Assembly (NCBI GenBank): GCA_028292745.1
Contig: JAQGLT010000127.1
Location: forward strand, 1-64,000
Origin: Polaromonas sp.
Lineage (GTDB): Bacteria; Pseudomonadota; Gammaproteobacteria; Burkholderiales; Burkholderiaceae_C
DNA: 64,000 nt
Direction of reading: 5' to 3'
Part shown: in pieces, positions 1-64,000 of the stretch
How positions within the stretch are numbered: the stretch's first letter is position 1
Layout of the letters: each line of letters begins with the position of its first letter
The notes under the pieces: generated by a model
Databases searched by the model: none
Told to the model about the DNA's origin: nothing
The model's input: only the letters and a program-made list of their open reading frames with translations
Program-made: the position numbers and the translations under genes

Positions 1-60
1 CAGCTCATCGAGTTCGCTCAACTGCTCGGCAGTAACTCCGTCGAGATGAATTGGTCGCAT
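1..60 (-). CDS. Partial transposase N-terminus, possibly IS630-like
   Basis: A minus-strand reading frame starts at the ATG at 58-60 and runs off the left edge. An excellent GGAGG ribosome-binding site lies about 5 bases upstream of that ATG. The 20 visible residues begin MRPIHLDGVTAEQLSELDEL, which resembles from memory the N-terminus of IS630-family transposases that continue into a helix-turn-helix. The family call rests on only 20 residues. The start itself is well supported, the identity is not. Confidence 0.45.
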   Translation of the reverse strand, partial: MRPIHLDGVTAEQLSELDEL

Positions 61-428
61 GACTACCTCCTTGCAGGACAGCCTTTATGCGCCCAACATA
101 CCACTAAATTTCTAACGCTGTACTTAGTCGTATTCATAGGCTTGTTCCTATCCGTAAAGATAAGCTGCAAGGGCTTCCTCGTTTACGCAACAGGTTTCGA
201 CAGTTTTCTTCACAGTGCGTGCAATGAGTCCGAAGGTGCGGACGGCGAAGCTGCAAACGGTCATTAATGCGGTTTCTGACCGCAGACCCTGATGTAAGAC
301 GCGCGCTGGAGACCCAATCGATAGCCGAGGTCAAGAATGCCTCCTACTCCTAATCTTTATCGGTCACTTCCAGCGCAGGTCCAACCTTCAAACATCAATC
401 AGTGCACATCAAGCAGTGAACAGCCCTC
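61..428. other. Gene-free stretch beside insertion-sequence debris
   Basis: No convincing gene is seen on either strand. Short open frames here lack recognisable motifs. The part nearest 428 is probably the 3' non-coding end of the IS110-type element and the part nearest 61 the upstream region of the IS630-like fragment. I could not define insertion ends or target duplications by eye. Confidence 0.4.
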
Positions 429-1446
429 TCATGCCGGCATTTTGAAACTTTCCCCTCGAGATAGTACGGCCCAACACATGCGGGCGTTTTTTGCTGCAAT
501 TGCCACGATCGCTTTCCAGTAACCTACCCGAGTGGCCAGTTGAATTGCCCAGCGGCTGACCGGATCACTTCTGCCGCCGGCGCTCTGCAACACTGATTGC
601 GCGCCCAGTATCAGCAGCATGCGTAGGTAGGAGTCACCGGCCTTCGTAATGCGCCCCAAGCGCTGCTTTCCACCGGAACTGTACTGACCTGGCACCAAAC
701 CTAGCCAGGCCGACAATTGACGCCCGCATTTGAACTCTTGGCCGCGTCCGATCATCGCTACCAATGCTGTAGCCGTGGTGGGCCCCACCCCCGGCAGGCG
801 CATCAGTTGCTGTGCAGCCGTGGATTGCTTGGCGATCTGTTCGATGTGCCGGTCATACTGTGCAATCCGATCGTCAAGATGGCTCAGTTCGCAAAGCCAA
901 GTCGCCGATCACGGTGTTTGTCCAACCGGGAAGATCCTCCAACTGCGCCATTGCCTCGCGGCGAACGGTCTGTGCCTTTAATGGCAGCACGATTCCAAAC
1001 TCGGACAGCAAGCCGCGGATGCGGTTGATAGTGGCCGTGCGTTGCGCCACGAATCCCTGCCGGGCGCGATGCACAAGCAGCTCGCTTTGCTGTTGCACGC
1101 TCTTGAGAGGCACAAACCGCATAGTGGGTCGGGAGACGGCTTCGCAGATTGCTGCAGCATCGGCTGCATCATTCTTGCCCAGTTTGCCCGACATACGATA
1201 GGGTGTAACGAACTTGGGCGCCATCAATCGCACAGTGTGTCCCATGCCGACGAACAGCCGTGCCCAGTGATGCGCTCCGGAACACGCCTCCATTCCAATC
1301 AGGCACGGAGGTAACGAGGCAATGAGTTCCAGGAGCTTGCCGCGCGCAACACTGGGGCGCATCAAAGCAGCTTTGCCAGATGCATCCACGCCATGCACGA
1401 CAAACACATTCTTCGCCAGATCAATACCAACAGTCACGATAGCCAT
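429..1446 (-). pseudogene. IS110-type transposase, broken by a one-base frameshift
   Basis: Two minus-strand frames together make one IS110-family DEDD transposase of about 340 residues. The N-terminal part, starting at the ATG 1444-1446, carries GIDLAKN, GMEACSGAHHWA and KNDAADA, which hold the family's acidic residues. The C-terminal part carries RLPGVGPTTATAL and AGDSYLRMLL, the Transposase_20 domain with its conserved serine. The reading frame shifts near 891: removing one base there joins GDLAL to ELSHLDDRIAQYD. As read, the first frame ends at a TGA a few codons later. An earlier in-frame ATG at 1525-1527 exists, but the family N-terminus fits 1446. The copy is probably inactive unless frameshifting occurs. 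Confidence 0.85.
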
Positions 1447-1645
1447 GGCATCCCTTTCGCACAAGTTGATGAAATCTTGACCCTCATCTTGGCACCAGAC
1501 GGTCTGGGACGAGGAAGGCCCTTTCATTCAATAGACCATGTCCGGTGATTCAGGGGGCTAGCTCACGCAGACCCCACAGCGCCTTGGGCTACCAGCTCCC
1601 AGCTTCCCGGATCTACGGGAACAACCTATTGCAATTCAACAGCTA
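1447..1645 (-). other. Non-coding left end of the IS110-type element, possible bridge RNA
   Basis: About 200 bases without a gene separate the transposase start from the IS1182-type fragment. IS110-group elements are known to encode a structured bridge RNA in the non-coding end upstream of the transposase, and this stretch has the right place and size. I did not derive a fold or guide loops. The boundary near 1645 is inferred from the point where the neighbouring IS1182 similarity stops. Confidence 0.3.
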
Positions 1646-1808
1646 GCTGACCACGGCACGGGTCCAGCGCGGTGAAGTCCTCGTCGCGGTAAAGTTCGGC
1701 GAACTCATCACGCAGTCGAGTGACCACCATACCGCAGGGAAAGGCGGCTTGGGCCACGCGCATCGTCTCGGCAGGGATCCGGCCGATCGGGCTGGGATGC
1801 AAACTCAT
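1626..1808 (-). pseudogene. N-terminal fragment of an IS1182-type transposase
   Basis: Sixty residues beginning MSLHPSPIGRIPAETMRVA and continuing through FAELYRDEDFTALDP look like the N-terminus of IS1182-family transposases, which start MSLHP..IGPIP and normally exceed 400 residues. Resemblance ends near residue 54, around 1642-1647, where I would expect an EAPWRL-type continuation. The fragment is therefore truncated, probably at the IS110 junction. The missing remainder was not found on the other side of the IS110-type element, so a simple insertion does not explain the arrangement. Confidence 0.6.
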
Positions 1809-2054
1809 CGGGTACCTCCTGGGTTACAGCTTCAATGCTGTATACAAGCTTGTCCAAAAAGCCGTCCCGCTGCAATTGCCGACAGTATCTAGGTGAAGCC
1901 AGCCACCCATTTTTGATTCGGTGCATCCGCCTGGAACTGCCGGTCGACCCGGTCCAGCGGGCATGCCGCCTTGCGCGGCACTGATGATTGTTCCCACCAC
2001 TCTACTGCAATAGCAAATAATGGGTTATAAAAACGCATTGAACAAAAGGAAAAA

Positions 2055-2921
2055 ATGGAAAAAAAGCTGTTTGAAGTCGCTCCTGCTTTCGAATATCCAC
2101 GTGTGTTGTCAATTGCAGGTTCAGACAGTGGCGGTGGGGCTGGTATCCAAGCTGATCTCAAAACTTTTGCAGCCCTTGGTTGTTTTGGAATGACGGCCAT
2201 CACTGCCTTGACTGCCCAGAACACGCAGGGTGTACGCTCAATTCACGGTGTTCCACCTCAAATGGTTTCTGATCAAATTGATGCGGTACTTGAGGACATA
2301 GGTGCCAGTGCCGTGAAAATTGGCATGCTTCATTCGCCTGACATTGTGCAAATCGTGGCTGATGCAATTGACCGCCATGCTTTGCGAAGCGTTGTACTCG
2401 ATCCTGTCATGGTCGCGACGAGCGGTGCCGTGTTAATTGAGAACTCTGCGATTTCAATTCTGGTTCGCGAGTTGTTTTCACGGGTGACTTTGATCACGCC
2501 CAATCTGGATGAGGCTGAATTATTGGTGGGAATGACATTGCGCAATGAAAGCGAAATGCAATTAGCGGCCGAGAAACTGCTTTCCATGGGAGCCCACGCA
2601 GTTTTGCTTAAAGGCGGTCATTTACAGGGTGATGTAGTCGCTGATCTTTTGATGACCCAAGAGCGTGAATCTTTATGGATGCGTGCCCCACGCATTCACA
2701 CGCGCAATACCCATGGTACTGGATGCACGCTTTCCTCAGCTATTGCAGCTCATCTGGCATTGGGTATCGGCTTGCTGGAAGCAGTGCGTTTGGCGCATGC
2801 TTATGTGCGTTCTGCACTGGAGGCTGGTGCCAGCGTGCGCACCGGTGCAGGTGAAGGGCCACTGAATCATGGCCATTCACCGGTTGCCATGCGACTTAAA
2901 CCATTGGAAGAGTTAATTTGA
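2055..2921 (+). CDS. thiD: Bifunctional hydroxymethylpyrimidine kinase/phosphomethylpyrimidine kinase
   Basis: ThiD phosphorylates HMP and HMP-phosphate in the cytosol to give the pyrimidine diphosphate used in thiamine synthesis. The 288-residue protein has a ribokinase-like fold signature: [19 protein letters not shown] at about residues 19-37, an internal VLDPVM segment, and the C-terminal anion-hole motif [15 protein letters not shown] upstream supports the ATG at 2055. Length is slightly above the usual 260-270 because of about 15 extra N-terminal residues. It stands alone: upstream is insertion-sequence debris and downstream a convergent gene. I saw no TPP riboswitch in front of it. Its codons are less GC-rich than those of the cys block. 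Confidence 0.95.
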
Positions 2922-3000
2922 ATCTTGACGGCCACACTGCTGGAGCGTTCAAAATACAAAAGCCGGCTAGAACCAAATATGCGCAAGGTCGTGGCACTCA

Positions 3001-4101
3001 TCAATCGAATACTGGCGATTCCACACCGAGTACCTTGTGGAGCTTCGAGCTGGTAGTGGTGTATTGCAATTGAATTTTCTTGTCCGGGAAAATGAAGGGC
3101 GCAGCACCAAATGCGGCTAGGACGCACTCATGAAAGCCGCTCAAAATCAGTTTCTTTTTGCCTGGGTAGGTATTGATATCGCCCACTGCGAAGATGCCCG
3201 GAACACTGGTGGAAAATTTTTCGGTGTCGACTTTAACCTGCTTGCGTTCAATATCCAGGCCCCAATTCGCAATGGGCCCAAGCTTTGGTGACAGGCCAAA
3301 AAATACCAGCATGACATCCAGTGGCACGATGCGGGTGATGCCGTCGGCGCCCGTTACCTTGGCGGCCGTCAGCCTGCCATCTTTCTCATCGTAACCAGTG
3401 ACTTGGCCAACCACGAACTGCATCTTAGAGGCGTCGCAAAATTCCTTCATTTTGGCAACGCTGGACGGTGCCGCCGTGAACACGTCGCGGCGATGAATCA
3501 AGATCACGCTCTCGGCTTTGTTGGGGCCTTCGGCTGCGAAGTTCAAGGCCCAATCCACTGCGGAATCACCGCCACCGACAATCACCAGGTTTTTGCCTGC
3601 AAAATCGGCCGGGTTCTTGACTCGGTAAAATAGCTGGCTGTTGTCAAACTGCTCTAGACCCTCCACGCGCAGGAGCTTGGGCTGGAAAGCCCCCACGCCG
3701 GCGGCGAGGAAAATCGTCTTCGTCAGAAAATTCGTGCCGCTGGAGGTTTCCACAAAAAAACGGCCATCTGGCTGCTTTTCCACTGCATTGACTTCCTGGC
3801 CCAGATGAAAGGTCGGGCTGAAAGGCTTTATCTGTTTCATCAGGTTGTCGGTCAGCTCCTTGCCGGTGCATACCGGAATGGCTGGAATGTCATAGATGGG
3901 CTTGTCAGGGTACAGCTCAATGGGCTGCCCGCCGGGATAACCAAGCGAATCAATCACATGCGCCTTGATTTCAAGCAGTCCCAGCTCGAACACCTGAAAC
4001 AGGCCGACAGGCCCGGCGCCCACAATGACCGCATCGGTTTCAATGGGACCGTCGTACTGAGTCGCGGTGTTGATCACTTCTTGATTCAGTTGAGGCTCCA
4101 T
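3001..4101 (-). CDS. Ferredoxin--NADP reductase, thioredoxin-reductase-like type
   Basis: This 366-residue flavoprotein belongs to the two-dinucleotide-domain ferredoxin-NADP reductases (YumC type). The FAD site VGAGPVG lies at residues 27-33, followed by GYPGGQP; the NADPH site [14 protein letters not shown] is near residues 174-187; GIFAVGDI closes the FAD domain near the C-terminus. There is no CxxC redox pair, so it is not a thioredoxin reductase. It lies downstream of fdxA on the same strand with about 70 bases between them, suggesting the pair works together. Together they follow the cys operon, which lacks a cysJ flavoprotein, so they may supply electrons to CysI; that is inference. 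Confidence 0.88.
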
Positions 4102-4173
4102 AGGTTGTTGACTTGAATTTCTAGCGGCCTACTGACAAGTCCAACACTGCACCGTCATGGTTGATGTGCCCGG

Positions 4174-4503
4174 TCAGCGCACCAGCTCAGCGAGCTTGCC
4201 CGTCTTGTCTTTCCACTCCTCGGCATCCGGCAACGCGTCCTTGCGCTTGGTGATGCTTTTCCAGCCAGGGGCATGGGTCAGGTCGGCATTGATCTTGATG
4301 AAATGCAACTGATCGGCAGGCAGGTCTTCTTCCGCGTAAATGGCATTCACCGGGCACTCTGGAATGCACACGGCGCAATCGATGCATTCGTCCGGATCGA
4401 TCACCAGCATGTTCGGGCCTTCGCGGAAGCAGTCCACGGGGCAGACGTCCACACAATCGGTGTATTTGCAGCGGATGCAGGAATCGGAAACGACGTGTGT
4501 CAT
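4174..4503 (-). CDS. fdxA: 7Fe (3Fe-4S/4Fe-4S) ferredoxin
   Basis: FdxA is a small cytosolic electron carrier. The 109-residue frame beginning [12 protein letters not shown] contains the paired cluster motifs [18 protein letters not shown] and [17 protein letters not shown], the seven-iron pattern, followed by the FdxA-type C-terminal region with FIKIN and WKSIT. A longer frame reaches upstream to 4572, but family alignment favours the ATG at 4501-4503. The ribosome-binding site is weak. The gene lies between cysN and the reductase on the same strand, 187 bases after cysN. Confidence 0.93.
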
Positions 4504-4690
4504 GGTGTTGTTGGCTAATCGGTGAAAACCCTGAATTTTAAGGCAATGCCCTGGGCGTTGATCTGACGACATGCATACCTGTGCAAATCCACGGTTTACA
4601 CAGAAATGACATCGAAAAATGAACGGCCAGGCGATGCACCGAAAACACCAGAGTTAAGGTTGCTATAACAGGGTGAGACTTGAAGTGGGG

Positions 4691-6004
4691 CTAGAGAACC
4701 AGCGCGGCGCCGGAGGTCTTATGCGACGCGGTGTCGACCAGCACCAGGGAGCCCAGAACACGCGAACGCAGATAAGGCAGCGTTGCCAGGGGCTCTTGAA
4801 GACTCAGTTCGATATGGCCAATGGCGTTGGGTGGCAGTTCACTGGCATCTTCCTCGGCAAGCGTATTGACGTCGAGCTTGTGAACGATGCGCTTGACCTT
4901 GGCCTTGACCCAGCGATGGCCCTGCAAGGCCCAATAAATGCGGCCGGCGATCAGGGGCTCATCGTCCATCCAGGCAATGGTGACCGCCAGTTCACGGGAG
5001 GGCGCGAACGAATCCGGCGTCAGCAGCCAGTCACCGCGTGACACGTCCACTTCGCGGTCGAGCACGATCCCTGCGCTGTGTCCGGCCTGTACCGATTGCG
5101 CCTGGCGGGTATGCCCCAGCACCTGGGCCACCACGGCGGTTTTTCCGCTGGGCAGGATGGCGACGGTCTGGCCCGGCGCCACAGTGCCGGTCGCCACGCG
5201 GCCCCAGAAAACGCGCCGGCCCTGCGACGTATCGGATGAGGAAGAAAACTTCTCGACCCATTGCACCGGAAAGGCAAAGGCTTCCGCTGTTTCGGCGGGA
5301 GTGGCCGGCAGGGTTTCCAGCAACTGCAGCAGTGACAGGCCTTCATAGCCGCACCAGCCGGGTTTGCCGTCCACCACGTTGAAGCCCTTCAGCGCCGACA
5401 CAGGCACGGTGGCCTTGACCGGGATTTTTGCGGCTTCTGCAAATGCCGCCAGCGCGGCGCTGATATTTTGGTAGGCCAGGCTGGGGTCTTCAACGGCGTC
5501 GAGCTTGTTGACTGCAAAGACAATGGAGGGAACACGCAGCAGGTTGGCCAGCAGCGAATGGCGGCGGGTTTGCTGCAGCAGTTCCAGCGCCGGGTTTTTC
5601 CAGTCGAGTTTCGTCGCATCGACCAGCACCACGGCGGCGTCGGCGCTGGAGGCGGCCGTGACCATGTTGCGGGTGTACTGCTCATGGCCGGGCGCATCGC
5701 CGATGATGAACTTGCGGGCTTCGGTGGCGAAATAGCGGTAGGCCACGTCAATCGTGATGCCTTGCTCGCGCTCGGCCGACAGGCCATCGGTCAGCAGCGC
5801 CAGGTCGGTTTCGCCGGCGCGCTGAACGCCTGCGAGATGGTCTTGCAGCACAGCCTTGCTGTCCACCAGCAAACGCCCGATGAGCGTGCTTTTGCCGTCA
5901 TCAACCGAGCCGCAGGTGATGAACTTCAGCGCCGACTTCAAGTCTTTTTGGCCTGTAGCGCTTGCTGTGTCTGCGCTGCCAGCTATCAATTCCATAGTAG
6001 TCAT
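4691..6004 (-). CDS. cysN: Sulfate adenylyltransferase subunit 1 (GTPase)
   Basis: CysN is the GTP-hydrolysing subunit that drives ATP sulfurylase (CysDN) to make APS from sulfate and ATP. It has EF-Tu-like motifs: GSVDDGKS at 32-39, DAPGHEQY at 103-110 and NKLD at 166-169. The 437 residues are typical of stand-alone CysN. No APS-kinase (CysC) domain follows, in keeping with the APS-reducing CysH here. Its ATG overlaps the cysD stop (ATGA), so translation is coupled. Residues 4 to about 20 are encoded by a copy of the dispersed repeat (5945-6000), so the extreme N-terminus is repeat-derived and not part of the GTPase fold. It is the last gene of a six-gene operon. Confidence 0.96.
   Translation of the reverse strand: MTTMELIAGSADTASATGQKDLKSALKFITCGSVDDGKSTLIGRLLVDSKAVLQDHLAGVQRAGETDLALLTDGLSAEREQGITIDVAYRYFATEARKFIIGDAPGHEQYTRNMVTAASSADAAVVLVDATKLDWKNPALELLQQTRRHSLLANLLRVPSIVFAVNKLDAVEDPSLAYQNISAALAAFAEAAKIPVKATVPVSALKGFNVVDGKPGWCGYEGLSLLQLLETLPATPAETAEAFAFPVQWVEKFSSSSDTSQGRRVFWGRVATGTVAPGQTVAILPSGKTAVVAQVLGHTRQAQSVQAGHSAGIVLDREVDVSRGDWLLTPDSFAPSRELAVTIAWMDDEPLIAGRIYWALQGHRWVKAKVKRIVHKLDVNTLAEEDASELPPNAIGHIELSLQEPLATLPYLRSRVLGSLVLVDTASHKTSGAALVL
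5945..6000 (-). repeat. Dispersed repeat copy inside the start of cysN
   Basis: On the minus strand this 56-base block matches the copy at 8084-8139 at 47 of 56 positions by eye, without gaps. It contains the family's marks: ATAGCTG near one end and ACAGGCCAAAAA at the other. It encodes cysN codons just after the start. Confidence 0.85.
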
Positions 6005-6936
6005 CAGAAATACCCGTCTTTCTTGCGCTTTTCCATCGAAGCGTCGGAGGTTTTGTCGTCCATGCGCGTGGCGCCGCGTTCGCTCACGTCGGCCGCCAGC
6101 GTTTCAATCACGATTTCGGCGGCCGTGGCAGCCGTGCTGTCGACCGGGCAGGTGCAGGTGATGTCGCCCACGGTGCGAAAGCGCACGGTTTTTTCAACAA
6201 TCTGCTCGTCACCCCGCGCGGGGGTGAGATCGGTGACCGGCACCAGGAGGCCCTTGCGCTCGACCACCTTGCGCTGATGCGCGTAGTAGAGCGAAGGCAA
6301 TTCGATCTGCTCGCGCTCGATGTACTGCCACACGTCCAGCTCGGTCCAGTTGGAGATGGGAAACACGCGGAAATGCTCGCCGGGTTGCATCCGGGTATTG
6401 AACTGCGTCCAGAGTTCGGGGCGCTGGGCCTTGGGCTGCCACTGGCCGATGCTGTCGCTGTGCGAAAATATGCGCTCCTTGGCGCGCGCCTTTTCTTCAT
6501 CGCGCCGCGCGCCGCCGATCAGCGCATCGAAGCGGAATTCGTCGATGGCTTCAAGCAGCGTGACCGACTGATGCACATTGCGCGATTCGCCGGGATGGGC
6601 CAGGCGCACCGTGCCGCGTTTCATTGAATCCTCGACATTGCGAACGATCAGCTCGGCGCCCAGCTCTTTCGCGCGCGAGTCACGGAAATCGGTCACTTCA
6701 TGAAAGTTGTGGCCGGTGTCGATCATCAGCAGCGGATAGGGAATGCGGCCGATGCCGAACGCCTTTTCGGCGCACTTGAGCATCACCAGCGAGTCCTTGC
6801 CGCCCGAAAACAACAGGGTGGGGCGCTCGAAGGCGGCGGCGACTTCGCGCAGGATGAAGATGGTCTCTTCTTCCAGCGCATCAAGATGGGAGTTGCTCAG
6901 CTTGGCAAGCAACTGGGTGTCGGCTCTGGCGTTCAT
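6004..6936 (-). CDS. cysD: Sulfate adenylyltransferase subunit 2
   Basis: CysD is the adenylyl-transferring subunit of ATP sulfurylase. The 310-residue protein has the PP-loop motif SGGKDS at 44-49, the family segment GGARRDEEKARAKERIFS, and a C-terminal RKKDGYF ending typical of CysD. The ATG at 6934-6936 overlaps the cysH stop, and its own stop overlaps the cysN start, so cysH-cysD-cysN form a tightly coupled string. Length agrees with the family norm of about 300 residues. Confidence 0.97.
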   Translation of the reverse strand: MNARADTQLLAKLSNSHLDALEEETIFILREVAAAFERPTLLFSGGKDSLVMLKCAEKAFGIGRIPYPLLMIDTGHNFHEVTDFRDSRAKELGAELIVRNVEDSMKRGTVRLAHPGESRNVHQSVTLLEAIDEFRFDALIGGARRDEEKARAKERIFSHSDSIGQWQPKAQRPELWTQFNTRMQPGEHFRVFPISNWTELDVWQYIEREQIELPSLYYAHQRKVVERKGLLVPVTDLTPARGDEQIVEKTVRFRTVGDITCTCPVDSTAATAAEIVIETLAADVSERGATRMDDKTSDASMEKRKKDGYF

Positions 6937-7718
6937 GCGGTGATCTCTCGGATGGGAATGATGCTGGAAAGCGGTTCAAACGCGGCGGGTTCCTGCGCTT
7001 CATGGCTGCCGTCGGCGGCCACATGCAGGCCGCATTCCTTGGCGCTTTCGTTTTCCCACCACCAGCGGCCGGAGCGGAAATCCTCGCCCAGCGTCACGGC
7101 ACGGGTGCAGGGCGCGCAGCCGATGCTGGGGAAGAACTGGTCATGCAGCGGGTTGTAGGGAATCTCGTTTTGCGAAATGCAGTGCCAGATGTCGCCCTGC
7201 GTCCACTCGACCAGCGGATTGATCTTGACGCGCTCCGGCTGCTGCTCGATGTCATGGACTTCGGCCCTGGCAGCAGATTGCTCGCGGCGCAGGCCGGTCA
7301 GCCAGCCTTTCTTGCCGGCCAGGGCGCGCTCCAGCGGCTCCATCTTGCGGATGTGGCAGCACTGCTTGCGCAGGTCCAGGCTTTTGTACATTGCCTCAAG
7401 GCCGTGGGTCTGGACAAACGCCGACGCTGCCGCCGCCTCCGGGCGGTACACCTCGACCTTGATACCGTAGCGATCTTCGATGCGGCCGATCAGCGCGACG
7501 GTTTCCGCATGGAGCATGCCGGTGTCGAGCACGAAAATGCTGGCGTCGATGCCGGCTTCCCGCATCAGGTGCGTCACGACCACGTCTTCAGCGCCCAGGC
7601 TGGAGGCTTGCGTCAGGGGCGAATAGGCGATGGCCGACGATTTCAGCAAGGCCAGACTGCGCGCGAGTTTTTGCGCAAAATCGGCTGAAGGCTTGGCGTA
7701 AAGAGAAATAGCGCTCAT
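6933..7718 (-). CDS. cysH: Adenylyl-sulfate (APS) reductase
   Basis: CysH reduces activated sulfate to sulfite with thioredoxin. Besides the PP-loop fold, this 261-residue protein has the [4Fe-4S] ligands of APS-type reductases: adjacent cysteines at 120-121 (QCCHIRKMEPL) and CAPC at 201-204, plus the catalytic cysteine in KECGLH at 229. PAPS-specific enzymes lack the cluster cysteines, so APS is the likely substrate, which fits the absence of an APS kinase. AAAGGAG precedes the ATG. It follows the DUF934 gene by 11 bases and overlaps cysD. Confidence 0.95.
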   Translation of the reverse strand: MSAISLYAKPSADFAQKLARSLALLKSSAIAYSPLTQASSLGAEDVVVTHLMREAGIDASIFVLDTGMLHAETVALIGRIEDRYGIKVEVYRPEAAAASAFVQTHGLEAMYKSLDLRKQCCHIRKMEPLERALAGKKGWLTGLRREQSAARAEVHDIEQQPERVKINPLVEWTQGDIWHCISQNEIPYNPLHDQFFPSIGCAPCTRAVTLGEDFRSGRWWWENESAKECGLHVAADGSHEAQEPAAFEPLSSIIPIREITA

Positions 7719-7729
7719 AGCGGCTCCTT

Positions 7730-8134
7730 TCAGGCGCTGGCCGGTGCTGCGGACACGAAGTGCGGGCGGATGTCCACGGCGTCGCCCTGGTACTTGCCGA
7801 CGCCGTAGCCGGGATAGGCCGCCAGCACGCGCTGGGCAATCGCTAGATCCTGATCGGCGCGCAGCACGGCCACGTCAAAGCCGCTGCGCTCCATTTGCGC
7901 CAGCTGGTCCACCAGCACATCGCCGGTGGCCCGGATTTCGCCCTGGAACCCCAGGCGGCGGCGCAGCAGGAAAGCCTGGCTGAACGCCCGGCCATCGCTG
8001 AACTTCGGAAAGTTCAGGTCAATCCGGTCCACGCCGGCGAGGTCAAGCTGCAGGGGATCGGCAGTATTTGCCAGTTCAATGACTTTTTGGCCTGTGGCGC
8101 ATGCAGCGCCTGCGCTGGCAGCTATTAATTTCAT
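7730..8134 (-). CDS. DUF934 family protein of the sulfite-reductase operon
   Basis: DUF934 proteins are small and commonly sit beside cysI and cysH in proteobacteria; their biochemical role is not settled. The core here runs from about residue 40 (LNFPKFSDGRAFSQAFLLRR, then GDVLVDQLAQMERSGFD), matching the family. At 134 residues it is shorter than many members because the N-terminal part is different. Its first 17 or so residues, MKLIAASAGAACATGQK, including the start codon, are encoded by a dispersed-repeat copy at 8084-8139. No strong ribosome-binding site precedes that ATG, only AGAG. The true start could therefore be questioned, but no better in-frame start is evident. Confidence 0.85.
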   Translation of the reverse strand: MKLIAASAGAACATGQKVIELANTADPLQLDLAGVDRIDLNFPKFSDGRAFSQAFLLRRRLGFQGEIRATGDVLVDQLAQMERSGFDVAVLRADQDLAIAQRVLAAYPGYGVGKYQGDAVDIRPHFVSAAPASA

Positions 8135-8139
8135 AGTAA
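8084..8139 (-). repeat. Dispersed repeat copy forming the start of the DUF934 gene
   Basis: This 56-base block is the closest relative in the window of the block at 5945-6000. The minus-strand copy contains the ATG of the DUF934 gene in its TACTATGAAATTAATAGCTG part and ends ACAGGCCAAAAA. It is directly readable as codons 1 to about 17. Confidence 0.85.
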
Positions 8140-8172
8140 TTCTCTACTTTTCAGGTACAACGTGAAGGCCTT

Positions 8173-9993
8173 TCAGGCGGTGCTGGCCTCGGCCTGCTCG
8201 GTGCGCGTGGCGCTGAAGCGAGCGCCGTTGGCCGCCTGCTTGAACGGATCAGCGCCCACCCGGCGCAGCGTGGCGATAAAGGTTTCGCGGCCCTGGCGCT
8301 GCTGGCGGTAGGTTTGCAGCACGGCTTCGATGACCTCAGGCACTTCGGCCGCCGAGAACGAGGGACCGACGGCCTTGCCGGCCAGCGCCGGGCCCGAAAG
8401 CGTGGAGCCGTCGGAGCCGCCGAGCGACACCTGATACCACTCCTTGCCGTCCTTGTCCACGCCCAGAATGCCGATGTGGCCGCTGTGGTGGTGGCCGCAG
8501 GAGTTGATGCAGCCGCTGATGTGCAGGTCGATCTCGCCCAGGTCATGCAGCTCGTCCAGATCCTGGTAGCGCTCGGTGATGGCTTCGGCGATGGGAATCG
8601 AGCGCGCGTTGGCCAGCGAGCAGAAATCGCCGCCGGGGCAGGCGATCATGTCGGTGAGCAGGTGGATGTTGGCCTTGGCAAAGCCGGCCTGCCGCGCGGC
8701 CCGCCAGAGCGCGGGCAGCTCGTCGCTGCGCACCCAGGGCAGCAGCAGGTTCTGCTCGTGGGTGACGCGCGCCTCGCCGGCGCTGAAACGGTCGGCCATG
8801 TTGGCGGCCAGGTCGAGCTGGTCGGCCGTGGCGTCGCCCGGCGCCTGGCCCAGGCGCTTGAAGGACAGGGTCACGGCGCGCAGGTCGGGATTTTGGTGCG
8901 GGGCGACATTTTGCTGCAGCCAGCGGCTGTAGGGCGCTGATTCTTCGGGGGTGATGGGGTCTGGCAGGGCGGAGGCATCCGCGCCCGGAGGGTTGAGCGC
9001 CGGCGGCACGAAGCAGGCAGCCACGCGGTCGTATTCGGCCTGGGTAATGGTGTGCGGCCCGCCATCGTGCTCGACGATCTGCCGGTATTCGGCTTCCACA
9101 TCGTCGATGTACTTTTGCCCTTCGGCCTTGACCAGGATCTTGATGCGGGCCTTGTAGATGTTGTCGCGGCGCCCGTAGCGGTTGTAGACGCGCACGACGG
9201 CTTCCAGGTAGTTCATGATCTGGTCCCACGCCAGGAACTCGCGGATCACGGTGCCGATGACCGGCGTGCGGCCCATGCCGCCGCCGACCAGCACCTTGAA
9301 GCCCAGCGCGCCGGCCTCGTTGCGCAGCAGCTGCAGGCCCACGTCGTGCCAGCCGATGGCAGCGCGGTCTTCGCGGGCGCCGCTGATGGCGATCTTGAAC
9401 TTGCGCGGCAGGAAGGCGAATTCGGGGTGCAGCGTGCTCCACTGGCGCATGATTTCGCCGAACGGGCGCGGGTCGGCAATCTCGTCCACCGCGATGCCGG
9501 CGCGCTCGTCGCTGGTGATGTTGCGGATGCAGTTGCCGCTGGTCTGGATACCGTGCATGTTCACGCTGGCCAGCAGATCCATCACATCGGCTGATTTGTC
9601 GAGCGCAATCCAGTTGTACTGCACGTTCTGCCGGGTGGTGAAGTGGGCGTAACCCTTGGTCAGTTTGGTGTGCACCGACTGGCCGTTTTTAAGCGGAACA
9701 GGGCCCAGCTTGTCCTGGGTCGCCTGCGCCTGCTGCATCAGCGCGGCGTCGGGCTGGTCGTAGTCGCGGGCGATCTTGGCCAGCACGCGCAACTGGGCGC
9801 TGGAGAGTTCGCCATAGGGCACGGCGACCCGCAGCATCGGCGCATAGCGCTGAACATACCAGCCGTTTTGCAGCCGAAGGGGTTTGAATTCATCCTCGGC
9901 CAACTGGCCGTTCTGCCAGCGGGTGAGCTGGTCCCGAAACTGGCTGGCGCGGGCTTTCACAAACTGGCGATCAAATTCTGTGTATTGGTACAT
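8173..9993 (-). CDS. cysI: Sulfite reductase, siroheme/[4Fe-4S] hemoprotein subunit
   Basis: CysI reduces sulfite to sulfide with six electrons. The 606-residue protein has the two ferredoxin-like half domains and two siroheme/iron-sulfur repeats of the family. The cluster and siroheme ligands appear as CPGGDFC (C-x5-C, about 451-457) and CINSC (C-x3-C, about 493-497), followed by GHHHSGHIGI. No cysJ flavoprotein is encoded in the window, so the electron donor is probably a ferredoxin. It lies 30 bases after the tauE-like gene and 38 before DUF934. The annotation nitrite/sulfite reductase is also common for this family; the cys operon favours sulfite. Confidence 0.93.
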   Translation of the reverse strand: MYQYTEFDRQFVKARASQFRDQLTRWQNGQLAEDEFKPLRLQNGWYVQRYAPMLRVAVPYGELSSAQLRVLAKIARDYDQPDAALMQQAQATQDKLGPVPLKNGQSVHTKLTKGYAHFTTRQNVQYNWIALDKSADVMDLLASVNMHGIQTSGNCIRNITSDERAGIAVDEIADPRPFGEIMRQWSTLHPEFAFLPRKFKIAISGAREDRAAIGWHDVGLQLLRNEAGALGFKVLVGGGMGRTPVIGTVIREFLAWDQIMNYLEAVVRVYNRYGRRDNIYKARIKILVKAEGQKYIDDVEAEYRQIVEHDGGPHTITQAEYDRVAACFVPPALNPPGADASALPDPITPEESAPYSRWLQQNVAPHQNPDLRAVTLSFKRLGQAPGDATADQLDLAANMADRFSAGEARVTHEQNLLLPWVRSDELPALWRAARQAGFAKANIHLLTDMIACPGGDFCSLANARSIPIAEAITERYQDLDELHDLGEIDLHISGCINSCGHHHSGHIGILGVDKDGKEWYQVSLGGSDGSTLSGPALAGKAVGPSFSAAEVPEVIEAVLQTYRQQRQGRETFIATLRRVGADPFKQAANGARFSATRTEQAEASTA

Positions 9994-10023
9994 GGAGGTC
10001 GAGGTCGGATGAAGGCTTTGGAA

Positions 10024-10815
10024 TCAGATGGAAATAAGTTTCGCGCCGGCATAGGCCAGCAGCACGGACAGCAGCGAGCGAATGACGCGCTCAGGCGTCT
10101 TGCGCATCAGGTGCGCGCCCAGCCAGATGCCCGGCAGGGAGCCGGCCAGCAGTTTAACCAGCAACGGCCAGTCGACCGAGCCGATCGAGGCATGGCCCAA
10201 GCCCGCCACAAGCGTCAGGGGAACCGCATGGGCAATGTCGGCGGCCACAATGCGCGGCAGGGGCAGCGCCGGGTACAGCAGCATGAGCACGATCACGCCA
10301 ATGGCGCCAGCGCCCACCGATGTCAGCGTGACCAGCACGCCGATGACCGCGCCGAACACGATCGGCAACGCCCAATGGCGGGCATGCGTCGCCTGGGCAA
10401 GGTGCTCGGGGGCGATCTGCGCCGGGGCCGCCTTGCCGCGCAGTACTTTGTAAAGGGTGGCGGCGGCGGTCAGCAGCAGCGCCAGACCCAGCGTGGTGGT
10501 CATGACCGACTGGATCGCCGGATTGGCAGGCCCCAGGCGCTGCAGGACGTACAGCGTGGCCAGCGCGGCCGGGATGCTGCCCAGGGCGGTTTGCCCGACA
10601 ATTTTCCAGTCGATCACACGGGCCCGCGCCAGGCTCAGCGTGCCGCCCATCTTGGTGAAGGCGGCAAAGAGAAGATCGGTGCCGATGGCCAGGTGCGGCT
10701 TGACGCCGAACACAAAGATCAGCAGCGGCGTCATCAGCGAACCGCCGCCAACCCCCGTCAGACCGACAACCAGACCCACGGCAAAACCGGCAAAAACAAA
10801 AGCGAAATCATGCAT
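10024..10815 (-). CDS. TauE/SafE family anion permease, probable sulfite exporter
   Basis: A 263-residue inner-membrane protein with about eight hydrophobic segments. The N-terminus FAFVFAGFAVGLVVGLTGVGGGSLMTPLL is the TauE/SafE signature with its glycine-rich GxGGG turn, repeated in degenerate form in the second half. Family members move sulfite, sulfoacetate or related anions. An upstream extension of the frame to 11007 exists, but family alignment places the start at the ATG 10813-10815; no strong ribosome-binding site was seen. It is the first gene of the run tauE-cysI-DUF934-cysH-cysD-cysN, so export of toxic excess sulfite is the simplest role. Confidence 0.85.
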   Translation of the reverse strand: MHDFAFVFAGFAVGLVVGLTGVGGGSLMTPLLIFVFGVKPHLAIGTDLLFAAFTKMGGTLSLARARVIDWKIVGQTALGSIPAALATLYVLQRLGPANPAIQSVMTTTLGLALLLTAAATLYKVLRGKAAPAQIAPEHLAQATHARHWALPIVFGAVIGVLVTLTSVGAGAIGVIVLMLLYPALPLPRIVAADIAHAVPLTLVAGLGHASIGSVDWPLLVKLLAGSLPGIWLGAHLMRKTPERVIRSLLSVLLAYAGAKLISI

Positions 10816-10872
10816 AAGGGCGAAAATGTAACGGCGTGCCTTATAAAAACAAACTACAGTTTTGTTGTTCCT

Positions 10873-10890
10873 ATATGCGGATAAGCATAT
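10873..10890. promoter_or_regulatory. Palindrome in the divergent tauE-cys / binding-protein region
   Basis: ATATGC and GCATAT form perfect 6-base arms around GGATAA, inside an AT-rich patch, about 60 bases upstream of the tauE-cysI operon start and 175 upstream of the divergent binding-protein gene. The position suits an operator for a sulfur regulator such as CysB. The factor is inferred, not shown. Confidence 0.45.
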
Positions 10891-11064
10891 TCTCAAGCAG
10901 GCATGCGGGCTTTCGCGCCGTTTCATGCCCAGGCGCCATAAGCGCGACCAATGACTGATGCGCGGCACTGCACAGAGGCGCCTTTGGCGCGTTACAGTCT
11001 CGTCCATGAAGCGCCCGCCTTCGGGGCGAGCCGATCCATGAATCGTTTACTTTTGGAGAAACAC

Positions 11065-12276
11065 TTGAAATCCACGAAACCAGCCCTGCTCAGCGGTGTC
11101 CTGCTGGCCGCTGCCCTGTCGACGCAGGCCGCGTCGAATCAGCCCATCAAGATCGGCGAAATCAACAGCTACTCGACCATGCCCCAGTTCACCCAGCCCT
11201 ACCGGCAGGGCTGGCAACTCGCGCTTGAAGAGGTCAATCAGGCCGGCGGCCTGCTGGGCCGCAAGGTCGAGGTCGTTGCCCGGGACGACGCCGGAAAACC
11301 CGAGGAGGCCCTGCGCCATGCCATCGAGCTGACGTCGCGTGAAAAAGTCGATGTGCTGGCGGGCGGGTACCTGTCCAATGTCGGGCTGGCCCTGAGCGAC
11401 CATGCCCAGAAAAACAGGAAGGTCTATGTTGCCAGCGAGCCGCTGACCGATGCGATCGTCTGGGACAAGGGCAACCGCTACACCTTCCGCCTGCGCCCCA
11501 GCACCTACATGCAGGCTGCCATGCTCGTTGATGAAGCGGCCAAGATGCCGGCCAAGCGATGGGCGACGATTGCGCCCAACTATGAATACGGCCAAAGCGC
11601 GGTGGCCAGTTTCAAGGAGCTGCTCAAAGCCAAGCGGCCCGATGTGGAGTTTGTCGGCGACCAGTGGCCTGCCCTGGGCAAGCTGGAAGCCGGCACCACG
11701 CTGCAGGCCACGATGCAGACCAGGCCGGACGCGATTTTCAATGTGACGTTCGGCGCCGACCTGGCCAAGCTGGTGCGCGAAGGCAACCAGCGCGGCATCT
11801 TCCCGAAAACGCCGGTGGTGTCGATGCTCTCGGGCGAGCCGGAGTACCTGGATGTGCTGAAGGACGAGACGCCCAAGGGCTGGATCGTGACCGGCTACCC
11901 GTGGGACCAGATCGATTCGCGCGAGCATGCCAGCTTCGCCGCCAACTACTACCGGCGCTTCAAGGAGTATCCGAAGGTGGGCTCGGTCGTGGGGTATGCG
12001 ACCCTGCAGGCGATTTTTGCCGGCATCAAGAAGGCGAGCTCGACCGACAGCGAAAAACTGGTCACCGCATTGCGCGGCCTGAAGTTTTCCACGCCGTTTG
12101 GGCCGGCCGAATTCCGCGCCATCGACCATCAGTCCACCATGGGCGCCTATGTCGGCAAGCTCGACATGGTCGGCAACAAGGGCACGATGGTGCAGTGGCG
12201 CTATGCAGACGGAAAGGCGTATTTGCCGGATGATGCCTACGTCAAGGCCAGGCGCCCGGCCGAAGCCATGAAATGA
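11065..12276 (+). CDS. Branched-chain amino acid-type ABC transporter substrate-binding protein
   Basis: A 403-residue periplasmic binding protein of the LivK/Peripla_BP_6 family. The signal peptide MKSTKPALLSGVLLAAALST ends near AQA-type cleavage residues (TQAAS). Family segments include GWQLALEEVNQAGGLLGRKV, DDAGKPEEALRHA and WATIAPNYEYGQSA. Two in-frame ATGs lie upstream (10951 and 11038), but GGAG sits six bases before the TTG at 11065 and the signal peptide begins there, so TTG is chosen. No permease or ATPase genes adjoin it, so it is an orphan whose ligand cannot be read from context. Its place opposite the cys operon hints at a sulfur-related substrate, weakly. Confidence 0.85.
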   Translation: MKSTKPALLSGVLLAAALSTQAASNQPIKIGEINSYSTMPQFTQPYRQGWQLALEEVNQAGGLLGRKVEVVARDDAGKPEEALRHAIELTSREKVDVLAGGYLSNVGLALSDHAQKNRKVYVASEPLTDAIVWDKGNRYTFRLRPSTYMQAAMLVDEAAKMPAKRWATIAPNYEYGQSAVASFKELLKAKRPDVEFVGDQWPALGKLEAGTTLQATMQTRPDAIFNVTFGADLAKLVREGNQRGIFPKTPVVSMLSGEPEYLDVLKDETPKGWIVTGYPWDQIDSREHASFAANYYRRFKEYPKVGSVVGYATLQAIFAGIKKASSTDSEKLVTALRGLKFSTPFGPAEFRAIDHQSTMGAYVGKLDMVGNKGTMVQWRYADGKAYLPDDAYVKARRPAEAMK

Positions 12277-12280
12277 TTTT

Positions 12281-12340
12281 TGCTATTGAATAAATAGCAG
12301 CTTTCGCAGGTGTAGCATGCGAAAACGCTATATTTGTCTA
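12281..12340 (+). repeat. Dispersed repeat copy between the binding protein and mnmC
   Basis: GCTATT and AATAGC form the small stem at 12282-12298, followed by a GC-rich tail with TTTCGCAGG and GCATGCG. It has the same layout as the other copies but is diverged. Its distal end overlaps the last codons and TAG stop of mnmC. Confidence 0.6.
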
Positions 12341-14256
12341 TAAATTTTCGATTCCGGGACGCTTGCGCAGCCTTTGTCGAACTGGGGCAGCAGCGCATCG
12401 GCCTGGCGCCGCTCCACCGGCAGCGGCTCGCCATGCAGCCGGGCGGCCAGCAGTTCTGCGCACAGGACGGCAAAGGTCAGGCCGCGCGACCCCATGCCGG
12501 TGCAGACCCACGCATCGGCTGCTGCATTCAACGGGCCGAGCGAAGGCAAACGGCTGGGCGTGGCGCACCGCACCCCGGCCCACGCTTTCACCTGTCCACT
12601 TTCGAACTGGTGCGCCAGGTGCCGGGCCGACGCCGGCAGCAGGGCCCGCAGTTTGTGCCGGTTGTGCGCATCGTCTTCTGGCCGAGGTTCGGTGCTGGTG
12701 TTGTCGCGCTCGAAAGTCGCTCCCGCAATCCAGGCCATTCCTTGTGAAAGCGGAACCGCAGGCACCAGGCTGCCATGCCCATTGACAGGAAAAACCGGCA
12801 GCGCCCCGGCCGTGCCTGGCGCGTGCAGGCCCCACGACACCTGGCCCCGGATGGGCTGCAATGCCAATGCGCAGGGCAGCTCCAGCGCCTCGGCCAGTTC
12901 GTGGCTGTCGTATCCGGCGGCAATTACCACCAGTTCAGCTTCGGCCAGCACCTGTCCGGCTGCATCAAGGGCCTGCCACGCATCGGTGCGCCTGCCCAGC
13001 CGGTGAACGGCTGACCTTGCGCGCCAGGCCACACCAGGCGTTGCCAGCCAGGCCCGGACCAGGCAGGCCGGCTTGATCCAGCCGGCCTGCGCATGCCACA
13101 GGGCCGGGGTGCCGGGCGGCAGGCCGCATTGTGCGAGCTGCCCGGCGGTGGCCGGCGCGGTCCAGTCGGCTGCGGCATCGGCCAGCGCCTGCCCGGCATG
13201 CCATGCGGCAGGCAGCTTGCGCGCGTGTTCCAGGCAATGCTCCAGCACCCCGGCCGGGTTCCAGTCGCTGCCGGCCTGCAGCAGCAGGTCGGCTTGCTGC
13301 AGCGTCGCCCGGATGCCGCTGCGCGACAGGCGCGACAGCAAGCTGTCGTCGGGCGACACATGCGGCGCCAGCAGGCCGGCCGGCAGGCCCGACGCGCCTG
13401 CGGCAGGCGCGTCGGCGGCATCGAGCACGGTGACCTGCCAGCCGCGACGCGCCAGGCTGGCCGCCACGGCTGCGCCCGCCAGCCCCCCGCCCACGACGAT
13501 GCAGCGCGCGGCCAGCCGGTGCGGCGGCGCTGGCCGGTGTTTTTTGATTTCCCATGCCGGCTCGTATTGGCCCTGCAGGTTGTCGCGCTTGGGTGGTGTG
13601 CCGGGGACTTTCTTCACCACGAAGCCGCATTGCGCCAGGGCATCGCGCACGCTGCGGGCAATGGTCCAGGTGGCGACACGGGTGCCGCGCCGGCAGCAGC
13701 GCGCCACCGCCTTGAAGGTGTGGGCATCCCAGATGTCCGGGTTGAGGCGGGGGCTGAAGCCGTCCAGATAGACCGAATCGGCCTCAAATGACACTTCGCG
13801 CAGCATCGTGCTGGCGTCGCCAATGCACAGCGTGAGCACCACCTGGCCGCCCTCGAAGACCAGCCGGTGCATGCCGGGCAGCAAGCCCCAGAGCTGATGC
13901 TTCAATTGCCGCGCAAAAGGAATCAATTCGGGATGTGCCAAAGCACTGCGCAGCACGTCGTCGGCACTGGCCGGATAGGCTTCGGTCGAAACGAAATGCA
14001 GCAGGCGCGGGCGCAGCGGGTCGGCCTTCCAGGCGGCCCAGGTGACCAGGAAATTCAGCCCCAGGCCAAAGCCGGTTTCGAGCACGCACCATTGCGGCTG
14101 GCGGCTCCAGGCTTCAGGTAATCCACAGCCCTTCAGAAAAACCTCCTGGGCCTGCTCCAGCCCGCCGTTTTCACTGCGGTAGCGGTCGCCAAAGCGCGGG
14201 CTGTAGGGACTGCCGCCCGGGCTGCCGTCTTCCAGCCACTCGATGCGCTCGGGCAT
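12328..14256 (-). CDS. mnmC: Bifunctional tRNA mnm5s2U34 biosynthesis protein
   Basis: MnmC completes the mnm5(s2)U34 modification of wobble uridine. The N-terminal methyltransferase (about residues 1-240) has the SAM motif ETGFGLGLNF at 60-69 and LDGFSP at 164-169. The C-terminal FAD oxidoreductase (from about 253) opens with VVGGGLAGAAVAASLARRGW. Length, 642 residues, matches the fused E. coli-type enzyme. The last residues and stop lie within the dispersed-repeat copy at 12281-12340. It follows yggX with a nine-base gap, so the two are probably co-transcribed. Confidence 0.95.
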   Translation of the reverse strand: MPERIEWLEDGSPGGSPYSPRFGDRYRSENGGLEQAQEVFLKGCGLPEAWSRQPQWCVLETGFGLGLNFLVTWAAWKADPLRPRLLHFVSTEAYPASADDVLRSALAHPELIPFARQLKHQLWGLLPGMHRLVFEGGQVVLTLCIGDASTMLREVSFEADSVYLDGFSPRLNPDIWDAHTFKAVARCCRRGTRVATWTIARSVRDALAQCGFVVKKVPGTPPKRDNLQGQYEPAWEIKKHRPAPPHRLAARCIVVGGGLAGAAVAASLARRGWQVTVLDAADAPAAGASGLPAGLLAPHVSPDDSLLSRLSRSGIRATLQQADLLLQAGSDWNPAGVLEHCLEHARKLPAAWHAGQALADAAADWTAPATAGQLAQCGLPPGTPALWHAQAGWIKPACLVRAWLATPGVAWRARSAVHRLGRRTDAWQALDAAGQVLAEAELVVIAAGYDSHELAEALELPCALALQPIRGQVSWGLHAPGTAGALPVFPVNGHGSLVPAVPLSQGMAWIAGATFERDNTSTEPRPEDDAHNRHKLRALLPASARHLAHQFESGQVKAWAGVRCATPSRLPSLGPLNAAADAWVCTGMGSRGLTFAVLCAELLAARLHGEPLPVERRQADALLPQFDKGCASVPESKIYRQI

Positions 14257-14265
14257 GGGCGGCGG

Positions 14266-14547
14266 TCAGGCGCCGGGCGGGGTCGGGGGAACGTAGCCTT
14301 GCACCGCGTCGGCGCCGTCGCCGAAGAAATGCTTTTCCATCTGCCGCGCCAGGTACTGGCGGGCCCGCGCATCGGCCAGGTTCAGCCGGTTTTCATTGAC
14401 CAGCATGGTTTGCTGCTTCATCCAGTCGGCCCAGGCCTGCTTGCTGACCTCTTCATAGATGCGCTTGCCCAGCGGGCCGGGGTAGGGCGGAAAGTCCAGG
14501 CCTTCGGCTTCTTGGCCGAGTTTGATGCAGTTGACGGTACGTGCCAT
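14266..14547 (-). CDS. yggX: Fe(2+)-trafficking / oxidative damage protection protein
   Basis: YggX-family proteins are about 90 residues, bind iron weakly and protect iron-sulfur enzymes from oxidation. This 93-residue protein starts [20 protein letters not shown], has the conserved cysteine at position 7, [12 protein letters not shown] and the [18 protein letters not shown] segment. AAGGAA precedes the ATG. It lies just upstream of mnmC on the same strand and divergent from the sulfate-binding protein gene. Confidence 0.95.
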
Positions 14548-14593
14548 GGAAAAATTCCTTCGGTTTGTTGGGATTGGGGTTCTAAGGATGATT

Positions 14594-14623
14594 AACGAAT
14601 AAAGAACTGAGGTTTTATTCGTT
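14594..14623. promoter_or_regulatory. Perfect 10-base inverted repeat in the yggX/sbp intergenic region
   Basis: AACGAATAAA (14594-14603) and TTTATTCGTT (14614-14623) are exact reverse complements with a 10-base spacer, one helical turn plus. The site is 46 bases from the yggX start and 79 from the sbp start. Such geometry suits a dimeric regulator. CysB is a reasonable guess given the sulfur genes, but unproven. A transcript from either side could also form a hairpin. Confidence 0.55.
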
Positions 14624-14702
14624 CCAGATTCTAGGTTCTGCTTTCAGAATCCATTTCGTTCGCATTCATACATACGCAATTTTTGGAATCAAAAGCAAAC
14701 CC

Positions 14703-15734
14703 ATGACTTCACGCCGCAACTTTATCAATCTTTCATCTCGTGCAGTAGCAGCCGTAGCGCTGGCAGGGTCAGCCTTGCCTGTCCATGCCCAGCAGCCGCC
14801 GGTCACGCTGCTCAACGTCTCCTACGACCCGACCCGCGAGCTGTACGTGGACTACAACGCCGCCTTTGCCAAATACTGGAAGGCCAAGGCCGGCCAGGAT
14901 GTGACGATCAAGCAGTCGCACGGCGGCTCGGGCAAGCAGGCGCGGTCGGTCATCGACGGCATCGACGCCGATGTGGTCACCCTGGCGCTGGCCGGCGACG
15001 TGGACGCGCTGGTCAAAAACGGCGGGCTGATCCCCAAGGACTGGCAAAAGCGCCTGCAGCACAACTCGGCGCCTTACACCTCGACCATCGTGTTCCTGGT
15101 GCGAAAGGGCAATCCCAAAGCCATCAAGGACTGGGACGACCTGGCCAAGCTAGGCGTGGCCGTCATCACGCCCAACCCCAAGACCTCGGGCGGCGCCCGC
15201 TGGAACTACCTGGCCGCCTGGGAATTCGCCAAGCGCAAGAACGGCGGCAGCGATGCCAAGGCCAAGGAATTCGTCGCCAATCTCTACAAGAACGTGCCGG
15301 TGCTGGACACCGGCGCGCGCGGCTCGACCATCACCTTTGTCCAGCGCAACGTGGGCGACGTGCTGCTGGCCTGGGAGAACGAAGCCTTCCTGGCGTTGAA
15401 GGAATTCGGCGCCGACAAGTTTCAGGTGGTCGTGCCGTCGATCAGCATCCTGGCCGAGCCGACCGTGACAGTCGTGGACAAGAATGTTGACAAGAAGGGC
15501 ACCCGCGCCGTGGCGACCGCCTACCTCGACTACCTGTACTCGGACGAAGGCCAGGACATTGCCGGGCGCAACTACTACCGCCCGACCAGCGAGAAGGCCA
15601 AGGCCAGGTACGCCAGCCAGTTCCCCAAGCTGACGCTGTTCACGATTGACCAGGGCTTCGGCGGCTGGACCAAGGCGGACAAGGACCATTTCGCCGATGG
15701 CGGCTCGTTCGACCAGATCTACACGCAGAAGTAA
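14703..15734 (+). CDS. sbp: Sulfate ABC transporter substrate-binding protein, first copy
   Basis: A 343-residue periplasmic sulfate/thiosulfate-binding protein. The N-terminus [20 protein letters not shown] has a twin-arginine (SRRNF) motif followed by a hydrophobic stretch and VHAQ cleavage site, so Tat export is likely. Family segments follow: [46 protein letters not shown] and [14 protein letters not shown]. No cysTWA is next to it; those lie with a second sbp at 42.2-46.1 kb, so this copy may serve that importer. It heads the sulfonate-utilisation run. Confidence 0.93.
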
Positions 15735-15797
15735 AAAAGCAAGCCGCCGGCCGGCTGGTACGGCCTGTCATTCGCAGCCACCCAGAAAGAACTACAA

Positions 15798-16394
15798 ATG
15801 TCCGTGCAACCCACCGTGCTGCTGATCGCAGGCAGCCCGTCCGACCCGTCACGCTCGGCCGCGCTGCTCGATGCCGTCAACCTGCGGCTGGCGCTCAGGG
15901 ATGAGCTGAAGGTGGTGCGTCTCAATATCCGGAAACTGCCCGCCGAGGCGCTGCTGCTGGCCCAGTGGGGCCATCCGGCCATCACCGGGGCGCTGGCGCA
16001 GGTGGAGCGGGCCGACGCCATCGTCATCGCCACGCCGGTGTACAAGGCGGCCTACAGCGGCGTGCTCAAGGTGTTCCTGGACCTGCTGCCGCAAACCGCG
16101 CTGAAAAACAAGACCGTGCTGCCGCTGGCCACCGGCGGCAGTCCGCACCACATGCTGGCGCTCGACTATGCCCTGCGGCCGGTGCTGCAGGCGCTGTCGG
16201 CGCGGCACATCCTGCCCGGCGTCTATGCCACCGACGCGCAGATTCCGCGCTCGGAGGAGGGCATCTATGCGCCCGCCGCCGAGATTTCGATCCGGCTTGA
16301 CGAGGCCGTTGCCACCTTGCTGGCCGAGAGCTTTCGAATGCCGCCGCCCCGGTTCGAACCGGTGCTGTTCTCGCAGGTGCGATGTAGCGTCTGA
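15798..16394 (+). CDS. ssuE: NADPH-dependent FMN reductase for sulfonate monooxygenase
   Basis: SsuE supplies reduced FMN to the SsuD monooxygenase. The 198-residue flavodoxin-like protein has an N-terminal phosphate-binding loop GSPSDPSRSAALL, the ATPVYKAAYSGVLKVFLDLLP segment characteristic of SsuE/MsuE, and PLATGGSPHHMLALDYALRP. It lies 63 bases after sbp and before two ssuA genes, the usual ssu order. Confidence 0.93.
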   Translation: MSVQPTVLLIAGSPSDPSRSAALLDAVNLRLALRDELKVVRLNIRKLPAEALLLAQWGHPAITGALAQVERADAIVIATPVYKAAYSGVLKVFLDLLPQTALKNKTVLPLATGGSPHHMLALDYALRPVLQALSARHILPGVYATDAQIPRSEEGIYAPAAEISIRLDEAVATLLAESFRMPPPRFEPVLFSQVRCSV

Positions 16395-16528
16395 CAGCAC
16401 AGGCGGTTTTTCCGCCAAGCCGCTGAATTCCGAATTTTTGAACTACCGCGCTCCCCGCGGGCGGCAGCGCCTTGCCTGCCCGCAGCACATAAGCCAAGCA
16501 TCCGCCCCATCACTACAAGGCCAAGACC

Positions 16529-17551
16529 ATGACTTCATCCTTCATCGACACGCCCCATTTCGGCACTTCAAAACCACCAGCCTGGCTGGTCCTGCGTGAC
16601 CTGCTGGCCAGCATTGTGCTGGTCATAGGGCTGGCCCTGGCCGTCAGCCTGTTCATGCCGCCGGCGGCGCATGCCCAGGACAAGGTGGAGCTGCGCATCG
16701 GCTACCAAAAAGGGGCCAGCCTGTTCCTGCTGCAAAAAGCGCAGGGCACGCTGGAAAAGCGCCTGTCGCCGCTGAACGCCACGGTGAAATGGGTCGAGTT
16801 TCCGGCCGGTCCGCAGTTGCTCGAAGGCTTGAACCTCGGCGCGGTCGATGTCGGCTTCGTTGGCGAGGCGCCGCCGATCTTTGCCCAGGCGGCGGGCGCC
16901 AAATTCGCCTACATCGGCTATGACCCGGCAGCGCCGCAGGCCGAGGCGATCCTGGTGCCGAAAAACTCTGCCATCAAGTCGGTAACCGAGCTGAAAGGCA
17001 AAAAAATCGCGCTGAACAAGGGCAGCAATGTGCATTACCTCCTGGTCAGGCTGCTGGAGAAAAACGGCCTCAAGCCCGGCGATGTGCAGCCGGTCTATCT
17101 GCCGCCGGCCGATGCGCGGGCGGCATTTGAAAGCGGCCATATCGATGCCTGGGTAATCTGGGACCCGTTTGCCGCCGCCGCTGAAAAAGCCATCGGTGCC
17201 CGGGTGCTGGCCGACGGCAGGGGCGTGGTCAACAACTACCAGTATTACCTGGGTGAGCGCGGCTTCGTCGCCAAAAACCCGAAGGTGATCCAGGCCTGGT
17301 TCGATGACTCGGTGGCGCAGGGCGCCTGGCTCAAGGCCAATCTGAAGAAGGCCGCCGAGCTGATCGCGCCGCTGCAAAGCCTGCCGGTCGATGTGGTCGA
17401 GCTGAGCCTGCAGCGCTATGAGTTCAACGTCAAGCCGGTTCCCGACAGCGTGATTGCCGAGCAGCAAAAGCTGGCCGACACCTTTCTTGAACTCAAGCTG
17501 ATCCCCAAGGCGATTGCCGTGCGCGATGCCGCCTATAAAACCGCGCCCTGA
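16529..17551 (+). CDS. ssuA: Aliphatic sulfonate ABC transporter substrate-binding protein, copy 1
   Basis: SsuA captures alkanesulfonates in the periplasm. The 340-residue protein has a long N-terminal region with a hydrophobic segment (LLASIVLVIGLALAVSLFM) ending AHAQ, then [40 protein letters not shown] and AWVIWDPFAAA, all SsuA-typical. The signal is Sec-like without twin arginines. It is the first of two adjacent ssuA genes; the next begins 28 bases later. Confidence 0.92.
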   Translation: MTSSFIDTPHFGTSKPPAWLVLRDLLASIVLVIGLALAVSLFMPPAAHAQDKVELRIGYQKGASLFLLQKAQGTLEKRLSPLNATVKWVEFPAGPQLLEGLNLGAVDVGFVGEAPPIFAQAAGAKFAYIGYDPAAPQAEAILVPKNSAIKSVTELKGKKIALNKGSNVHYLLVRLLEKNGLKPGDVQPVYLPPADARAAFESGHIDAWVIWDPFAAAAEKAIGARVLADGRGVVNNYQYYLGERGFVAKNPKVIQAWFDDSVAQGAWLKANLKKAAELIAPLQSLPVDVVELSLQRYEFNVKPVPDSVIAEQQKLADTFLELKLIPKAIAVRDAAYKTAP

Positions 17552-17579
17552 ATCCACTGCACTGTCAAGGAGCTACACC

Positions 17580-18635
17580 ATGAACACTATCCTACCCCTT
17601 CAATTGCGCCGGCGCTTCCTGGCCATTGCCGGCACCACCGCCGCCGTGTGGGGCCTGGGGCTTGGCCGCGCCAGCGCCCAGCCAGCGCCCGCCCGGACTG
17701 AAAAGGCTGCCGAGCCGCTGCAGCAGCTGCAGCAATTACGTATCGGCTACCAGAAGTCCGCCGTCAACCTGGTCATCCTCAAGCAGCAGGGCGTGCTGGA
17801 AAAGCGCTTTCCCGGCGCCAAGATCACCTGGGCCGAGTTTCCGGCCGGCCCGCAGCTGCTCGAAGCCCTGTCGGCCGGCAGCCTGGAGTTCGGCCTGACC
17901 GGCGACTCGCCGCCAGTATTTGCGCAGGCCGCCGGCAAGGAGCTTTTGTATGTGGCCGCCGAGCCGCCCAAGCCCGACAGCTCGGCCATCCTGGTGCTGG
18001 GCGACTCGCCCATCAAGGCGCTGGCCGACCTGAAAGGCAGGAAAATCGCCCTGCAAAAAGGCTCCAGCGCCCATTACCTCTTGGTGCGGGCGGTGGAGAA
18101 GGCGGGCCTGAGATGGGCTGACATTCAACCGATGTACCTGGCGCCGGCCGATGCGCGGGCCGCTTTCGAGCGCAAAAGCGTCGATGCCTGGGCGATCTGG
18201 GATCCGTTCTATGCCGCCATCGAACTGGACATCAAGCCGCGCGTGCTGGCCAGCGGCCGCGATCTGTCGAGCAACAACTCGTTCTACCTTGCCTCCCGCC
18301 CCTTCGTCATCCAGCAGGCGCAAGCCCTGACGGTGGTGCTGGAGGAATTGACGCGGGCCGACACCTTCGCCCAGACCCGGCGCAAGGACGCCATCAAGCT
18401 GATCGCCGATTTCAGCGGGCTGGACGCCGGCATTGTGAGCCTGTTCGTCCAGCGCCGCCCGCCGTCGCCGGTCGGCCCGCTGGGCGCCACGACGGTTGCC
18501 GACCAGCAGCGCGTGGCCGACGCCTTCTTCAAGCTCGGCCTGATCCCGCGCCCGGTCAAGGTCGCTGAAATCGTCTGGCAGCCCGACGCGGCGCGCCTGG
18601 CCCAGCTCACCCGCAAGCAAGAAATCAAGGAATAA
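17580..18635 (+). CDS. ssuA: Aliphatic sulfonate ABC transporter substrate-binding protein, copy 2
   Basis: A second SsuA of 351 residues, clearly a relative of copy 1: [43 protein letters not shown] and [12 protein letters not shown] align to the same motifs. AAGGAG precedes the ATG at 17580; an upstream frame start at 17514 overlaps copy 1 and is not used. The signal peptide [20 protein letters not shown] holds an RRRFL twin-arginine-like motif and ends ASAQ, so Tat export is plausible, unlike copy 1. The stop is four bases before ssuD. Confidence 0.92.
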
Positions 18636-18639
18636 CCCC

Positions 18640-19803
18640 ATGCAAGTTTTCTGGTTCATCCCCACCCACGGCGACAGCCGCTACCTCGGCACTGCAGAAG
18701 GCGCCCGCGAAGTCAGCCTCGACTACCTGAAACAGGTGGCCGTGGCCGCCGACACCCTGGGTTACGAGGGCGTCTTGATTCCCACCGGCCGCTCCTGCGA
18801 AGACCCCTGGGTAGTCGCCTCCAGCCTGCTGCCGGTGACCAAAAACCTCAAGTTTCTGGTCGCTGTGCGCCCCGGCCTGCACCAGCCCAGCCTGGCGGCA
18901 CGGATGGCCGCCACGTTCGACCGGCTCTCGGGCGGGCGGCTGCTGATCAACCTGGTGACCGGCGGCGACCAGACCGAGCTGGAAGGCGACGGCGTGTTCC
19001 TCAACCACGCCGAGCGCTACGAGCAGTCGGCCGAATTCATCCGCATCTGGCGCGAAATCATTGCTAAAAGCCATGACGGCCAGGGTTTCGATTTCGACGG
19101 CAAGCACCTGAGCGTCAAGGGCGCCAAGCTCCTCTACCCGCCGGTGCAAAAACCGTATCCGCCGGTGTACTTCGGCGGTTCGTCGGATGCGGCGCATGAC
19201 CTGGCCGCAAGCCAAGTCGATGCCTACCTGACCTGGGGCGAGCCGCCGGCCGAGGTCGCCAAAAAGATCGCCGATGTGCGCGGTCGCGCCGCCAAGTTGG
19301 GCCGCACGGTGAAGTTCGGCATCCGCCTGCATGTCATCGTGCGCGAAACCGAGGACGAAGCCTGGCGCGCCGCAGAAAGCCTGATCAGCCGGCTTGACGA
19401 CGACACGGTAATCCGGGCGCAGGCGGCGTTCTCGCGCATGGATTCCGAAGGCCAGCGCCGCATGGCCGCACTGCACGGAGGCGGCAAGAAACGAGGCCGC
19501 GCCGACCTGGAGATCAGCCCCAACCTGTGGGCCGGCGTCGGCCTGGTGCGCGGCGGCGCCGGCACCGCGCTGGTGGGCGACGCGAAAACCGTGGCAGCCC
19601 GCTTCGAGGAGTACGCGGCGCTGGGCATCGACACCTTCGTGATGTCGGGCTATCCGCATTTGGAGGAGGCCTATCGTTTCGCCGAGCTGGTGTTCCCGCT
19701 GCTGCCGCGCAAGCTGCGGCAAAAGCTGCCGGGCACCGGCCTGACCGGGCCGTTCGGCGAAGTCGTGGCCAACCACTACCTGCCGCGCGCGTCGCAGAGC
19801 TGA
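18640..19803 (+). CDS. ssuD: FMNH2-dependent alkanesulfonate monooxygenase
   Basis: SsuD cleaves the C-S bond of alkanesulfonates to aldehyde and sulfite using reduced FMN from SsuE. The 387-residue luciferase-like TIM-barrel protein begins [18 protein letters not shown] and has [33 protein letters not shown] and [18 protein letters not shown], the family landmarks. AAGGAATAACCCC precedes the ATG. Length matches the 380-residue norm. Sulfite released here would feed the CysI enzyme. Confidence 0.96.
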
Positions 19804-19812
19804 GATGCTGTC

Positions 19813-19908
19813 ATGACGATTCACGCCATCAACTATGTGCAGCTGGCTTTCCTGGCCGGCAACCAGCTTGATTTCCTGCAACCCGAGCTTCCTGGAGCCC
19901 TCGCATGA
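19813..19908 (+). CDS. Possible 31-residue peptide coupled to ssuC
   Basis: A short frame between ssuD and ssuC starts at the ATG 19813-19815 and stops at TGA 19906-19908, overlapping the ssuC ATG as ATGA. Its first residues MTIHAINYVQLAF resemble the start of SsuF (MSIQAINVRNQF) encoded 2 kb downstream, also at DNA level over about 21 bases. It may be a translational coupler, a decayed Mop-domain remnant, or chance. No ribosome-binding site is strong. Confidence 0.35.
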   Translation: MTIHAINYVQLAFLAGNQLDFLQPELPGALA

Positions 19909-20798
19909 GCACGACCACGCAGATTCGGGAGCTGCAGGTGACGCCGCTGCCCGACATCACCGACGCACCGGCACCGCGCTTGGCGGCCAGCAGCGCGGCG
20001 CCGGGTTTTTCAGGCGCTGCCTTCCTGCGCGAGCTGGGCCAGCGGGCGCTGCCCTGGCTGGTGCCGGTCGGGCTGATCACGCTCTGGCAGGTGGCTTCCA
20101 GCCTGGGCTGGCTGTCCACCCGCGTGCTGCCCGCGCCGTCCGAAGTGCTCAAGGCCGCCTGGACGCTAACCGTCTCGGGCGAGCTGTGGACGCACGTGAA
20201 GGTCAGCGCCTGGCGGGCGCTTGCCGGCCTGGCGATTGGCGGCAGCCTGGGGCTGGCGCTGGGCCTTTTGACCGGCTCGGTGAAGTTTTTCGAAACCCTG
20301 CTGGACTCGACCATTCAGATGGTGCGCAACATTCCGGCGCTGGCGCTGATTCCGCTGGTCATTTTGTGGTTCGGCATCGACGAGACCGCCAAGCTGTTCC
20401 TGATCTCGGTGTCGGTTTTTTTCCCGCTCTACATCAACACCTTCCACGGCATCCGCAGCGTCGATCCAGGGCTGATCGAGATGGGGCGCAGCTATGGCCT
20501 GAGCCGCTGGCAGCTCTACCGCGAGGTGATCCTGCCGGGCGCCATGTCTTCCATCCTGGTGGGCCTGCGCTTTGCGCTGGGGCTGATGTGGGTGATCCTG
20601 ATCGTCGCCGAGACCATCTCGGCGCAGGCCGGCATCGGCTACCTGACGATGAATGCCAGAGAGTTTTTGCAGACCGACGTGGTGCTGGTCGGCATCCTGC
20701 TCTACGCCTTGCTCGGCAAGCTGGCCGATGTGCTGGCGCGGGGGCTGGAGCGCTACTGGCTGCGCTGGCATCCGGGCTACCAGAGCAGCGGCATTTGA
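19905..20798 (+). CDS. ssuC: Aliphatic sulfonate ABC transporter permease
   Basis: SsuC is the membrane channel of the sulfonate importer. The 297-residue protein has about six transmembrane segments after a 45-residue cytoplasmic lead, and the EAA-type cytoplasmic loop near MGRSYGLSRWQLYREVILPGA that contacts the ATPase. NIPALALIPLVILWFGIDE is typical of the SsuC/TauC family. CTGGAGCC precedes the ATG. It sits between ssuD and ssuB. Confidence 0.94.
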   Translation: MSTTTQIRELQVTPLPDITDAPAPRLAASSAAPGFSGAAFLRELGQRALPWLVPVGLITLWQVASSLGWLSTRVLPAPSEVLKAAWTLTVSGELWTHVKVSAWRALAGLAIGGSLGLALGLLTGSVKFFETLLDSTIQMVRNIPALALIPLVILWFGIDETAKLFLISVSVFFPLYINTFHGIRSVDPGLIEMGRSYGLSRWQLYREVILPGAMSSILVGLRFALGLMWVILIVAETISAQAGIGYLTMNAREFLQTDVVLVGILLYALLGKLADVLARGLERYWLRWHPGYQSSGI

Positions 20799-20819
20799 AG
20801 GAAATTGGAAAAAAATGCC

Positions 20820-21632
20820 ATGACCCAACTTGACCAAAAAACACCCCGTGGCGTGCGCCTTGAAGTGCGCGGCCTGTCCAAGCACTACGGCACGCGCCAG
20901 GTGCTGGACCGCACTGAACTCAACATCGAGCCCGGCGAATTTGTCGCCATCGTCGGCCGCAGCGGCTGCGGCAAGAGCACCTTGCTGCGCCTGGTGGCGG
21001 GGCTGGAGCCGGCCACTCAGGGCAGCATCCGGCTCGACGGCCAGCAAGTCAATGGCCTGAACGAGGACACCCGCGTCATGTTCCAGGACTCGCGCCTGCT
21101 GCCATGGCGGCGCGTCACCGACAACGTGGCGCTCGGCCTGCCGGCCGACGGGCGGCAGGCGGCGGCGCAGGTGCTGGGGCAGGTCGGACTGGCCGACCGG
21201 CAGGACGAATGGCCGGCCCGGTTGTCGGGCGGGCAACGCCAGCGGGTGTCTCTGGCCCGGGCGCTGGTGCACAGCCCGCGCCTGCTGCTGCTCGACGAGC
21301 CGCTGGGCGCGCTCGATGCGCTGACCCGCATCGAGATGCACCAGCTGATCGAAGGGTTGTGGCAGCAAAGCGGCTTCACCGCGCTGCTGGTGACCCACGA
21401 TGTGCAGGAGGCGGTGGCACTGGCCGACCGGGTGATCCTGATCGAGGATGGCCGCATCGCGCTGGACGAGCGCATCCCGCTGGCCAGGCCGCGCCAGCGC
21501 AGCGACCCGCTGTTCGGCCTGCTCGAAAAAAAGATTCTCGACCGGGTGCTGCAGCATCCGGCGCAGCAGGAACCGGCCAATGAACCGGTCTGGCCGGCCA
21601 CGCCGGCGCACGGCCTGCGCTGGGCGGTGTGA
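20820..21632 (+). CDS. ssuB: Aliphatic sulfonate ABC transporter ATP-binding protein
   Basis: SsuB powers sulfonate import. The protein has Walker [11 protein letters not shown], a Q-loop FQDSRLLPW, the signature [10 protein letters not shown], Walker B LLLLDEP and the H-loop LLVTHD. Starting at the ATG 20820 gives 270 residues. An in-frame TTG at 20805 with AAGG just before it would add five residues; the ATG is preferred. The start lies 21 bases after ssuC. Confidence 0.95.
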
Positions 21633-21718
21633 TGGCATATGCAACTGTCCTGCTCCCGCATGGCGCATGCCCCAGCGGAAAAAAGCGACCGGGACGGAAT
21701 GGTTGGATTTTATGAACG

Positions 21719-21776
21719 AAATAAGCCTCTGGCGCAATGACTACAAGCGCGAGTAGCTATTAATTTAGTAGCAAAT
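21719..21776 (-). repeat. Dispersed repeat copy between ssuB and ssuF
   Basis: On the plus strand it reads AAATAAGCCTCTGGCGCA, then a GC-rich spacer with CAAGCGC, then TAGCTATTAATTTAGTAGCA. This is the inverse orientation of the copies at 38710 and 46679. It separates ssuB from ssuF without an evident terminator. Confidence 0.65.
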
Positions 21777-21833
21777 CAGGTTCTATTTTTTGTTTTTTTG
21801 TAGATTTTTTCAACCCCAAAGGAGTTCCCTCTC

Positions 21834-22049
21834 ATGTCCATTCAAGCCATCAACGTGCGCAACCAGTTCCGCGGCAAGGTCAAGGAAATCATCCGCGGCG
21901 ATGTCGTGTCCGAGATCGATGTCGAAACCCCGTGGGGCATCGTCACTTCGGTCATCACGACCCGCTCGGTCGATCAGCTGGCGCTGGTGGTCGGCAGCGA
22001 CGTGGTGGCGCTGGTCAAATCGACCGAAGTGTCGATTGCCAAGCTCTGA
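21834..22049 (+). CDS. ssuF: Mop-domain (molbindin-like) protein of the sulfonate operon
   Basis: A 71-residue single TOBE/Mop domain protein: NQFRGKVKEIIRGDVVSEID, then ITTRSVDQLALVVGSDVVAL and VKSTEVSIAKL. Mop domains bind molybdate or other oxyanions as small oligomers. In Pseudomonas putida the ssuEADCBF operon ends with ssuF, a protein of this type needed for sulfonate use, which supports the symbol. AAAGGAG precedes the ATG. A dispersed repeat lies between it and ssuB. Confidence 0.9.
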   Translation: MSIQAINVRNQFRGKVKEIIRGDVVSEIDVETPWGIVTSVITTRSVDQLALVVGSDVVALVKSTEVSIAKL

Positions 22050-22199
22050 GGCTGCATTGGGCGTCCCAGCCGGTGAACCGGTTGCGCAGTCCCGGCAGGC
22101 CCCGGTGCTTTTGAGCCGATGCCGCAGGGGTCTGCCGCGCTGGTGTATCTTTTGCCCTTACGCCGTTGGATAGACCGCCTTATTTTTCAGGAGACTGCC

Positions 22200-23120
22200 T
22201 TGTCTGTTTTTGAGATCAACGACATCGTCGGCGCGTTGCATGCGGTGCGGCAGGACTGGCGCGCCTCGCAAAAGCGTTCGCGCGAGTACGGCGGACGCGA
22301 ATTTCCGTCGCGTGATGCGCTGGCCCAGGTGATGCAAGCGCTCAAGGGCGCGCTGTTTCCGATGCGGCTCGGGCCGCCGGACCTGCGCCAGGAAAGCGAA
22401 GACTTTTACGTTGGCCACACCTTGGACACGGCGCTGCACGGACTGCTGGCGCAGATCCGCCTGGAACTGGCTTACAGTGCCCGGCACCTGCAGCGCGTCG
22501 AAGCTGACCTGGAAGGCGAGGCACTGCGCGCCGCGCGCGATTTTGCGGCCGCGCTGCCGCAGATCCGCCGCCTGCTTGACAGCGATGTTTTGGCTGCCTA
22601 CAGCGGCGACCCGGCGGCGCGCAGTGTGGACGAGGTGCTGCTGTGCTACCCGGGCGTGCTCGCCATGATCCACCATCGCCTGGCGCACCAGCTTTACCGG
22701 CTGGGCCTGCCGCTGCTGGCACGCATCGTGGCCGAGCTGGCGCATTCGGTGACCGGCATCGACATTCATCCCGGCGCGCAGATCGGCGCGGGCTTTTTCA
22801 TCGACCACGGCACCGGTGTCGTGATTGGCGAAACGGCTGTCATCGGCCAGCGCGTGCGGCTCTATCAGGCGGTGACGCTGGGGGCCAAGCGCTTTCCCGC
22901 CGATGCCGAGGGCCACCTGCAAAAAGGACTGCCGCGCCACCCCGTGGTGGAAGACGACGTGGTGATCTACGCCGGCGCCACCATTCTCGGGCGCGTCACG
23001 CTGGGACGCGGCGCCACCATTGGGGGCAACGTGTGGCTGACCCATGACGTTCCGGCTGGCGGCAACGTGACGCAGGCCGTGTCGCGCAACACCGGCAGCG
23101 GCGCGGAAGCAGGGACTTGA
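22200..23120 (+). CDS. cysE: Serine O-acetyltransferase, EpsC type
   Basis: The enzyme acetylates serine to O-acetylserine, the sulfide acceptor for cysteine. The 306-residue protein has an N-terminal helical region and a C-terminal left-handed beta-helix of hexapeptide repeats: GIDIHPGAQIGAGFFIDHGT, VVIGETAVIG, and ATILGRVTLGRGATIGGN. AGGAG lies five bases before the TTG at 22200, so that start is preferred over the ATG at 22119. Its length and N-terminus fit the EpsC branch. It closes the sulfur run after ssuF by 150 bases. Confidence 0.9.
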   Translation: MSVFEINDIVGALHAVRQDWRASQKRSREYGGREFPSRDALAQVMQALKGALFPMRLGPPDLRQESEDFYVGHTLDTALHGLLAQIRLELAYSARHLQRVEADLEGEALRAARDFAAALPQIRRLLDSDVLAAYSGDPAARSVDEVLLCYPGVLAMIHHRLAHQLYRLGLPLLARIVAELAHSVTGIDIHPGAQIGAGFFIDHGTGVVIGETAVIGQRVRLYQAVTLGAKRFPADAEGHLQKGLPRHPVVEDDVVIYAGATILGRVTLGRGATIGGNVWLTHDVPAGGNVTQAVSRNTGSGAEAGT

Positions 23121-23264
23121 GGACGGCAGCCTGACCGGCTTGCTGTTGCCGCACAAGCTTCGCAGTGGCACCTGCGATCCGTCACTTCTTTCGGCCATGT
23201 TTCTGTATTTTTATGTGTTTTGTGTTTCCAGATAAATTGAAAACGCCAGCTGCCTTCGATTGAG

Positions 23265-23320
23265 TTGCTATCAAATCAGGAGCTGATGATGCATGGTTCG
23301 CATGCGCTGGAACCGTTTTT
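23265..23320 (+). repeat. Dispersed repeat copy downstream of cysE
   Basis: TTGCTATCAAATCAGGAGCT followed by GATGATGCATGG, CGCATGCGCTGGAA and CGTTTTTA follows the family layout, although the small stem is imperfect in this copy. Confidence 0.6.
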
Positions 23321-23447
23321 ATCGCGGATTGCCAAAAACCGCTGCGTCCCTTCGCTGCGAGGCGACTCTTTGAAAGACCGCACTTGAGGGCGGGGCTAAT
23401 GGCCTGCTACCGCTTTTAGCGGTAAAATACTGCTCCAACCCGCAGTG

Positions 23448-23481
23448 TGCAAGCGCTGAAAGCTATAGAAAATATAGCATT
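23448..23481 (-). repeat. Partial dispersed repeat copy
   Basis: CAAGCGCTGAAAGCTATAGAAAATATAGC retains the CAAGCGCTG part and the GCTAT...ATAGC stem. The far GCC-rich end is not recognisable, so the copy is truncated or diverged. Confidence 0.55.
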
Positions 23482-23587
23482 CTTGTTTGTCAGGCTGGGC
23501 CAGCAGTGGCTCGGCGGCTGATTCTCAAGATGGAGTGCTGACTGGCAAGACGCTTGAATTTGGGGAAGGAGCCCCCAGATTTGTTAC

Positions 23588-23914
23588 ATGAACGCCACTC
23601 AATCAACCCCCCGTAAAACCGACCTGACTGTGACGCATGTGCTTGCCGAATTGCTTGAGCGAATGGAGCGAAGCGCGGTGCCAGTAGGTCCGGAACAGTA
23701 TCGCTCCGTGGTTCGGCACCTGGTCAATGAACTGGGCGAGGTAGAGCCGGGCAAGGCGCTTGGTGCCTTGCTCGACACCCATCCGGCCGCTGCGGAACTG
23801 TACGAAAACGTCAATTACCAGTATGCGGGGCTTTGCCGCTCCGCGCTGGATGCTTCGCTTGCCGCAGAGCGGCAGGCCAAAGAGGTTCTGGATCGGGCCA
23901 TGCGCCCAGCCTGA
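23588..23914 (+). CDS. Hypothetical protein, 108 residues
   Basis: An uncharacterised, hydrophilic, probably cytosolic protein with mostly helical composition and no signal peptide or cysteines except one near residue 83. Segments include THVLAELLERMERSAVPVG and YENVNYQYAGLCRSALDASL. GGAAGGAG lies upstream of the ATG. It is followed by another small gene 35 bases later, suggesting co-transcription. I do not recognise a family with a known role. Confidence 0.7.
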   Translation: MNATQSTPRKTDLTVTHVLAELLERMERSAVPVGPEQYRSVVRHLVNELGEVEPGKALGALLDTHPAAAELYENVNYQYAGLCRSALDASLAAERQAKEVLDRAMRPA

Positions 23915-23949
23915 ACCGTTCACCTATATTCTTCAAGGAAGACCGACCC

Positions 23950-24207
23950 ATGGCAAGAGCTGATGCTAAAACCGCCGTACTCGCAGATGGCCTGCGCTAC
24001 AAATCCAAGGTATCGGGTTCTCCGTTTGCCGCGACCACGTCGTTCGGCGCTGCCACGATGTCGTGCTTCATGTGCGGCAAGCACCGCGCCCGCTCCCTGA
24101 TGGGCACCCGCAAGGTGCTTGGAAAGTCCCAGGCCGTGTGCGCGCCTTCGTGCAAGGGGTTGGATGAAGCGCTGGAGGCTGCTGCCGCCGCCGCATCAAC
24201 CTCCTGA
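23950..24207 (+). CDS. Hypothetical cysteine-containing small protein, 85 residues
   Basis: The frame starting at ATG 23950 has CAAGGAAG upstream. An extension to 23833 overlaps the preceding gene and is not used. The protein contains CFMCGKHRARS at about residues 38-48 and CAPSC near residue 67, so two C-x2/3-C pairs could bind a metal, for example zinc. It ends in an alanine-rich tail. No known function is recognised. Confidence 0.65.
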   Translation: MARADAKTAVLADGLRYKSKVSGSPFAATTSFGAATMSCFMCGKHRARSLMGTRKVLGKSQAVCAPSCKGLDEALEAAAAAASTS

Positions 24208-24506
24208 ACAGCCTTACGGCTTTTGGCATCAAGCCAGCCGCGCCTGGACAGCCTGTCATGACAGCCAATATCCGGGCCAGGCTGTCTGCCCTTTCCATCA
24301 AGCTGGGGTTGGTCTGATCTGAATTTCTGCTGCGCAAGGTGCGCCTGACGAAACGGCCCGGCTCGCGCCGCCTTCCGCGGGCTTTGCCACAAAGCAGCCG
24401 ATCGTCGCCTCGGGCGGGCCGCGTGCATGGCCCGATAATGAGCCGCTTCCGAATCACGTCCGCAAGGGGTGAATCGCCTCCAATCGCTGCACACTAGGAC
24501 ATCTGC
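24208..24506. other. Intergenic region with one inverted repeat
   Basis: No gene was recognised. GACAGCCTG (24247-24255) and CAGGCTGTC (24278-24286) are exact reverse complements with a 22-base loop. No T-run follows, so it is not an obvious intrinsic terminator. Confidence 0.4.
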
Positions 24507-24836
24507 GTGAGAAAAACATACCTCCTCAATCTAGAGGGCAAGAACCGTGATCGCCTGCTCGAAGCGAGCAAGCACGACATCCGCAAGTACGTGAAACGTG
24601 AACGCGGCCGGCCTTTGCCCGCCGGTGTGGACTTCTGGGATTTTGACTGCAAGTTCGGCAGCAACGAAGCCACCGCTGCCGTCACTCACTTTGCCACGAT
24701 CATGGGCCTGATCGACACGGTTGCCCAGGAGGGCGGCGAGCAGTTCTATGTGGAAGTCGTGACCAAGCCGGGACACCGCACGGCCAAGCCGCACGATGCA
24801 GCTGGCCTTTCCGGGGACGACGAGGATTCCAAGTAA
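24507..24836 (+). CDS. DUF6172 family protein
   Basis: A 109-residue cytosolic protein starting at GTG with AGGA nine bases upstream. The sequence MRKTYLLNLEGKNRDRLLEA, then HDIRKYVKRERGRPLP and FWDFDCKFG, is that of a small conserved family I know as DUF6172; no function is established. The C-terminus is acidic and probably disordered (LSGDDEDSK). It faces the DEAD-box helicase gene convergently with a 32-base gap. Confidence 0.75.
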   Translation: MRKTYLLNLEGKNRDRLLEASKHDIRKYVKRERGRPLPAGVDFWDFDCKFGSNEATAAVTHFATIMGLIDTVAQEGGEQFYVEVVTKPGHRTAKPHDAAGLSGDDEDSK

Positions 24837-24868
24837 AACGCCAGTCTGGCCGCCCTGGCGCTGGCGGC

Positions 24869-26140
24869 CTAATGGCCTGATTCAGACGCGCTTCGGGCCG
24901 CGGCCTCTCGCAGCTTGTCTTTCTTGCTGGGCCGCTTTCCCTTGATTCCACCGGTCCCCGACGGGTCGGCGGTAGTGAATGCCTGCAACTCCACCGGCTC
25001 AAACCCGGTCACCTGTTCACGGGCAATACTGAGTTTCTGGCGCTTTTCAATCAGCCTGAAATGGGCTTCGGTCGCGGCGCTGACAAAGCTGATCGCCAGG
25101 CCGGTTTCTCCCGCCCGGCCGGTTCTGCCAATCCGATGTATGTAATCTACAGATGAGCGTGGTAAATCGTAATTCACCACGGCCGGCAACTGGGCAATAT
25201 CAAGGCCTCGTGCCGCCACATCGGTTGCCACGACCACCTGGACAATCTTCAGTTTGAAGTCCTGCAGCACCTGGCTGCGCTTGCCCTGGCTTAATTCGCC
25301 GTGAAAAGGCTCGGCCTCAATGTCGGCCTTGCGAAGTTTGTCGGCCACGATCTCCGCAGCATGCTTGGTCGCCACGAACACCAGTACCCGGCTCAGTCCC
25401 TCGGTCTGCACCAGATGGCGAAGCAGCTGCGTGCGCCGGCCCGGGTCCACCTCGATGGCACGCTGCACGATCTCCGGCTCGGCTTGCGGCTCGGCCCGCA
25501 CTTCAATCCGCAAGGGCGCCTGCAGCATGTCGGCGGCCAGCATTTCAATTGCAGGTGGAAAAGTCGCCGAGAAAAACAGGTTCTGACGCCGTGCCGGCAG
25601 CAACGCCAGGATACGGGCCAGCTCTTCGCCGAAACCCAGGTCGAGCAGCCGGTCGGCTTCATCGAGCACCAGCATGCCGAGCGATGAAAGCGACAGCGCG
25701 TTGTGGTCGATCAGGTCAATCAGCCGGCCGGGCGTTGCGACCACAATGTCGGCCCCCCCGCGCAGGTTCATCATTTGCGGATTGATCGACACGCCGCCAA
25801 ACATCACCGCAACCTTCACGCGGTGGGGCAGGTACTTGGCCAGGCTGACGATCGCTTCGCCCACTTGCGCCGCCAATTCGCGCGTGGGCACCAGCACCAG
25901 GCCGCGAACATGCCGGGGCCCGCTGGACGGGGCATGTGCCAGCTGATGCAGCAGCGGCAGGGCAAACGCAGCGGTTTTTCCCGAGCCGGTCTGCGCCGAG
26001 CCCACGATGTCGCGCCCCTGCAGGATGGCGGGAATTGCTTCAGCCTGGATGGCGGTCGGTGCCAGGTAGCCCTTTTCTGCAAGCGCACGCAAAAAGGCCG
26101 GCAGCAAAGTGGGTGAAAAACCAAGGGAAGAAAAGGGCAT
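24869..26140 (-). CDS. DEAD-box ATP-dependent RNA helicase, RhlE-like
   Basis: A 423-residue superfamily-2 helicase. In order: Q-motif region around TAIQAEAIP, motif I AQTGSGKT, motif Ia PTRELA, motif II DEAD, motif III SAT, then RecA2 motifs including ATDVAARGLDI and HRIGRTGRAG. The C-terminal tail is short, basic and lysine-rich (GKRPSKKDKLRE), as in RhlE. Members unwind RNA in ribosome assembly and mRNA turnover. Which housekeeping helicase it replaces cannot be told here. Confidence 0.92.
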   Translation of the reverse strand: MPFSSLGFSPTLLPAFLRALAEKGYLAPTAIQAEAIPAILQGRDIVGSAQTGSGKTAAFALPLLHQLAHAPSSGPRHVRGLVLVPTRELAAQVGEAIVSLAKYLPHRVKVAVMFGGVSINPQMMNLRGGADIVVATPGRLIDLIDHNALSLSSLGMLVLDEADRLLDLGFGEELARILALLPARRQNLFFSATFPPAIEMLAADMLQAPLRIEVRAEPQAEPEIVQRAIEVDPGRRTQLLRHLVQTEGLSRVLVFVATKHAAEIVADKLRKADIEAEPFHGELSQGKRSQVLQDFKLKIVQVVVATDVAARGLDIAQLPAVVNYDLPRSSVDYIHRIGRTGRAGETGLAISFVSAATEAHFRLIEKRQKLSIAREQVTGFEPVELQAFTTADPSGTGGIKGKRPSKKDKLREAAARSASESGH

Positions 26141-26347
26141 GGGACAGGGCTCTGGAAAAAAGGGTACGAAGGCCGGCGCAAAACACCGCAGCGGCGGGCT
26201 GTTGCCTGAATCGGCAAGTTTAACTTTTTGAACGCGGGCCGCGAGCGTCGGACGCCTCTTACCCCGGCTGGGCTGTCCTGCCTACGGTGGCGTTTTATGC
26301 CTTTGGATAAGGTGACTCGTCGGGCCACTTTACAAAGGAATATAGAC

Positions 26348-27508
26348 ATGCTGGCAATGAACTACCGAGGGCCCTACCGGGTTCGCGCGGAGCAAAAATC
26401 CGCTCCTTATATCGAGCATCCGAACGACGCCATCATTCGCGTCAATCGGGCCTGTATTTGCGGGTCCGATCTGCATCTCTACCATGGCCTGGTGCCCGAC
26501 ACGCGGATCGGCACCACCTTTGGGCATGAGTTCACCGGCGTGGTGGAAGAAATTGGATCGCAGGTGCAGAACCTGAAAGTGGGCGACCAGGTGCTGGTGC
26601 CCTTCAATGTGTTTTGCGGGTCCTGCTATTTTTGCCAGCGCGAGCTGTACAGCAATTGCCACAACGTCAATCCCGAGGCCAGCGCGATCGGCGGCATTTA
26701 CGGCTATTCGCACAGCACCGGCGGCTACGACGGCGGGCAGGCCGAGTATGTCCGCGTCCCGATGGCCGACGTCGGCCCGACCGTCATTCCCTCCGATATC
26801 GACCTGGACGATGCCGTCTTGCTGACCGACGCCTACCCCACGGGCTACCAGGCGGCCGAGATGGGCGACATCCGGGAAGGTGAAACCGTGGTGGTGTTCG
26901 GCGCCGGGCCGGTCGGGATTTTTGCGGCCAAGTCGGCCTGGCTGCTGGGCGCCGGCCGGGTGATCGTGGTGGACCATGTGGACTACCGCCTGGAGTTCGT
27001 CAAGAACTTCGCGCAGTGCGAGGTGGTCAATTTCAAGGAAGTCGACGACATGGCGGTGCATATCAAGAAAATGACCGACTGGCTGGGCGCCGACGTCTGC
27101 ATCGATGCCGTCGGCTGCGAGGCGGCCGGCAGCTTTGCCCAGTCGCTCACCGGCGTCAAGCTCAAGCTGCAGGGCGGCGCCGCCACCGTGCTGCACTGGT
27201 GCATCAATTCCGTGCGCAAGGGCGGCAAGGTCTCCATCGTGGGGGTGTACGGCCCGACCTTCAATGCCATTCCCATCGGCAATGCGGTCAACAAGGGGCT
27301 GACGCTGCGCATGAACCAGGCCAGCGTGAAGCGCCACCTGCCCCGGCTGATCGAGCACATCCAGGCCGGCCGCATCAAGCCGAGCGAAGTCATCACCCAC
27401 AGAATGCCGCTGGAAGAGGTCGCCGACGCGTACCACATCTTCTCCAGCAAGCTGGACAACTGCATCAAGACGGTGCTGGTTCCACCCCGCGCCATGAATT
27501 CGATCTGA
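26348..27508 (+). CDS. Zinc-dependent alcohol dehydrogenase, formaldehyde-dehydrogenase-like
   Basis: A 386-residue medium-chain dehydrogenase. The catalytic zinc region shows CICGSDLHLYHG and GHEF; the structural zinc loop is CGSCYFCQRELYSNC; the NAD site is VVVFGAGPVGIFAAKSA. Its layout resembles the glutathione-independent formaldehyde dehydrogenase branch. CAAAGGAATATAGAC precedes the ATG at 26348; the frame extends further upstream without a good start. It precedes a 193-residue unknown protein by 15 bases. The substrate cannot be set from sequence. Confidence 0.88.
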   Translation: MLAMNYRGPYRVRAEQKSAPYIEHPNDAIIRVNRACICGSDLHLYHGLVPDTRIGTTFGHEFTGVVEEIGSQVQNLKVGDQVLVPFNVFCGSCYFCQRELYSNCHNVNPEASAIGGIYGYSHSTGGYDGGQAEYVRVPMADVGPTVIPSDIDLDDAVLLTDAYPTGYQAAEMGDIREGETVVVFGAGPVGIFAAKSAWLLGAGRVIVVDHVDYRLEFVKNFAQCEVVNFKEVDDMAVHIKKMTDWLGADVCIDAVGCEAAGSFAQSLTGVKLKLQGGAATVLHWCINSVRKGGKVSIVGVYGPTFNAIPIGNAVNKGLTLRMNQASVKRHLPRLIEHIQAGRIKPSEVITHRMPLEEVADAYHIFSSKLDNCIKTVLVPPRAMNSI

Positions 27509-27523
27509 AGGAGGCTATCCAGA

Positions 27524-28105
27524 ATGGACACTAGCACCCCCGTTACCCCCATCATTCCCATCACCCTCGCTGAAAAACCACGCGATGTCCCGGCCAAGTA
27601 TGCCCATATCAACGGCTGGGGCGCCGACCTCGACCATGCCGACCGGCCGGCCTATCCGATGGAGCGCATGCCGAACCGGCTGGGCGTGCATGCGCACCCG
27701 CCGGTGCAGCAGCTGCAGACGGTGGAAATCCTGCAGTCCATCGAGCGCCCTTCGATCACCCCCTTGTTTGGCACGCCGCAGCCGCCCTCGGGCCTGAGCG
27801 GCATGCTCCGGCGCGCCGCCTTCAAATACAGTGAAAACGACTTGCGCCACTGGCTGATCTTGCTGTTTGCCGACCGTGTCAACATGGTCGAAGGCCTGGG
27901 GGAAGACCTCAAGCGCGGGCACCTTCCCAATGTCTTCGCAGAGATGGGCGGCAAGGCGGAATTCAAATACAACCGGGAGGCCGCTATCCAGAAAGCGCTG
28001 GTGGGCGCCGCCGTGGTGAGCCTTGGTTTTCTGCTCTGGCGCCAGTCGAAAAACCGGCAGGCGCGCAGGCATGCGCGCATCGGCCGGGATCGCCAGGACT
28101 GGTAA
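27524..28105 (+). CDS. Hypothetical protein with a C-terminal membrane segment
   Basis: A 193-residue protein of unknown family. The first 70 residues are proline-rich and lack hydrophobic segments; a central region (about 100-140) holds LRHWLILLFADRVNMVEGLG; a likely transmembrane helix, KALVGAAVVSLGFLLW, lies near residues 160-176, followed by a very basic tail (RQARRHARIGRDRQ). This suggests a tail-anchored protein with its bulk on one face of the membrane. GAAGGAGG precedes the ATG. It probably shares a transcript with the dehydrogenase. Confidence 0.75.
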   Translation: MDTSTPVTPIIPITLAEKPRDVPAKYAHINGWGADLDHADRPAYPMERMPNRLGVHAHPPVQQLQTVEILQSIERPSITPLFGTPQPPSGLSGMLRRAAFKYSENDLRHWLILLFADRVNMVEGLGEDLKRGHLPNVFAEMGGKAEFKYNREAAIQKALVGAAVVSLGFLLWRQSKNRQARRHARIGRDRQDW

Positions 28106-28120
28106 GGCGGGACAAAACCT

Positions 28121-28915
28121 TCAGCGGCACATGCGGTAGCCGCCAGTCTCCAGGTGGAAATGGTCCCGGTGCACCGCGTTGTAGCCGGGGCCCAGCACGC
28201 CGTCGAAAAACCGGCAGGCGCCATCGTGCGCGCTGCTCAGAAACAGCGCTTCGCTGCCGGACCGGGCTGTTTCCTGCTGTGGGTTTTGGCGCCAGTGGTT
28301 CAGGATCGTGATGCGCTTTCCGTTTTCAAGCGTGAAACCGGCAATGTCCAGGGCATTGGCCGTGGCGTGGCGGCTGCGCGATCCGGCCAAGGCCGCTGCG
28401 TTGCCGGGCGCTGCCGCTTCGCCCCGGTTGACATTGCGGCAGGCGTAGCTGCCCAGATGATCGATGGCGGTGACGCGCTGCTGCAGGTGCCGCTGCGCGG
28501 CGGGCTGCAGGGCATGGGTTTCCCACATGAAAAATGACAGGGCCACCGGGCAGCTGAGTGCCACGGGCCCGCCGAGCCGCACGCCGGCGTTGCGCAGGCG
28601 CACGGCGTTTTCAAACCCGCAGGCCGGCCCCGTGATGCGGTCGGGCAAGAGGTCATAGGCCATGCCGGTTTGCGCCAGCGCATTCAGGCAGCGTGCCGGA
28701 TCGCTGCGGGCATGCGCCAGCTTGTAGCCGGTCAGCCAATCGGGCGGAGCCATCACATTGAGCGGCGCCCACGGGTTGAAACGCTCCGGCACCACCAGCC
28801 GGCCCGTGACAAATGCATAGATGAAGGCCGCGATCAGGCTGCACAGCACCGGCGCCACCCAGCGGCGCCTGGGTGGCCGCGCTGTGGCATCCGGTGTGGA
28901 AATCGGCGAAGGCAT
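28121..28915 (-). CDS. Extensin-like family protein, membrane-anchored
   Basis: A 264-residue protein with one N-terminal membrane helix (APVLCSLIAAFIYAFVTGRL) and an extensin-like C-terminal domain: CGFENAVRLRNAGVRLGGPV, then GSRSRHATANALDIAGFTL and HRDHFHLETGG. The S-x-HATANALDI and HRDHFH motifs resemble metal ligands of LAS-type peptidases such as VanY and MepA, so cell-wall hydrolysis is a possible role in the periplasm. It converges on the 193-residue gene with a 15-base gap. Confidence 0.85.
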   Translation of the reverse strand: MPSPISTPDATARPPRRRWVAPVLCSLIAAFIYAFVTGRLVVPERFNPWAPLNVMAPPDWLTGYKLAHARSDPARCLNALAQTGMAYDLLPDRITGPACGFENAVRLRNAGVRLGGPVALSCPVALSFFMWETHALQPAAQRHLQQRVTAIDHLGSYACRNVNRGEAAAPGNAAALAGSRSRHATANALDIAGFTLENGKRITILNHWRQNPQQETARSGSEALFLSSAHDGACRFFDGVLGPGYNAVHRDHFHLETGGYRMCR

Positions 28916-29230
28916 GGCGTTTTATACCGGAACCTGCTGAAAGCCGCGCGCAGTCAACGACTCTGCGCAGGGCCACTGAAGCGGAAGTAAAGGCATATCG
29001 GCAATGCAGGAAAGCCCGTAATCATCCGGCCTGGGTGCAACGGCCGTGGCTGTGCCAGCGTTGCTAATTGCTATTAAAAATATAGCTATAAGGCCAGATG
29101 CAGATTGCGCTGGAAGCACTTTTCATTAAAATTTTGCAGCATTTCCGAAGTTTTGCGATGGCACGGTGGGGGCGGCCTATATGACGCGTTCGGCGACGCG
29201 TTGACGGCTGCCGGCGCGTTCAGCCGGCTG
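28916..29230. other. Intergenic region between the extensin-like gene and uvrA paralogue
   Basis: No gene was recognised in these 315 bases. They hold one dispersed repeat copy (29069-29124). The extensin-like promoter should lie near 28916-29000; no clear -35/-10 pair was identified. Confidence 0.45.
29069..29124 (+). repeat. Dispersed repeat copy
   Basis: TTGCTATTAAAAATATAGCT followed by ATAAGGCC, GATTGCGCTGGAAGC and a T-rich end. The stem is clear; the GC-rich tail is diverged. Confidence 0.65.
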
Positions 29231-31917
<2,687 letters not shown>

Positions 31918-31921
<4 letters not shown>

Positions 31922-33075
31922 GAATAGGGAAACATCACCTGCTTGCGGGATTTGCGCTTGAGCAGCTGGCGCAGCGCCAGCAACGCCGCGGCGCTGCCGC
32001 CATAGACGATGGCGCGCTGCTTGAGGGTGACATGGGGCGCTGCCCCATCGATATCGACAGCAGCAGACGCTGCCGGGTGGACGGGCGTGGGCGAATCGGG
32101 CATTTCCGAGGGGCTGATCGAGAGCGGGTCCACGCGGGTTTGAACCGGCACGGGCACGACCGGCTTGCCGGGCTGCGCCTGGGCAGCGGAGGGTTGTGCT
32201 GCGGGCAATGCTTCGCCTTGCTTGTTTTTAGCCAGTGAGCCGTGCTCGTTCGCATAGACCCAGGTGAACTCCGCGCCCAGTAAAAATATCTGGGCCGAGT
32301 AATACACCCACACCAGCAGGACAACGAGGGAGCCGGCCGCTGCAAAGGAAGAAGCCACTCCGCTCTTGCCGATGTACAGGCTGATCAGCAGCTTGCCGAT
32401 CTCGAACAGGACGGCCGTGACCACCGCGCCGATCCACACATCGTGCCAGCTCACATCGGCCTGCGGCATGATCTTGAAAATCATCGCAAACAAGACCGTG
32501 GCCAGTCCGAGGGACAGCACCATGTTCAGGACATGCAGCAGGCTTTCCCAGCCCGGCAGGAGACCGCTGGCCCAGCTGCCGACCGCAGCAAGCGCCGCGC
32601 CGCTGACCAGCGACACCATCAGCAAAAAACCCAGGCCCAGAATGAAACCGAGCGACAGCAGGCGGCTGCGCAGCGTCGCCCAGAGGCCGGATGCCTTGGG
32701 GCCCTGCGGCACCTGCCAGATGCGGTCCAGCGAGCTCTGCAGCTCGGCGAACACGGTGGTCGCGCCAATGATCAGAACAACAATGCTGATGACGGTGGCG
32801 ATGATGCCCTTGGCCGGCTGGTTGGCGCTTTCCACCAGGGCCTGAACCCCTTTGGCGCCGTCCTCGCCCATCATGCCGGACATCTGCCCGACGAGTTCGC
32901 CCTGGACCGCCTCCCGCCCCCAGACCAGGCCGGCCACGGCAATGACAATGATCAGCAGCGGCGCAATCGAAAAAACCGTGTAGTAGGAAATGGCCGCTCC
33001 CATGCTGGGCGCGTAGTCATCAATCCAGGCCATGACCGATTTTTTGGCGAGTTGGTAAAAACGATTGAGGAACAT
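31918..33075 (-). CDS. YihY/BrkB family inner-membrane protein
   Basis: A 385-residue membrane protein with about six transmembrane segments. The N-terminal family mark WIDDYAPSMGAAISYYTVFSIAPLL and the later LLVWVYYSAQIFLLGAEFTW, then YAN, identify the YihY/BrkB family, whose members are of unclear function (once annotated ribonuclease BN). The tail from about residue 290 is a proline/alanine-rich linker followed by a short helix and a basic end. The ATG at 33073-33075 is chosen by family alignment. The stop overlaps the UvrA-like start (ATGA). Confidence 0.9.
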
Positions 33076-33473
33076 GTTGTCTCGCTTGCACCCAGGAAGG
33101 GAAGAATGAAAAGGGAATGCCAGCCAGTTTCTCCAATGCCGCAAAGTGCTGCCGTCGGCGTGAAGTCACGGAACTTGTAGGCGGCGGGCGACACCGCCCC
33201 GGCAACGCTGCCCAGCCGAAAAGGGATGCGGCGCCCGGCTCGGTCGCCGAGGCAGGGCGCAGGTCTGGACGGCGCCCCTTCGCTGCGCTTCGGAAAGCGC
33301 AGGCCCGACGCAATGGGGCGCAAGCGGAGCCGGAACGGGTCTGGGCAAGAATTTTGATAAAAAAGTGCCGCTGGCGCAGGTGGGATAAGCGCAGATAGCT
33401 ATTAAATTTGTAGCATTTATGGTTGCGCCTGATAGGCGTGCCGGACGCGCCGGACGCGCCTTATCCCGTCGGT
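33076..33473. other. Intergenic region between the DUF3482 and BrkB genes
   Basis: No convincing gene lies in these 398 bases. The stretch 33265-33310 is GC-rich with CGCTGCGCTTCGGAAAGCGC, a self-complementary run that may be part of another repeat type. A dispersed repeat copy is at 33359-33415. Confidence 0.45.
33359..33415 (-). repeat. Dispersed repeat copy upstream of the BrkB gene
   Basis: On the plus strand AAAAAAGTGCCGCTGGCGCA is followed by GATAAGCGCAGATAGCTATT and AAATTTGTAGCA, matching the inverse-orientation layout of the family. Confidence 0.65.
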
Positions 33474-34949
33474 TTAGGACTGGCGGGTTTCGATGGGGCA
33501 GCCGGGGTACAGCTGGCCGAGCGTTGAGGCGGTGATTGCCACAAGCACTGTGCGTGCCGCCGCCTCCGCCTGGTCCTGATTGGCGGTGCCGCGCAATGTG
33601 GGCCATAGCCCGCTGAGCGCGCTGTCGTGGGCCGCCATGGCACGCTCCACCTCGGTTTGCCAGAAGGCCGGCGCCTCGCCCTCGGCAAAATTTCCACGCC
33701 CACGCCCGAAATGGGCCACCGCCAGGTAGCGCAGCACGCCGGTGACAAGGCAGGTGCGCAAAAACGCGTCGCTGAACTGCACCGTGGGATGGCTGCGGTC
33801 CGTTGTCGAGTTAAAGCCCCAGGCCGCGCCGGCAAATGTCAGGGCGCCGACCAAGCTGCCCAGCAGGGCGCCGGCCCCCATCGTCAGGCCGCCCGCCATC
33901 AGGTCCGCCGACAGCCCGGTCGCCGCGCCCGACAGCACCGCGCCGAGCAGGCCGGCCTGCGCCTGGTCGACAGGGGCGCGAACCACGAAGTTCTCCCGTA
34001 CGCGCTTGTTGATCCGCAGGGCTTCGCCGGGGTCCAGCCGGTGCAGCGCCAGCAGCTGCCGCGTGGTCTCGCCGATGCCGGCATTGAGCCGTTCGATCAG
34101 CAGGCCCATCGCCTGCTCCTGGCGTTGCTGCTCGCCTGACTTGCGCAGGCCGACAACCTGCAGGGCTGTGTTGAGGCGGGTCTTGCTCTGGGCCTCGACC
34201 GCCTGGCTGTCCTGCGCCGCCGCCGCCAGTTGCCGCGCGACCAGCCCCATGGCCTCATGAAAGCGCGCGGCATTGTTGGCCTCCCAGGCCGCCAGCAGGC
34301 GCGCATAGCCGGCGGCCTTGGGCGGGGCGATCAGCGGGCCGATGGCTTCATAGAACACGCGCTCATGCACCCAGCAGCGGGCAAACGCGTCCATCGCCAG
34401 CACGTCCCTGACGATGGGGTAGGCCTGGAGATGATGGCGCCAGCGGTCCAGCTCGGCAGCCTCCTGCTGCGGGGGGCGGGGCGGCCCCATCTGGTTGAGC
34501 AGCACCACGACGGGCTTGCCCAGCCACTGAAGAATTTTCATTTCAGCGGCCAGGTAGCCGGCATCGCCCGGGCTTTCGGCGGAGTTGACGAGGTAAAGCA
34601 CGACATCGGCCGCGTCCCGGGCGGTTCGAAGCGCCTGCTGGCTCAGCCAGAACGGACGGTCGCGGTAGCGGTCCAGCACCTCGCGCAGGAACCAGCCGAT
34701 CGGGTTGTCGGACATGGCCAGGCGCTTGAGCAGCCGCACCGAATCGCCAAAGCCGGGCGTGTCCCAGAGCTGCAGCGAGTCGCCCAGGGGGCTGGTCAGC
34801 AGCGCATGCGACTCTGACGACAGCGTGACGTGGGCGGCATCGCGCACCTCCCCGACATCGGCGCCCAGCAGCGTCCTGGCCAGCGTGGTCTTGCCGTTGT
34901 TGGTGTGCGAAATCAAGGCGAACTGGATCTGGACCGGGGCTTCGCTCAT
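33474..34949 (-). CDS. GTPase with DUF3482 domain
   Basis: A 491-residue GTPase of unknown role. G1 is SHTNNGKTTLAR (first glycine of the usual GxxxxGKT replaced by serine); G3 is DTPGFGD; G4 is NQMG in place of NKxD. The C-terminal half is the DUF3482 region, with a glycine/alanine-rich hydrophobic stretch (LMAGGLTMGAGALLGSLVGALT) that may insert in the membrane. The ATG at 34947-34949 overlaps the stop of the DUF2868 gene, so the pair is translationally coupled. The longer frame start at 35060 lies inside DUF2868 and is not used. Confidence 0.85.
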   Translation of the reverse strand: MSEAPVQIQFALISHTNNGKTTLARTLLGADVGEVRDAAHVTLSSESHALLTSPLGDSLQLWDTPGFGDSVRLLKRLAMSDNPIGWFLREVLDRYRDRPFWLSQQALRTARDAADVVLYLVNSAESPGDAGYLAAEMKILQWLGKPVVVLLNQMGPPRPPQQEAAELDRWRHHLQAYPIVRDVLAMDAFARCWVHERVFYEAIGPLIAPPKAAGYARLLAAWEANNAARFHEAMGLVARQLAAAAQDSQAVEAQSKTRLNTALQVVGLRKSGEQQRQEQAMGLLIERLNAGIGETTRQLLALHRLDPGEALRINKRVRENFVVRAPVDQAQAGLLGAVLSGAATGLSADLMAGGLTMGAGALLGSLVGALTFAGAAWGFNSTTDRSHPTVQFSDAFLRTCLVTGVLRYLAVAHFGRGRGNFAEGEAPAFWQTEVERAMAAHDSALSGLWPTLRGTANQDQAEAAARTVLVAITASTLGQLYPGCPIETRQS

Positions 34950-36421
34950 CGTGCCCCCGACAAGGCGAGCCCGGCTTCGGCGTCCTGGGCCGAGACGCCG
35001 GGCTGAAGCAGGTTGACGAACGTGGCGGGGGCCTTGTGAAAACTGCAGAACTGCTGCCACAGCGCCCGGCGGTCGGCCACTCTGGCCTGGCTGCCGGCCT
35101 GCGTTCCGGCACGCTCAAGATACCCCGACTCGTCGATCAGCACCGCGATGCCGCGACTCGATTCGCGCACCAGATGGTCGAGCAATGCGCCGTGATTTTC
35201 GTTCTCGGGCGTTGCCGCAAGATTGAAAAGCACCGCCGTGAGCGTGGCATCGCCATCGTTCAGGGCGACCCCACGCAGCGCCTCCCGGGGCTCGTCGCCG
35301 TAGGAAATGGCCGGGCGCAGCATCAGCCGCGCCTCGTCGCCGAGCAGCTGCGTGGCCAGGGTGCGCAGTCCCTTGTCGCGGTTTTCGTCGACCATGAAGC
35401 TGTAGGGCAGCACGCGCAGCAGGCCGGGCGCGCCGCCCAGGGTCTTGAGCAGCTTGCGAAAGTAGGGCTGCTCCGTGTCCAGCGGGAAGTTGGCGGCCCA
35501 CTTCCTGGCCCGCCAATGCGCCACACCGGCCAGCAGGCTGCGCGGCACCACGACCAGCAGCAGCAAGGTGGCGGCATACAGATGCACCCAGCGCGCACCG
35601 CCGAGGGTCGAGGGCGTTTGACCGAAGCGCAAGGCTTCGATGTCGGCAATCGAGAAGCCCTGCAGCGGGAGAACCAGCACGGCAGGGGTGAACAAGGCCG
35701 ACAGCAGCGCATGCACCTGAGCCGCATCGAGAAAAGTGCTCTCCCAGCCTGCCGAATACTGCGAAAAGTAGCCTCGCGCATAGAGGGAAAGCGCCGCGCC
35801 GAGCGCAAAGAGAGCGGCGCTGGCATGCGCCGCGCGTGCCAGCCGCGCCAGGGCCAGCGGACGGCTGAGCTGCGCCCATTCCACCCAGAAGACCGTCAGA
35901 GCCGCCACCAGGCCGGGGGACAGCTTGCGCGGCAGACGGGGCCGGCCCAACTGGAGCAGGCGGGGGAAAAGCGTCTCAGGCGATTTTTTTCCTGCCCAGG
36001 AAAGCAGCGGCCAGACGGCCATCCCAAGGTAGACTAGGAGGTTCCAGCCAATGATGAGCAGCAGCGGGGCGGACAGCAAATCGACCCGGTGCGGGTCGGT
36101 GATCCGGTCCAGCAGCATGCCGGCCAGCAGGGCCGCAACGGGCAGCAGGGTCAACAAGAGGGACAGGTTGCCCGACAATTGATTGAACGCGGCGAAGGCC
36201 GGATGCCGCTCGCTGATCCGCTTGAGGATCTGTCCGGCGCGCTGCCGCAGGAATTCATCTGCGGTGACCGGTGTGCGGGCATGGGCGGCCTGCCATTGCG
36301 CCAGTTCTTTCGCGCTGCGGCTGGCATAGCGGCGGTCCTCCTCGCTCAGGATCTCGAAGCCGCGATCGGTGGTCTCGATTGCCCGCACCAGCATCACCTC
36401 CCGCGCCGCCTGCTCATTCAT
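34946..36421 (-). CDS. DUF2868 family membrane protein
   Basis: A 491-residue protein of the DUF2868 family. It begins MNEQAAREVMLVRAIETTDR with AGAGGAACACC upstream. Hydrophobic segments occur near LSLLLTLLPVAALLAGMLL and LLLIIGWNLLVYLGMAVWPLL and twice more in the middle, so four or more transmembrane helices flank a soluble C-terminal part. Function is unknown. It is the upstream partner of the DUF3482 GTPase with a four-base overlap, which argues that both proteins act together at the membrane. Confidence 0.85.
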   Translation of the reverse strand: MNEQAAREVMLVRAIETTDRGFEILSEEDRRYASRSAKELAQWQAAHARTPVTADEFLRQRAGQILKRISERHPAFAAFNQLSGNLSLLLTLLPVAALLAGMLLDRITDPHRVDLLSAPLLLIIGWNLLVYLGMAVWPLLSWAGKKSPETLFPRLLQLGRPRLPRKLSPGLVAALTVFWVEWAQLSRPLALARLARAAHASAALFALGAALSLYARGYFSQYSAGWESTFLDAAQVHALLSALFTPAVLVLPLQGFSIADIEALRFGQTPSTLGGARWVHLYAATLLLLVVVPRSLLAGVAHWRARKWAANFPLDTEQPYFRKLLKTLGGAPGLLRVLPYSFMVDENRDKGLRTLATQLLGDEARLMLRPAISYGDEPREALRGVALNDGDATLTAVLFNLAATPENENHGALLDHLVRESSRGIAVLIDESGYLERAGTQAGSQARVADRRALWQQFCSFHKAPATFVNLLQPGVSAQDAEAGLALSGAR

Positions 36422-36494
36422 GGTGTTCCTCTGTGAAGGGGCATCGCTGGACAGGCGGCATGGGGATGGGATGCGGGATGTGCGGAATGGGCCT

Positions 36495-37739
36495 TTAGGC
36501 GGGCAGCGCCACCTGATGGTCAACGCTGAACTGGTAGTCCTTGAAGATGTGCTCGGCGCTCAACGGCTGGTAGGTGCCGTCGGGCAGTTGCCGGCTGGTG
36601 TCCTTGAGCCGGTAGGTCGTGCTGCCGCAAGTCCAGCAGTTGTAGTTGCGCATGTGGGTGCACAGGCAGGTCTTGTCCATGACCGACAGGTTCTTGCCAT
36701 CGGGATGGATCACGATCTGCTGGTTGTAGGCGGTGATGTAGGCGCAGTTGCCGTTGCCGTCGAGCAGATAGCCGTAGGCCTCGCAGTTGGGGCGTATGCC
36801 CGAGCCGATGGCCGGCGTGCTTTTGAGCATGCGCATCGGGTAGCCGGTCGGCGAAATCGTGTTCACCTCGATGTCCTCCTCGCTGGCCCTGAAGTATTCC
36901 TGCTTGACCTTGTCCGGCAGCCCGCATTCATTGGCCACGGTGAAGCGCGTGGCCACCTGCACGGCGGCGGCGCCGTTTTCAAGGAATGACACGGCATCGG
37001 TACCGGTGAAGATGCCGCCTGCGGCAATCAGGGGAATCTCCAGCTGCTCGGCTTTGAGGAAGGCCGAGATTTCGGCGACGATGGTGGCCAGGTCGTACTG
37101 CGCCCAGTCCATCCCGAAGCCCAGGTGGCCGCCGGCCAGCGGGCCCTCGACGATCACGTAGTCGGGCAGCCGCTGCAGGCGCGCCGTCTTGCGCAGAAAA
37201 AGCTGCAGCGCCCGCACCGACGAGACGATGATGCCCAGCTTGGCATCGCGAAACCGGGGGTGGTCGGCCATCAGCGCGAACGAGCCCAGATGCAGGCCGG
37301 CGCTCAGGGTGATGCCGTCAATGCCGGCATCCAGCGCCGAATTGAGCCGCACCTGCAGCGTGTCGCGCGGCGAGTTCATCGTCAGCTTTTCCATGCAGTT
37401 GATGAAGATCATGCCGTCGCCGCGCTTGGCATCCATGGTGGTGCCGACGTGCAGCTTGGTCGCCTCGGCCAGCCGGCCCAGGTCAAACTGGACCACGCTC
37501 TTGTCCGAGTTGTCGATGTTGTGCTTGTAGAACCGTGTTTTTTCCTTGACGAAAGTTGTGTCGAAGCGCCGGTCGGACACGTCCTGGACCATGGCGTCGG
37601 AAATATGGCCGATACCGCCGAGGCGGGCCACTTCTAGTGCCAGCTCGGCCGTGGAAATATCGACGCCCATTCCGCCAATGATGATCGGAACCAGCTCTTT
37701 TTGGCCGAACTTCAGGCGGAAATCATCAACTCGTTTCAT
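36495..37739 (-). CDS. Nitronate monooxygenase-like flavoprotein with cysteine-rich tail
   Basis: A 414-residue protein of the FMN-dependent 2-nitropropane dioxygenase/nitronate monooxygenase family. IIIGGMGVDISTAELALEVA at the start, EGPLAGGHLGF in the middle and IAAGGIFTGTDAVSFLENGA later form the FMN-binding TIM barrel. AAGGA six bases before the ATG at 37737-37739 decides the start over the ATG 33 bases upstream. The C-terminal 100 residues are unusual: CLCTHMRNYNCWTCG gives a cluster of cysteines that could bind metal or a cluster. The true substrate is unknown. Confidence 0.8.
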   Translation of the reverse strand: MKRVDDFRLKFGQKELVPIIIGGMGVDISTAELALEVARLGGIGHISDAMVQDVSDRRFDTTFVKEKTRFYKHNIDNSDKSVVQFDLGRLAEATKLHVGTTMDAKRGDGMIFINCMEKLTMNSPRDTLQVRLNSALDAGIDGITLSAGLHLGSFALMADHPRFRDAKLGIIVSSVRALQLFLRKTARLQRLPDYVIVEGPLAGGHLGFGMDWAQYDLATIVAEISAFLKAEQLEIPLIAAGGIFTGTDAVSFLENGAAAVQVATRFTVANECGLPDKVKQEYFRASEEDIEVNTISPTGYPMRMLKSTPAIGSGIRPNCEAYGYLLDGNGNCAYITAYNQQIVIHPDGKNLSVMDKTCLCTHMRNYNCWTCGSTTYRLKDTSRQLPDGTYQPLSAEHIFKDYQFSVDHQVALPA

Positions 37740-38093
37740 CAGCTTCCTTGTTGGGATGGTGGGGGTTGCCATGAATGCAACCCATTTTTGACCCTGTTCA
37801 GGGCGACTGGCAGAAATTTTTCACTACCCATAATGGTAATGCCTTGACAGCCTCCAGTTTTTCCGGGCGTGTAGTAAACATTCGCCAGAAACAGGTTTTG
37901 CATCAAGGCAGCTGCACTGCAGCTGGCCTGGGAGGGTTCTTTGCCTGATCTGGCTTGGAAGCGTGTGCCAATCGCCTTGCCCGGCGCTGCGCCAAACAGC
38001 ATCGCCCTGGAGTTTGCATAATGGCCTTTCGCATTGCCTTCCTTTATCAACCTGCTGATCGGCCTGCCGGTCGGTTTTTCTGGAGAAAACTTC
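37740..38093. other. Intergenic divergent promoter region
   Basis: These 354 bases separate two divergent flavoprotein genes. No further gene, hairpin or repeat copy was recognised. Promoters for both sides must lie here but no clear consensus boxes stand out. Confidence 0.4.
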
Positions 38094-38642
38094 ATGGCCC
38101 AGTACACCATTGCCGTCATTGTTGGTAGCCTGCGCAAGGATTCATTCAACAAGAAGCTGGCCGGCGCGCTGCAAAAGCTGTTTCCAGCCGATTTCAGCTT
38201 CACGCCCGTGCGCATTGACGATCTGCCTCTGTACAACCAGGACAACGATGGCACGCCGCCGGCGCAGGTCACTCGGCTCAAGGGGGACATCGCCGGCGCG
38301 CAGGGCGTGCTGTTCGTGACGCCCGAGTACAACCGCTCTCTTCCTGGGGTGTTGAAAAACGCAATCGACCATGCCTCGCGTCCCTACGGCCAGAGCGCCT
38401 GGGACGGCAAGCCCGCCGGAATCATCGGGGCCTCGGTCGGGCCGATCGGAACGGCCATGGCGCAGCAGCATTTGCGCAATGTCCTGGCCTATCTGAACAT
38501 GCCCACGCTCGGACAGCCCGAAGCCTTTATCCACAACAAGGAGGGCCTGTACGACGAGACAGGCAACATTGGCGAAGCCAGCCGCCAGTTCCTTCAGGGC
38601 TGGGTCGATGCCTATGTCGCCTGGGTGAAAAAGCATGCCTAG
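38094..38642 (+). CDS. NADPH-dependent FMN/quinone reductase, ChrR-like
   Basis: A 182-residue flavodoxin-fold reductase. The FMN phosphate loop is GSLRKDSFNKKLA, and the family motif LFVTPEYNRSLPGVLKNAIDHASRP follows the central strand. Members reduce quinones, chromate and azo compounds and limit redox cycling. TGGAGA precedes the ATG at 38094; the frame begins upstream at 38034. It converges on azoR across a strong terminator. Confidence 0.9.
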   Translation: MAQYTIAVIVGSLRKDSFNKKLAGALQKLFPADFSFTPVRIDDLPLYNQDNDGTPPAQVTRLKGDIAGAQGVLFVTPEYNRSLPGVLKNAIDHASRPYGQSAWDGKPAGIIGASVGPIGTAMAQQHLRNVLAYLNMPTLGQPEAFIHNKEGLYDETGNIGEASRQFLQGWVDAYVAWVKKHA

Positions 38643-38709
38643 CACAGCAACAGCACGCTGACTTTCAAACCCGGCGTTCAACAAGCCTGGTAGTGGCCTG
38701 GCTGATAAT

Positions 38710-38769
38710 TGCTATTTAATCCATAGCTGCTTGCGCATGACAGGCAAGCGCTGGAGGCCTATTTGATGC
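38710..38769 (+). repeat. Dispersed repeat copy, well-preserved
   Basis: TTGCTATTTAATCCATAGCTG is followed by CTTGCGC, GGCAAGCGCTGGAGGCC and TATTTGATGC. This copy shows the family layout most completely in the plus orientation. Confidence 0.75.
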
Positions 38770-38815
38770 TAAAAAACGATCACCTTGAGGGCCGTTTGCC
38801 CGACTGGGTTCACAC

Positions 38816-38847
38816 GGCAAAAAACCCGCCATCGCGGGTTTTTTGCC
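38816..38847. terminator. Bidirectional intrinsic terminator
   Basis: GGCAAAAAACCCGC and GCGGGTTTTTTGCC are perfect 14-base arms around a CATC loop. A and T runs inside the arms make it work in both directions, between the convergent FMN reductase and azoR genes. Confidence 0.92.
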
Positions 38848-38875
38848 GACAGGCCGGCGCGGCCTGCCGTCCGGC

Positions 38876-39529
38876 TTAAGCCGCCTGGACTGCTTGTGGC
38901 TGGTTGGCCGCAATCTGCGTGTGCGCCAGGATCTCGGCGTGCGCGGCCGCAAGGGCCGCCGCCTTGGCCGCTTCACCCATGGCCAGGCCTTCTGCGCGGA
39001 CAAAGCGCACATCGGTCACGCCGAAGAAGCCAAAAATGGTCTTCAAATAACTTTCCTGATGCTCCATCGCATTGCCGGCCTCACTGGTGGAGTACACGCC
39101 GCCGCGGCTGGAAGCCACGATCACCGTTTTACCGCCCGCCAAGCCAACCGCGCCCTTGTCGGTGTATTTAAAGGTACGGCCGACTTGCGCCACGCGGTCG
39201 ATCCAGGCCTTGAGCTGAGTGGGGATCGAAAAGTTATACAGCGGCGCGCCAATCACCACCACATCGGACGCCAGGAACTGGGCCACCAATGCCTCTGACA
39301 GCGCGTTTTCGCGCTTTTGGGCGTCGGTCAGCCGGTCGGAACTCGGTGGCAGGCGAAAACCCATGGCATCGGCGGAAAAATGGGCCGGCGTGTCCACGGC
39401 CAGGTCCAGGTAGCTAACCTGGGTGGCCGGATGGGCCGCGCGCCATGAGGCAACGATCTGAGCGGTCAGCTGGCGTGACACCGAGTCGGTGCCGAGAATG
39501 CTGGAATCGATATGAAGAAGTTTGCGCAT
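38876..39529 (-). CDS. azoR: FMN-dependent NADH-azoreductase
   Basis: AzoR reduces azo dyes and quinones with NADH. The 217-residue flavodoxin-like protein opens [20 protein letters not shown], has [19 protein letters not shown] and the C-terminal [17 protein letters not shown]-binding region. AAAAAAGGACATTTATC precedes the ATG. It is divergent from a LysR regulator gene 155 bases away, the common arrangement for a regulator and its target. Confidence 0.93.
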
Positions 39530-39640
39530 GATAAATGTCCTTTTTTAAAAGTTGTACGTCAGGCCTGATCTGATTGGTTTCGGCCATGGTTAGATTGTTC
39601 CACCAAGCCAATCGTTTGATAAGTCCCAAAAAATACGCCA

Positions 39641-39664
39641 GATTGTCCTGTGAATAGGACAATC
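39641..39664. promoter_or_regulatory. 24-base palindrome before the LysR gene
   Basis: GATTGTCCT (39641-39649) and AGGACAATC (39656-39664) are exact reverse complements with six bases between. The site lies 21 bases upstream of the lysR start codon. Related half-sites occur in the same gap: GATTGG at 39572, GATTGT at 39593 and CCAATC at 39608. The array fits a LysR-type regulator binding between divergent promoters and repressing itself. Confidence 0.65.
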
Positions 39665-39684
39665 CTGCAAAAAGGAACACCGCC

Positions 39685-40593
39685 ATGGAAGACTTGAACG
39701 ACATGCTGTACTTTGCGGAAGTGGCCCGGCGGGGCAGTTTTGCCGCCGCCGGGCGGGCGCTGGGTGTGCCCAAATCGCGCCTGTCGCGCCGCGTGGCCGA
39801 GCTGGAGGGCCGCCTGGGCGTGCGCCTGCTGCAACGCACCACCCGCAAGCTCTCGCTGACGGAAGTGGGCGAGATCTACCTGCGCCACTGCAGCGCCATG
39901 CGCGATGAAGCGCTGGCCGCTGCCGAGGCGATTGCCCACAGGCAGGTCGAGCCGCGCGGCATGCTGCGGGTGACCTGCCCGGTCACCTTGGCGCAAGGCA
40001 CGCTGGGCTACCTGATTCCCCGCTACCTGGCGCTGTTTCCGCAGGTCAAGCTCGACCTGCGCGTCACCAACCGCGTGGTTGATCTGGTGGAAGAGGGCAT
40101 TGACGTTGCGCTGCGCGTGCGGCCGAGCCTGGACGACAGCGGCACGCTGGTCATCAAGCAGCTGGGCGAGACCCGCGGCCACCTGCTGGCCAGCCCCGAG
40201 CAGCTGCGCCGGCAGGGCACACCGGCCACGCCGGCGGACTTGTGGCGGCTTGACACCGTGGCCATGTCATCGACCGACGGCAAGAGCACCTGGGCGCTGG
40301 TCGGGCCGCAAGGACAGGAGTTCGTCGCGCATCACCAGCCGCGCTATGTCGCCGATGACCTGCAGACGCTCAAACTGGCGGTGCTGGCGGGCACCGGGAT
40401 AAGCTTCCTGCCCGAAAGCATCAGCCAGGCCGAGCTGCAGGCAAAGCTGCTGGTGCCGGTGCTGCCAGGCTGGGTGCCGCGACCCGGCATGGCGCACGCG
40501 GTTTTTCCTTCGCGCAGGGGGCAGGTGCCGGCAGTGCGCAGTTTTCTGGATTTCCTGGGCAGTTCGATGCAGGGCGAACAGGTGATCGGCTAG
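39685..40593 (+). CDS. LysR family transcriptional regulator
   Basis: A 302-residue LysR regulator. The N-terminal winged helix-turn-helix spans about 1-62 (FAEVARRGSFAAAGRALGVP, then SRLSRRVAELEGRLGVRLLQRTTR), joined to a periplasmic-binding-like effector domain. AAAAAGGAACACCGCC precedes the ATG. It is divergent from azoR and has a palindrome at its own promoter, so it likely senses a quinone, azo or electrophilic compound and controls azoR and itself. Confidence 0.93.
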   Translation: MEDLNDMLYFAEVARRGSFAAAGRALGVPKSRLSRRVAELEGRLGVRLLQRTTRKLSLTEVGEIYLRHCSAMRDEALAAAEAIAHRQVEPRGMLRVTCPVTLAQGTLGYLIPRYLALFPQVKLDLRVTNRVVDLVEEGIDVALRVRPSLDDSGTLVIKQLGETRGHLLASPEQLRRQGTPATPADLWRLDTVAMSSTDGKSTWALVGPQGQEFVAHHQPRYVADDLQTLKLAVLAGTGISFLPESISQAELQAKLLVPVLPGWVPRPGMAHAVFPSRRGQVPAVRSFLDFLGSSMQGEQVIG

Positions 40594-40629
40594 GCTGCTT
40601 GGAACCGGCCAGAAGAAAAAAATATGAAT

Positions 40630-40686
40630 AAAATAAGCCTTTTGCGCAGCAGGGGCTTGTCTAAGCTGCTATATAAAAAATAGCAA
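40630..40686 (-). repeat. Dispersed repeat copy downstream of lysR
   Basis: AAAATAAGCCTTTTGCGCAG, GGGGCTTGTCTAAG and CTGCTATATAAAAAATAGCA appear in order on the plus strand, the inverse orientation with a clear terminal stem. Confidence 0.72.
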
Positions 40687-40699
40687 AATCATGTGCCAG

Positions 40700-40800
40700 A
40701 AGAGGTTTCATGACGCTCCAGTTGATTTCCTTAATACGATTTGTTTCATAAATTAAGAGAAATATATTCTTTTGAGTTTTAAGTGTTCGTGCGCACACTA
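40700..40800 (+). promoter_or_regulatory. AT-rich promoter region of the peroxiredoxin/sulfate island
   Basis: This stretch is far more AT-rich than its surroundings. CTTAAT (40730-40735) and ATTAAG (40752-40757) form an inverted repeat with a 16-base spacer, followed by GAAATATATTCTTTTG. AT-rich promoters with such repeats are usual for CysB-type control, but factor and start site are inferred. Confidence 0.4.
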
Positions 40801-40830
40801 CCGCTTTGCCAACAATTCCAGGAGCGCCCC

Positions 40831-41472
40831 ATGACCACTTTGAGACTCGGCGACACCGCACCGGATTTCACCCAGCAATCGACCGAAGGCCCGATTTCGT
40901 TTCATGACTGGGCCGGCAATGCGTGGGTGGTGCTGTTTTCGCATCCTGCCGACTTCACGCCGGTATGCACCACTGAGCTGGGCAAGACCGCCGCGCTGTC
41001 CAGCGAGTTTGCCAAGCGCAACGTCAAGCCGATCGCCATCAGCATCGATCCGCTCGACTCGCACGGCAAATGGGTCTGCGACATCAACGAAACCCAGAAC
41101 ACGACGGTGAATTTCCCGATCCTGGCCGATGCCGACAAAACCGTGGCCAACCTGTACGACATGATTCACCCCAACGCCTCGACCACTGCCACGGTGCGCA
41201 GCGTGTTCATCATCGACCCGAAAAAAGTCATTCGCGCCACCTTCACCTACCCGGCCAGCACCGGCCGCAATTTCGATGAGATCCTGCGCGTGATCGACTC
41301 GTTGCAGCTGACCGACAGCCACAAGGTGGCCACGCCGGTCAACTGGAAGGACGGCGACGACGTGGTGATCGTGCCCAGCCTTCAGGACCCGGCCGAGCTG
41401 GCGCAGCGCTTTCCCAAGGGCTTCAACGCGGTGCGTCCTTACCTGCGCATCACGCCCCAGCCGAACAAGTGA
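40831..41472 (+). CDS. lsfA: 1-Cys peroxiredoxin, LsfA/Prx6 type
   Basis: A 213-residue thiol peroxidase. The peroxidatic cysteine lies in HPADFTPVCTTELG, and the longer C-terminal domain (VATPVNWKDGDDVVIVPSL) marks the Prx6/LsfA class. GGAGCGCCCC precedes the ATG at 40831; the frame opens upstream at 40783. LsfA of Pseudomonas putida is a sulfate-starvation protein encoded by the ssu locus, and here the gene heads a sulfate-transport island, so the name and a role during sulfur limitation are reasonable. Confidence 0.88.
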   Translation: MTTLRLGDTAPDFTQQSTEGPISFHDWAGNAWVVLFSHPADFTPVCTTELGKTAALSSEFAKRNVKPIAISIDPLDSHGKWVCDINETQNTTVNFPILADADKTVANLYDMIHPNASTTATVRSVFIIDPKKVIRATFTYPASTGRNFDEILRVIDSLQLTDSHKVATPVNWKDGDDVVIVPSLQDPAELAQRFPKGFNAVRPYLRITPQPNK

Positions 41473-41584
41473 ACTCCTCGGTGGCGGCACGCGCATGCGA
41501 AACGACGACCGGCTCCGTGGCTGCCCCGGCGCCGCCGGCATGCCGGGATTCATGTGCGCTGCCTTGCATTGCCTCTGACTGAAA

Positions 41585-42196
41585 ATGACTTCCGTGCGCA
41601 TCATCATTGTTCCTGGCTGGCGTGATTCGGGTCCGGGGCACTGGCAAAGCCTGTGGGCCGGGCGGCTGGCCCACGCAGTACGCGTGCAGCAGGACGACTG
41701 GATCACCCCGAGCCGCAGCGCCTGGGTGGCATCGCTTGCCCAGACCATTCTGGCGCAGGCCGGACCGGTGGTGGTGGTCGCGCACAGCCTGGGCTGCATC
41801 GCCACCACGCATTTGCCGCCGGAAGCCGCCCACAGAATCCGGGGCGCCTTGCTGGTGGCGCCGGCCGATCCCGAACGGCGCGCCGTGCTGAGCGACTTTG
41901 CGCCCGTGCCTTTTCACAAGCTGCCCTACCGCAATATCCTGGTTGCCAGCAGCAATGACCCTTACTGCCCGGTGCGGCTGGCGGGCGCTTATGCTCGTGC
42001 CTGGGGCAGCGAGTTTGTGCGCATGCCGGACGCCGGCCATATCAACGTCGAATCCGGGCACGGTGAGTGGCCGCTGGGCATGGCCCTGCTGCAATCGCTG
42101 GCTTGCACGACGTCGCCTGAAACCTTGGCGCCCCTTGATTTTTCAACCTTACCCTCACCTCCACCCCTACTTTCTGCATCTCTGGAAACGGCATGA
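41585..42196 (+). CDS. RBBP9/YdeN family alpha/beta hydrolase
   Basis: A 203-residue serine hydrolase. The start IIIVPGWRDSGPGHWQSLWA is the RBBP9/YdeN mark; the nucleophile elbow is VAHSLGC; a late aspartate in SSNDPYCPV and histidine in DAGHINVESGHGEWP complete the likely triad. The substrate is unknown. The stop overlaps the sbp ATG (ATGA), tying it to sulfate transport. The weakly conserved last 35 residues lie outside the fold. Confidence 0.85.
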   Translation: MTSVRIIIVPGWRDSGPGHWQSLWAGRLAHAVRVQQDDWITPSRSAWVASLAQTILAQAGPVVVVAHSLGCIATTHLPPEAAHRIRGALLVAPADPERRAVLSDFAPVPFHKLPYRNILVASSNDPYCPVRLAGAYARAWGSEFVRMPDAGHINVESGHGEWPLGMALLQSLACTTSPETLAPLDFSTLPSPPPLLSASLETA

Positions 42197-43185
42197 CTTC
42201 AACATTCAAAATCGCCTTTGCAACGCTGGCGCTGGCCGCCAGCGGCATCGCTTCTTCCCAAACCCTGTTGAACGGCTCCTACGACGTGGCGCGCGAGTTT
42301 TATAAAGACTACAACGCGGCCTTCATCGCCAACTACAAAAAAACCACCGGCAAGGACGTGAAGATCGACCAGTCCCATGCCGGCTCAAGCGCTGTCGCCC
42401 GTTCCGTGGCCGACGGCCTGGACGCTGACGTGGTGACCATGAACACCTCGACCGACGTGGAGTTCCTGGCCAATGCCGGCGTGGTCGCCAAGGACTGGGC
42501 CAAGCGCTTTCCGGACAATGCCGCGCCGACCACCTCGACCATGCTGTTTCTGGTGCGCAACGGCAACCCCAGGGGCATCAAGGACTGGGACGATCTGGTC
42601 AAGCCCGGCATCCAGGTCATCGTGGTGAACCCGAAGACCGGCGGCAATGGCCGCTATGCCTACCTGGCCGCCTGGGGCTATGCCAAGAAAAAAGGCGGCA
42701 CCGATGCGCAGGCCGCCGAGTTCGTCGGCAAGCTGTACAAGAACGTGCCGGTGCTGGGCAAGGGCGGGCGCGACGCGACCACCGCCTTTTTGCAGCGCAA
42801 CATCGGCGATGTGCTGATCACCTTCGAGTCCGAAGTGGTGTCGGTCAACAAGGAATTCGGCGAGGGCAAGGTCGATGCGGTCTATCCGTCCATCAGCATC
42901 CTGGCCGAGAACCCGGTGGCCGTGGTCGAGCGCACCGTGGCCAAGAAAGGCACGGCTGAGCTGGCCAAGGCCTACCTGAATTACCTTTATTCCGACGAAG
43001 GCCAGGAAATCGCCGCCAGGCATGCCTTGCGTCCGCGCTCACAGGCGGTCCTGAAAAAGCACAGCGCGACCTTCAAGCCGCTGCAGCTGTTCACGGTGCA
43101 GGAAATGTTCGGCTCGCTGAGCGAAGCCCAAAAAATCCACTTCAATGACGGTGGCCAGTTCGATAAGCTCTACACCGTCAAGTAA
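42193..43185 (+). CDS. sbp: Sulfate ABC transporter substrate-binding protein, second copy
   Basis: A 330-residue periplasmic sulfate/thiosulfate binder. The Sec signal MTSTFKIAFATLALAASGIA ends near ASSQ. Family segments are LLNGSYDVAREFYKDYNAAF, QSHAGSSAVARSVADGLDAD and KTGGNGRYAYLAAW. It resembles the copy at 14.7 kb but uses a Sec rather than twin-arginine signal. It starts within the stop of the hydrolase gene and is followed by cysT after six bases. Confidence 0.95.
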   Translation: MTSTFKIAFATLALAASGIASSQTLLNGSYDVAREFYKDYNAAFIANYKKTTGKDVKIDQSHAGSSAVARSVADGLDADVVTMNTSTDVEFLANAGVVAKDWAKRFPDNAAPTTSTMLFLVRNGNPRGIKDWDDLVKPGIQVIVVNPKTGGNGRYAYLAAWGYAKKKGGTDAQAAEFVGKLYKNVPVLGKGGRDATTAFLQRNIGDVLITFESEVVSVNKEFGEGKVDAVYPSISILAENPVAVVERTVAKKGTAELAKAYLNYLYSDEGQEIAARHALRPRSQAVLKKHSATFKPLQLFTVQEMFGSLSEAQKIHFNDGGQFDKLYTVK

Positions 43186-43191
43186 GTAAGC

Positions 43192-44085
43192 ATGACCGCC
43201 TTGACTTCTGCGGCGTCACCGCCAGCGGTGGCGCCGCCATTGCGCGAGAGCGCCAAACGTCCGGCCCGGCGCGTGCTGCCCGGTTTCCGGCTCACGCTGG
43301 GCTATACCGTGCTCTACCTCAGCCTGATCGTGCTGGTTCCGATCACGGCGCTGTTTTTCAAGACCTTCACCCTGACCTGGGACCAGTTCATCGCCGCCGT
43401 GACGTCGCCGCGCGTGCTGGCGTCCTACCGGCTGACGTTTGGCGCCTCGCTGATTGCCGCGCTCGTCAACCTGGTGTTTGGCCTGCTGCTGGCCTGGGTG
43501 CTGGTGCGCTACAAGTTCCCCGGCAAAAAACTCGTCGATGCGCTGGTGGACCTGCCGTTTGCGCTGCCGACCGCCGTGGCCGGGATTTCCCTGACCGCGC
43601 TGCTGGCCGGCAACGGCTGGCTTGGCCAGTACCTGGAGCCGATGGGCATCAAGCTGGCCTTCACGCCGGCCGGCGTGGTGATTGCCCTGATCTTTGTCGG
43701 CATGCCCTTTGTGGTGCGCACGGTGCAACCCGTGCTCGAAGATGCGGAAAAGGAGCTGGAGGAGGCCGCCACCGCGCTGGGCGCCAACCGGCTGCAGATT
43801 TTTACCAGGGTGATCTTTCCGCACATTGCCCCGGCCCTGCTGACCGGTTTTGCGATGGCCTTTGCCCGCGCCATCGGTGAATACGGCTCCGTGATTTTCA
43901 TCGCCGGCAACATGCCGATGATTTCCGAGATCACGCCGCTCATCATCATCGGCAAGCTGGAGCAGTATGACTACGCCGGCGCCACCGCCGTGGCGGTCGT
44001 CATGCTGCTGATCTCCTTCATCTTGCTGCTGGTCATCAATGCGCTGCAGACGTGGCAGCGCCGCCATACCGGGGCTTCTTCATGA
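43192..44085 (+). CDS. cysT: Sulfate/thiosulfate ABC transporter permease CysT
   Basis: One of two permeases of the sulfate importer; also called CysU. The 297-residue protein has about six transmembrane segments after a 25-residue lead, and a binding-protein-dependent transport EAA loop around [39 protein letters not shown] is characteristic of CysT. The stop overlaps the cysW ATG. Confidence 0.95.
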
Positions 44086-44990
44086 GCAGTCCGTCTTCTC
44101 AGCCCGTCCGGCGCGCCCTGGCGGGCACGACCGAGGCGCCCTGGGTCCGCTATGCCCTCATCACGGTGGCGCTGCTGTTCGTGCTGCTGTTCCTGGTGCT
44201 GCCGCTGGCGGCGGTGTTCACCGAAGCCCTGCGCAAGGGTTTCGGCGCCTATCTGGCGGCCCTGCAGGAGCCCGATGCCTGGTCGGCGATCCAGCTCACG
44301 CTGATCGCCGCGGCGATCTCGGTGCCGCTGAACCTGCTGTTCGGTGTGTCGGCCGCCTGGGCGATCGCCAAGTACGAGTTCCCCGGCAAGTCGTTTTTAA
44401 CCACCCTGGTGGACTTGCCGTTCTCGGTCTCGCCGGTGGTGGCGGGCCTGATGTATGTGCTGCTGTTCGGCGCGCAGGGCTGGTTTGGCCCCTGGCTGCA
44501 GGCGCATGACATCAAGATCATCTTTGCCGTGCCCGGCATCGTGCTGGCGACCGTCTTCGTAACCTTTCCCTTCATTGCGCGCGAACTGATTCCGCTGATG
44601 CAGGCGCAAGGCAGCGACGAGGAGCAGGCCGCCATCGTGCTGGGCGCCACTGGCTGGCAGACGTTCTGGCATGTCACGCTGCCCAACATCAAGTGGGGAC
44701 TGATCTACGGCGTGATCCTGTGCAATGCGCGGGCGATGGGCGAATTCGGCGCGGTGTCGGTGGTGTCGGGCCATATCCGTGGCCAGACCAACACGCTGCC
44801 GCTGCACGTGGAAATTCTGTACAACGAATACCAGTCGGTCGCCGCGTTTGCAGTGGCTTCGCTGCTCGCCATCCTGGCGCTGGTCACGCTGGCCATCAAG
44901 TCGGTTGCCGAATGGCGCCATGAAGCGGAAATGAAAGCGGCGGCCCAGTTGCCGCCCGAGCAGCCCCAGGCGCTTGCCGCCGTTCGTTAA
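44082..44990 (+). CDS. cysW: Sulfate/thiosulfate ABC transporter permease CysW
   Basis: The second permease subunit. The 302-residue protein has six predicted membrane segments, [20 protein letters not shown] and the EAA loop [22 protein letters not shown]. The ATG at 44082 overlaps the cysT stop (ATGA). The long alanine/proline tail is probably cytosolic. It is followed by cysA after 23 bases. Confidence 0.95.
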
Positions 44991-45013
44991 AAAATGCTGG
45001 AAAAAGATTAATC

Positions 45014-46114
45014 ATGGGTATCGAAATTCGCAACGTCAGCAAGCAGTTTGGCAACTTCCAGGCCCTGGCTGACGTGAGCCTGGACATCGAGGCCGGGGAA
45101 CTGGTGGCCCTGCTCGGGCCCTCGGGCTGCGGCAAGACCACTCTGCTGCGCATCATTGCCGGGCTTGAAACACCCGACCACGGCAGCATTCTGTTCAGCG
45201 GCGAGGACACCACCGACGTGCATGTGCGCGAAAGGCAGGTGGGGTTCGTCTTTCAGCACTACGCACTCTTCCGGCACATGACGGTTTTTGAAAATGTGGC
45301 CTTTGGCCTGCGGGTCAAGCCCCGCAGCCAGCGGCCCAGCGAGGCACAGATCAAGGAAAAGGTGCATTCGCTGCTCAGCCTGGTGCAGCTGGACTGGCTG
45401 GCCGACCGCTTTCCTTCGCAGCTCTCGGGCGGCCAGCGCCAGCGCATTGCCCTGGCCCGCGCGCTGGCCGTCGAACCCAAGGTGTTGCTGCTCGATGAGC
45501 CCTTTGGCGCGCTCGATGCCAAGGTGCGCAAGGAACTGCGCCGCTGGCTGCGCCGCCTGCATGACGACCTGCATGTCACCAGCATTTTCGTCACGCATGA
45601 CCAGGAGGAGGCGCTGGAGGTGGCCGACCGCGTGGTGCTGATGAATCAGGGCAAGGTCGAGCAGATCGGCTCGCCGCAGCAGGTCTGGGACCATCCGGCC
45701 AGCCCTTTCGTTTATGGTTTTCTGGGCGACGTGAACCTGTTCCACGGCCGTGCCCATGAAGGCGAGATACAGCTCGACGGCATGAAGCTCGATTCCCCCG
45801 AGCACGGCAGCGCGCAAAACGCCAAGGCTTTCGCCTATGTGCGGCCGCACGACTTCGAGGTACAGCGCTATTCGCCAGGTGCGGATGGCATTGTGGCCAC
45901 GCTTGACCGGGCCATCGTCATCGGGCCGGTCGCCCGGCTGGAACTTATCCCCGTGGATGCGCACAAACAGACCGCCAACCCGTCCACGGATACGCTGATC
46001 GAGGCCCAGATGCCTTCCCAGAAATTCAGGGACATGGGGCTGAAGGAGGGCGAAAAGCTGGTGCTGACACCGCGTAACGCCCGCGTGTTCGTCGATGCCG
46101 GTGAAGGAATTTGA
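45014..46114 (+). CDS. cysA: Sulfate/thiosulfate ABC transporter ATP-binding protein
   Basis: CysA energises the importer. The 366-residue protein has Walker [10 protein letters not shown] at 35-43, Q-loop FQHYALF, signature [10 protein letters not shown], Walker [12 protein letters not shown] and H-loop FVTHDQ. A C-terminal regulatory (TOBE-like) domain of about 120 residues follows, beginning near [13 protein letters not shown]. Its stop shares one base with the dsbB start (TGATG). Confidence 0.96.
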
Positions 46115-46617
46115 TGCTTCTGGATGTATTGAACGCACCCCGCCGCCTCCTGGTGCTGGTGTGCATGGCTTGTGTGGCCTTGCTGGGCTTCGGCCTGTAT
46201 CTGCAGCATGTGGTCGGGCTGGAGCCGTGCCCGATGTGCATCGTGCAGCGGTATGCGCTGATGCTGGTGGCGGTGGTTGCGGGTATTACCGCGCTTTCAT
46301 CCAGAAGGCAGGCGCAGATCGCCGGTGCCGGCCTGCTGGTCATGCTGTCGGGTTTTGGCGCATTTGTCGCGGCGCGACAGAGTTTTCTGCAGTGGTATCC
46401 GCCTGAGGTTTCATCGTGCGGCCGCGACTTTTACGGAATGATTGAAACTTTTCCGCTCCAGCGCGCCATTCCGATGATCTTCAAGGGCAGCGGCGACTGC
46501 ACCAAGGTCGACTGGGTCTTTCTGGGCGGCTCGATTGCCAACTGGTCCTTCGTCTGCTTTGTTTTGATCGCCCTGACGGCGCTGATGCTCATCGGTCGCC
46601 TGGCCCGCCAGCGCTGA
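46114..46617 (+). CDS. dsbB: Disulfide bond formation protein B
   Basis: DsbB reoxidises periplasmic DsbA and passes electrons to quinone. The 167-residue protein has four transmembrane helices, the first redox pair EPCPMC and the second pair in SSCGRDF and SGDCTK. GAAGGAATTTG precedes the ATG at 46114, which overlaps the cysA stop; a TTG three bases earlier is less likely. Coupling to cysA is unusual in context but may simply reflect local compaction. Confidence 0.94.
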   Translation: MLLDVLNAPRRLLVLVCMACVALLGFGLYLQHVVGLEPCPMCIVQRYALMLVAVVAGITALSSRRQAQIAGAGLLVMLSGFGAFVAARQSFLQWYPPEVSSCGRDFYGMIETFPLQRAIPMIFKGSGDCTKVDWVFLGGSIANWSFVCFVLIALTALMLIGRLARQR

Positions 46618-46678
46618 GCTGAAAGACGTTGAAGCCACCCCGCGCAGTGGCTGGCCCGGCTTGTCATTCAACCCGGGT

Positions 46679-46739
46679 TGCTATAATTTTAATAGCTGAC
46701 GGCGCAAGCACTACCTGCGCTGCCGGCCTGTTTTGCATA
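46679..46739 (+). repeat. Dispersed repeat copy between dsbB and the aminotransferase
   Basis: TTGCTATAATTTTAATAGCTG is followed by CGGCGCAAGCAC, CTGCGCTGCCGGCCTG and TTTTGCA, a clear plus-orientation copy. Confidence 0.72.
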
Positions 46740-46822
46740 AAAAATTGCCAGTCAGCGCAAACTGACCGGCATGCCGGCCTGGCATCCTTTGCGGATGCGC
46801 ACATGATGGGCTTGGGCCAGCC

Positions 46823-48019
46823 TCAGATCACCTTGGCAATCGAGGCGCACACATAGTCGATATTCTTGCTGTTCAGTGCGGCCACGCACATCCGGCCGGT
46901 GTCGGTGCCGTAAACGCCAAATTCATTGCGCAGACGCACCATCTGGTCCTTGGACAAGCCCGAGTAGCTGAACATACCGATCTGCTGCGTGATGAAGCTC
47001 ATGTCTTCTTTCACGCCCGCCGCCTTCAGGCCATCGACCAGCTTCTGGCGCATTGCCTTGATGCGAACCCGCATGTCGCCCAGCTCGTTTTCCCACTGGG
47101 CACGCAGGTCGGGCGTGGTCAACACCATGGCCACTACTGTGCCGCCATGGATGGGCGGGTTGCTGTAGTTGGTACGAATGACGATCTTGAGCTGGCTCAG
47201 CACGCGGTCAGCTTCCTCCTTGCTGCTGCACACCACGCTAAGAGCCCCCACACGTTCGCCGTACAGGCTGAAGCTCTTGGAAAAGGACGTGGAGACGAAA
47301 AAGCCCAGGCCGGCGGCAACAAACTTACCCACCACCGCGCCATCCTCGGCAAGCCCATGGCCAAAGCCCTGGTAGGCCATGTCCAGAAAAGGCACCAGGT
47401 TGCGTGCTTTGACCGTGGCGATCACCTCGTCCCACTGCGCAGCGGTGATGTCATAACCGGTCGGGTTGTGGCAGCAGGCATGAAGCACGACGATGGTGCC
47501 GGCGGCTGCGGCGTTCAGCGCGGCCAGCATTCCGGCAAAGTTGATGCCCCGAATCGACGCATCGTAATAAGGATAGTTTTCCACCGGGAAGCCCGCGTTG
47601 GTAAACAGGGCGCGGTGGTTTTCCCAGCTTGGGTCGCTGATCAGCACCTTGGCATCGGGCGTGAGGCGTTTGAGAAAATCGGCGCCGACCTTGAGGCCGC
47701 CCGTGCCGCCGATGCACTGCACCGTGGCCACCCGGTCGGACTTGACGGGTTCGGTGTCAGCGCCAAACACCAGGCCCTTGACGGCCGCGTCATAAGCGGC
47801 GATGCCGTCAATCGGCAGGTAGCCGCGCGCCTTGGGCGCTTCCATCATCTGTTTTTCAGCGGCCTGCACACATTGCAGCAAGGGAAGTTTGCCGTTGTCG
47901 TCGTAGTACACGCCCACGCCCAGATTGACCTTGGCAGGGTTGGGGTCTGCGTTGAACTGCTCATTAAGACCCAGTATCGGGTCGCGCGGGGCCATTTCGA
48001 CAGCGGTGAACAAAGACAT
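46823..48019 (-). CDS. Aromatic/aspartate aminotransferase (class I)
   Basis: A 398-residue PLP enzyme of the AspC/TyrB type. It begins MSLFTAVEMAPRDPILGLNE; the lysine that binds PLP lies in STSFSKSFSLYGERVG; HACCHNPTGYD and a C-terminal arginine (TGRMCVAALN) complete the substrate pocket. TGAGGATATTTC precedes the ATG. Both aspartate and aromatic keto acids are possible substrates; TyrB is the likeliest, since TyrB-type enzymes are common in this group. It is divergent from uvrB. Confidence 0.9.
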   Translation of the reverse strand: MSLFTAVEMAPRDPILGLNEQFNADPNPAKVNLGVGVYYDDNGKLPLLQCVQAAEKQMMEAPKARGYLPIDGIAAYDAAVKGLVFGADTEPVKSDRVATVQCIGGTGGLKVGADFLKRLTPDAKVLISDPSWENHRALFTNAGFPVENYPYYDASIRGINFAGMLAALNAAAAGTIVVLHACCHNPTGYDITAAQWDEVIATVKARNLVPFLDMAYQGFGHGLAEDGAVVGKFVAAGLGFFVSTSFSKSFSLYGERVGALSVVCSSKEEADRVLSQLKIVIRTNYSNPPIHGGTVVAMVLTTPDLRAQWENELGDMRVRIKAMRQKLVDGLKAAGVKEDMSFITQQIGMFSYSGLSKDQMVRLRNEFGVYGTDTGRMCVAALNSKNIDYVCASIAKVI

Positions 48020-48193
48020 GAAATATCCTCAGTAGTAAAAATAATTGCCTGGACAAGGCGGATGGTGCCGGTTTCGCGCCGGCAGACAGATCAGAAGGAC
48101 ATCGGGCCGCACGGCATTGCAATTGCCGGATTTGCCCGAATGTCATAGTGTGTTTAATTGTCCTGAATTTTAGCGGGGCCAGACTGGGGTTCT

Positions 48194-50302
48194 ATGCCAC
48201 ATACGATCGAAGCCATGACTGAAACGCCGGATGCCACCGGTGTTGGCCAGTTCATCCGTTTTCCGGGTTCGCCATTCGAGCTGTTCCAGCCTTATTTGCC
48301 TGCTGGCGACCAGCCGCAGGCCATTGAAAAACTGGTGGAAGGCATCAACGATGGCGAAGTCTTCCAGACCTTGCTGGGTGTGACCGGCTCGGGCAAGACG
48401 TTCACCATGGCCAATGTGATCGCACGGCTGGGCCGGCCGGCGATTGTCTTTGCGCCGAACAAGACACTGGCAGCCCAGCTGTACAGCGAATTCCGCGAGT
48501 TTTTTCCAAAAAACGCGGTGGAGTATTTTGTCAGCTACTACGACTATTACCAGCCTGAAGCGTATGTGCCGCAGCGCGATCTTTTCATTGAAAAAGACTC
48601 GGCCATCAATGAGCATATCGAGCAGATGCGCCTTTCCGCCACAAAAAGCGTGCTGGAGCGACGCGACACCATCATCGTGGCCACGGTCAGCGCGATTTAT
48701 GGCATTGGCGCGCCCGAGGATTACACCCAGATGCGGTTCATTGCCCGTATTGGCGACAAGCTGGGCCAGCGCGATGTGATTGCCCGGCTGATCCGCATGC
48801 AGTACAGCCGCAACGAAGTCGATTTTTCGCGCGGCACGTTTCGGGTGCGCGGCGATGTGATCGACATTTTCCCGGCCGAGCATTCGGAACTGGCAATCCG
48901 CATTGAATTGTTTGACGACGAAATCGAATCGCTGCAGCTCTTCGACCCGCTGACCGGCCGCATCCGGCAGAAAATCCCACGCTTCGTGGTCTACCCCAAG
49001 AGCCATTACGTGACGCCCCGCGACAAGGTGATGACCGCAGTGGAAACCATCAAGCTGGAGCTGTCCGAGCGCGTCGGACAGTTCATCGCCGAGGGCAAGC
49101 TGGTGGAGGCGCAGCGCATTGAGCAGCGCACCCGGTTCGACCTGGAAATGCTGGGCGAAATCGGCCACTGCAAGGGCATTGAAAACTACACCCGCCACCT
49201 GAGCGGCTCGCCGCCGGGCTCGCCGCCTTCCACACTGTGCGATTACCTTCCCAAGGATTCGGTGATGTTTCTCGACGAGAGCCACGTCATGATCGGCCAG
49301 CTCAACGCGATGTACAACGGCGACCGGGCGCGCAAGACCACGCTGGTGGAATACGGTTTTCGCCTGCCAAGCGCGCTGGACAACCGGCCGCTCAAGTTTG
49401 AAGAATTCGAAACCAAGGTCAGGCAGGCGATTTTTGTTTCCGCCACGCCCGCAGCCTACGAAAATGAGCATGCCGGTCAGGTGGTGGAGCAACTGGTGCG
49501 GCCAACCGGGCTGGTCGATCCGCAGGTCGAGGTACGGCCTGCGGCGCATCAGGTCGATGACGTTCTGCAGGAAATACGCATACGCGTGGAAATCAATGAG
49601 CGGGTGCTCATCACCACGCTGACCAAGCGCATGGCCGAGCAGCTGACGGATTACCTGACGGAAAACGGTGTCAAGGTGCGCTACCTGCACAGCGATGTCG
49701 AAACCGTGGAACGGGTTGAGATTTTGCGTGACCTCAGGCTTGGTGCCTTTGATGTGCTGGTCGGCATCAATTTGCTGCGCGAAGGACTGGACATTCCCGA
49801 AGTCTCGCTGGTTGCGATTCTGGATGCCGACAAGGAAGGCTTTCTGCGGTCGGAGCGAAGCCTGATCCAGACGATCGGCCGCGCCGCCCGCAACTTGAAT
49901 GGGCGTGCCATTTTGTACGCCGACCGGATCACCGATTCGATGAAGATGGCGATGGGTGAAACCGAACGCAGGCGCAACAAGCAACTGGCCTTCAACGCGC
50001 AGCACGGCATCACGCCGCGCAGCGTGGTCAAGCGCATCAGGGACTTGATCGACGGCGTCTACAGCGAAAAATCAGGCAAGGAAGCCGAAAAGCGCGAATT
50101 GCAAAAAGCACTGGTCGAAGACATGAGCGAAAGAGACATTGCACGCGAGATCAAGCGGCTTGAAAAGCAGATGATCGAACACGCAAAAAACCTGGAATTC
50201 GAGAAAGCCGCCCGCGTACGCGATCAGCTGCACCTGCTTAAGGAGCAGGCTTTTGGCGCGCCAGGCACTGACAACGTCGTGCCTATTTCATCCGTGGGTT
50301 GA
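48194..50302 (+). CDS. uvrB: Excinuclease ABC subunit B
   Basis: UvrB is the helicase-like damage verifier of nucleotide excision repair. The 702-residue protein has Walker A GVTGSGKT at 62-69, the beta-hairpin [12 protein letters not shown], motif [31 protein letters not shown], and a C-terminal UVR coiled coil [12 protein letters not shown]. The chosen ATG at 48194 has a weak ribosome-binding site; the ATG at 48215 is a possible alternative start. Confidence 0.97.
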
Positions 50303-50403
50303 AATTCAACGACGTGGTCGATCCCATGTGTGGGTGGCTGCAGGGGCTGGGGTAATCCCTTGGTTCAAGAGGCGCCTGACAGCAAAAAAGCCGTCCGCAT
50401 GGT

Positions 50404-50428
50404 ATACTTGACGAAATTAGTCAACAAC
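50404..50428 (+). promoter_or_regulatory. IscR-type operator and promoter of the isc operon
   Basis: TTGAC (50408-50412) and GTCAA (50420-50424) are inverted around a GAAATTA centre, flanked by ATA on the left, closely matching the type 1 IscR site known from other proteobacteria. A TATACT at 50403-50408 may be the -10. The site is about 125 bases before the iscR ATG, so cluster-loaded IscR should repress its own operon. Confidence 0.75.
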
Positions 50429-50552
50429 CTGACACCAATAAAAAATGCTTTTCCCATCAACCACTGATGGTCGTAAAAGCAGAGGAGAAGCGCTCTGGGG
50501 GTCATAAGCTCGCAGGGTAAAAACGACAGTCAAGCACTTGAAGGAGCTTGTT

Positions 50553-51089
50553 ATGCGTCTCACGACCAAAGGCCGCTTTGCGGTCACCGCGATGATTGAC
50601 TTAGGGCTCCGCCAGAACAACGGGCCCGTGACATTGGCGGCCATCAGCCAGCGCCAGCAGATTTCGCTTTCTTACCTTGAGCAGCTGTTTGGCAAGCTCC
50701 GCCGCCATGAACTGGTTGAGTCGACCCGTGGCCCCGGCGGGGGTTATACCTTGGGCCGCAAGGCCTCCGAAATCACAGTTGCCGATATCATTGTGTCGGT
50801 AGATGAGCCGATTGATGCCACGCAATGCGGCGGCAAGGAAAACTGTCTGGGCGACGGTAGCCGTTGCATGACGCATGACCTCTGGACATCGCTGAACAGC
50901 CGTATGGTCGAGTTTCTCGATTCGGTAAGCTTGCAAAAACTGGTGGACGATCAATTGGCCAAAGGCGTGGTGGTTGAGAGCACCCCCCAAGTCAAAAAAG
51001 CAATTTTTGCCTCGCCAGTTGTCAAGCCCATGCGTGTGAATGCGCCGAATTCTGTCTTCGCCCTCGGTAACGCTTTTTCAAAATCCTGA
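50553..51089 (+). CDS. iscR: Fe-S cluster assembly transcriptional regulator
   Basis: IscR is an Rrf2-family [2Fe-2S] repressor of the isc operon. The 178-residue protein begins MRLTTKGRFAVTAMIDLGLR, with the winged helix in the first 70 residues, and the cluster ligands in CGGKENCLGDGSRCMTH (three cysteines and a histidine). AAGGAGCTTGTT precedes the ATG; an upstream TTG at 50538 overlaps that site. It heads iscR-iscS-iscU-iscA-hscB-hscA-fdx. Confidence 0.97.
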   Translation: MRLTTKGRFAVTAMIDLGLRQNNGPVTLAAISQRQQISLSYLEQLFGKLRRHELVESTRGPGGGYTLGRKASEITVADIIVSVDEPIDATQCGGKENCLGDGSRCMTHDLWTSLNSRMVEFLDSVSLQKLVDDQLAKGVVVESTPQVKKAIFASPVVKPMRVNAPNSVFALGNAFSKS

Positions 51090-51162
51090 TTGATTTGATT
51101 TGCATTGCAGGGACGTTATTGTTTTAAGCTGCCAGCCAGCCATGAATTAAAGAGCCAGCCAA

Positions 51163-52380
51163 ATGGACACCCCTCACTTTCCTATATACATGGATTACAG
51201 CGCTACAAATCCTTGCGATCCGCGGGTGGTAGACGCCATGATTCCGTGGTTGCGCGAGCATTTCGGCAACCCAGCATCGCGTAGCCATGCCTGGGGTTGG
51301 GAGGCAGAAGCTGCAGTTGAAACAGCCCGCGACCAGGTTGCGGCTTTGATTGGTGCCGATCCCCGTGAGATCGTCTGGACCAGCGGTGCAACCGAGTCCA
51401 ATAATCTTGCGCTCAAAGGCGCAGCCCATTTCTACAAGAGCAAGGGTAAGCACCTTATTACAGCCAAAACCGAGCATAAGGCTGTATTGGATACCTGCCG
51501 TGAATTGGAGCGCCAAGGCTTTGAAGTCACTTATCTGGATGTGCAGGCCGATGGCTTGATTTCTCTGGACCTGCTTAAGGCAACAATTCGGCCTGACACT
51601 ATTCTGGTCAGCATCATGTTCGTCAACAACGAAATTGGCGTTGTTCAGGATATCGGCGCAATCGGTGCCCTTTGCCGTGAAAAGGGCATTATTTTCCATA
51701 CCGATGCGGCCCAAGCGACAGGACGGGTGGACATTGATCTGCAGAATTTACCCGTTGACCTGATGAGCCTCACGTCCCACAAGACCTATGGTCCAAAGGG
51801 TATTGGCGCGTTGTATGTTCGCCGCAAACCGCGCGTGCGACTTGAAGCCCAGATGCATGGTGGCGGGCATGAGCGCGGAATGCGCTCGGGGACTTTGCCG
51901 ACGCATCAGATCGTTGGCATGGGCGAAGCCTACCGTATTGCCAAAGCCGAGATGCATGATGAAAACAAACGGATTTCGGCTCTGCATGAGCGCATGCTCA
52001 ATGGCCTAAAAGATGTTGAAGAAGTTTTTCTCAATGGTCATGCTGAAAAGCGCGTGCCACATAACTTGAACATGAGCTTTAATTATGTTGAAGGTGAGTC
52101 GCTGATCATGGGCATCAAAGGTCTTGCGGTATCGAGCGGTTCAGCATGCACGTCTGCCAGCCTGGAGCCCAGTTATGTGCTGCGTGCCTTGGGTCGCAGT
52201 GACGAGTTGGCGCACAGCAGTCTGCGCATGACGATTGGCCGGTGGACTACAGAAGAAGAAATCGATTACGCCGTCTCTACCATCAAGGAGAACGTGGCTA
52301 AGCTGCGAGAGTTGTCTCCGCTATGGGAAATGTTCAAGGACGGTGTTGACCTGTCCACCATTCAGTGGGCAGCCCATTAA
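51163..52380 (+). CDS. iscS: Cysteine desulfurase
   Basis: IscS takes sulfur from cysteine as a persulfide and passes it to IscU. The 405-residue PLP enzyme begins with [16 protein letters not shown], binds PLP through the lysine in [11 protein letters not shown], and has the catalytic-cysteine loop [26 protein letters not shown] precedes the ATG. Length equals the family norm. Confidence 0.98.
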
Positions 52381-52445
52381 TAAACAATGAATCAAATGGC
52401 TTGCGACGAGTCATTTATTCGTTAACTGGAACTCAGGAGTAAATC

Positions 52446-52847
52446 ATGGCATATAGCGAAAAGGTGGTCGACCACTATGAAAATCCTCGCAACGTTGGCT
52501 CGTTTGAAAAGGGCGATGAATCGGTAGGAACGGGTATGGTTGGAGCACCGGCATGCGGTGATGTGATGAAGCTGCAAATCAAGGTGAATCCGACAACCGG
52601 CGTGATTGAGGATGCGCGCTTCAAGACCTATGGCTGTGGTTCAGCGATTGCGTCCAGTTCTCTTGTGACCGAGTGGGTCAAAGGTAAAACGCTGGACCAG
52701 GCGGCCAGTATCAAGAACAGTGCGATTGCGGAAGAGCTGGCGTTGCCGCCAGTCAAGATTCATTGTTCTATTTTGGCGGAAGATGCCATTAAAGCTGCTG
52801 TGAATGACTACAAGCAAAAGCATTTTTCTGCTGAAACCGCGCACTGA
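52446..52847 (+). CDS. iscU: Fe-S cluster scaffold protein
   Basis: IscU is the scaffold on which clusters are assembled. The 133-residue protein has all three ligand cysteines: GAPACGD, YGCGSAIASSS and KIHCSILAEDA, and the HscA-recognition motif LPPVK. CAGGAG precedes the ATG. Confidence 0.98.
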   Translation: MAYSEKVVDHYENPRNVGSFEKGDESVGTGMVGAPACGDVMKLQIKVNPTTGVIEDARFKTYGCGSAIASSSLVTEWVKGKTLDQAASIKNSAIAEELALPPVKIHCSILAEDAIKAAVNDYKQKHFSAETAH

Positions 52848-52874
52848 TCAACCTACAAATTTCGAGCGATTTAC

Positions 52875-53198
52875 ATGTCCGTTACCCTTACTGACGCTGC
52901 TGCCCGCCACGTGACCCGCTATATGAACAAGCGCGGGAAGGGAGTGGGCGTTCGCCTGGGCGTCAAGACTACAGGCTGCTCGGGCTTGGCTTACAAGTTG
53001 GAGTACGCTGATGAAATTGCGCCTGAAGATGTGGTGTTTGAAGACAATGGCATTAAAGTGCTCGTTGATCCCAAAAGCATGGCTTACATTGACGGTACGC
53101 AGCTCGACTTTGTGCGCGAAGGTCTCAACGAAGGCTTTAAGTTCATCAATCCAAATGAGCGAGACCGCTGCGGCTGCGGTGAGAGCTTTCGTGTGTAA
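52875..53198 (+). CDS. iscA: Iron-sulfur cluster assembly/carrier protein
   Basis: An A-type carrier of 107 residues with the three conserved cysteines: TTGCSGLAY and CGCGESF. It moves clusters to target proteins. It lies 27 bases after iscU and is followed by a possible intrinsic terminator before hscB. Confidence 0.97.
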
Positions 53199-53263
53199 GG
53201 GCTAGGCCCACAGGACAGCGCTTTCTGGTTTCCTTCACGCGCTACAGCCGCGAAATCTTTAAT

Positions 53264-53295
53264 GCCGCCCCACTGATCGTGCTGGCGGTTTTTTT
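53264..53295 (+). terminator. Possible attenuating terminator between iscA and hscB
   Basis: GCCGCC (53264-53269) can pair with GGCGGT (53284-53289), with a 14-base loop, and seven T bases follow from 53289. The stem is only six pairs, one a wobble. It may lower expression of hscB-hscA-fdx relative to iscRSUA. Confidence 0.5.
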
Positions 53296-53301
53296 ATTCC
53301 T

Positions 53302-53820
53302 ATGAATCTTCAATCCAATGATTTTGAGCTATTCGGCGTTCCGGTGCGGTTTTCCCAGAACCGAGCGCATCTTGATGCGCGCTGGAAGGATTTGCAGCGT
53401 GAAGCTCATCCCGACAAGTTCGCGGCTCAAGGTGCATCGGCCCAGCGTGTCGCGATGCAATGGTCTGTTCGGATCAACGAGGCTTACCAACGCCTGAAAC
53501 ACCCATTGAAGCGCGCAAGTTATTTGTGCGAACTGCGCGGCTCACCCATCAATGCCGAAAACAATACCGCCATGCCAGAGGACTTTCTACTCCAGCAGAT
53601 GGCATGGCGCGACGCATTGGAGGAAGCCAGTACGATTGAGGCGCTGGATCAACTAGCCATGCAAGCGAGAAAAAGCGGCCAAGAACAGCTATTAAAAATT
53701 GAGCAGGCACTGGATGGGGTGCAGGATTTCCCGGCTGCTGCCCAGCAGATCAGAAGCCTTATGTTTATCGAACGTTTTGTCAGCGAGGTCGATGCCCGTA
53801 TCGACCAGCTGGGACAATAG
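53302..53820 (+). CDS. hscB: Fe-S assembly co-chaperone HscB
   Basis: HscB is the J-domain partner that brings IscU to HscA. The 172-residue protein begins with FELFGVPVRFSQN, carries HPD in the J-domain (REAHPDKF, residues 34-41), and a C-terminal three-helix bundle. It lies 31 bases ahead of hscA. No strong ribosome-binding site was seen upstream. Confidence 0.96.
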   Translation: MNLQSNDFELFGVPVRFSQNRAHLDARWKDLQREAHPDKFAAQGASAQRVAMQWSVRINEAYQRLKHPLKRASYLCELRGSPINAENNTAMPEDFLLQQMAWRDALEEASTIEALDQLAMQARKSGQEQLLKIEQALDGVQDFPAAAQQIRSLMFIERFVSEVDARIDQLGQ

Positions 53821-53851
53821 CCCATTAAAAATCCAGTAAAAGAACAGCGCC

Positions 53852-55714
53852 ATGGCACTTCTGCAATTATCCGAACCTGGCCAGACGCCAAATCCGCATC
53901 AGCGGCGCATCGCCATAGGGATTGATCTGGGCACTACCCATTCGTTGGTTGCCAGCGTGCGTAGCGGTGTGTCCGAATGTCTGCCTGATGCCCAAGGGCG
54001 CAAGATGCTGCCCAGTGTGGTGCGCTACTTGAGTGACGGAGGCACGCAAATCGGGTTTGACGCCCTTGCCGCGCAAGTTGAAGACCCCTGCAATACCATT
54101 TCTTCTGCCAAGCGACTGCTGGGACGGGGCATCAGCGACATCGGCAATCGCGACCGAATGCCGTATTGCTTCAATGACAAGCCCGGCATGGTGACGCTGC
54201 AGACAGTGGCGGGAGAGAAAAGCCCGGTCGAGGTGAGTGCCGAAATTCTGGCATCGCTTCGCCAGCGCGCTGAAGACACCTTTGACGATGAGATTTATGG
54301 CGCAGTCATCACCGTGCCTGCTTATTTTGACGAAGCCCAGCGTCAGGCCACCAAAGATGCCGCACAACTGGCGCGATTGAATGTGCTGCGTCTCATCAAT
54401 GAACCCACGGCAGCCGCCATTGCCTATGGGTTGGACAATGCCAGTGAAGGTGTTTATGCCGTTTATGACCTTGGGGGCGGCACCTTTGATATTTCCATTC
54501 TTCGACTGTCGCAAGGGGTGTTTGAAGTGGTTTCCACCGGTGGCGATTCCGCGCTTGGTGGCGATGACTACGACCGTGCGTTGGTAGAGTGGGCATTGGT
54601 TAAAGCGGGATTGACTGACCATGCCTTGACTGCAGGGGACAAGGCTGCCTTGCAAAAGACGGCCCGCGCTTGCAAGGAGGCGCTGTCAGCCGCTTCATCC
54701 TTCCCGTTCTCTGTCCAGTTGGCCAAGGCATCCATTCGCTTTGAGGTGAGGATTGAGGATTTCGAGATTGCTTGCGCTCATCTTACCCAGCGGACATTGT
54801 TGGCGGTACGAAAAGCATTGCGAGATGCAAGCTTAACCAAGGATGAGATACGCGGGGTCGTGCTGGTTGGTGGTTCGACCCGCATGCCGCAAGTTCGTAA
54901 GGCACTGGGCAGTTTCTTTGGCTGTGAACCCCTGACCAATCTCAACCCCGACGAAGTGGTGGCGCTGGGAGCGGCCATTTCTGCCAACCAGCTTGCGGGC
55001 AATAGCACCGACACCGATCTGCTCCTGCTTGACGTCATTCCGCTTTCGCTGGGAATTGAAACGATGGGTGGACTGGTTGAACGCATTGTTCCCCGTAACC
55101 AGACCATCCCCACCGCGATGGCGCAGGACTTCACGACTTACCAGGACGGCCAGACGGCGCTGGCCTTGCATGTGGTACAGGGTGAGCGCGACCTGGTGAG
55201 CGATTGCCGCAGCTTGGCCCGTTTCGAGTTACGCGGCATTCCGCCAATGGTCGCGGGTGCCGCGCGGATTCGTGTCGCCTTTACGGTTGATGCCGATGGC
55301 TTGCTCAAGGTGGAGGCAAAAGAACTGCTTAGCGGTGTGGAAGCGCGTATTGACGTCAAGCCTTCCTATGGCCTTTCGGATGATGAAATAGCCCGAATGC
55401 TGCGCGAGAGCTTTTCCACCGCGCAGCAGGACATGCGGTCCCGTGCATTGGCCGAGGCTCGGGTTGATGCAGATCGCATGGTTCTGGCAACCCAAAGCGC
55501 CCTGGCAGCCGACGCCGATTTGCTCAGTTTGTCTGAGCGGACGCATATCGACAGCCTGATAGCTGCGCTTGGTGACGCACGTGCGAGCAGTGATGCCGCC
55601 GTCGTCGAGGCGGCAACCCAGGCACTGGCCGCAGGCACAGAGGCTTTTGCCGCGCGCCGGATGAACCGGGGTATTCATCAAGCCCTTGCTGGAAAAAATA
55701 TTGATTCGGTCTAG
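53852..55714 (+). CDS. hscA: Fe-S assembly Hsp70 chaperone HscA
   Basis: HscA is the specialised Hsp70 that releases clusters from IscU. The 620-residue protein has an ATPase domain starting [18 protein letters not shown], then [28 protein letters not shown] and [14 protein letters not shown], followed by the substrate domain from about residue 400. Length matches HscA rather than DnaK, which has a longer acidic tail. Confidence 0.97.
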
Positions 55715-55750
55715 CACATTCCTGAAAATACAACCCAATAAGATCGACCC

Positions 55751-56089
55751 ATGCCTATCATCAAGATATTGCCCCACCCTGAATACTGTCCCCAAGGTGC
55801 CGAGATTAGCGCACCAGCGGGTACTTCCATTTGCGAGGCGATGCTGGACAACAAGATCAATATCGAGCACGCCTGTGATTTGAGCTGTGCATGCACCACC
55901 TGCCATGTCATTGTGCGCGAAGGCTTTAAATCCTTAAACGCCTTAGACGAAAGCGAAGAGGACTTGCTCGACCGTGCCTGGGGATTGGAACCCAACTCGC
56001 GCCTGAGTTGCCAGGCATTTTTAGCGCAGGCCGATGTGACAGTCGAAATTCCAAAATATTCAATCAACCACGCCAAAGAGCTTCATTGA
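55751..56089 (+). CDS. fdx: ISC-type [2Fe-2S] ferredoxin
   Basis: A 112-residue adrenodoxin-like ferredoxin that gives electrons for cluster assembly. The ligands are CDLSCACTTC (cysteines spaced for one cluster) and LSCQAF. It is the last isc gene. No iscX follows; dnaQ comes next after 27 bases. Confidence 0.97.
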   Translation: MPIIKILPHPEYCPQGAEISAPAGTSICEAMLDNKINIEHACDLSCACTTCHVIVREGFKSLNALDESEEDLLDRAWGLEPNSRLSCQAFLAQADVTVEIPKYSINHAKELH

Positions 56090-56116
56090 GTCACGCACAT
56101 ACTGACTGTTCATACC

Positions 56117-56821
56117 ATGCGCCAAATTGTTCTAGATACTGAAACCACGGGCTTGTCTGCTGAAAATGGCGATCGCATCATTGAAATTGGCTGCGTTGAG
56201 CTTATTGGTCGCAAGCTTACCGGGAACAATAAACACTTCTACCTGAATCCCGAGCGCGACAGTCATGAGGATGCACTTAAGGTTCATGGCATCAGCAATG
56301 AATTTCTGAAAGACAAGCCTAAATTTTCTGTGATCGTTTCCGAACTGCTCGAATACCTGCAAGATGCGGAAATCATCATTCATAACGCACCGTTCGACGT
56401 CAGCTTCCTGAATAAGGAACTTGACCTCGTTGGCAGAGGGCCCATCAAGCAGTATGTCGTCAAGATCACCGACAGCCTGATGATGGCCAAGGAAATGTTT
56501 CCGGGCAAACGCAACTCATTGAATGCATTATGTGATCGACTCGAAGTCGACAATTCGGGACGAACTTTGCATGGAGCTTTGTTAGATGCCGAGCTACTGG
56601 CCGACGTGTATATCAACCTTACACGCGGTCAAAACAACCTGGTCATGGACATCGATAGCCCGGTTCAGGCCAATGACAGTTTACCTATGGTTGACTTGCG
56701 TACTTTTGAACTGCCGGTGTTGATCGCCAGTCAACAGGAAATGGATGACCATGAAAAGATGCTGGCGACCCTTGACAAGACAAGTCGTGGAAAAACCGTA
56801 TGGCGCCGCTTGGTGGTTTGA
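56117..56821 (+). CDS. dnaQ: DNA polymerase III epsilon subunit (3'-5' exonuclease)
   Basis: DnaQ proofreads for the replicative polymerase. The 234-residue protein has Exo I DTETTG at 7-12, Exo II around HNAPFDVSFLN, and Exo III near HGALLDAELLADVY, the DEDDh pattern. The C-terminal part binds the alpha subunit. It follows fdx by 27 bases and may be read from the isc transcript. Confidence 0.96.
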   Translation: MRQIVLDTETTGLSAENGDRIIEIGCVELIGRKLTGNNKHFYLNPERDSHEDALKVHGISNEFLKDKPKFSVIVSELLEYLQDAEIIIHNAPFDVSFLNKELDLVGRGPIKQYVVKITDSLMMAKEMFPGKRNSLNALCDRLEVDNSGRTLHGALLDAELLADVYINLTRGQNNLVMDIDSPVQANDSLPMVDLRTFELPVLIASQQEMDDHEKMLATLDKTSRGKTVWRRLVV

Positions 56822-56842
56822 TTTGAATTTTCAATCTCAGCA

Positions 56843-56848
56843 TATAAT
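56843..56848 (+). promoter_or_regulatory. -10 element of the tRNA-Val promoter
   Basis: A perfect TATAAT lies 16 bases before the tRNA, so transcription would begin about 10 bases ahead of it. The -35 is poor: TTGATT at 56818-56823 with a 19-base spacer is the best seen, inside the end of dnaQ. Confidence 0.6.
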
Positions 56849-56864
56849 AGAAAGCTGAACGATA

Positions 56865-56939
56865 GGGCGGTTAGCTCAGGGGTAGAGCACTGCATTCACA
56901 CTGCAGGGGTCGCAAGTTCGAAACTTGCACCGCCCACCA
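56865..56939 (+). tRNA. tRNA-Val (anticodon CAC)
   Basis: The 75-base gene folds as a standard cloverleaf. The acceptor GGGCGGT pairs with ACCGCCC, followed by discriminator A and an encoded CCA. The anticodon arm is CTGCA-TTCACAC-TGCAG with anticodon CAC, which reads GUG. The T arm holds GTTCGAA. It is single and followed by a strong terminator. Confidence 0.95.
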
Positions 56940-56946
56940 AAAATTT

Positions 56947-56976
56947 AAAAGCCAAGTCATTTATGACTTGGCTTTT
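56947..56976. terminator. Strong intrinsic terminator after tRNA-Val
   Basis: AAAAGCCAAGTCA and TGACTTGGCTTTT are perfect 13-base arms around a four-base loop. The T-rich flank continues with TCTTATTT. Terminal A/T runs allow action in both directions, toward tRNA-Val and the convergent phoH gene. Confidence 0.9.
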
Positions 56977-57027
56977 CTTATTTGCGGCCTATTTTTGAGG
57001 TCTTACACTGCAGGTATAAGGTCTTGC

Positions 57028-58713
57028 TCAAAGAACTTCGCTAGCGAAATCTGCAAGGCGTGAACGTTCACCGCGGGCCAAAGTAATATGGCCACCATGT
57101 GGCCAGCCCTTGAAGCGATCCACTGCGAAGGTCATGCCTGAAGAGCCTTCGGTTAGGTAGGGTGTATCAATCTGGGCCAGATTGCCCATACAGACGATCT
57201 TGGTGCCGGGACCCGCTCGTGTGATAAGGGTTTTCATCTGCTTGGGTGTTAAGTTTTGCGCTTCGTCAATGATGACGTACTTATTGAGGAAGGTGCGGCC
57301 CCGCATGAAGTTCATACTTTTGACCTTGATGCGCGAACGAATCAATTCATTGGTTGCTGCGCGTCCCCATTCACCTGATCCAGTGTCGGTTTTTCCCAGG
57401 ACTTCCAAGTTGTCGTCCAAAGCGCCCATCCATGGACCCATTTTTTCTTCTTCGGTGCCTGGTAAAAAGCCGATATCCTCACCGACCGATACTGTCGCAC
57501 GGGTCATGATGATCTCGGTATAACGCCGGTCATCAAGTACCTGAGTCAGACCACTCGCCAGGGCCATCAATGTTTTTCCTGTGCCTGCCGTTCCTGCCAG
57601 GGTAACGAAGTCCACCTCTGGGTCCATCAAGAGGTTCATCGCAAAATTTTGCTCGCGGTTGCGCATGGTGACGCCCCAAATCGAATTTTTGAGATGGGTA
57701 TAGTCTTTGAGGGTTTTCAGAACCGCGGTTTTGGCTTGTATTTCCGTGACCCGCGCATACAGTGGTGGTTCGCCAGGCGACTCAAAAAAGACAAACTGAT
57801 TAATCAACAGGGTCGGTACGATGGGACCGGTGATGCGGTAGAAGGTGTGGACGCCTTGCTGCCAGCTTTCGATGGTCTTGCTCTGCCGCGTCCAAAAATC
57901 GGTAGGCAGAGCGAGGGCTCCCGAATAAAGCAGATCGCCGTCCTCCAATACCTTGTCATTTTGATAGTCATCGGTGGCCAGCCCCAATGCACGTGCCTTC
58001 ACGCGCATGTTGATGTCTTTGGAAACCAGCACAACTTCACGGGGTGCGTGCTCCTTGCGAAGCGCCTCGACAACGCCCAGGATCTGGTTATCGGCCTTGC
58101 CCTGCGGCAGGCTCATGGGCAAGGAGTAATCCAGCACCTTTGTCTGGAATAAGAGGCAACCACCGGCTTCAAGATGACCTGTCGTGTTGAGTTTGAGGCC
58201 TTTGGCAATATCCGCCCCATTTGTGCCAGCCAGCGCATCCAGCGTGCGGCTCGTTTGGCGCGCATTCCGGGCAACTTCGGTCATTCCTTTTTTATGACCG
58301 TCAAGCTCTTCCAAGACGATCATCGGCAAGAAAATATCGTGCTCTTCGAATCGAAACAGGCACATCGGGTCGTGCATCAAAACATTGGTGTCTAGGACAA
58401 ACAGCTTTGAATGCCCTGTGCTTCTGGTTTTCTTTGGCCGTACAGCTGGCACGGCTGGCGATACGCTCTGTTTTTTATAGCTGGTCACGCTTGTCTCTGC
58501 TGCCGGAACGGATTGTTTATCCGCATAAATAACGGTCAGATCAGCTGCTTGACGGACACGGTCTTCGGGCAGGGCCACGACGGGTGGTTTTGCTGCGGAT
58601 TCAGTGCGTTTTGACGTTTTTCGCGGTGCTTTTGCCGACGAGCGTGCCGGTGCATCAAGTACGTCTGGTGAAAGCAGGGCTGCGCGTTTGGTTGGAGGAG
58701 GGGGCAATGGCAT
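57028..58713 (-). CDS. PIN domain/PhoH-type ATPase
   Basis: A 561-residue PhoH2-like protein that joins an RNase-type PIN domain to a PhoH ATPase/helicase domain. After a 100-residue low-complexity lead, the PIN domain opens with FVLDTNVLMHDP (acidic residue at 108) and has a second acidic site in LVSKDINMRVKA. The ATPase has Walker A GTAGTGKT at 374-381 and a DEAQN motif (VIIDEAQNLTPKQMKTLI). Related proteins have RNase and RNA-unwinding activity. The chosen ATG is preceded by AAAGAG and is followed by a proline-rich lead, so a later start is conceivable. Confidence 0.92.
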   Translation of the reverse strand: MPLPPPPTKRAALLSPDVLDAPARSSAKAPRKTSKRTESAAKPPVVALPEDRVRQAADLTVIYADKQSVPAAETSVTSYKKQSVSPAVPAVRPKKTRSTGHSKLFVLDTNVLMHDPMCLFRFEEHDIFLPMIVLEELDGHKKGMTEVARNARQTSRTLDALAGTNGADIAKGLKLNTTGHLEAGGCLLFQTKVLDYSLPMSLPQGKADNQILGVVEALRKEHAPREVVLVSKDINMRVKARALGLATDDYQNDKVLEDGDLLYSGALALPTDFWTRQSKTIESWQQGVHTFYRITGPIVPTLLINQFVFFESPGEPPLYARVTEIQAKTAVLKTLKDYTHLKNSIWGVTMRNREQNFAMNLLMDPEVDFVTLAGTAGTGKTLMALASGLTQVLDDRRYTEIIMTRATVSVGEDIGFLPGTEEEKMGPWMGALDDNLEVLGKTDTGSGEWGRAATNELIRSRIKVKSMNFMRGRTFLNKYVIIDEAQNLTPKQMKTLITRAGPGTKIVCMGNLAQIDTPYLTEGSSGMTFAVDRFKGWPHGGHITLARGERSRLADFASEVL

Positions 58714-58751
58714 GGTGCTTAAAACTCTTTCAATGAAGTTTCAAAATAAAA

Positions 58752-58779
58752 AAAGCCGCCTCTAGGCCTGGGCGGCTTT
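58752..58779 (-). terminator. Intrinsic terminator downstream of bcp
   Basis: AAAGCCGCC (58752-58760) and GGCGGCTTT (58771-58779) pair as a nine-base stem. In the minus-strand transcript the stem is followed by a T run, as expected for termination of bcp transcription before phoH. Confidence 0.85.
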
Positions 58780-58872
58780 CTTTGAACGCAGTCGCGGGTC
58801 AATTGCATGAACTCATTATGCACAACTCCATGACAGAGTAGCTGACCGTCAGGAATCAGATTCAGCCAAGTC

Positions 58873-59349
58873 TCAGCCCTCTTTTTTCAGGCCTTTGACG
58901 GCTTTTAATACGTCCTCCACATGACCCGGAACCTTGAGGCCGCGCCACTCTTCCTTCAATAGGCCGTCGGCGCCGACTAAAAAAGTGCTGCGTTCAATGC
59001 CCTTGACTTTTTTACCATACATGATTTTGTTTTTGACAACACCAAACATGTGACACATTTTCTCTTCGGTGTCGGCAATCAGCTCAAATGGAAGTTCCAA
59101 TTTGGATTTGAACTCGTCGTGGGATTTCATGTTGTCGCGTGAAACACCGAATACGGTTGCCCCCGCCTTGATGAAATCCTTGTAATGGTCTCGGAACTGC
59201 ATGGCCTCAGTCGTGCAGCCAGGGGTGTTGTCTTTTGGATAGAAAAACAGCACAACAACTTTGCCCAGATGCGTTTGATTTGAAACTTTAAGTCCGCCGG
59301 TGGCGAGTGCTTCAAATTCGGGGAGAGGTTTATTAATGACGACTGCCAT
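58873..59349 (-). CDS. bcp: Peroxiredoxin Q/BCP, without the usual resolving cysteine
   Basis: A 158-residue thiol peroxidase. The peroxidatic cysteine is C45 in NTPGCTTEAM. In E. coli Bcp a resolving cysteine lies five residues later; here that position is methionine. The only other cysteine is C99 (KMCHMFG). Resolution could use C99 or an outside thiol. FYPKDNTPGCT and the VSRDN segment are otherwise family-typical. The gene stands alone on the minus strand, with a terminator after it. Confidence 0.92.
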   Translation of the reverse strand: MAVVINKPLPEFEALATGGLKVSNQTHLGKVVVLFFYPKDNTPGCTTEAMQFRDHYKDFIKAGATVFGVSRDNMKSHDEFKSKLELPFELIADTEEKMCHMFGVVKNKIMYGKKVKGIERSTFLVGADGLLKEEWRGLKVPGHVEDVLKAVKGLKKEG

Positions 59350-59477
59350 ACTGAGGGGACCCTGACGAAAGTAGTTGTATTAGCCGCGGCCTTTGCCAGT
59401 GAAGCCGAATGGAAATCCCTGGGTGCGGTGCCAAATGCAACCCTATATTTTACTCTGAAAGGCATATCCTTTGACGG

Positions 59478-59870
59478 TTAAACCGCTTCAGATTCAATCA
59501 ACAGCGCTGCCACGACGTGGCGCCCTTCGCCCGCCAAAATGTTGTAGGTTCGACAGGCGGCCAGCGTATCCATGGTTTCCAGTCCGATTCGTTGTGCCAT
59601 CAACCCGCGCAAGAAGACCGGGGACGGAAACCGCAAGCGGCTACCACTGCCAAAAATCACCAGTTCGGGCTTCAAATTTGCCAGTAGCTCGAAGTGGCCA
59701 GCAGTGAGTTGATCAAAACTCGTGCAATTCCATGCAAATTTTTCGCCACGGGACCCAATGACAATGCTGTAGTCGATTTTTTCAGCAATGCCGTTATTGC
59801 CCAAGCCGACCCATCCCGCGCCGTAGGCGAGAATGGATTGGACATCAAGTCGGTCGGGTTGAAGTTTCAT
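59478..59870 (-). CDS. Mth938-like (DUF498) domain protein
   Basis: A 130-residue protein of the Mth938/DUF498 family, found next to varied genes and of unclear function, sometimes linked to respiratory complex I assembly in mitochondria (NDUFAF3). The marks are YGAGWVGLGN, KPELVIFGSGSRLRFP and GLETMDTLAACRTYNILAGE. It is complete in length for the family. The divergent alanine aminotransferase gene starts 197 bases away. Confidence 0.87.
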   Translation of the reverse strand: MKLQPDRLDVQSILAYGAGWVGLGNNGIAEKIDYSIVIGSRGEKFAWNCTSFDQLTAGHFELLANLKPELVIFGSGSRLRFPSPVFLRGLMAQRIGLETMDTLAACRTYNILAGEGRHVVAALLIESEAV

Positions 59871-60067
59871 ACAGGCTTCACAGTTTGGCGCTCAGTAAAA
59901 CAGCGGTCAACCGGCGTAGCCGGGACTGTCGCTTGCCACTAAAAACCAATGGTTTATGTGGTCAAATTATAGATTCCGCCCAAATCTCTTGGATCTGGGC
60001 CGGTGCTTTGCCCTTTGACCCTTGTAGTTGTCACGGCGGAGTTTGCTCAACCTTTCCAAAAAGCGAC

Positions 60068-61291
60068 ATGAAACCGATCACCAAATCTGCCAAGTTAGCC
60101 AATGTGCTTTACGACATCCGTGGCCCGATCATGGATGCGGCCAAGCAGATGGAAGAGGAGGGGCAAAAGCTCATCAAGCTCAACATCGGCAACCTTGCCG
60201 TCTTTGGTTTCGATGCGCCCGAGGAAGTCCAGCAGGACATGATCCGCAACCTGCCTGCGTCGGCGGGTTATTCGGACAGCAAAGGCATTTTTGCAGCGCG
60301 CAAGGCCGTCATGCATGAAACCCAGAAGCAGGGAATCAAAGGCGTGACGCTGGACGATATTTACCTGGGCAACGGTGCCAGCGAGATGATCTCCATGGCG
60401 ACCAATGCCTTGCTCGACAATGATGACGAATTGCTGCTGCCTTCGCCTGACTACCCGCTGTGGACTGCCTCGACCAGTCTGGCAGGGGGAACGCCGGTTC
60501 ATTATATTTGTGACGAAAGCAACGGCTGGATGCCCAACCTGGAAGATATCCGGGCCAAGATCACGCCCAGAACCAAGGGCATTGTGGTCATCAATCCGAA
60601 CAACCCGACCGGCGCGCTGTATTCAGACGATCTGCTCAAAGGCATTGTCGATATTGCCCGGACTCATAACCTGGTCATCCTGGCGGACGAGGTCTACGAC
60701 AAGGTGCTTTATGACGGGGCCACGCACACCGCGCTTGCCAGTTTGTCCACCGATGTGCTGACCTTGACCTTCAACTCGCTTTCCAAAAGTTACCGCTCAT
60801 GCGGTTACCGTGCCGGCTGGCTGGTGGTGTCGGGGCCAAAAAAGAGAGCGCAAGACTATATTGAAGGCCTGAACATGCTGGCGAACATGAAGCTGTGCTC
60901 GAACGTGCCTGGCCAGTGGGCAATCCAGACTGCTTTGGGCGGTTACCAGAGCATCAATGATCTGGTGGGAAAGGGCGGGCGACTGCGGCGCCAGCGTGAC
61001 CTGGCCTATGAACTGATTACCGCGATTCCGGGCGTGACCTGCGTCAAGCCAAGTGCCGCGCTTTATATGTTTCCCAGGCTCGACCCGGAGGTCTACGCGA
61101 TCAAGGATGACCGGCAGTTCTTCCTTGAGCTGCTCAAGGAAACCAAGGTGATGCTGGTGCAGGGCACCGGTTTCAACTACGCCGCGCCGGATCATTTCCG
61201 CATTGTCTTCCTGCCGCATGAGGAAGACCTGCGCGAAGCCATCGGCCGCATTGCGCTGTTTCTTGAGAAATACCGCAACAAGCTGATCTGA
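60068..61291 (+). CDS. alaA: Alanine-type class I aminotransferase
   Basis: A 407-residue PLP aminotransferase of the AlaA family that makes alanine from pyruvate and glutamate. It begins MKPITKSAKLANVLYDIRGP; INPNNPTGALY and the PLP-lysine region FNSLSKSYRSCGYRAGW are diagnostic. The frame opens 61 codons upstream, but family alignment favours the ATG at 60068. In betaproteobacteria this gene usually precedes hom and thrC, as here. Confidence 0.9.
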   Translation: MKPITKSAKLANVLYDIRGPIMDAAKQMEEEGQKLIKLNIGNLAVFGFDAPEEVQQDMIRNLPASAGYSDSKGIFAARKAVMHETQKQGIKGVTLDDIYLGNGASEMISMATNALLDNDDELLLPSPDYPLWTASTSLAGGTPVHYICDESNGWMPNLEDIRAKITPRTKGIVVINPNNPTGALYSDDLLKGIVDIARTHNLVILADEVYDKVLYDGATHTALASLSTDVLTLTFNSLSKSYRSCGYRAGWLVVSGPKKRAQDYIEGLNMLANMKLCSNVPGQWAIQTALGGYQSINDLVGKGGRLRRQRDLAYELITAIPGVTCVKPSAALYMFPRLDPEVYAIKDDRQFFLELLKETKVMLVQGTGFNYAAPDHFRIVFLPHEEDLREAIGRIALFLEKYRNKLI

Positions 61292-61367
61292 ACTTGATTT
61301 GAGTTTGATTTTCCCCCGCCTGCACCCAAGAGGCGGCAAGCAGTAACCACGACACGCAGGATTTCAG

Positions 61368-62714
61368 GTGAACCTTAAAACGACAGCGAATTTGAGCCCC
61401 ATCCGGGTAGGCCTTCTGGGCATCGGCACCGTGGGGGGCGGCACTTTCAACGTGCTCCAGCGCAACCAGGAAGAAATTCGCCGCCGCGCCGGTCGCGGCA
61501 TCGAGATCACCATGGTGGCCGACCTCGACGTGGCGCGCGCCAGGACATTGGTGGGCGCGGGCGTGCAGGTGGTGGACGATGCGCGCAAGGTGGTTGCCAG
61601 CCCTGACATCGACATCGTGATCGAGCTGATCGGCGGCTACGGCATCGCCAAGGCGCTCGTGCTCGAAGCGATTGAATCGGGCAAGCATGTGGTCACCGCC
61701 AACAAGGCGCTGCTCGCCGTGCATGGCACCGAGATTTTTGCCGCCGCCCAGCGCAAGGGCGTGATGGTGGCTTTCGAGGCCGCCGTGGCCGGCGGCATTC
61801 CCATCATCAAGGCGCTGCGTGAAGGCCTTACCGCCAACTCCATTCAGTGGATTGCCGGCATCATCAATGGCACCACCAACTTCATCCTGTCCGAAATGCG
61901 GGACAAGGGGCTGGATTTTGCGGTTGTGCTCAAGGAGGCGCAGCGCCTGGGCTATGCCGAGGCGGACCCGACCTTCGACATCGAGGGCGTGGACGCCGCG
62001 CACAAGGCGACGCTCATGAGCGCGATTGCCTTTGGCATTCCGGTCCAGTTCGACAAGGCCTATGTCGAGGGCATCACGGGCCTGGCGGCGCAGGACATCC
62101 GCTATGCCGAGCAGCTCGGTTACCGCATCAAACTGCTGGGCATCACCAAGCGCGCCGCCAACGGCGTTGAATTGCGCGTGCACCCCAGCCTGGTGCCGGC
62201 CAAGCGCCTGATCGCCAATGTCGAGGGCGCGATGAATGCGGTGGTGGTGCAGGGCGATGCGGTCGGCACCACGCTCTACTACGGCAAGGGCGCCGGCAGC
62301 GAGCCGACGGCCAGCGCGGTGATTGCCGATCTGGTCGATATCGCCCGCCTGCACACCGCCGACCCGGAGCATCGCGTGCCGCACCTGGCCTTCCAGCCCG
62401 ACGAGATGAGCGACCTGCCCATCGTGCCGATGAGCGAAGTGGTCACCAGCTACTACCTGCGCCTGAACGTGGCCGATGAGGCCGGCGTCCTGGCCAATGT
62501 CACCGGCATCCTGGCGGCGCTGGGCATCAGCATCGACGCGGTGCTGCAGCGCGAGGCCGATGAAGTCGGCGGCGAAGGCTCGACCCAGACCGACCTCATC
62601 ATCCTGACGCATGACTGCGTCGAAGCCAAGATGAACGAGGCGCTGGCCCAGATGCAGGCGCTGCCGACGGTGCTGGCGCCGATCACCCGGATCCGCAAGG
62701 AGGAACTGGCCTGA
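61368..62714 (+). CDS. hom: Homoserine dehydrogenase
   Basis: Hom reduces aspartate semialdehyde to homoserine for threonine and methionine synthesis. The 448-residue protein starts at GTG; the NAD(P) site is GLLGIGTVGGGTF (about 15-27), the catalytic region has GIINGTTNFILSEM and EAQRLGYAEADPTFDIEG, and a C-terminal ACT domain starts at YYLRLNVADEAGVLANVTGI. The ACT domain suggests feedback control by an amino acid. Its stop overlaps the thrC ATG by one base. Confidence 0.96.
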   Translation: MNLKTTANLSPIRVGLLGIGTVGGGTFNVLQRNQEEIRRRAGRGIEITMVADLDVARARTLVGAGVQVVDDARKVVASPDIDIVIELIGGYGIAKALVLEAIESGKHVVTANKALLAVHGTEIFAAAQRKGVMVAFEAAVAGGIPIIKALREGLTANSIQWIAGIINGTTNFILSEMRDKGLDFAVVLKEAQRLGYAEADPTFDIEGVDAAHKATLMSAIAFGIPVQFDKAYVEGITGLAAQDIRYAEQLGYRIKLLGITKRAANGVELRVHPSLVPAKRLIANVEGAMNAVVVQGDAVGTTLYYGKGAGSEPTASAVIADLVDIARLHTADPEHRVPHLAFQPDEMSDLPIVPMSEVVTSYYLRLNVADEAGVLANVTGILAALGISIDAVLQREADEVGGEGSTQTDLIILTHDCVEAKMNEALAQMQALPTVLAPITRIRKEELA

Positions 62715-64000
62715 TGCGCTACCTCTCCACCCGCGCCTCGTCCGGCAAGCCGCCGGAGTTCAAGCGCTTTTGCGAAATCCTGCTTGAAGGCCTGGCGCCC
62801 GATGGCGGCCTGTACCTGCCCGAGCACTATCCGCAGGTTGATGCGGCCAGGCTTGAGAAATGGCGCGGCCTGCCGTATGCGGAGCTGGCTTTTGAAGTGC
62901 TGTCGCTCTACATTGACGACATTCCCGCCGCCGACCTGAAGGCGATCTGCGCGAAAACCTACACCGAGGAAGTCTTCGGCAGCGCCCAGATCGTGCCGCT
63001 GCGCCCGCTCGAAGAAGGCCTTTACCTCGAAGCACTGTCCAACGGCCCGACCCTGGCCTTCAAGGACATGGCGATGCAGCTGCTGGGCAACCTGTTCGAG
63101 TACGAGCTGGCCCGGCGCGGCGAGGAACTCAACATCCTGGGCGCCACCAGCGGCGACACCGGCAGCGCCGCCGAATACGCCATGCGCGGCAAGCACGGCG
63201 TGCGGGTCTTCATGCTCTCGCCCAATGGCCGCATGAGTCCGTTCCAGCAGGCGCAGATGTTCAGCCTGCAGGACGCCAACATCCACAACATCGCGGTGGA
63301 CGGCGTGTTCGACGACTGCCAGGACATCGTGAAGGCGGTGTCCAACGACCTGGCGTTCAAGCGCCAGTTCAAGATCGGCACCGTGAATTCGATCAACTGG
63401 GCCAGGTTGATGGCGCAGGTGGTCTATTACTTCGCCGGCTATTTTCAGGCGACTGCGGCTCCCACGCTTGTCGCTTCGCGTACTGCGCTGCCCCCCGAGG
63501 GGGCCGCTGCGCCTGCGGACTGGAAAAGCCAGATCCGCGGCCCTGGCTTGAAAGAATCGGTATCGCTGCCTCTGCCCAAGGTCAGCTTCACCGTGCCGTC
63601 AGGCAATTTCGGCAATGTCTGCGCCGGCCATGTGGCGCGCATGATGGGCTTGCCCATCGACAAGCTGGTGGTCGCCACCAACGAGAACGATGTGCTGGAC
63701 GAGTTCTTTCGCACCGGCGTGTACCGGGTGCGCGGCAGCGCCGACACGCATGAAACCTCCAGCCCGTCGATGGACATTTCCAAGGCCTCGAATTTCGAGC
63801 GCTTTGTGTTCGACCTCTTGGGGCGCGATGGCGGCAAGACCCGTTCGCTCTTTCATGACCAGATTGCCAGCCAGGGCAGCTTCGAGCTGGGCGCCGACCC
63901 GGCCTTTCCCCTGGCAGCCCAGCGTTTCGGCTTCGTCAGCGGCAAAAGCACGCATGCCGACCGGCTCGCGACCATCAGGGACACCTTCGGGCGCTTCGGC
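62714..64000 (+). CDS. thrC: Threonine synthase, cut by the window end, with a repeat-derived insertion
   Basis: ThrC converts phosphohomoserine to threonine. The visible 429 residues begin MRYLSTRASSGKPPEFKRFC; the PLP lysine is K117 in PTLAFKDMAMQLLG, followed by GATSGDTGSAAEYAMRGK and SFTVPSGNFGNVCAGH. Residues 249-288 interrupt the usual join between GYFQATA and VSFTVPSGN. The insertion is in frame and its first half comes from a GC-rich repeat (63458-63520). No stop is seen, so the protein is probably still made. The start overlaps hom (TGATG), and the 3' end lies beyond the window. Confidence 0.95.
   Translation, partial: MRYLSTRASSGKPPEFKRFCEILLEGLAPDGGLYLPEHYPQVDAARLEKWRGLPYAELAFEVLSLYIDDIPAADLKAICAKTYTEEVFGSAQIVPLRPLEEGLYLEALSNGPTLAFKDMAMQLLGNLFEYELARRGEELNILGATSGDTGSAAEYAMRGKHGVRVFMLSPNGRMSPFQQAQMFSLQDANIHNIAVDGVFDDCQDIVKAVSNDLAFKRQFKIGTVNSINWARLMAQVVYYFAGYFQATAAPTLVASRTALPPEGAAAPADWKSQIRGPGLKESVSLPLPKVSFTVPSGNFGNVCAGHVARMMGLPIDKLVVATNENDVLDEFFRTGVYRVRGSADTHETSSPSMDISKASNFERFVFDLLGRDGGKTRSLFHDQIASQGSFELGADPAFPLAAQRFGFVSGKSTHADRLATIRDTFGRFG
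63458..63520 (+). repeat. GC-rich palindromic repeat inserted in frame in thrC
   Basis: The block has a central near-palindrome GCCCCCCGAGGGGGC preceded by CGCTTCGCGTACTGCGCT and followed by CGCTGCGCCTGCGG. I recognise this type as a common interspersed repeat of Comamonadaceae genomes, normally intergenic. Here it encodes roughly 21 residues of threonine synthase. Confidence 0.65.

Follow-up and report, generated by a model that had tools for sequence, protein, structure and literature searches.

Two genes of one sulfate-reduction operon, cysN and the gene of a DUF934 protein, begin here with copies of the same short repeat, which raises the question of how such a repeat came to encode the front ends of both proteins and what keeps these coding copies similar to the noncoding ones. 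We analyzed the first 64 kb of one contig in a genome of 3.78 Mb (hereafter the window), in which the genes concerned all lie on the minus strand. They are, in the direction of reading, a cysI-like sulfite/nitrite reductase gene (8173..9993; ORF and Pfam family match), the gene of the DUF934 protein of 134 aa (7730..8134; ORF, with PF06073 matched at residues 22-126, E 7.8e-32), two genes of the PAPS_reduct family (ORF and family match) that we take, from their position, to be cysH (6933..7718) and cysD (6004..6936), and cysN, encoding the 437-aa large subunit of sulfate adenylyltransferase (4691..6004; ORF, GTP_EFTU E 1.2e-36). These cys genes group with Polaromonas, the nearest rows of our tree being a Burkholderiales MAG (L097) and Polaromonas glacialis (L098). 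In a structure search, the best solved relative of CysN was 1zun_B, and the DUF934 protein had no convincing solved structure (best E 0.35).

An nhmmer profile built from 70 intergenic copies of the repeat, taken from four genomes, matches the 5′ end of the DUF934 gene (8073..8139, minus strand, E 4.9e-14) and that of cysN (5937..5999, minus strand, E 6.3e-13). In the DUF934 gene, the 48-bp core of the element, CTAT...GGCC at 8089-8136, makes up codons 1-15 and part of codon 16, the ATG included. In cysN, the core (5950-5997) covers approximately codons 3-19, and the start codon, at 6004, lies outside it, in an ATGA that overlaps the cysD stop. A preliminary description, made from the sequence alone, had matched 8084-8139 to 5945-6000, with 47 of 56 positions identical and a common reading frame. 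Both points held: the best identity in five plainly shuffled windows was 28-30 on the forward strand, and the common frame gives MKLIAASAGAACATGQK in DUF934 and MTTMELIAGSADTASATGQK in CysN. That the repeat supplies a start codon is right for DUF934, whose ATG is within the repeat (CTATG), and wrong for cysN, which starts upstream of it. The coordinates first given for the DUF934 copy do fall within the element, and cover only part of it when compared with the two profile matches.

The starts were also compared among relatives. The window's cysN has a second ATG inside the repeat. This codon is kept as ATG in just 2 of 38 repeat-like relatives and is otherwise ACT (13), ACA (10), ATT (8) or another (5); the overlap of cysD stop and cysN start, TGATG, recurs in 49 of 70 relatives. 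For DUF934, the chosen start is upstream of the position of the repeat's ATG in 4 of 37 repeat-like relatives (L135, L141, L169 and L171).

The two leaders belong to a family of palindromic elements of about 70 bp, of the form ttGCTATTaaTTTnATAGCTGcttGCGC..N..GCgCtagaGGCC.., with the 48-bp core CTATnnnnTnnATAGCT-N27-GGCC, which is dispersed in Comamonadaceae. When the window's own genome was searched with the DUF934 copy, the cysN copy was recovered (E=1.3e-12) among at least 37 matches at E<=0.001, counted on the 40 of 126 candidates that were scored. Further nhmmer matches in the window are at 38709..38777 (plus strand, E 4.5e-18), at 46678..46746 (plus strand, E 1.5e-15, where the own-genome match L025 falls) and at 21706..21774 (minus strand, E 2.4e-13), and a shorter copy is at 33367..33416 (minus strand, E 1.6e-11). 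A pattern search of the own genome gave 48 matches, versus 6 for a backward control. Counted with the strict pattern, there are 55 copies in Rhodoferax ferrireducens OTU1, 32 in Acidovorax sp. Leaf160, 35 in Curvibacter delicatus, 114 in Polaromonas P2-4, 4 in Polaromonas JS666 and 1 in Delftia tsuruhatensis, and the backward patterns gave 0 copies in these six genomes. The middle part of the element differs by genome, reading GCGCCCGtnnnnnnTGGGCTAgaGGCC in P2-4, GCgCttnnntanCaAGCGCnagaGGCC in Acidovorax, GCGCAtAtTcnaCaAGgtcnagaGGCC in Curvibacter and GCGCangcncngcnTGCGCtagaGGCC in the window's genome. No known RNA family matches at the repeat, the sole RNA-family match in the window being a tRNA, and plasmid sequences searched with the DUF934 copy gave no match.

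Most copies are intergenic, since 20 of 30 own-genome pattern matches overlap no called ORF, and some of the remaining 10 are miscalled starts or chance matches. We read the frames of 83 gap-free aligned copies, drawn from four genomes and counting those that lie in genes. Stops are absent from the sense frame of the two leaders in 63 of them, and from the remaining sense frames in 31 and 0, so that a copy at a gene front in this orientation will mostly be read in the frame seen here, as was suggested earlier on the ground that this frame lacks stops. On the antisense side, frame 1 is open in 41, frame 2 in 57 and frame 0 in 16 of the 83 copies. A CTATG with its ATG in the used frame is present in 14.

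The repeat motif itself is partly in print. According to the accessible text of an earlier report, the motif ATAGCT(N)22CAAAAG of P. naphthalenivorans CJ2 has 125 copies, of which 101 are intergenic, 18 in genes and 6 overlapping gene ends, and it stands there as an unnamed potential motif of one genome (PMC5217627). By eye, it has the same anchors and spacing as copies found here, for example in G069, a genome of the lineage next to the window's. The window's two coding copies have the ATAGCT anchor and the spacing, but CTACAG or CCACAG in place of CAAAAG, and the CJ2 motif and the present element have in common that they are mostly intergenic. From the same text, the Acidovorax ebreus motif GCTTAT(N)5AAGCG fits, again by eye, the Acidovorax copies (PMC5217627). 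In its accessible part, that account of the CJ2 motif holds nothing on coding leaders, on position across the family or on genome subtypes (PMC5217627). As far as the open-licence literature is accessible, repeat-coded CysN and DUF934 leaders were not found in it, a search by sequence (ATAGCTGCT) included, and coding leaders in two cys genes across genera, changing in concert with intergenic copies, did not appear.

The leaders extend well beyond this genome. A DUF934 match is present in 47 of 61 genomes searched, and the protein begins with MKLIA in 15 of 30 loci read. In GTDB genomes, MKLIA or MKIIA starts 48 of 79 readable DUF934 proteins, taken from the best 80 of at least 576 confirmed loci; because these 80 are the best-scoring ones, such leader frequencies are no unbiased sample of the family, the relatives sampled being the nearest and many of the genomes MAGs. 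Similar leaders occur in Rhodoferax, Curvibacter, Acidovorax, Paracidovorax and others. With a threshold of 10 bits, 38 of 74 rows have a repeat-like leader in DUF934 and 39 of 72 in CysN, spread across the two sides of the tree (76 rows), and 146 reversed leader regions gave no match. Taken together by locus, 28 of 70 rows have two repeat-like leaders, 19 have a single one and 23 have none. The tree was made from parts of five cys proteins without their leaders and holds those 76 of 81 rows (the window and 80 loci) that have at least three of the five parts; its cysI part may include a linker that is repeat-derived in some rows. The minimum number of state changes on it is 13 for the DUF934 leader and 14 for the CysN leader, numbers in which gain and loss are formally inseparable because the root is the midpoint only. 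The Polaromonas rows with MKLLPF... lie within the genus, which suggests loss there, at a weakly supported fork.

We then compared the leaders with the number of other copies in the same genome, for 61 rows in 60 genomes (50 loci of our choosing, in 49 genomes, and 11 others; 14 rows were left out, and five genomes were counted with a wider gap in the pattern). At least one leader is repeat-like in 41 of 42 rows with at least five other copies, compared with 2 of 19 rows with fewer. Taken separately, 33 of 41 repeat-rich rows have the DUF934 leader and 32 of 42 have that of CysN, and among the 19 repeat-poor rows, two of which (L115 and L124) are one genome, these leaders are found in 1 and 2, respectively. 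The association persists in eight phylogenetically independent pairs: for any leader, 6.7 pairs on average were concordant and 0 opposite (median p 0.016), for DUF934 alone 5.1 and 0 (median p 0.06), and for CysN alone 5.7 and 0.1 (p 0.03).

Where leaders are present, they tend to carry the features of the repeats in their own genome. Of 23 leaders scored against 12 genome profiles, 10 fitted their own genome first and 20 had it among the top three, a rank sum of 53 where 149.5 was expected (p<=5e-5 in permutations, whether unrestricted or confined to the two main clades); leaders and genomes being related, this p is not free of ancestry. The profiles covered the 27 bases between ATAGCT and GGCC and comprised 9-24 copies per genome, a selection of the listed ones where many were listed, with recognized leaders and in-gene copies removed; leaders entered the test regardless of the 10-bit threshold. 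In an initial test on 13 leaders and 7 genomes, the own genome likewise came first for 10. The three exceptions among the 23 are the DUF934 leader of Polaromonas P2-4 (L095), which ranks its own genome 10th of 12 and fits Rhodoferax profiles better than the copies of that genome, and two CysN leaders, that of G094 (rank 7) and that of G107 (rank 4). In P2-4, the richest genome counted, CysN has no repeat-like leader. The resemblance of the leaders to the repeats around them in the genome, and their frequent absence from genomes poor in the family, imply some process that holds coding and intergenic copies together in sequence.

Both leaders, then, are copies of one repeat with coding potential in frame, this repeat recurs at the ends of the same genes in many relatives, and the leaders follow its subfamilies and come and go with it. 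We think it moderately probable that they go back to old in-frame insertions at tolerant protein ends, which have been kept repeat-like by conversion from genomic copies. Copies would land near gene ends, and those within genes would survive only in open frames at tolerant places. The 5′ ends of DUF934 and cysN, which may tolerate many stop-free peptides, would each have received such a landing in frame long ago. The coding copies would since have been kept close to their intergenic counterparts in that genome, with gene conversion (non-reciprocal copying) as the likeliest means and weak protein-level selection beneath it, and in a lineage that lost the family, the leader would erode into unrelated sequence. 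We infer a single old insertion per site, loss rather than gain in rows that lack a leader, and copying by conversion. No simpler process than gene conversion suggests itself for keeping the copies alike; a homology of 50-70 bp is short for conversion of the RecA type. The more general claim, that intergenic repeats keep overwriting the N-termini of core enzymes by conversion, so that these segments diverge with the repeats and fade with the family, we put at slightly less than an even chance.

The same tracking and the same shared loss are predicted if the repeat is the binding site of a trans-acting factor, protein or RNA, that drifts in its specificity, all copies following it and decaying when it is lost. 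One feature of the leaders looks as if the DNA itself were constrained: the rare codon ATA stands at codon 4 in 24 of 25 repeat-like DUF934 leaders versus 7 of 14 that are not repeat-like, a retention that, judged from the sequences, points to DNA-level constraint or copying as well. Nevertheless, we consider a binding factor rather unlikely, as no candidate was found for it. Proteins of the Y1_Tnp family (RAYT-like) have matches at E<=0.001 in all 50 genomes searched, 18 of these repeat-poor (49 over the cut-off, Delftia below it), which gives no support to such a partner as the cause of the presence or absence of the repeat. RNA structure at the start codons shows nothing special: the folding of the two leaders is no better than that of shuffles (z -0.16 and -0.54), and three other copies in the window likewise fold like shuffles (z 0.02, 0.00 and -0.73). 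The Y1_Tnp protein is usually about 240 aa long (L004 in the own genome), with further copies in some genomes, and near the own-genome Y1_Tnp gene no repeat scores above 5.4 bits.

Leaders of the own-genome subtype would also result if each gene start were a hot spot into which copies had inserted anew in one lineage after another. The LolA copies described below, whose distance from the conserved domain takes three values (one in L298, one in L302 and one in the others), agree with this, and the lengths or starts of 12 of 37 repeat-like DUF934 relatives differ, which leaves repeated insertion some share of the probability. We find it distinctly unlikely for these leaders, because new insertions would be expected to vary more: in the other 25 of the 37, the distance from the ATG to the conserved P27 is exactly 26 codons, and 8 of the 12 that differ keep the MK start and do so only 3′ of the repeat. 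Old insertions maintained by copying remain our preferred account of the two cys genes.

We next considered whether the leaders bear marks of translation and whether their peptide has a use of its own. For DUF934, 25 repeat-like leaders that agree in length gave a ratio of mean divergence, codon positions 1+2 over position 3, of 0.59 (bootstrap 0.53-0.66), compared with 0.78 (0.74-0.84) in stop-free intergenic copies read in the leader frame; the 25 were chosen for P at codon 27, the two sets differ in taxa and related rows are not independent. A ratio of this kind would be expected of translated sequence under modest protein-level selection, and we infer translation from these starts. In predicted structures, residues 1-23 of CysN have pLDDT <50, which is weak evidence on the leader since four other stretches of the model, some in the GTPase domain, are equally low, and the DUF934 leader, with pLDDT 68-75 and a short strand at residues 2-4, is not plainly disordered. 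The third-position bias, together with the long retention in two genes of one operon, would suit a functional leader peptide common to CysN and DUF934 and serving translation or the assembly of the sulfate-reduction enzymes, a use that the preliminary description had raised. This we regard as very unlikely, both from the number of rows in which neither leader, or only one, is repeat-like and from the other proteins that carry the same repeat.

These other copies came from an in-gene scan of the own genome, C. delicatus, Acidovorax and P2-4, in which 128 copies gave 21 frame matches over the automatic score. The LolA copy (L032) and the cysN copy (L023) fell below that score and were added by eye, so that the figure of 21 bounds the true number from neither side. 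The own genome has in-frame copies within EarP, Fmt, MetH, PutA and a uracil-DNA-glycosylase-like protein, those in EarP and MetH, among others, forming linkers. C. delicatus has them within a tRNA-nucleotidyltransferase-like protein, ThiL and a MutL-like ATPase, and at the front of Era and HisH. Judged by eye, copies also lie in the signal-peptide regions of LolA and a DsbD-like protein in the own genome and of a GspD-like secretin in Acidovorax, and the scan of P2-4 gave nothing certain. Among 30 LolA loci (L288-L317, the window's genome included), the signal-peptide region is repeat-like in 9 of 25 readable sequences. A tag for sulfate reduction is not expected in LolA, EarP or MetH, and the idea of a shared tag therefore finds no support. 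Separately, two matches of the scan were judged false, L016 (a native motif, matched by chance) and L176 (where the start is downstream), and L226 and L274 are doubtful.

That both proteins start downstream, the repeat being an untranslated 5′ element, is scarcely credible: in cysN, a TTG at codon 22, just past the repeat, would leave the GTPase domain intact, but in DUF934 the next in-frame ATG, GTG or TTG is a GTG at codon 35, within the Pfam match, and the frequent TGATG overlap of cysD and cysN and the third-codon-position bias of the DUF934 leaders also speak against it.

Several known repeats resemble this one in part. Rickettsia palindromic elements are described, in the accessible text, as translated in-frame insertions of about 150 bp in unrelated metabolic genes (PMC10969869). 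Like them, the present palindrome stands in frame in unrelated proteins (EarP, Fmt, LolA, MetH, PutA, ThiL and Era); unlike them, and comparing by description, it is about 70 bp long, mostly intergenic and found in another group, and its coding copies follow the intergenic ones. The BRE repeat, as given in the accessible text of its report, is 75-91 bp long with an average of 69% GC in Bordetella, and has 29 copies in Polaromonas JS666 (PMC3110155). It too is a dispersed betaproteobacterial repeat, partly in coding sequences, with Polaromonas as a host, but the strict pattern of our element has 4 copies in JS666 versus 29, and we set the two apart by copy number and description (PMC3110155). 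With REPs, the element shares short palindromes in many, mostly intergenic copies, and it differs from REP/RAYT systems in that no Y1_Tnp-repeat link was seen in 50 genomes. The JS666 genome paper is reportedly cited in a review for MITEs. Six Comamonadaceae genera were looked for in the available text of a paper on the GTAG/CGTC tag of REPs, and it mentions none of them.

Short dispersed repeats are usually treated as noncoding, and here one such repeat encodes the beginnings of two core sulfur enzymes across many members of a bacterial family. It also forms the LolA signal-peptide region and linkers in further enzymes, the coding copies following the subtype of their own genome. If conversion is the process at work, noncoding repeats would have a route by which to keep rewriting proteins, and the question of gene conversion among REP-like elements could be tested on coding copies, since the gene itself tells their ancestry. 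Whether REPs evolve by gene conversion is the question posed, as cited, in the title of a review of 1988.

Some further copies deserve mention for themselves. In cysI of the Rhodoferax type, a repeat copy on the opposite strand forms a variable linker (L123, L125, L132, L139, L141, L152, L153, L154, L156, L158, L171 and L174); the matches start between 3790 and 4149 on the minus strand, and L135 has a profile match at the same place. For the MutL-like copy (L241, with gene context from C. delicatus), similar 48-mers were seen by eye in G070, G092, G094, G108 and G110, so that several genera seem to have this copy in common. The AT-rich arm, read antisense, gives possible M-x-x-I-A starts in C. 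delicatus (L181 and L222), namely MNSIANGV... of the HisH-like protein and MKTIALSW... of another protein.
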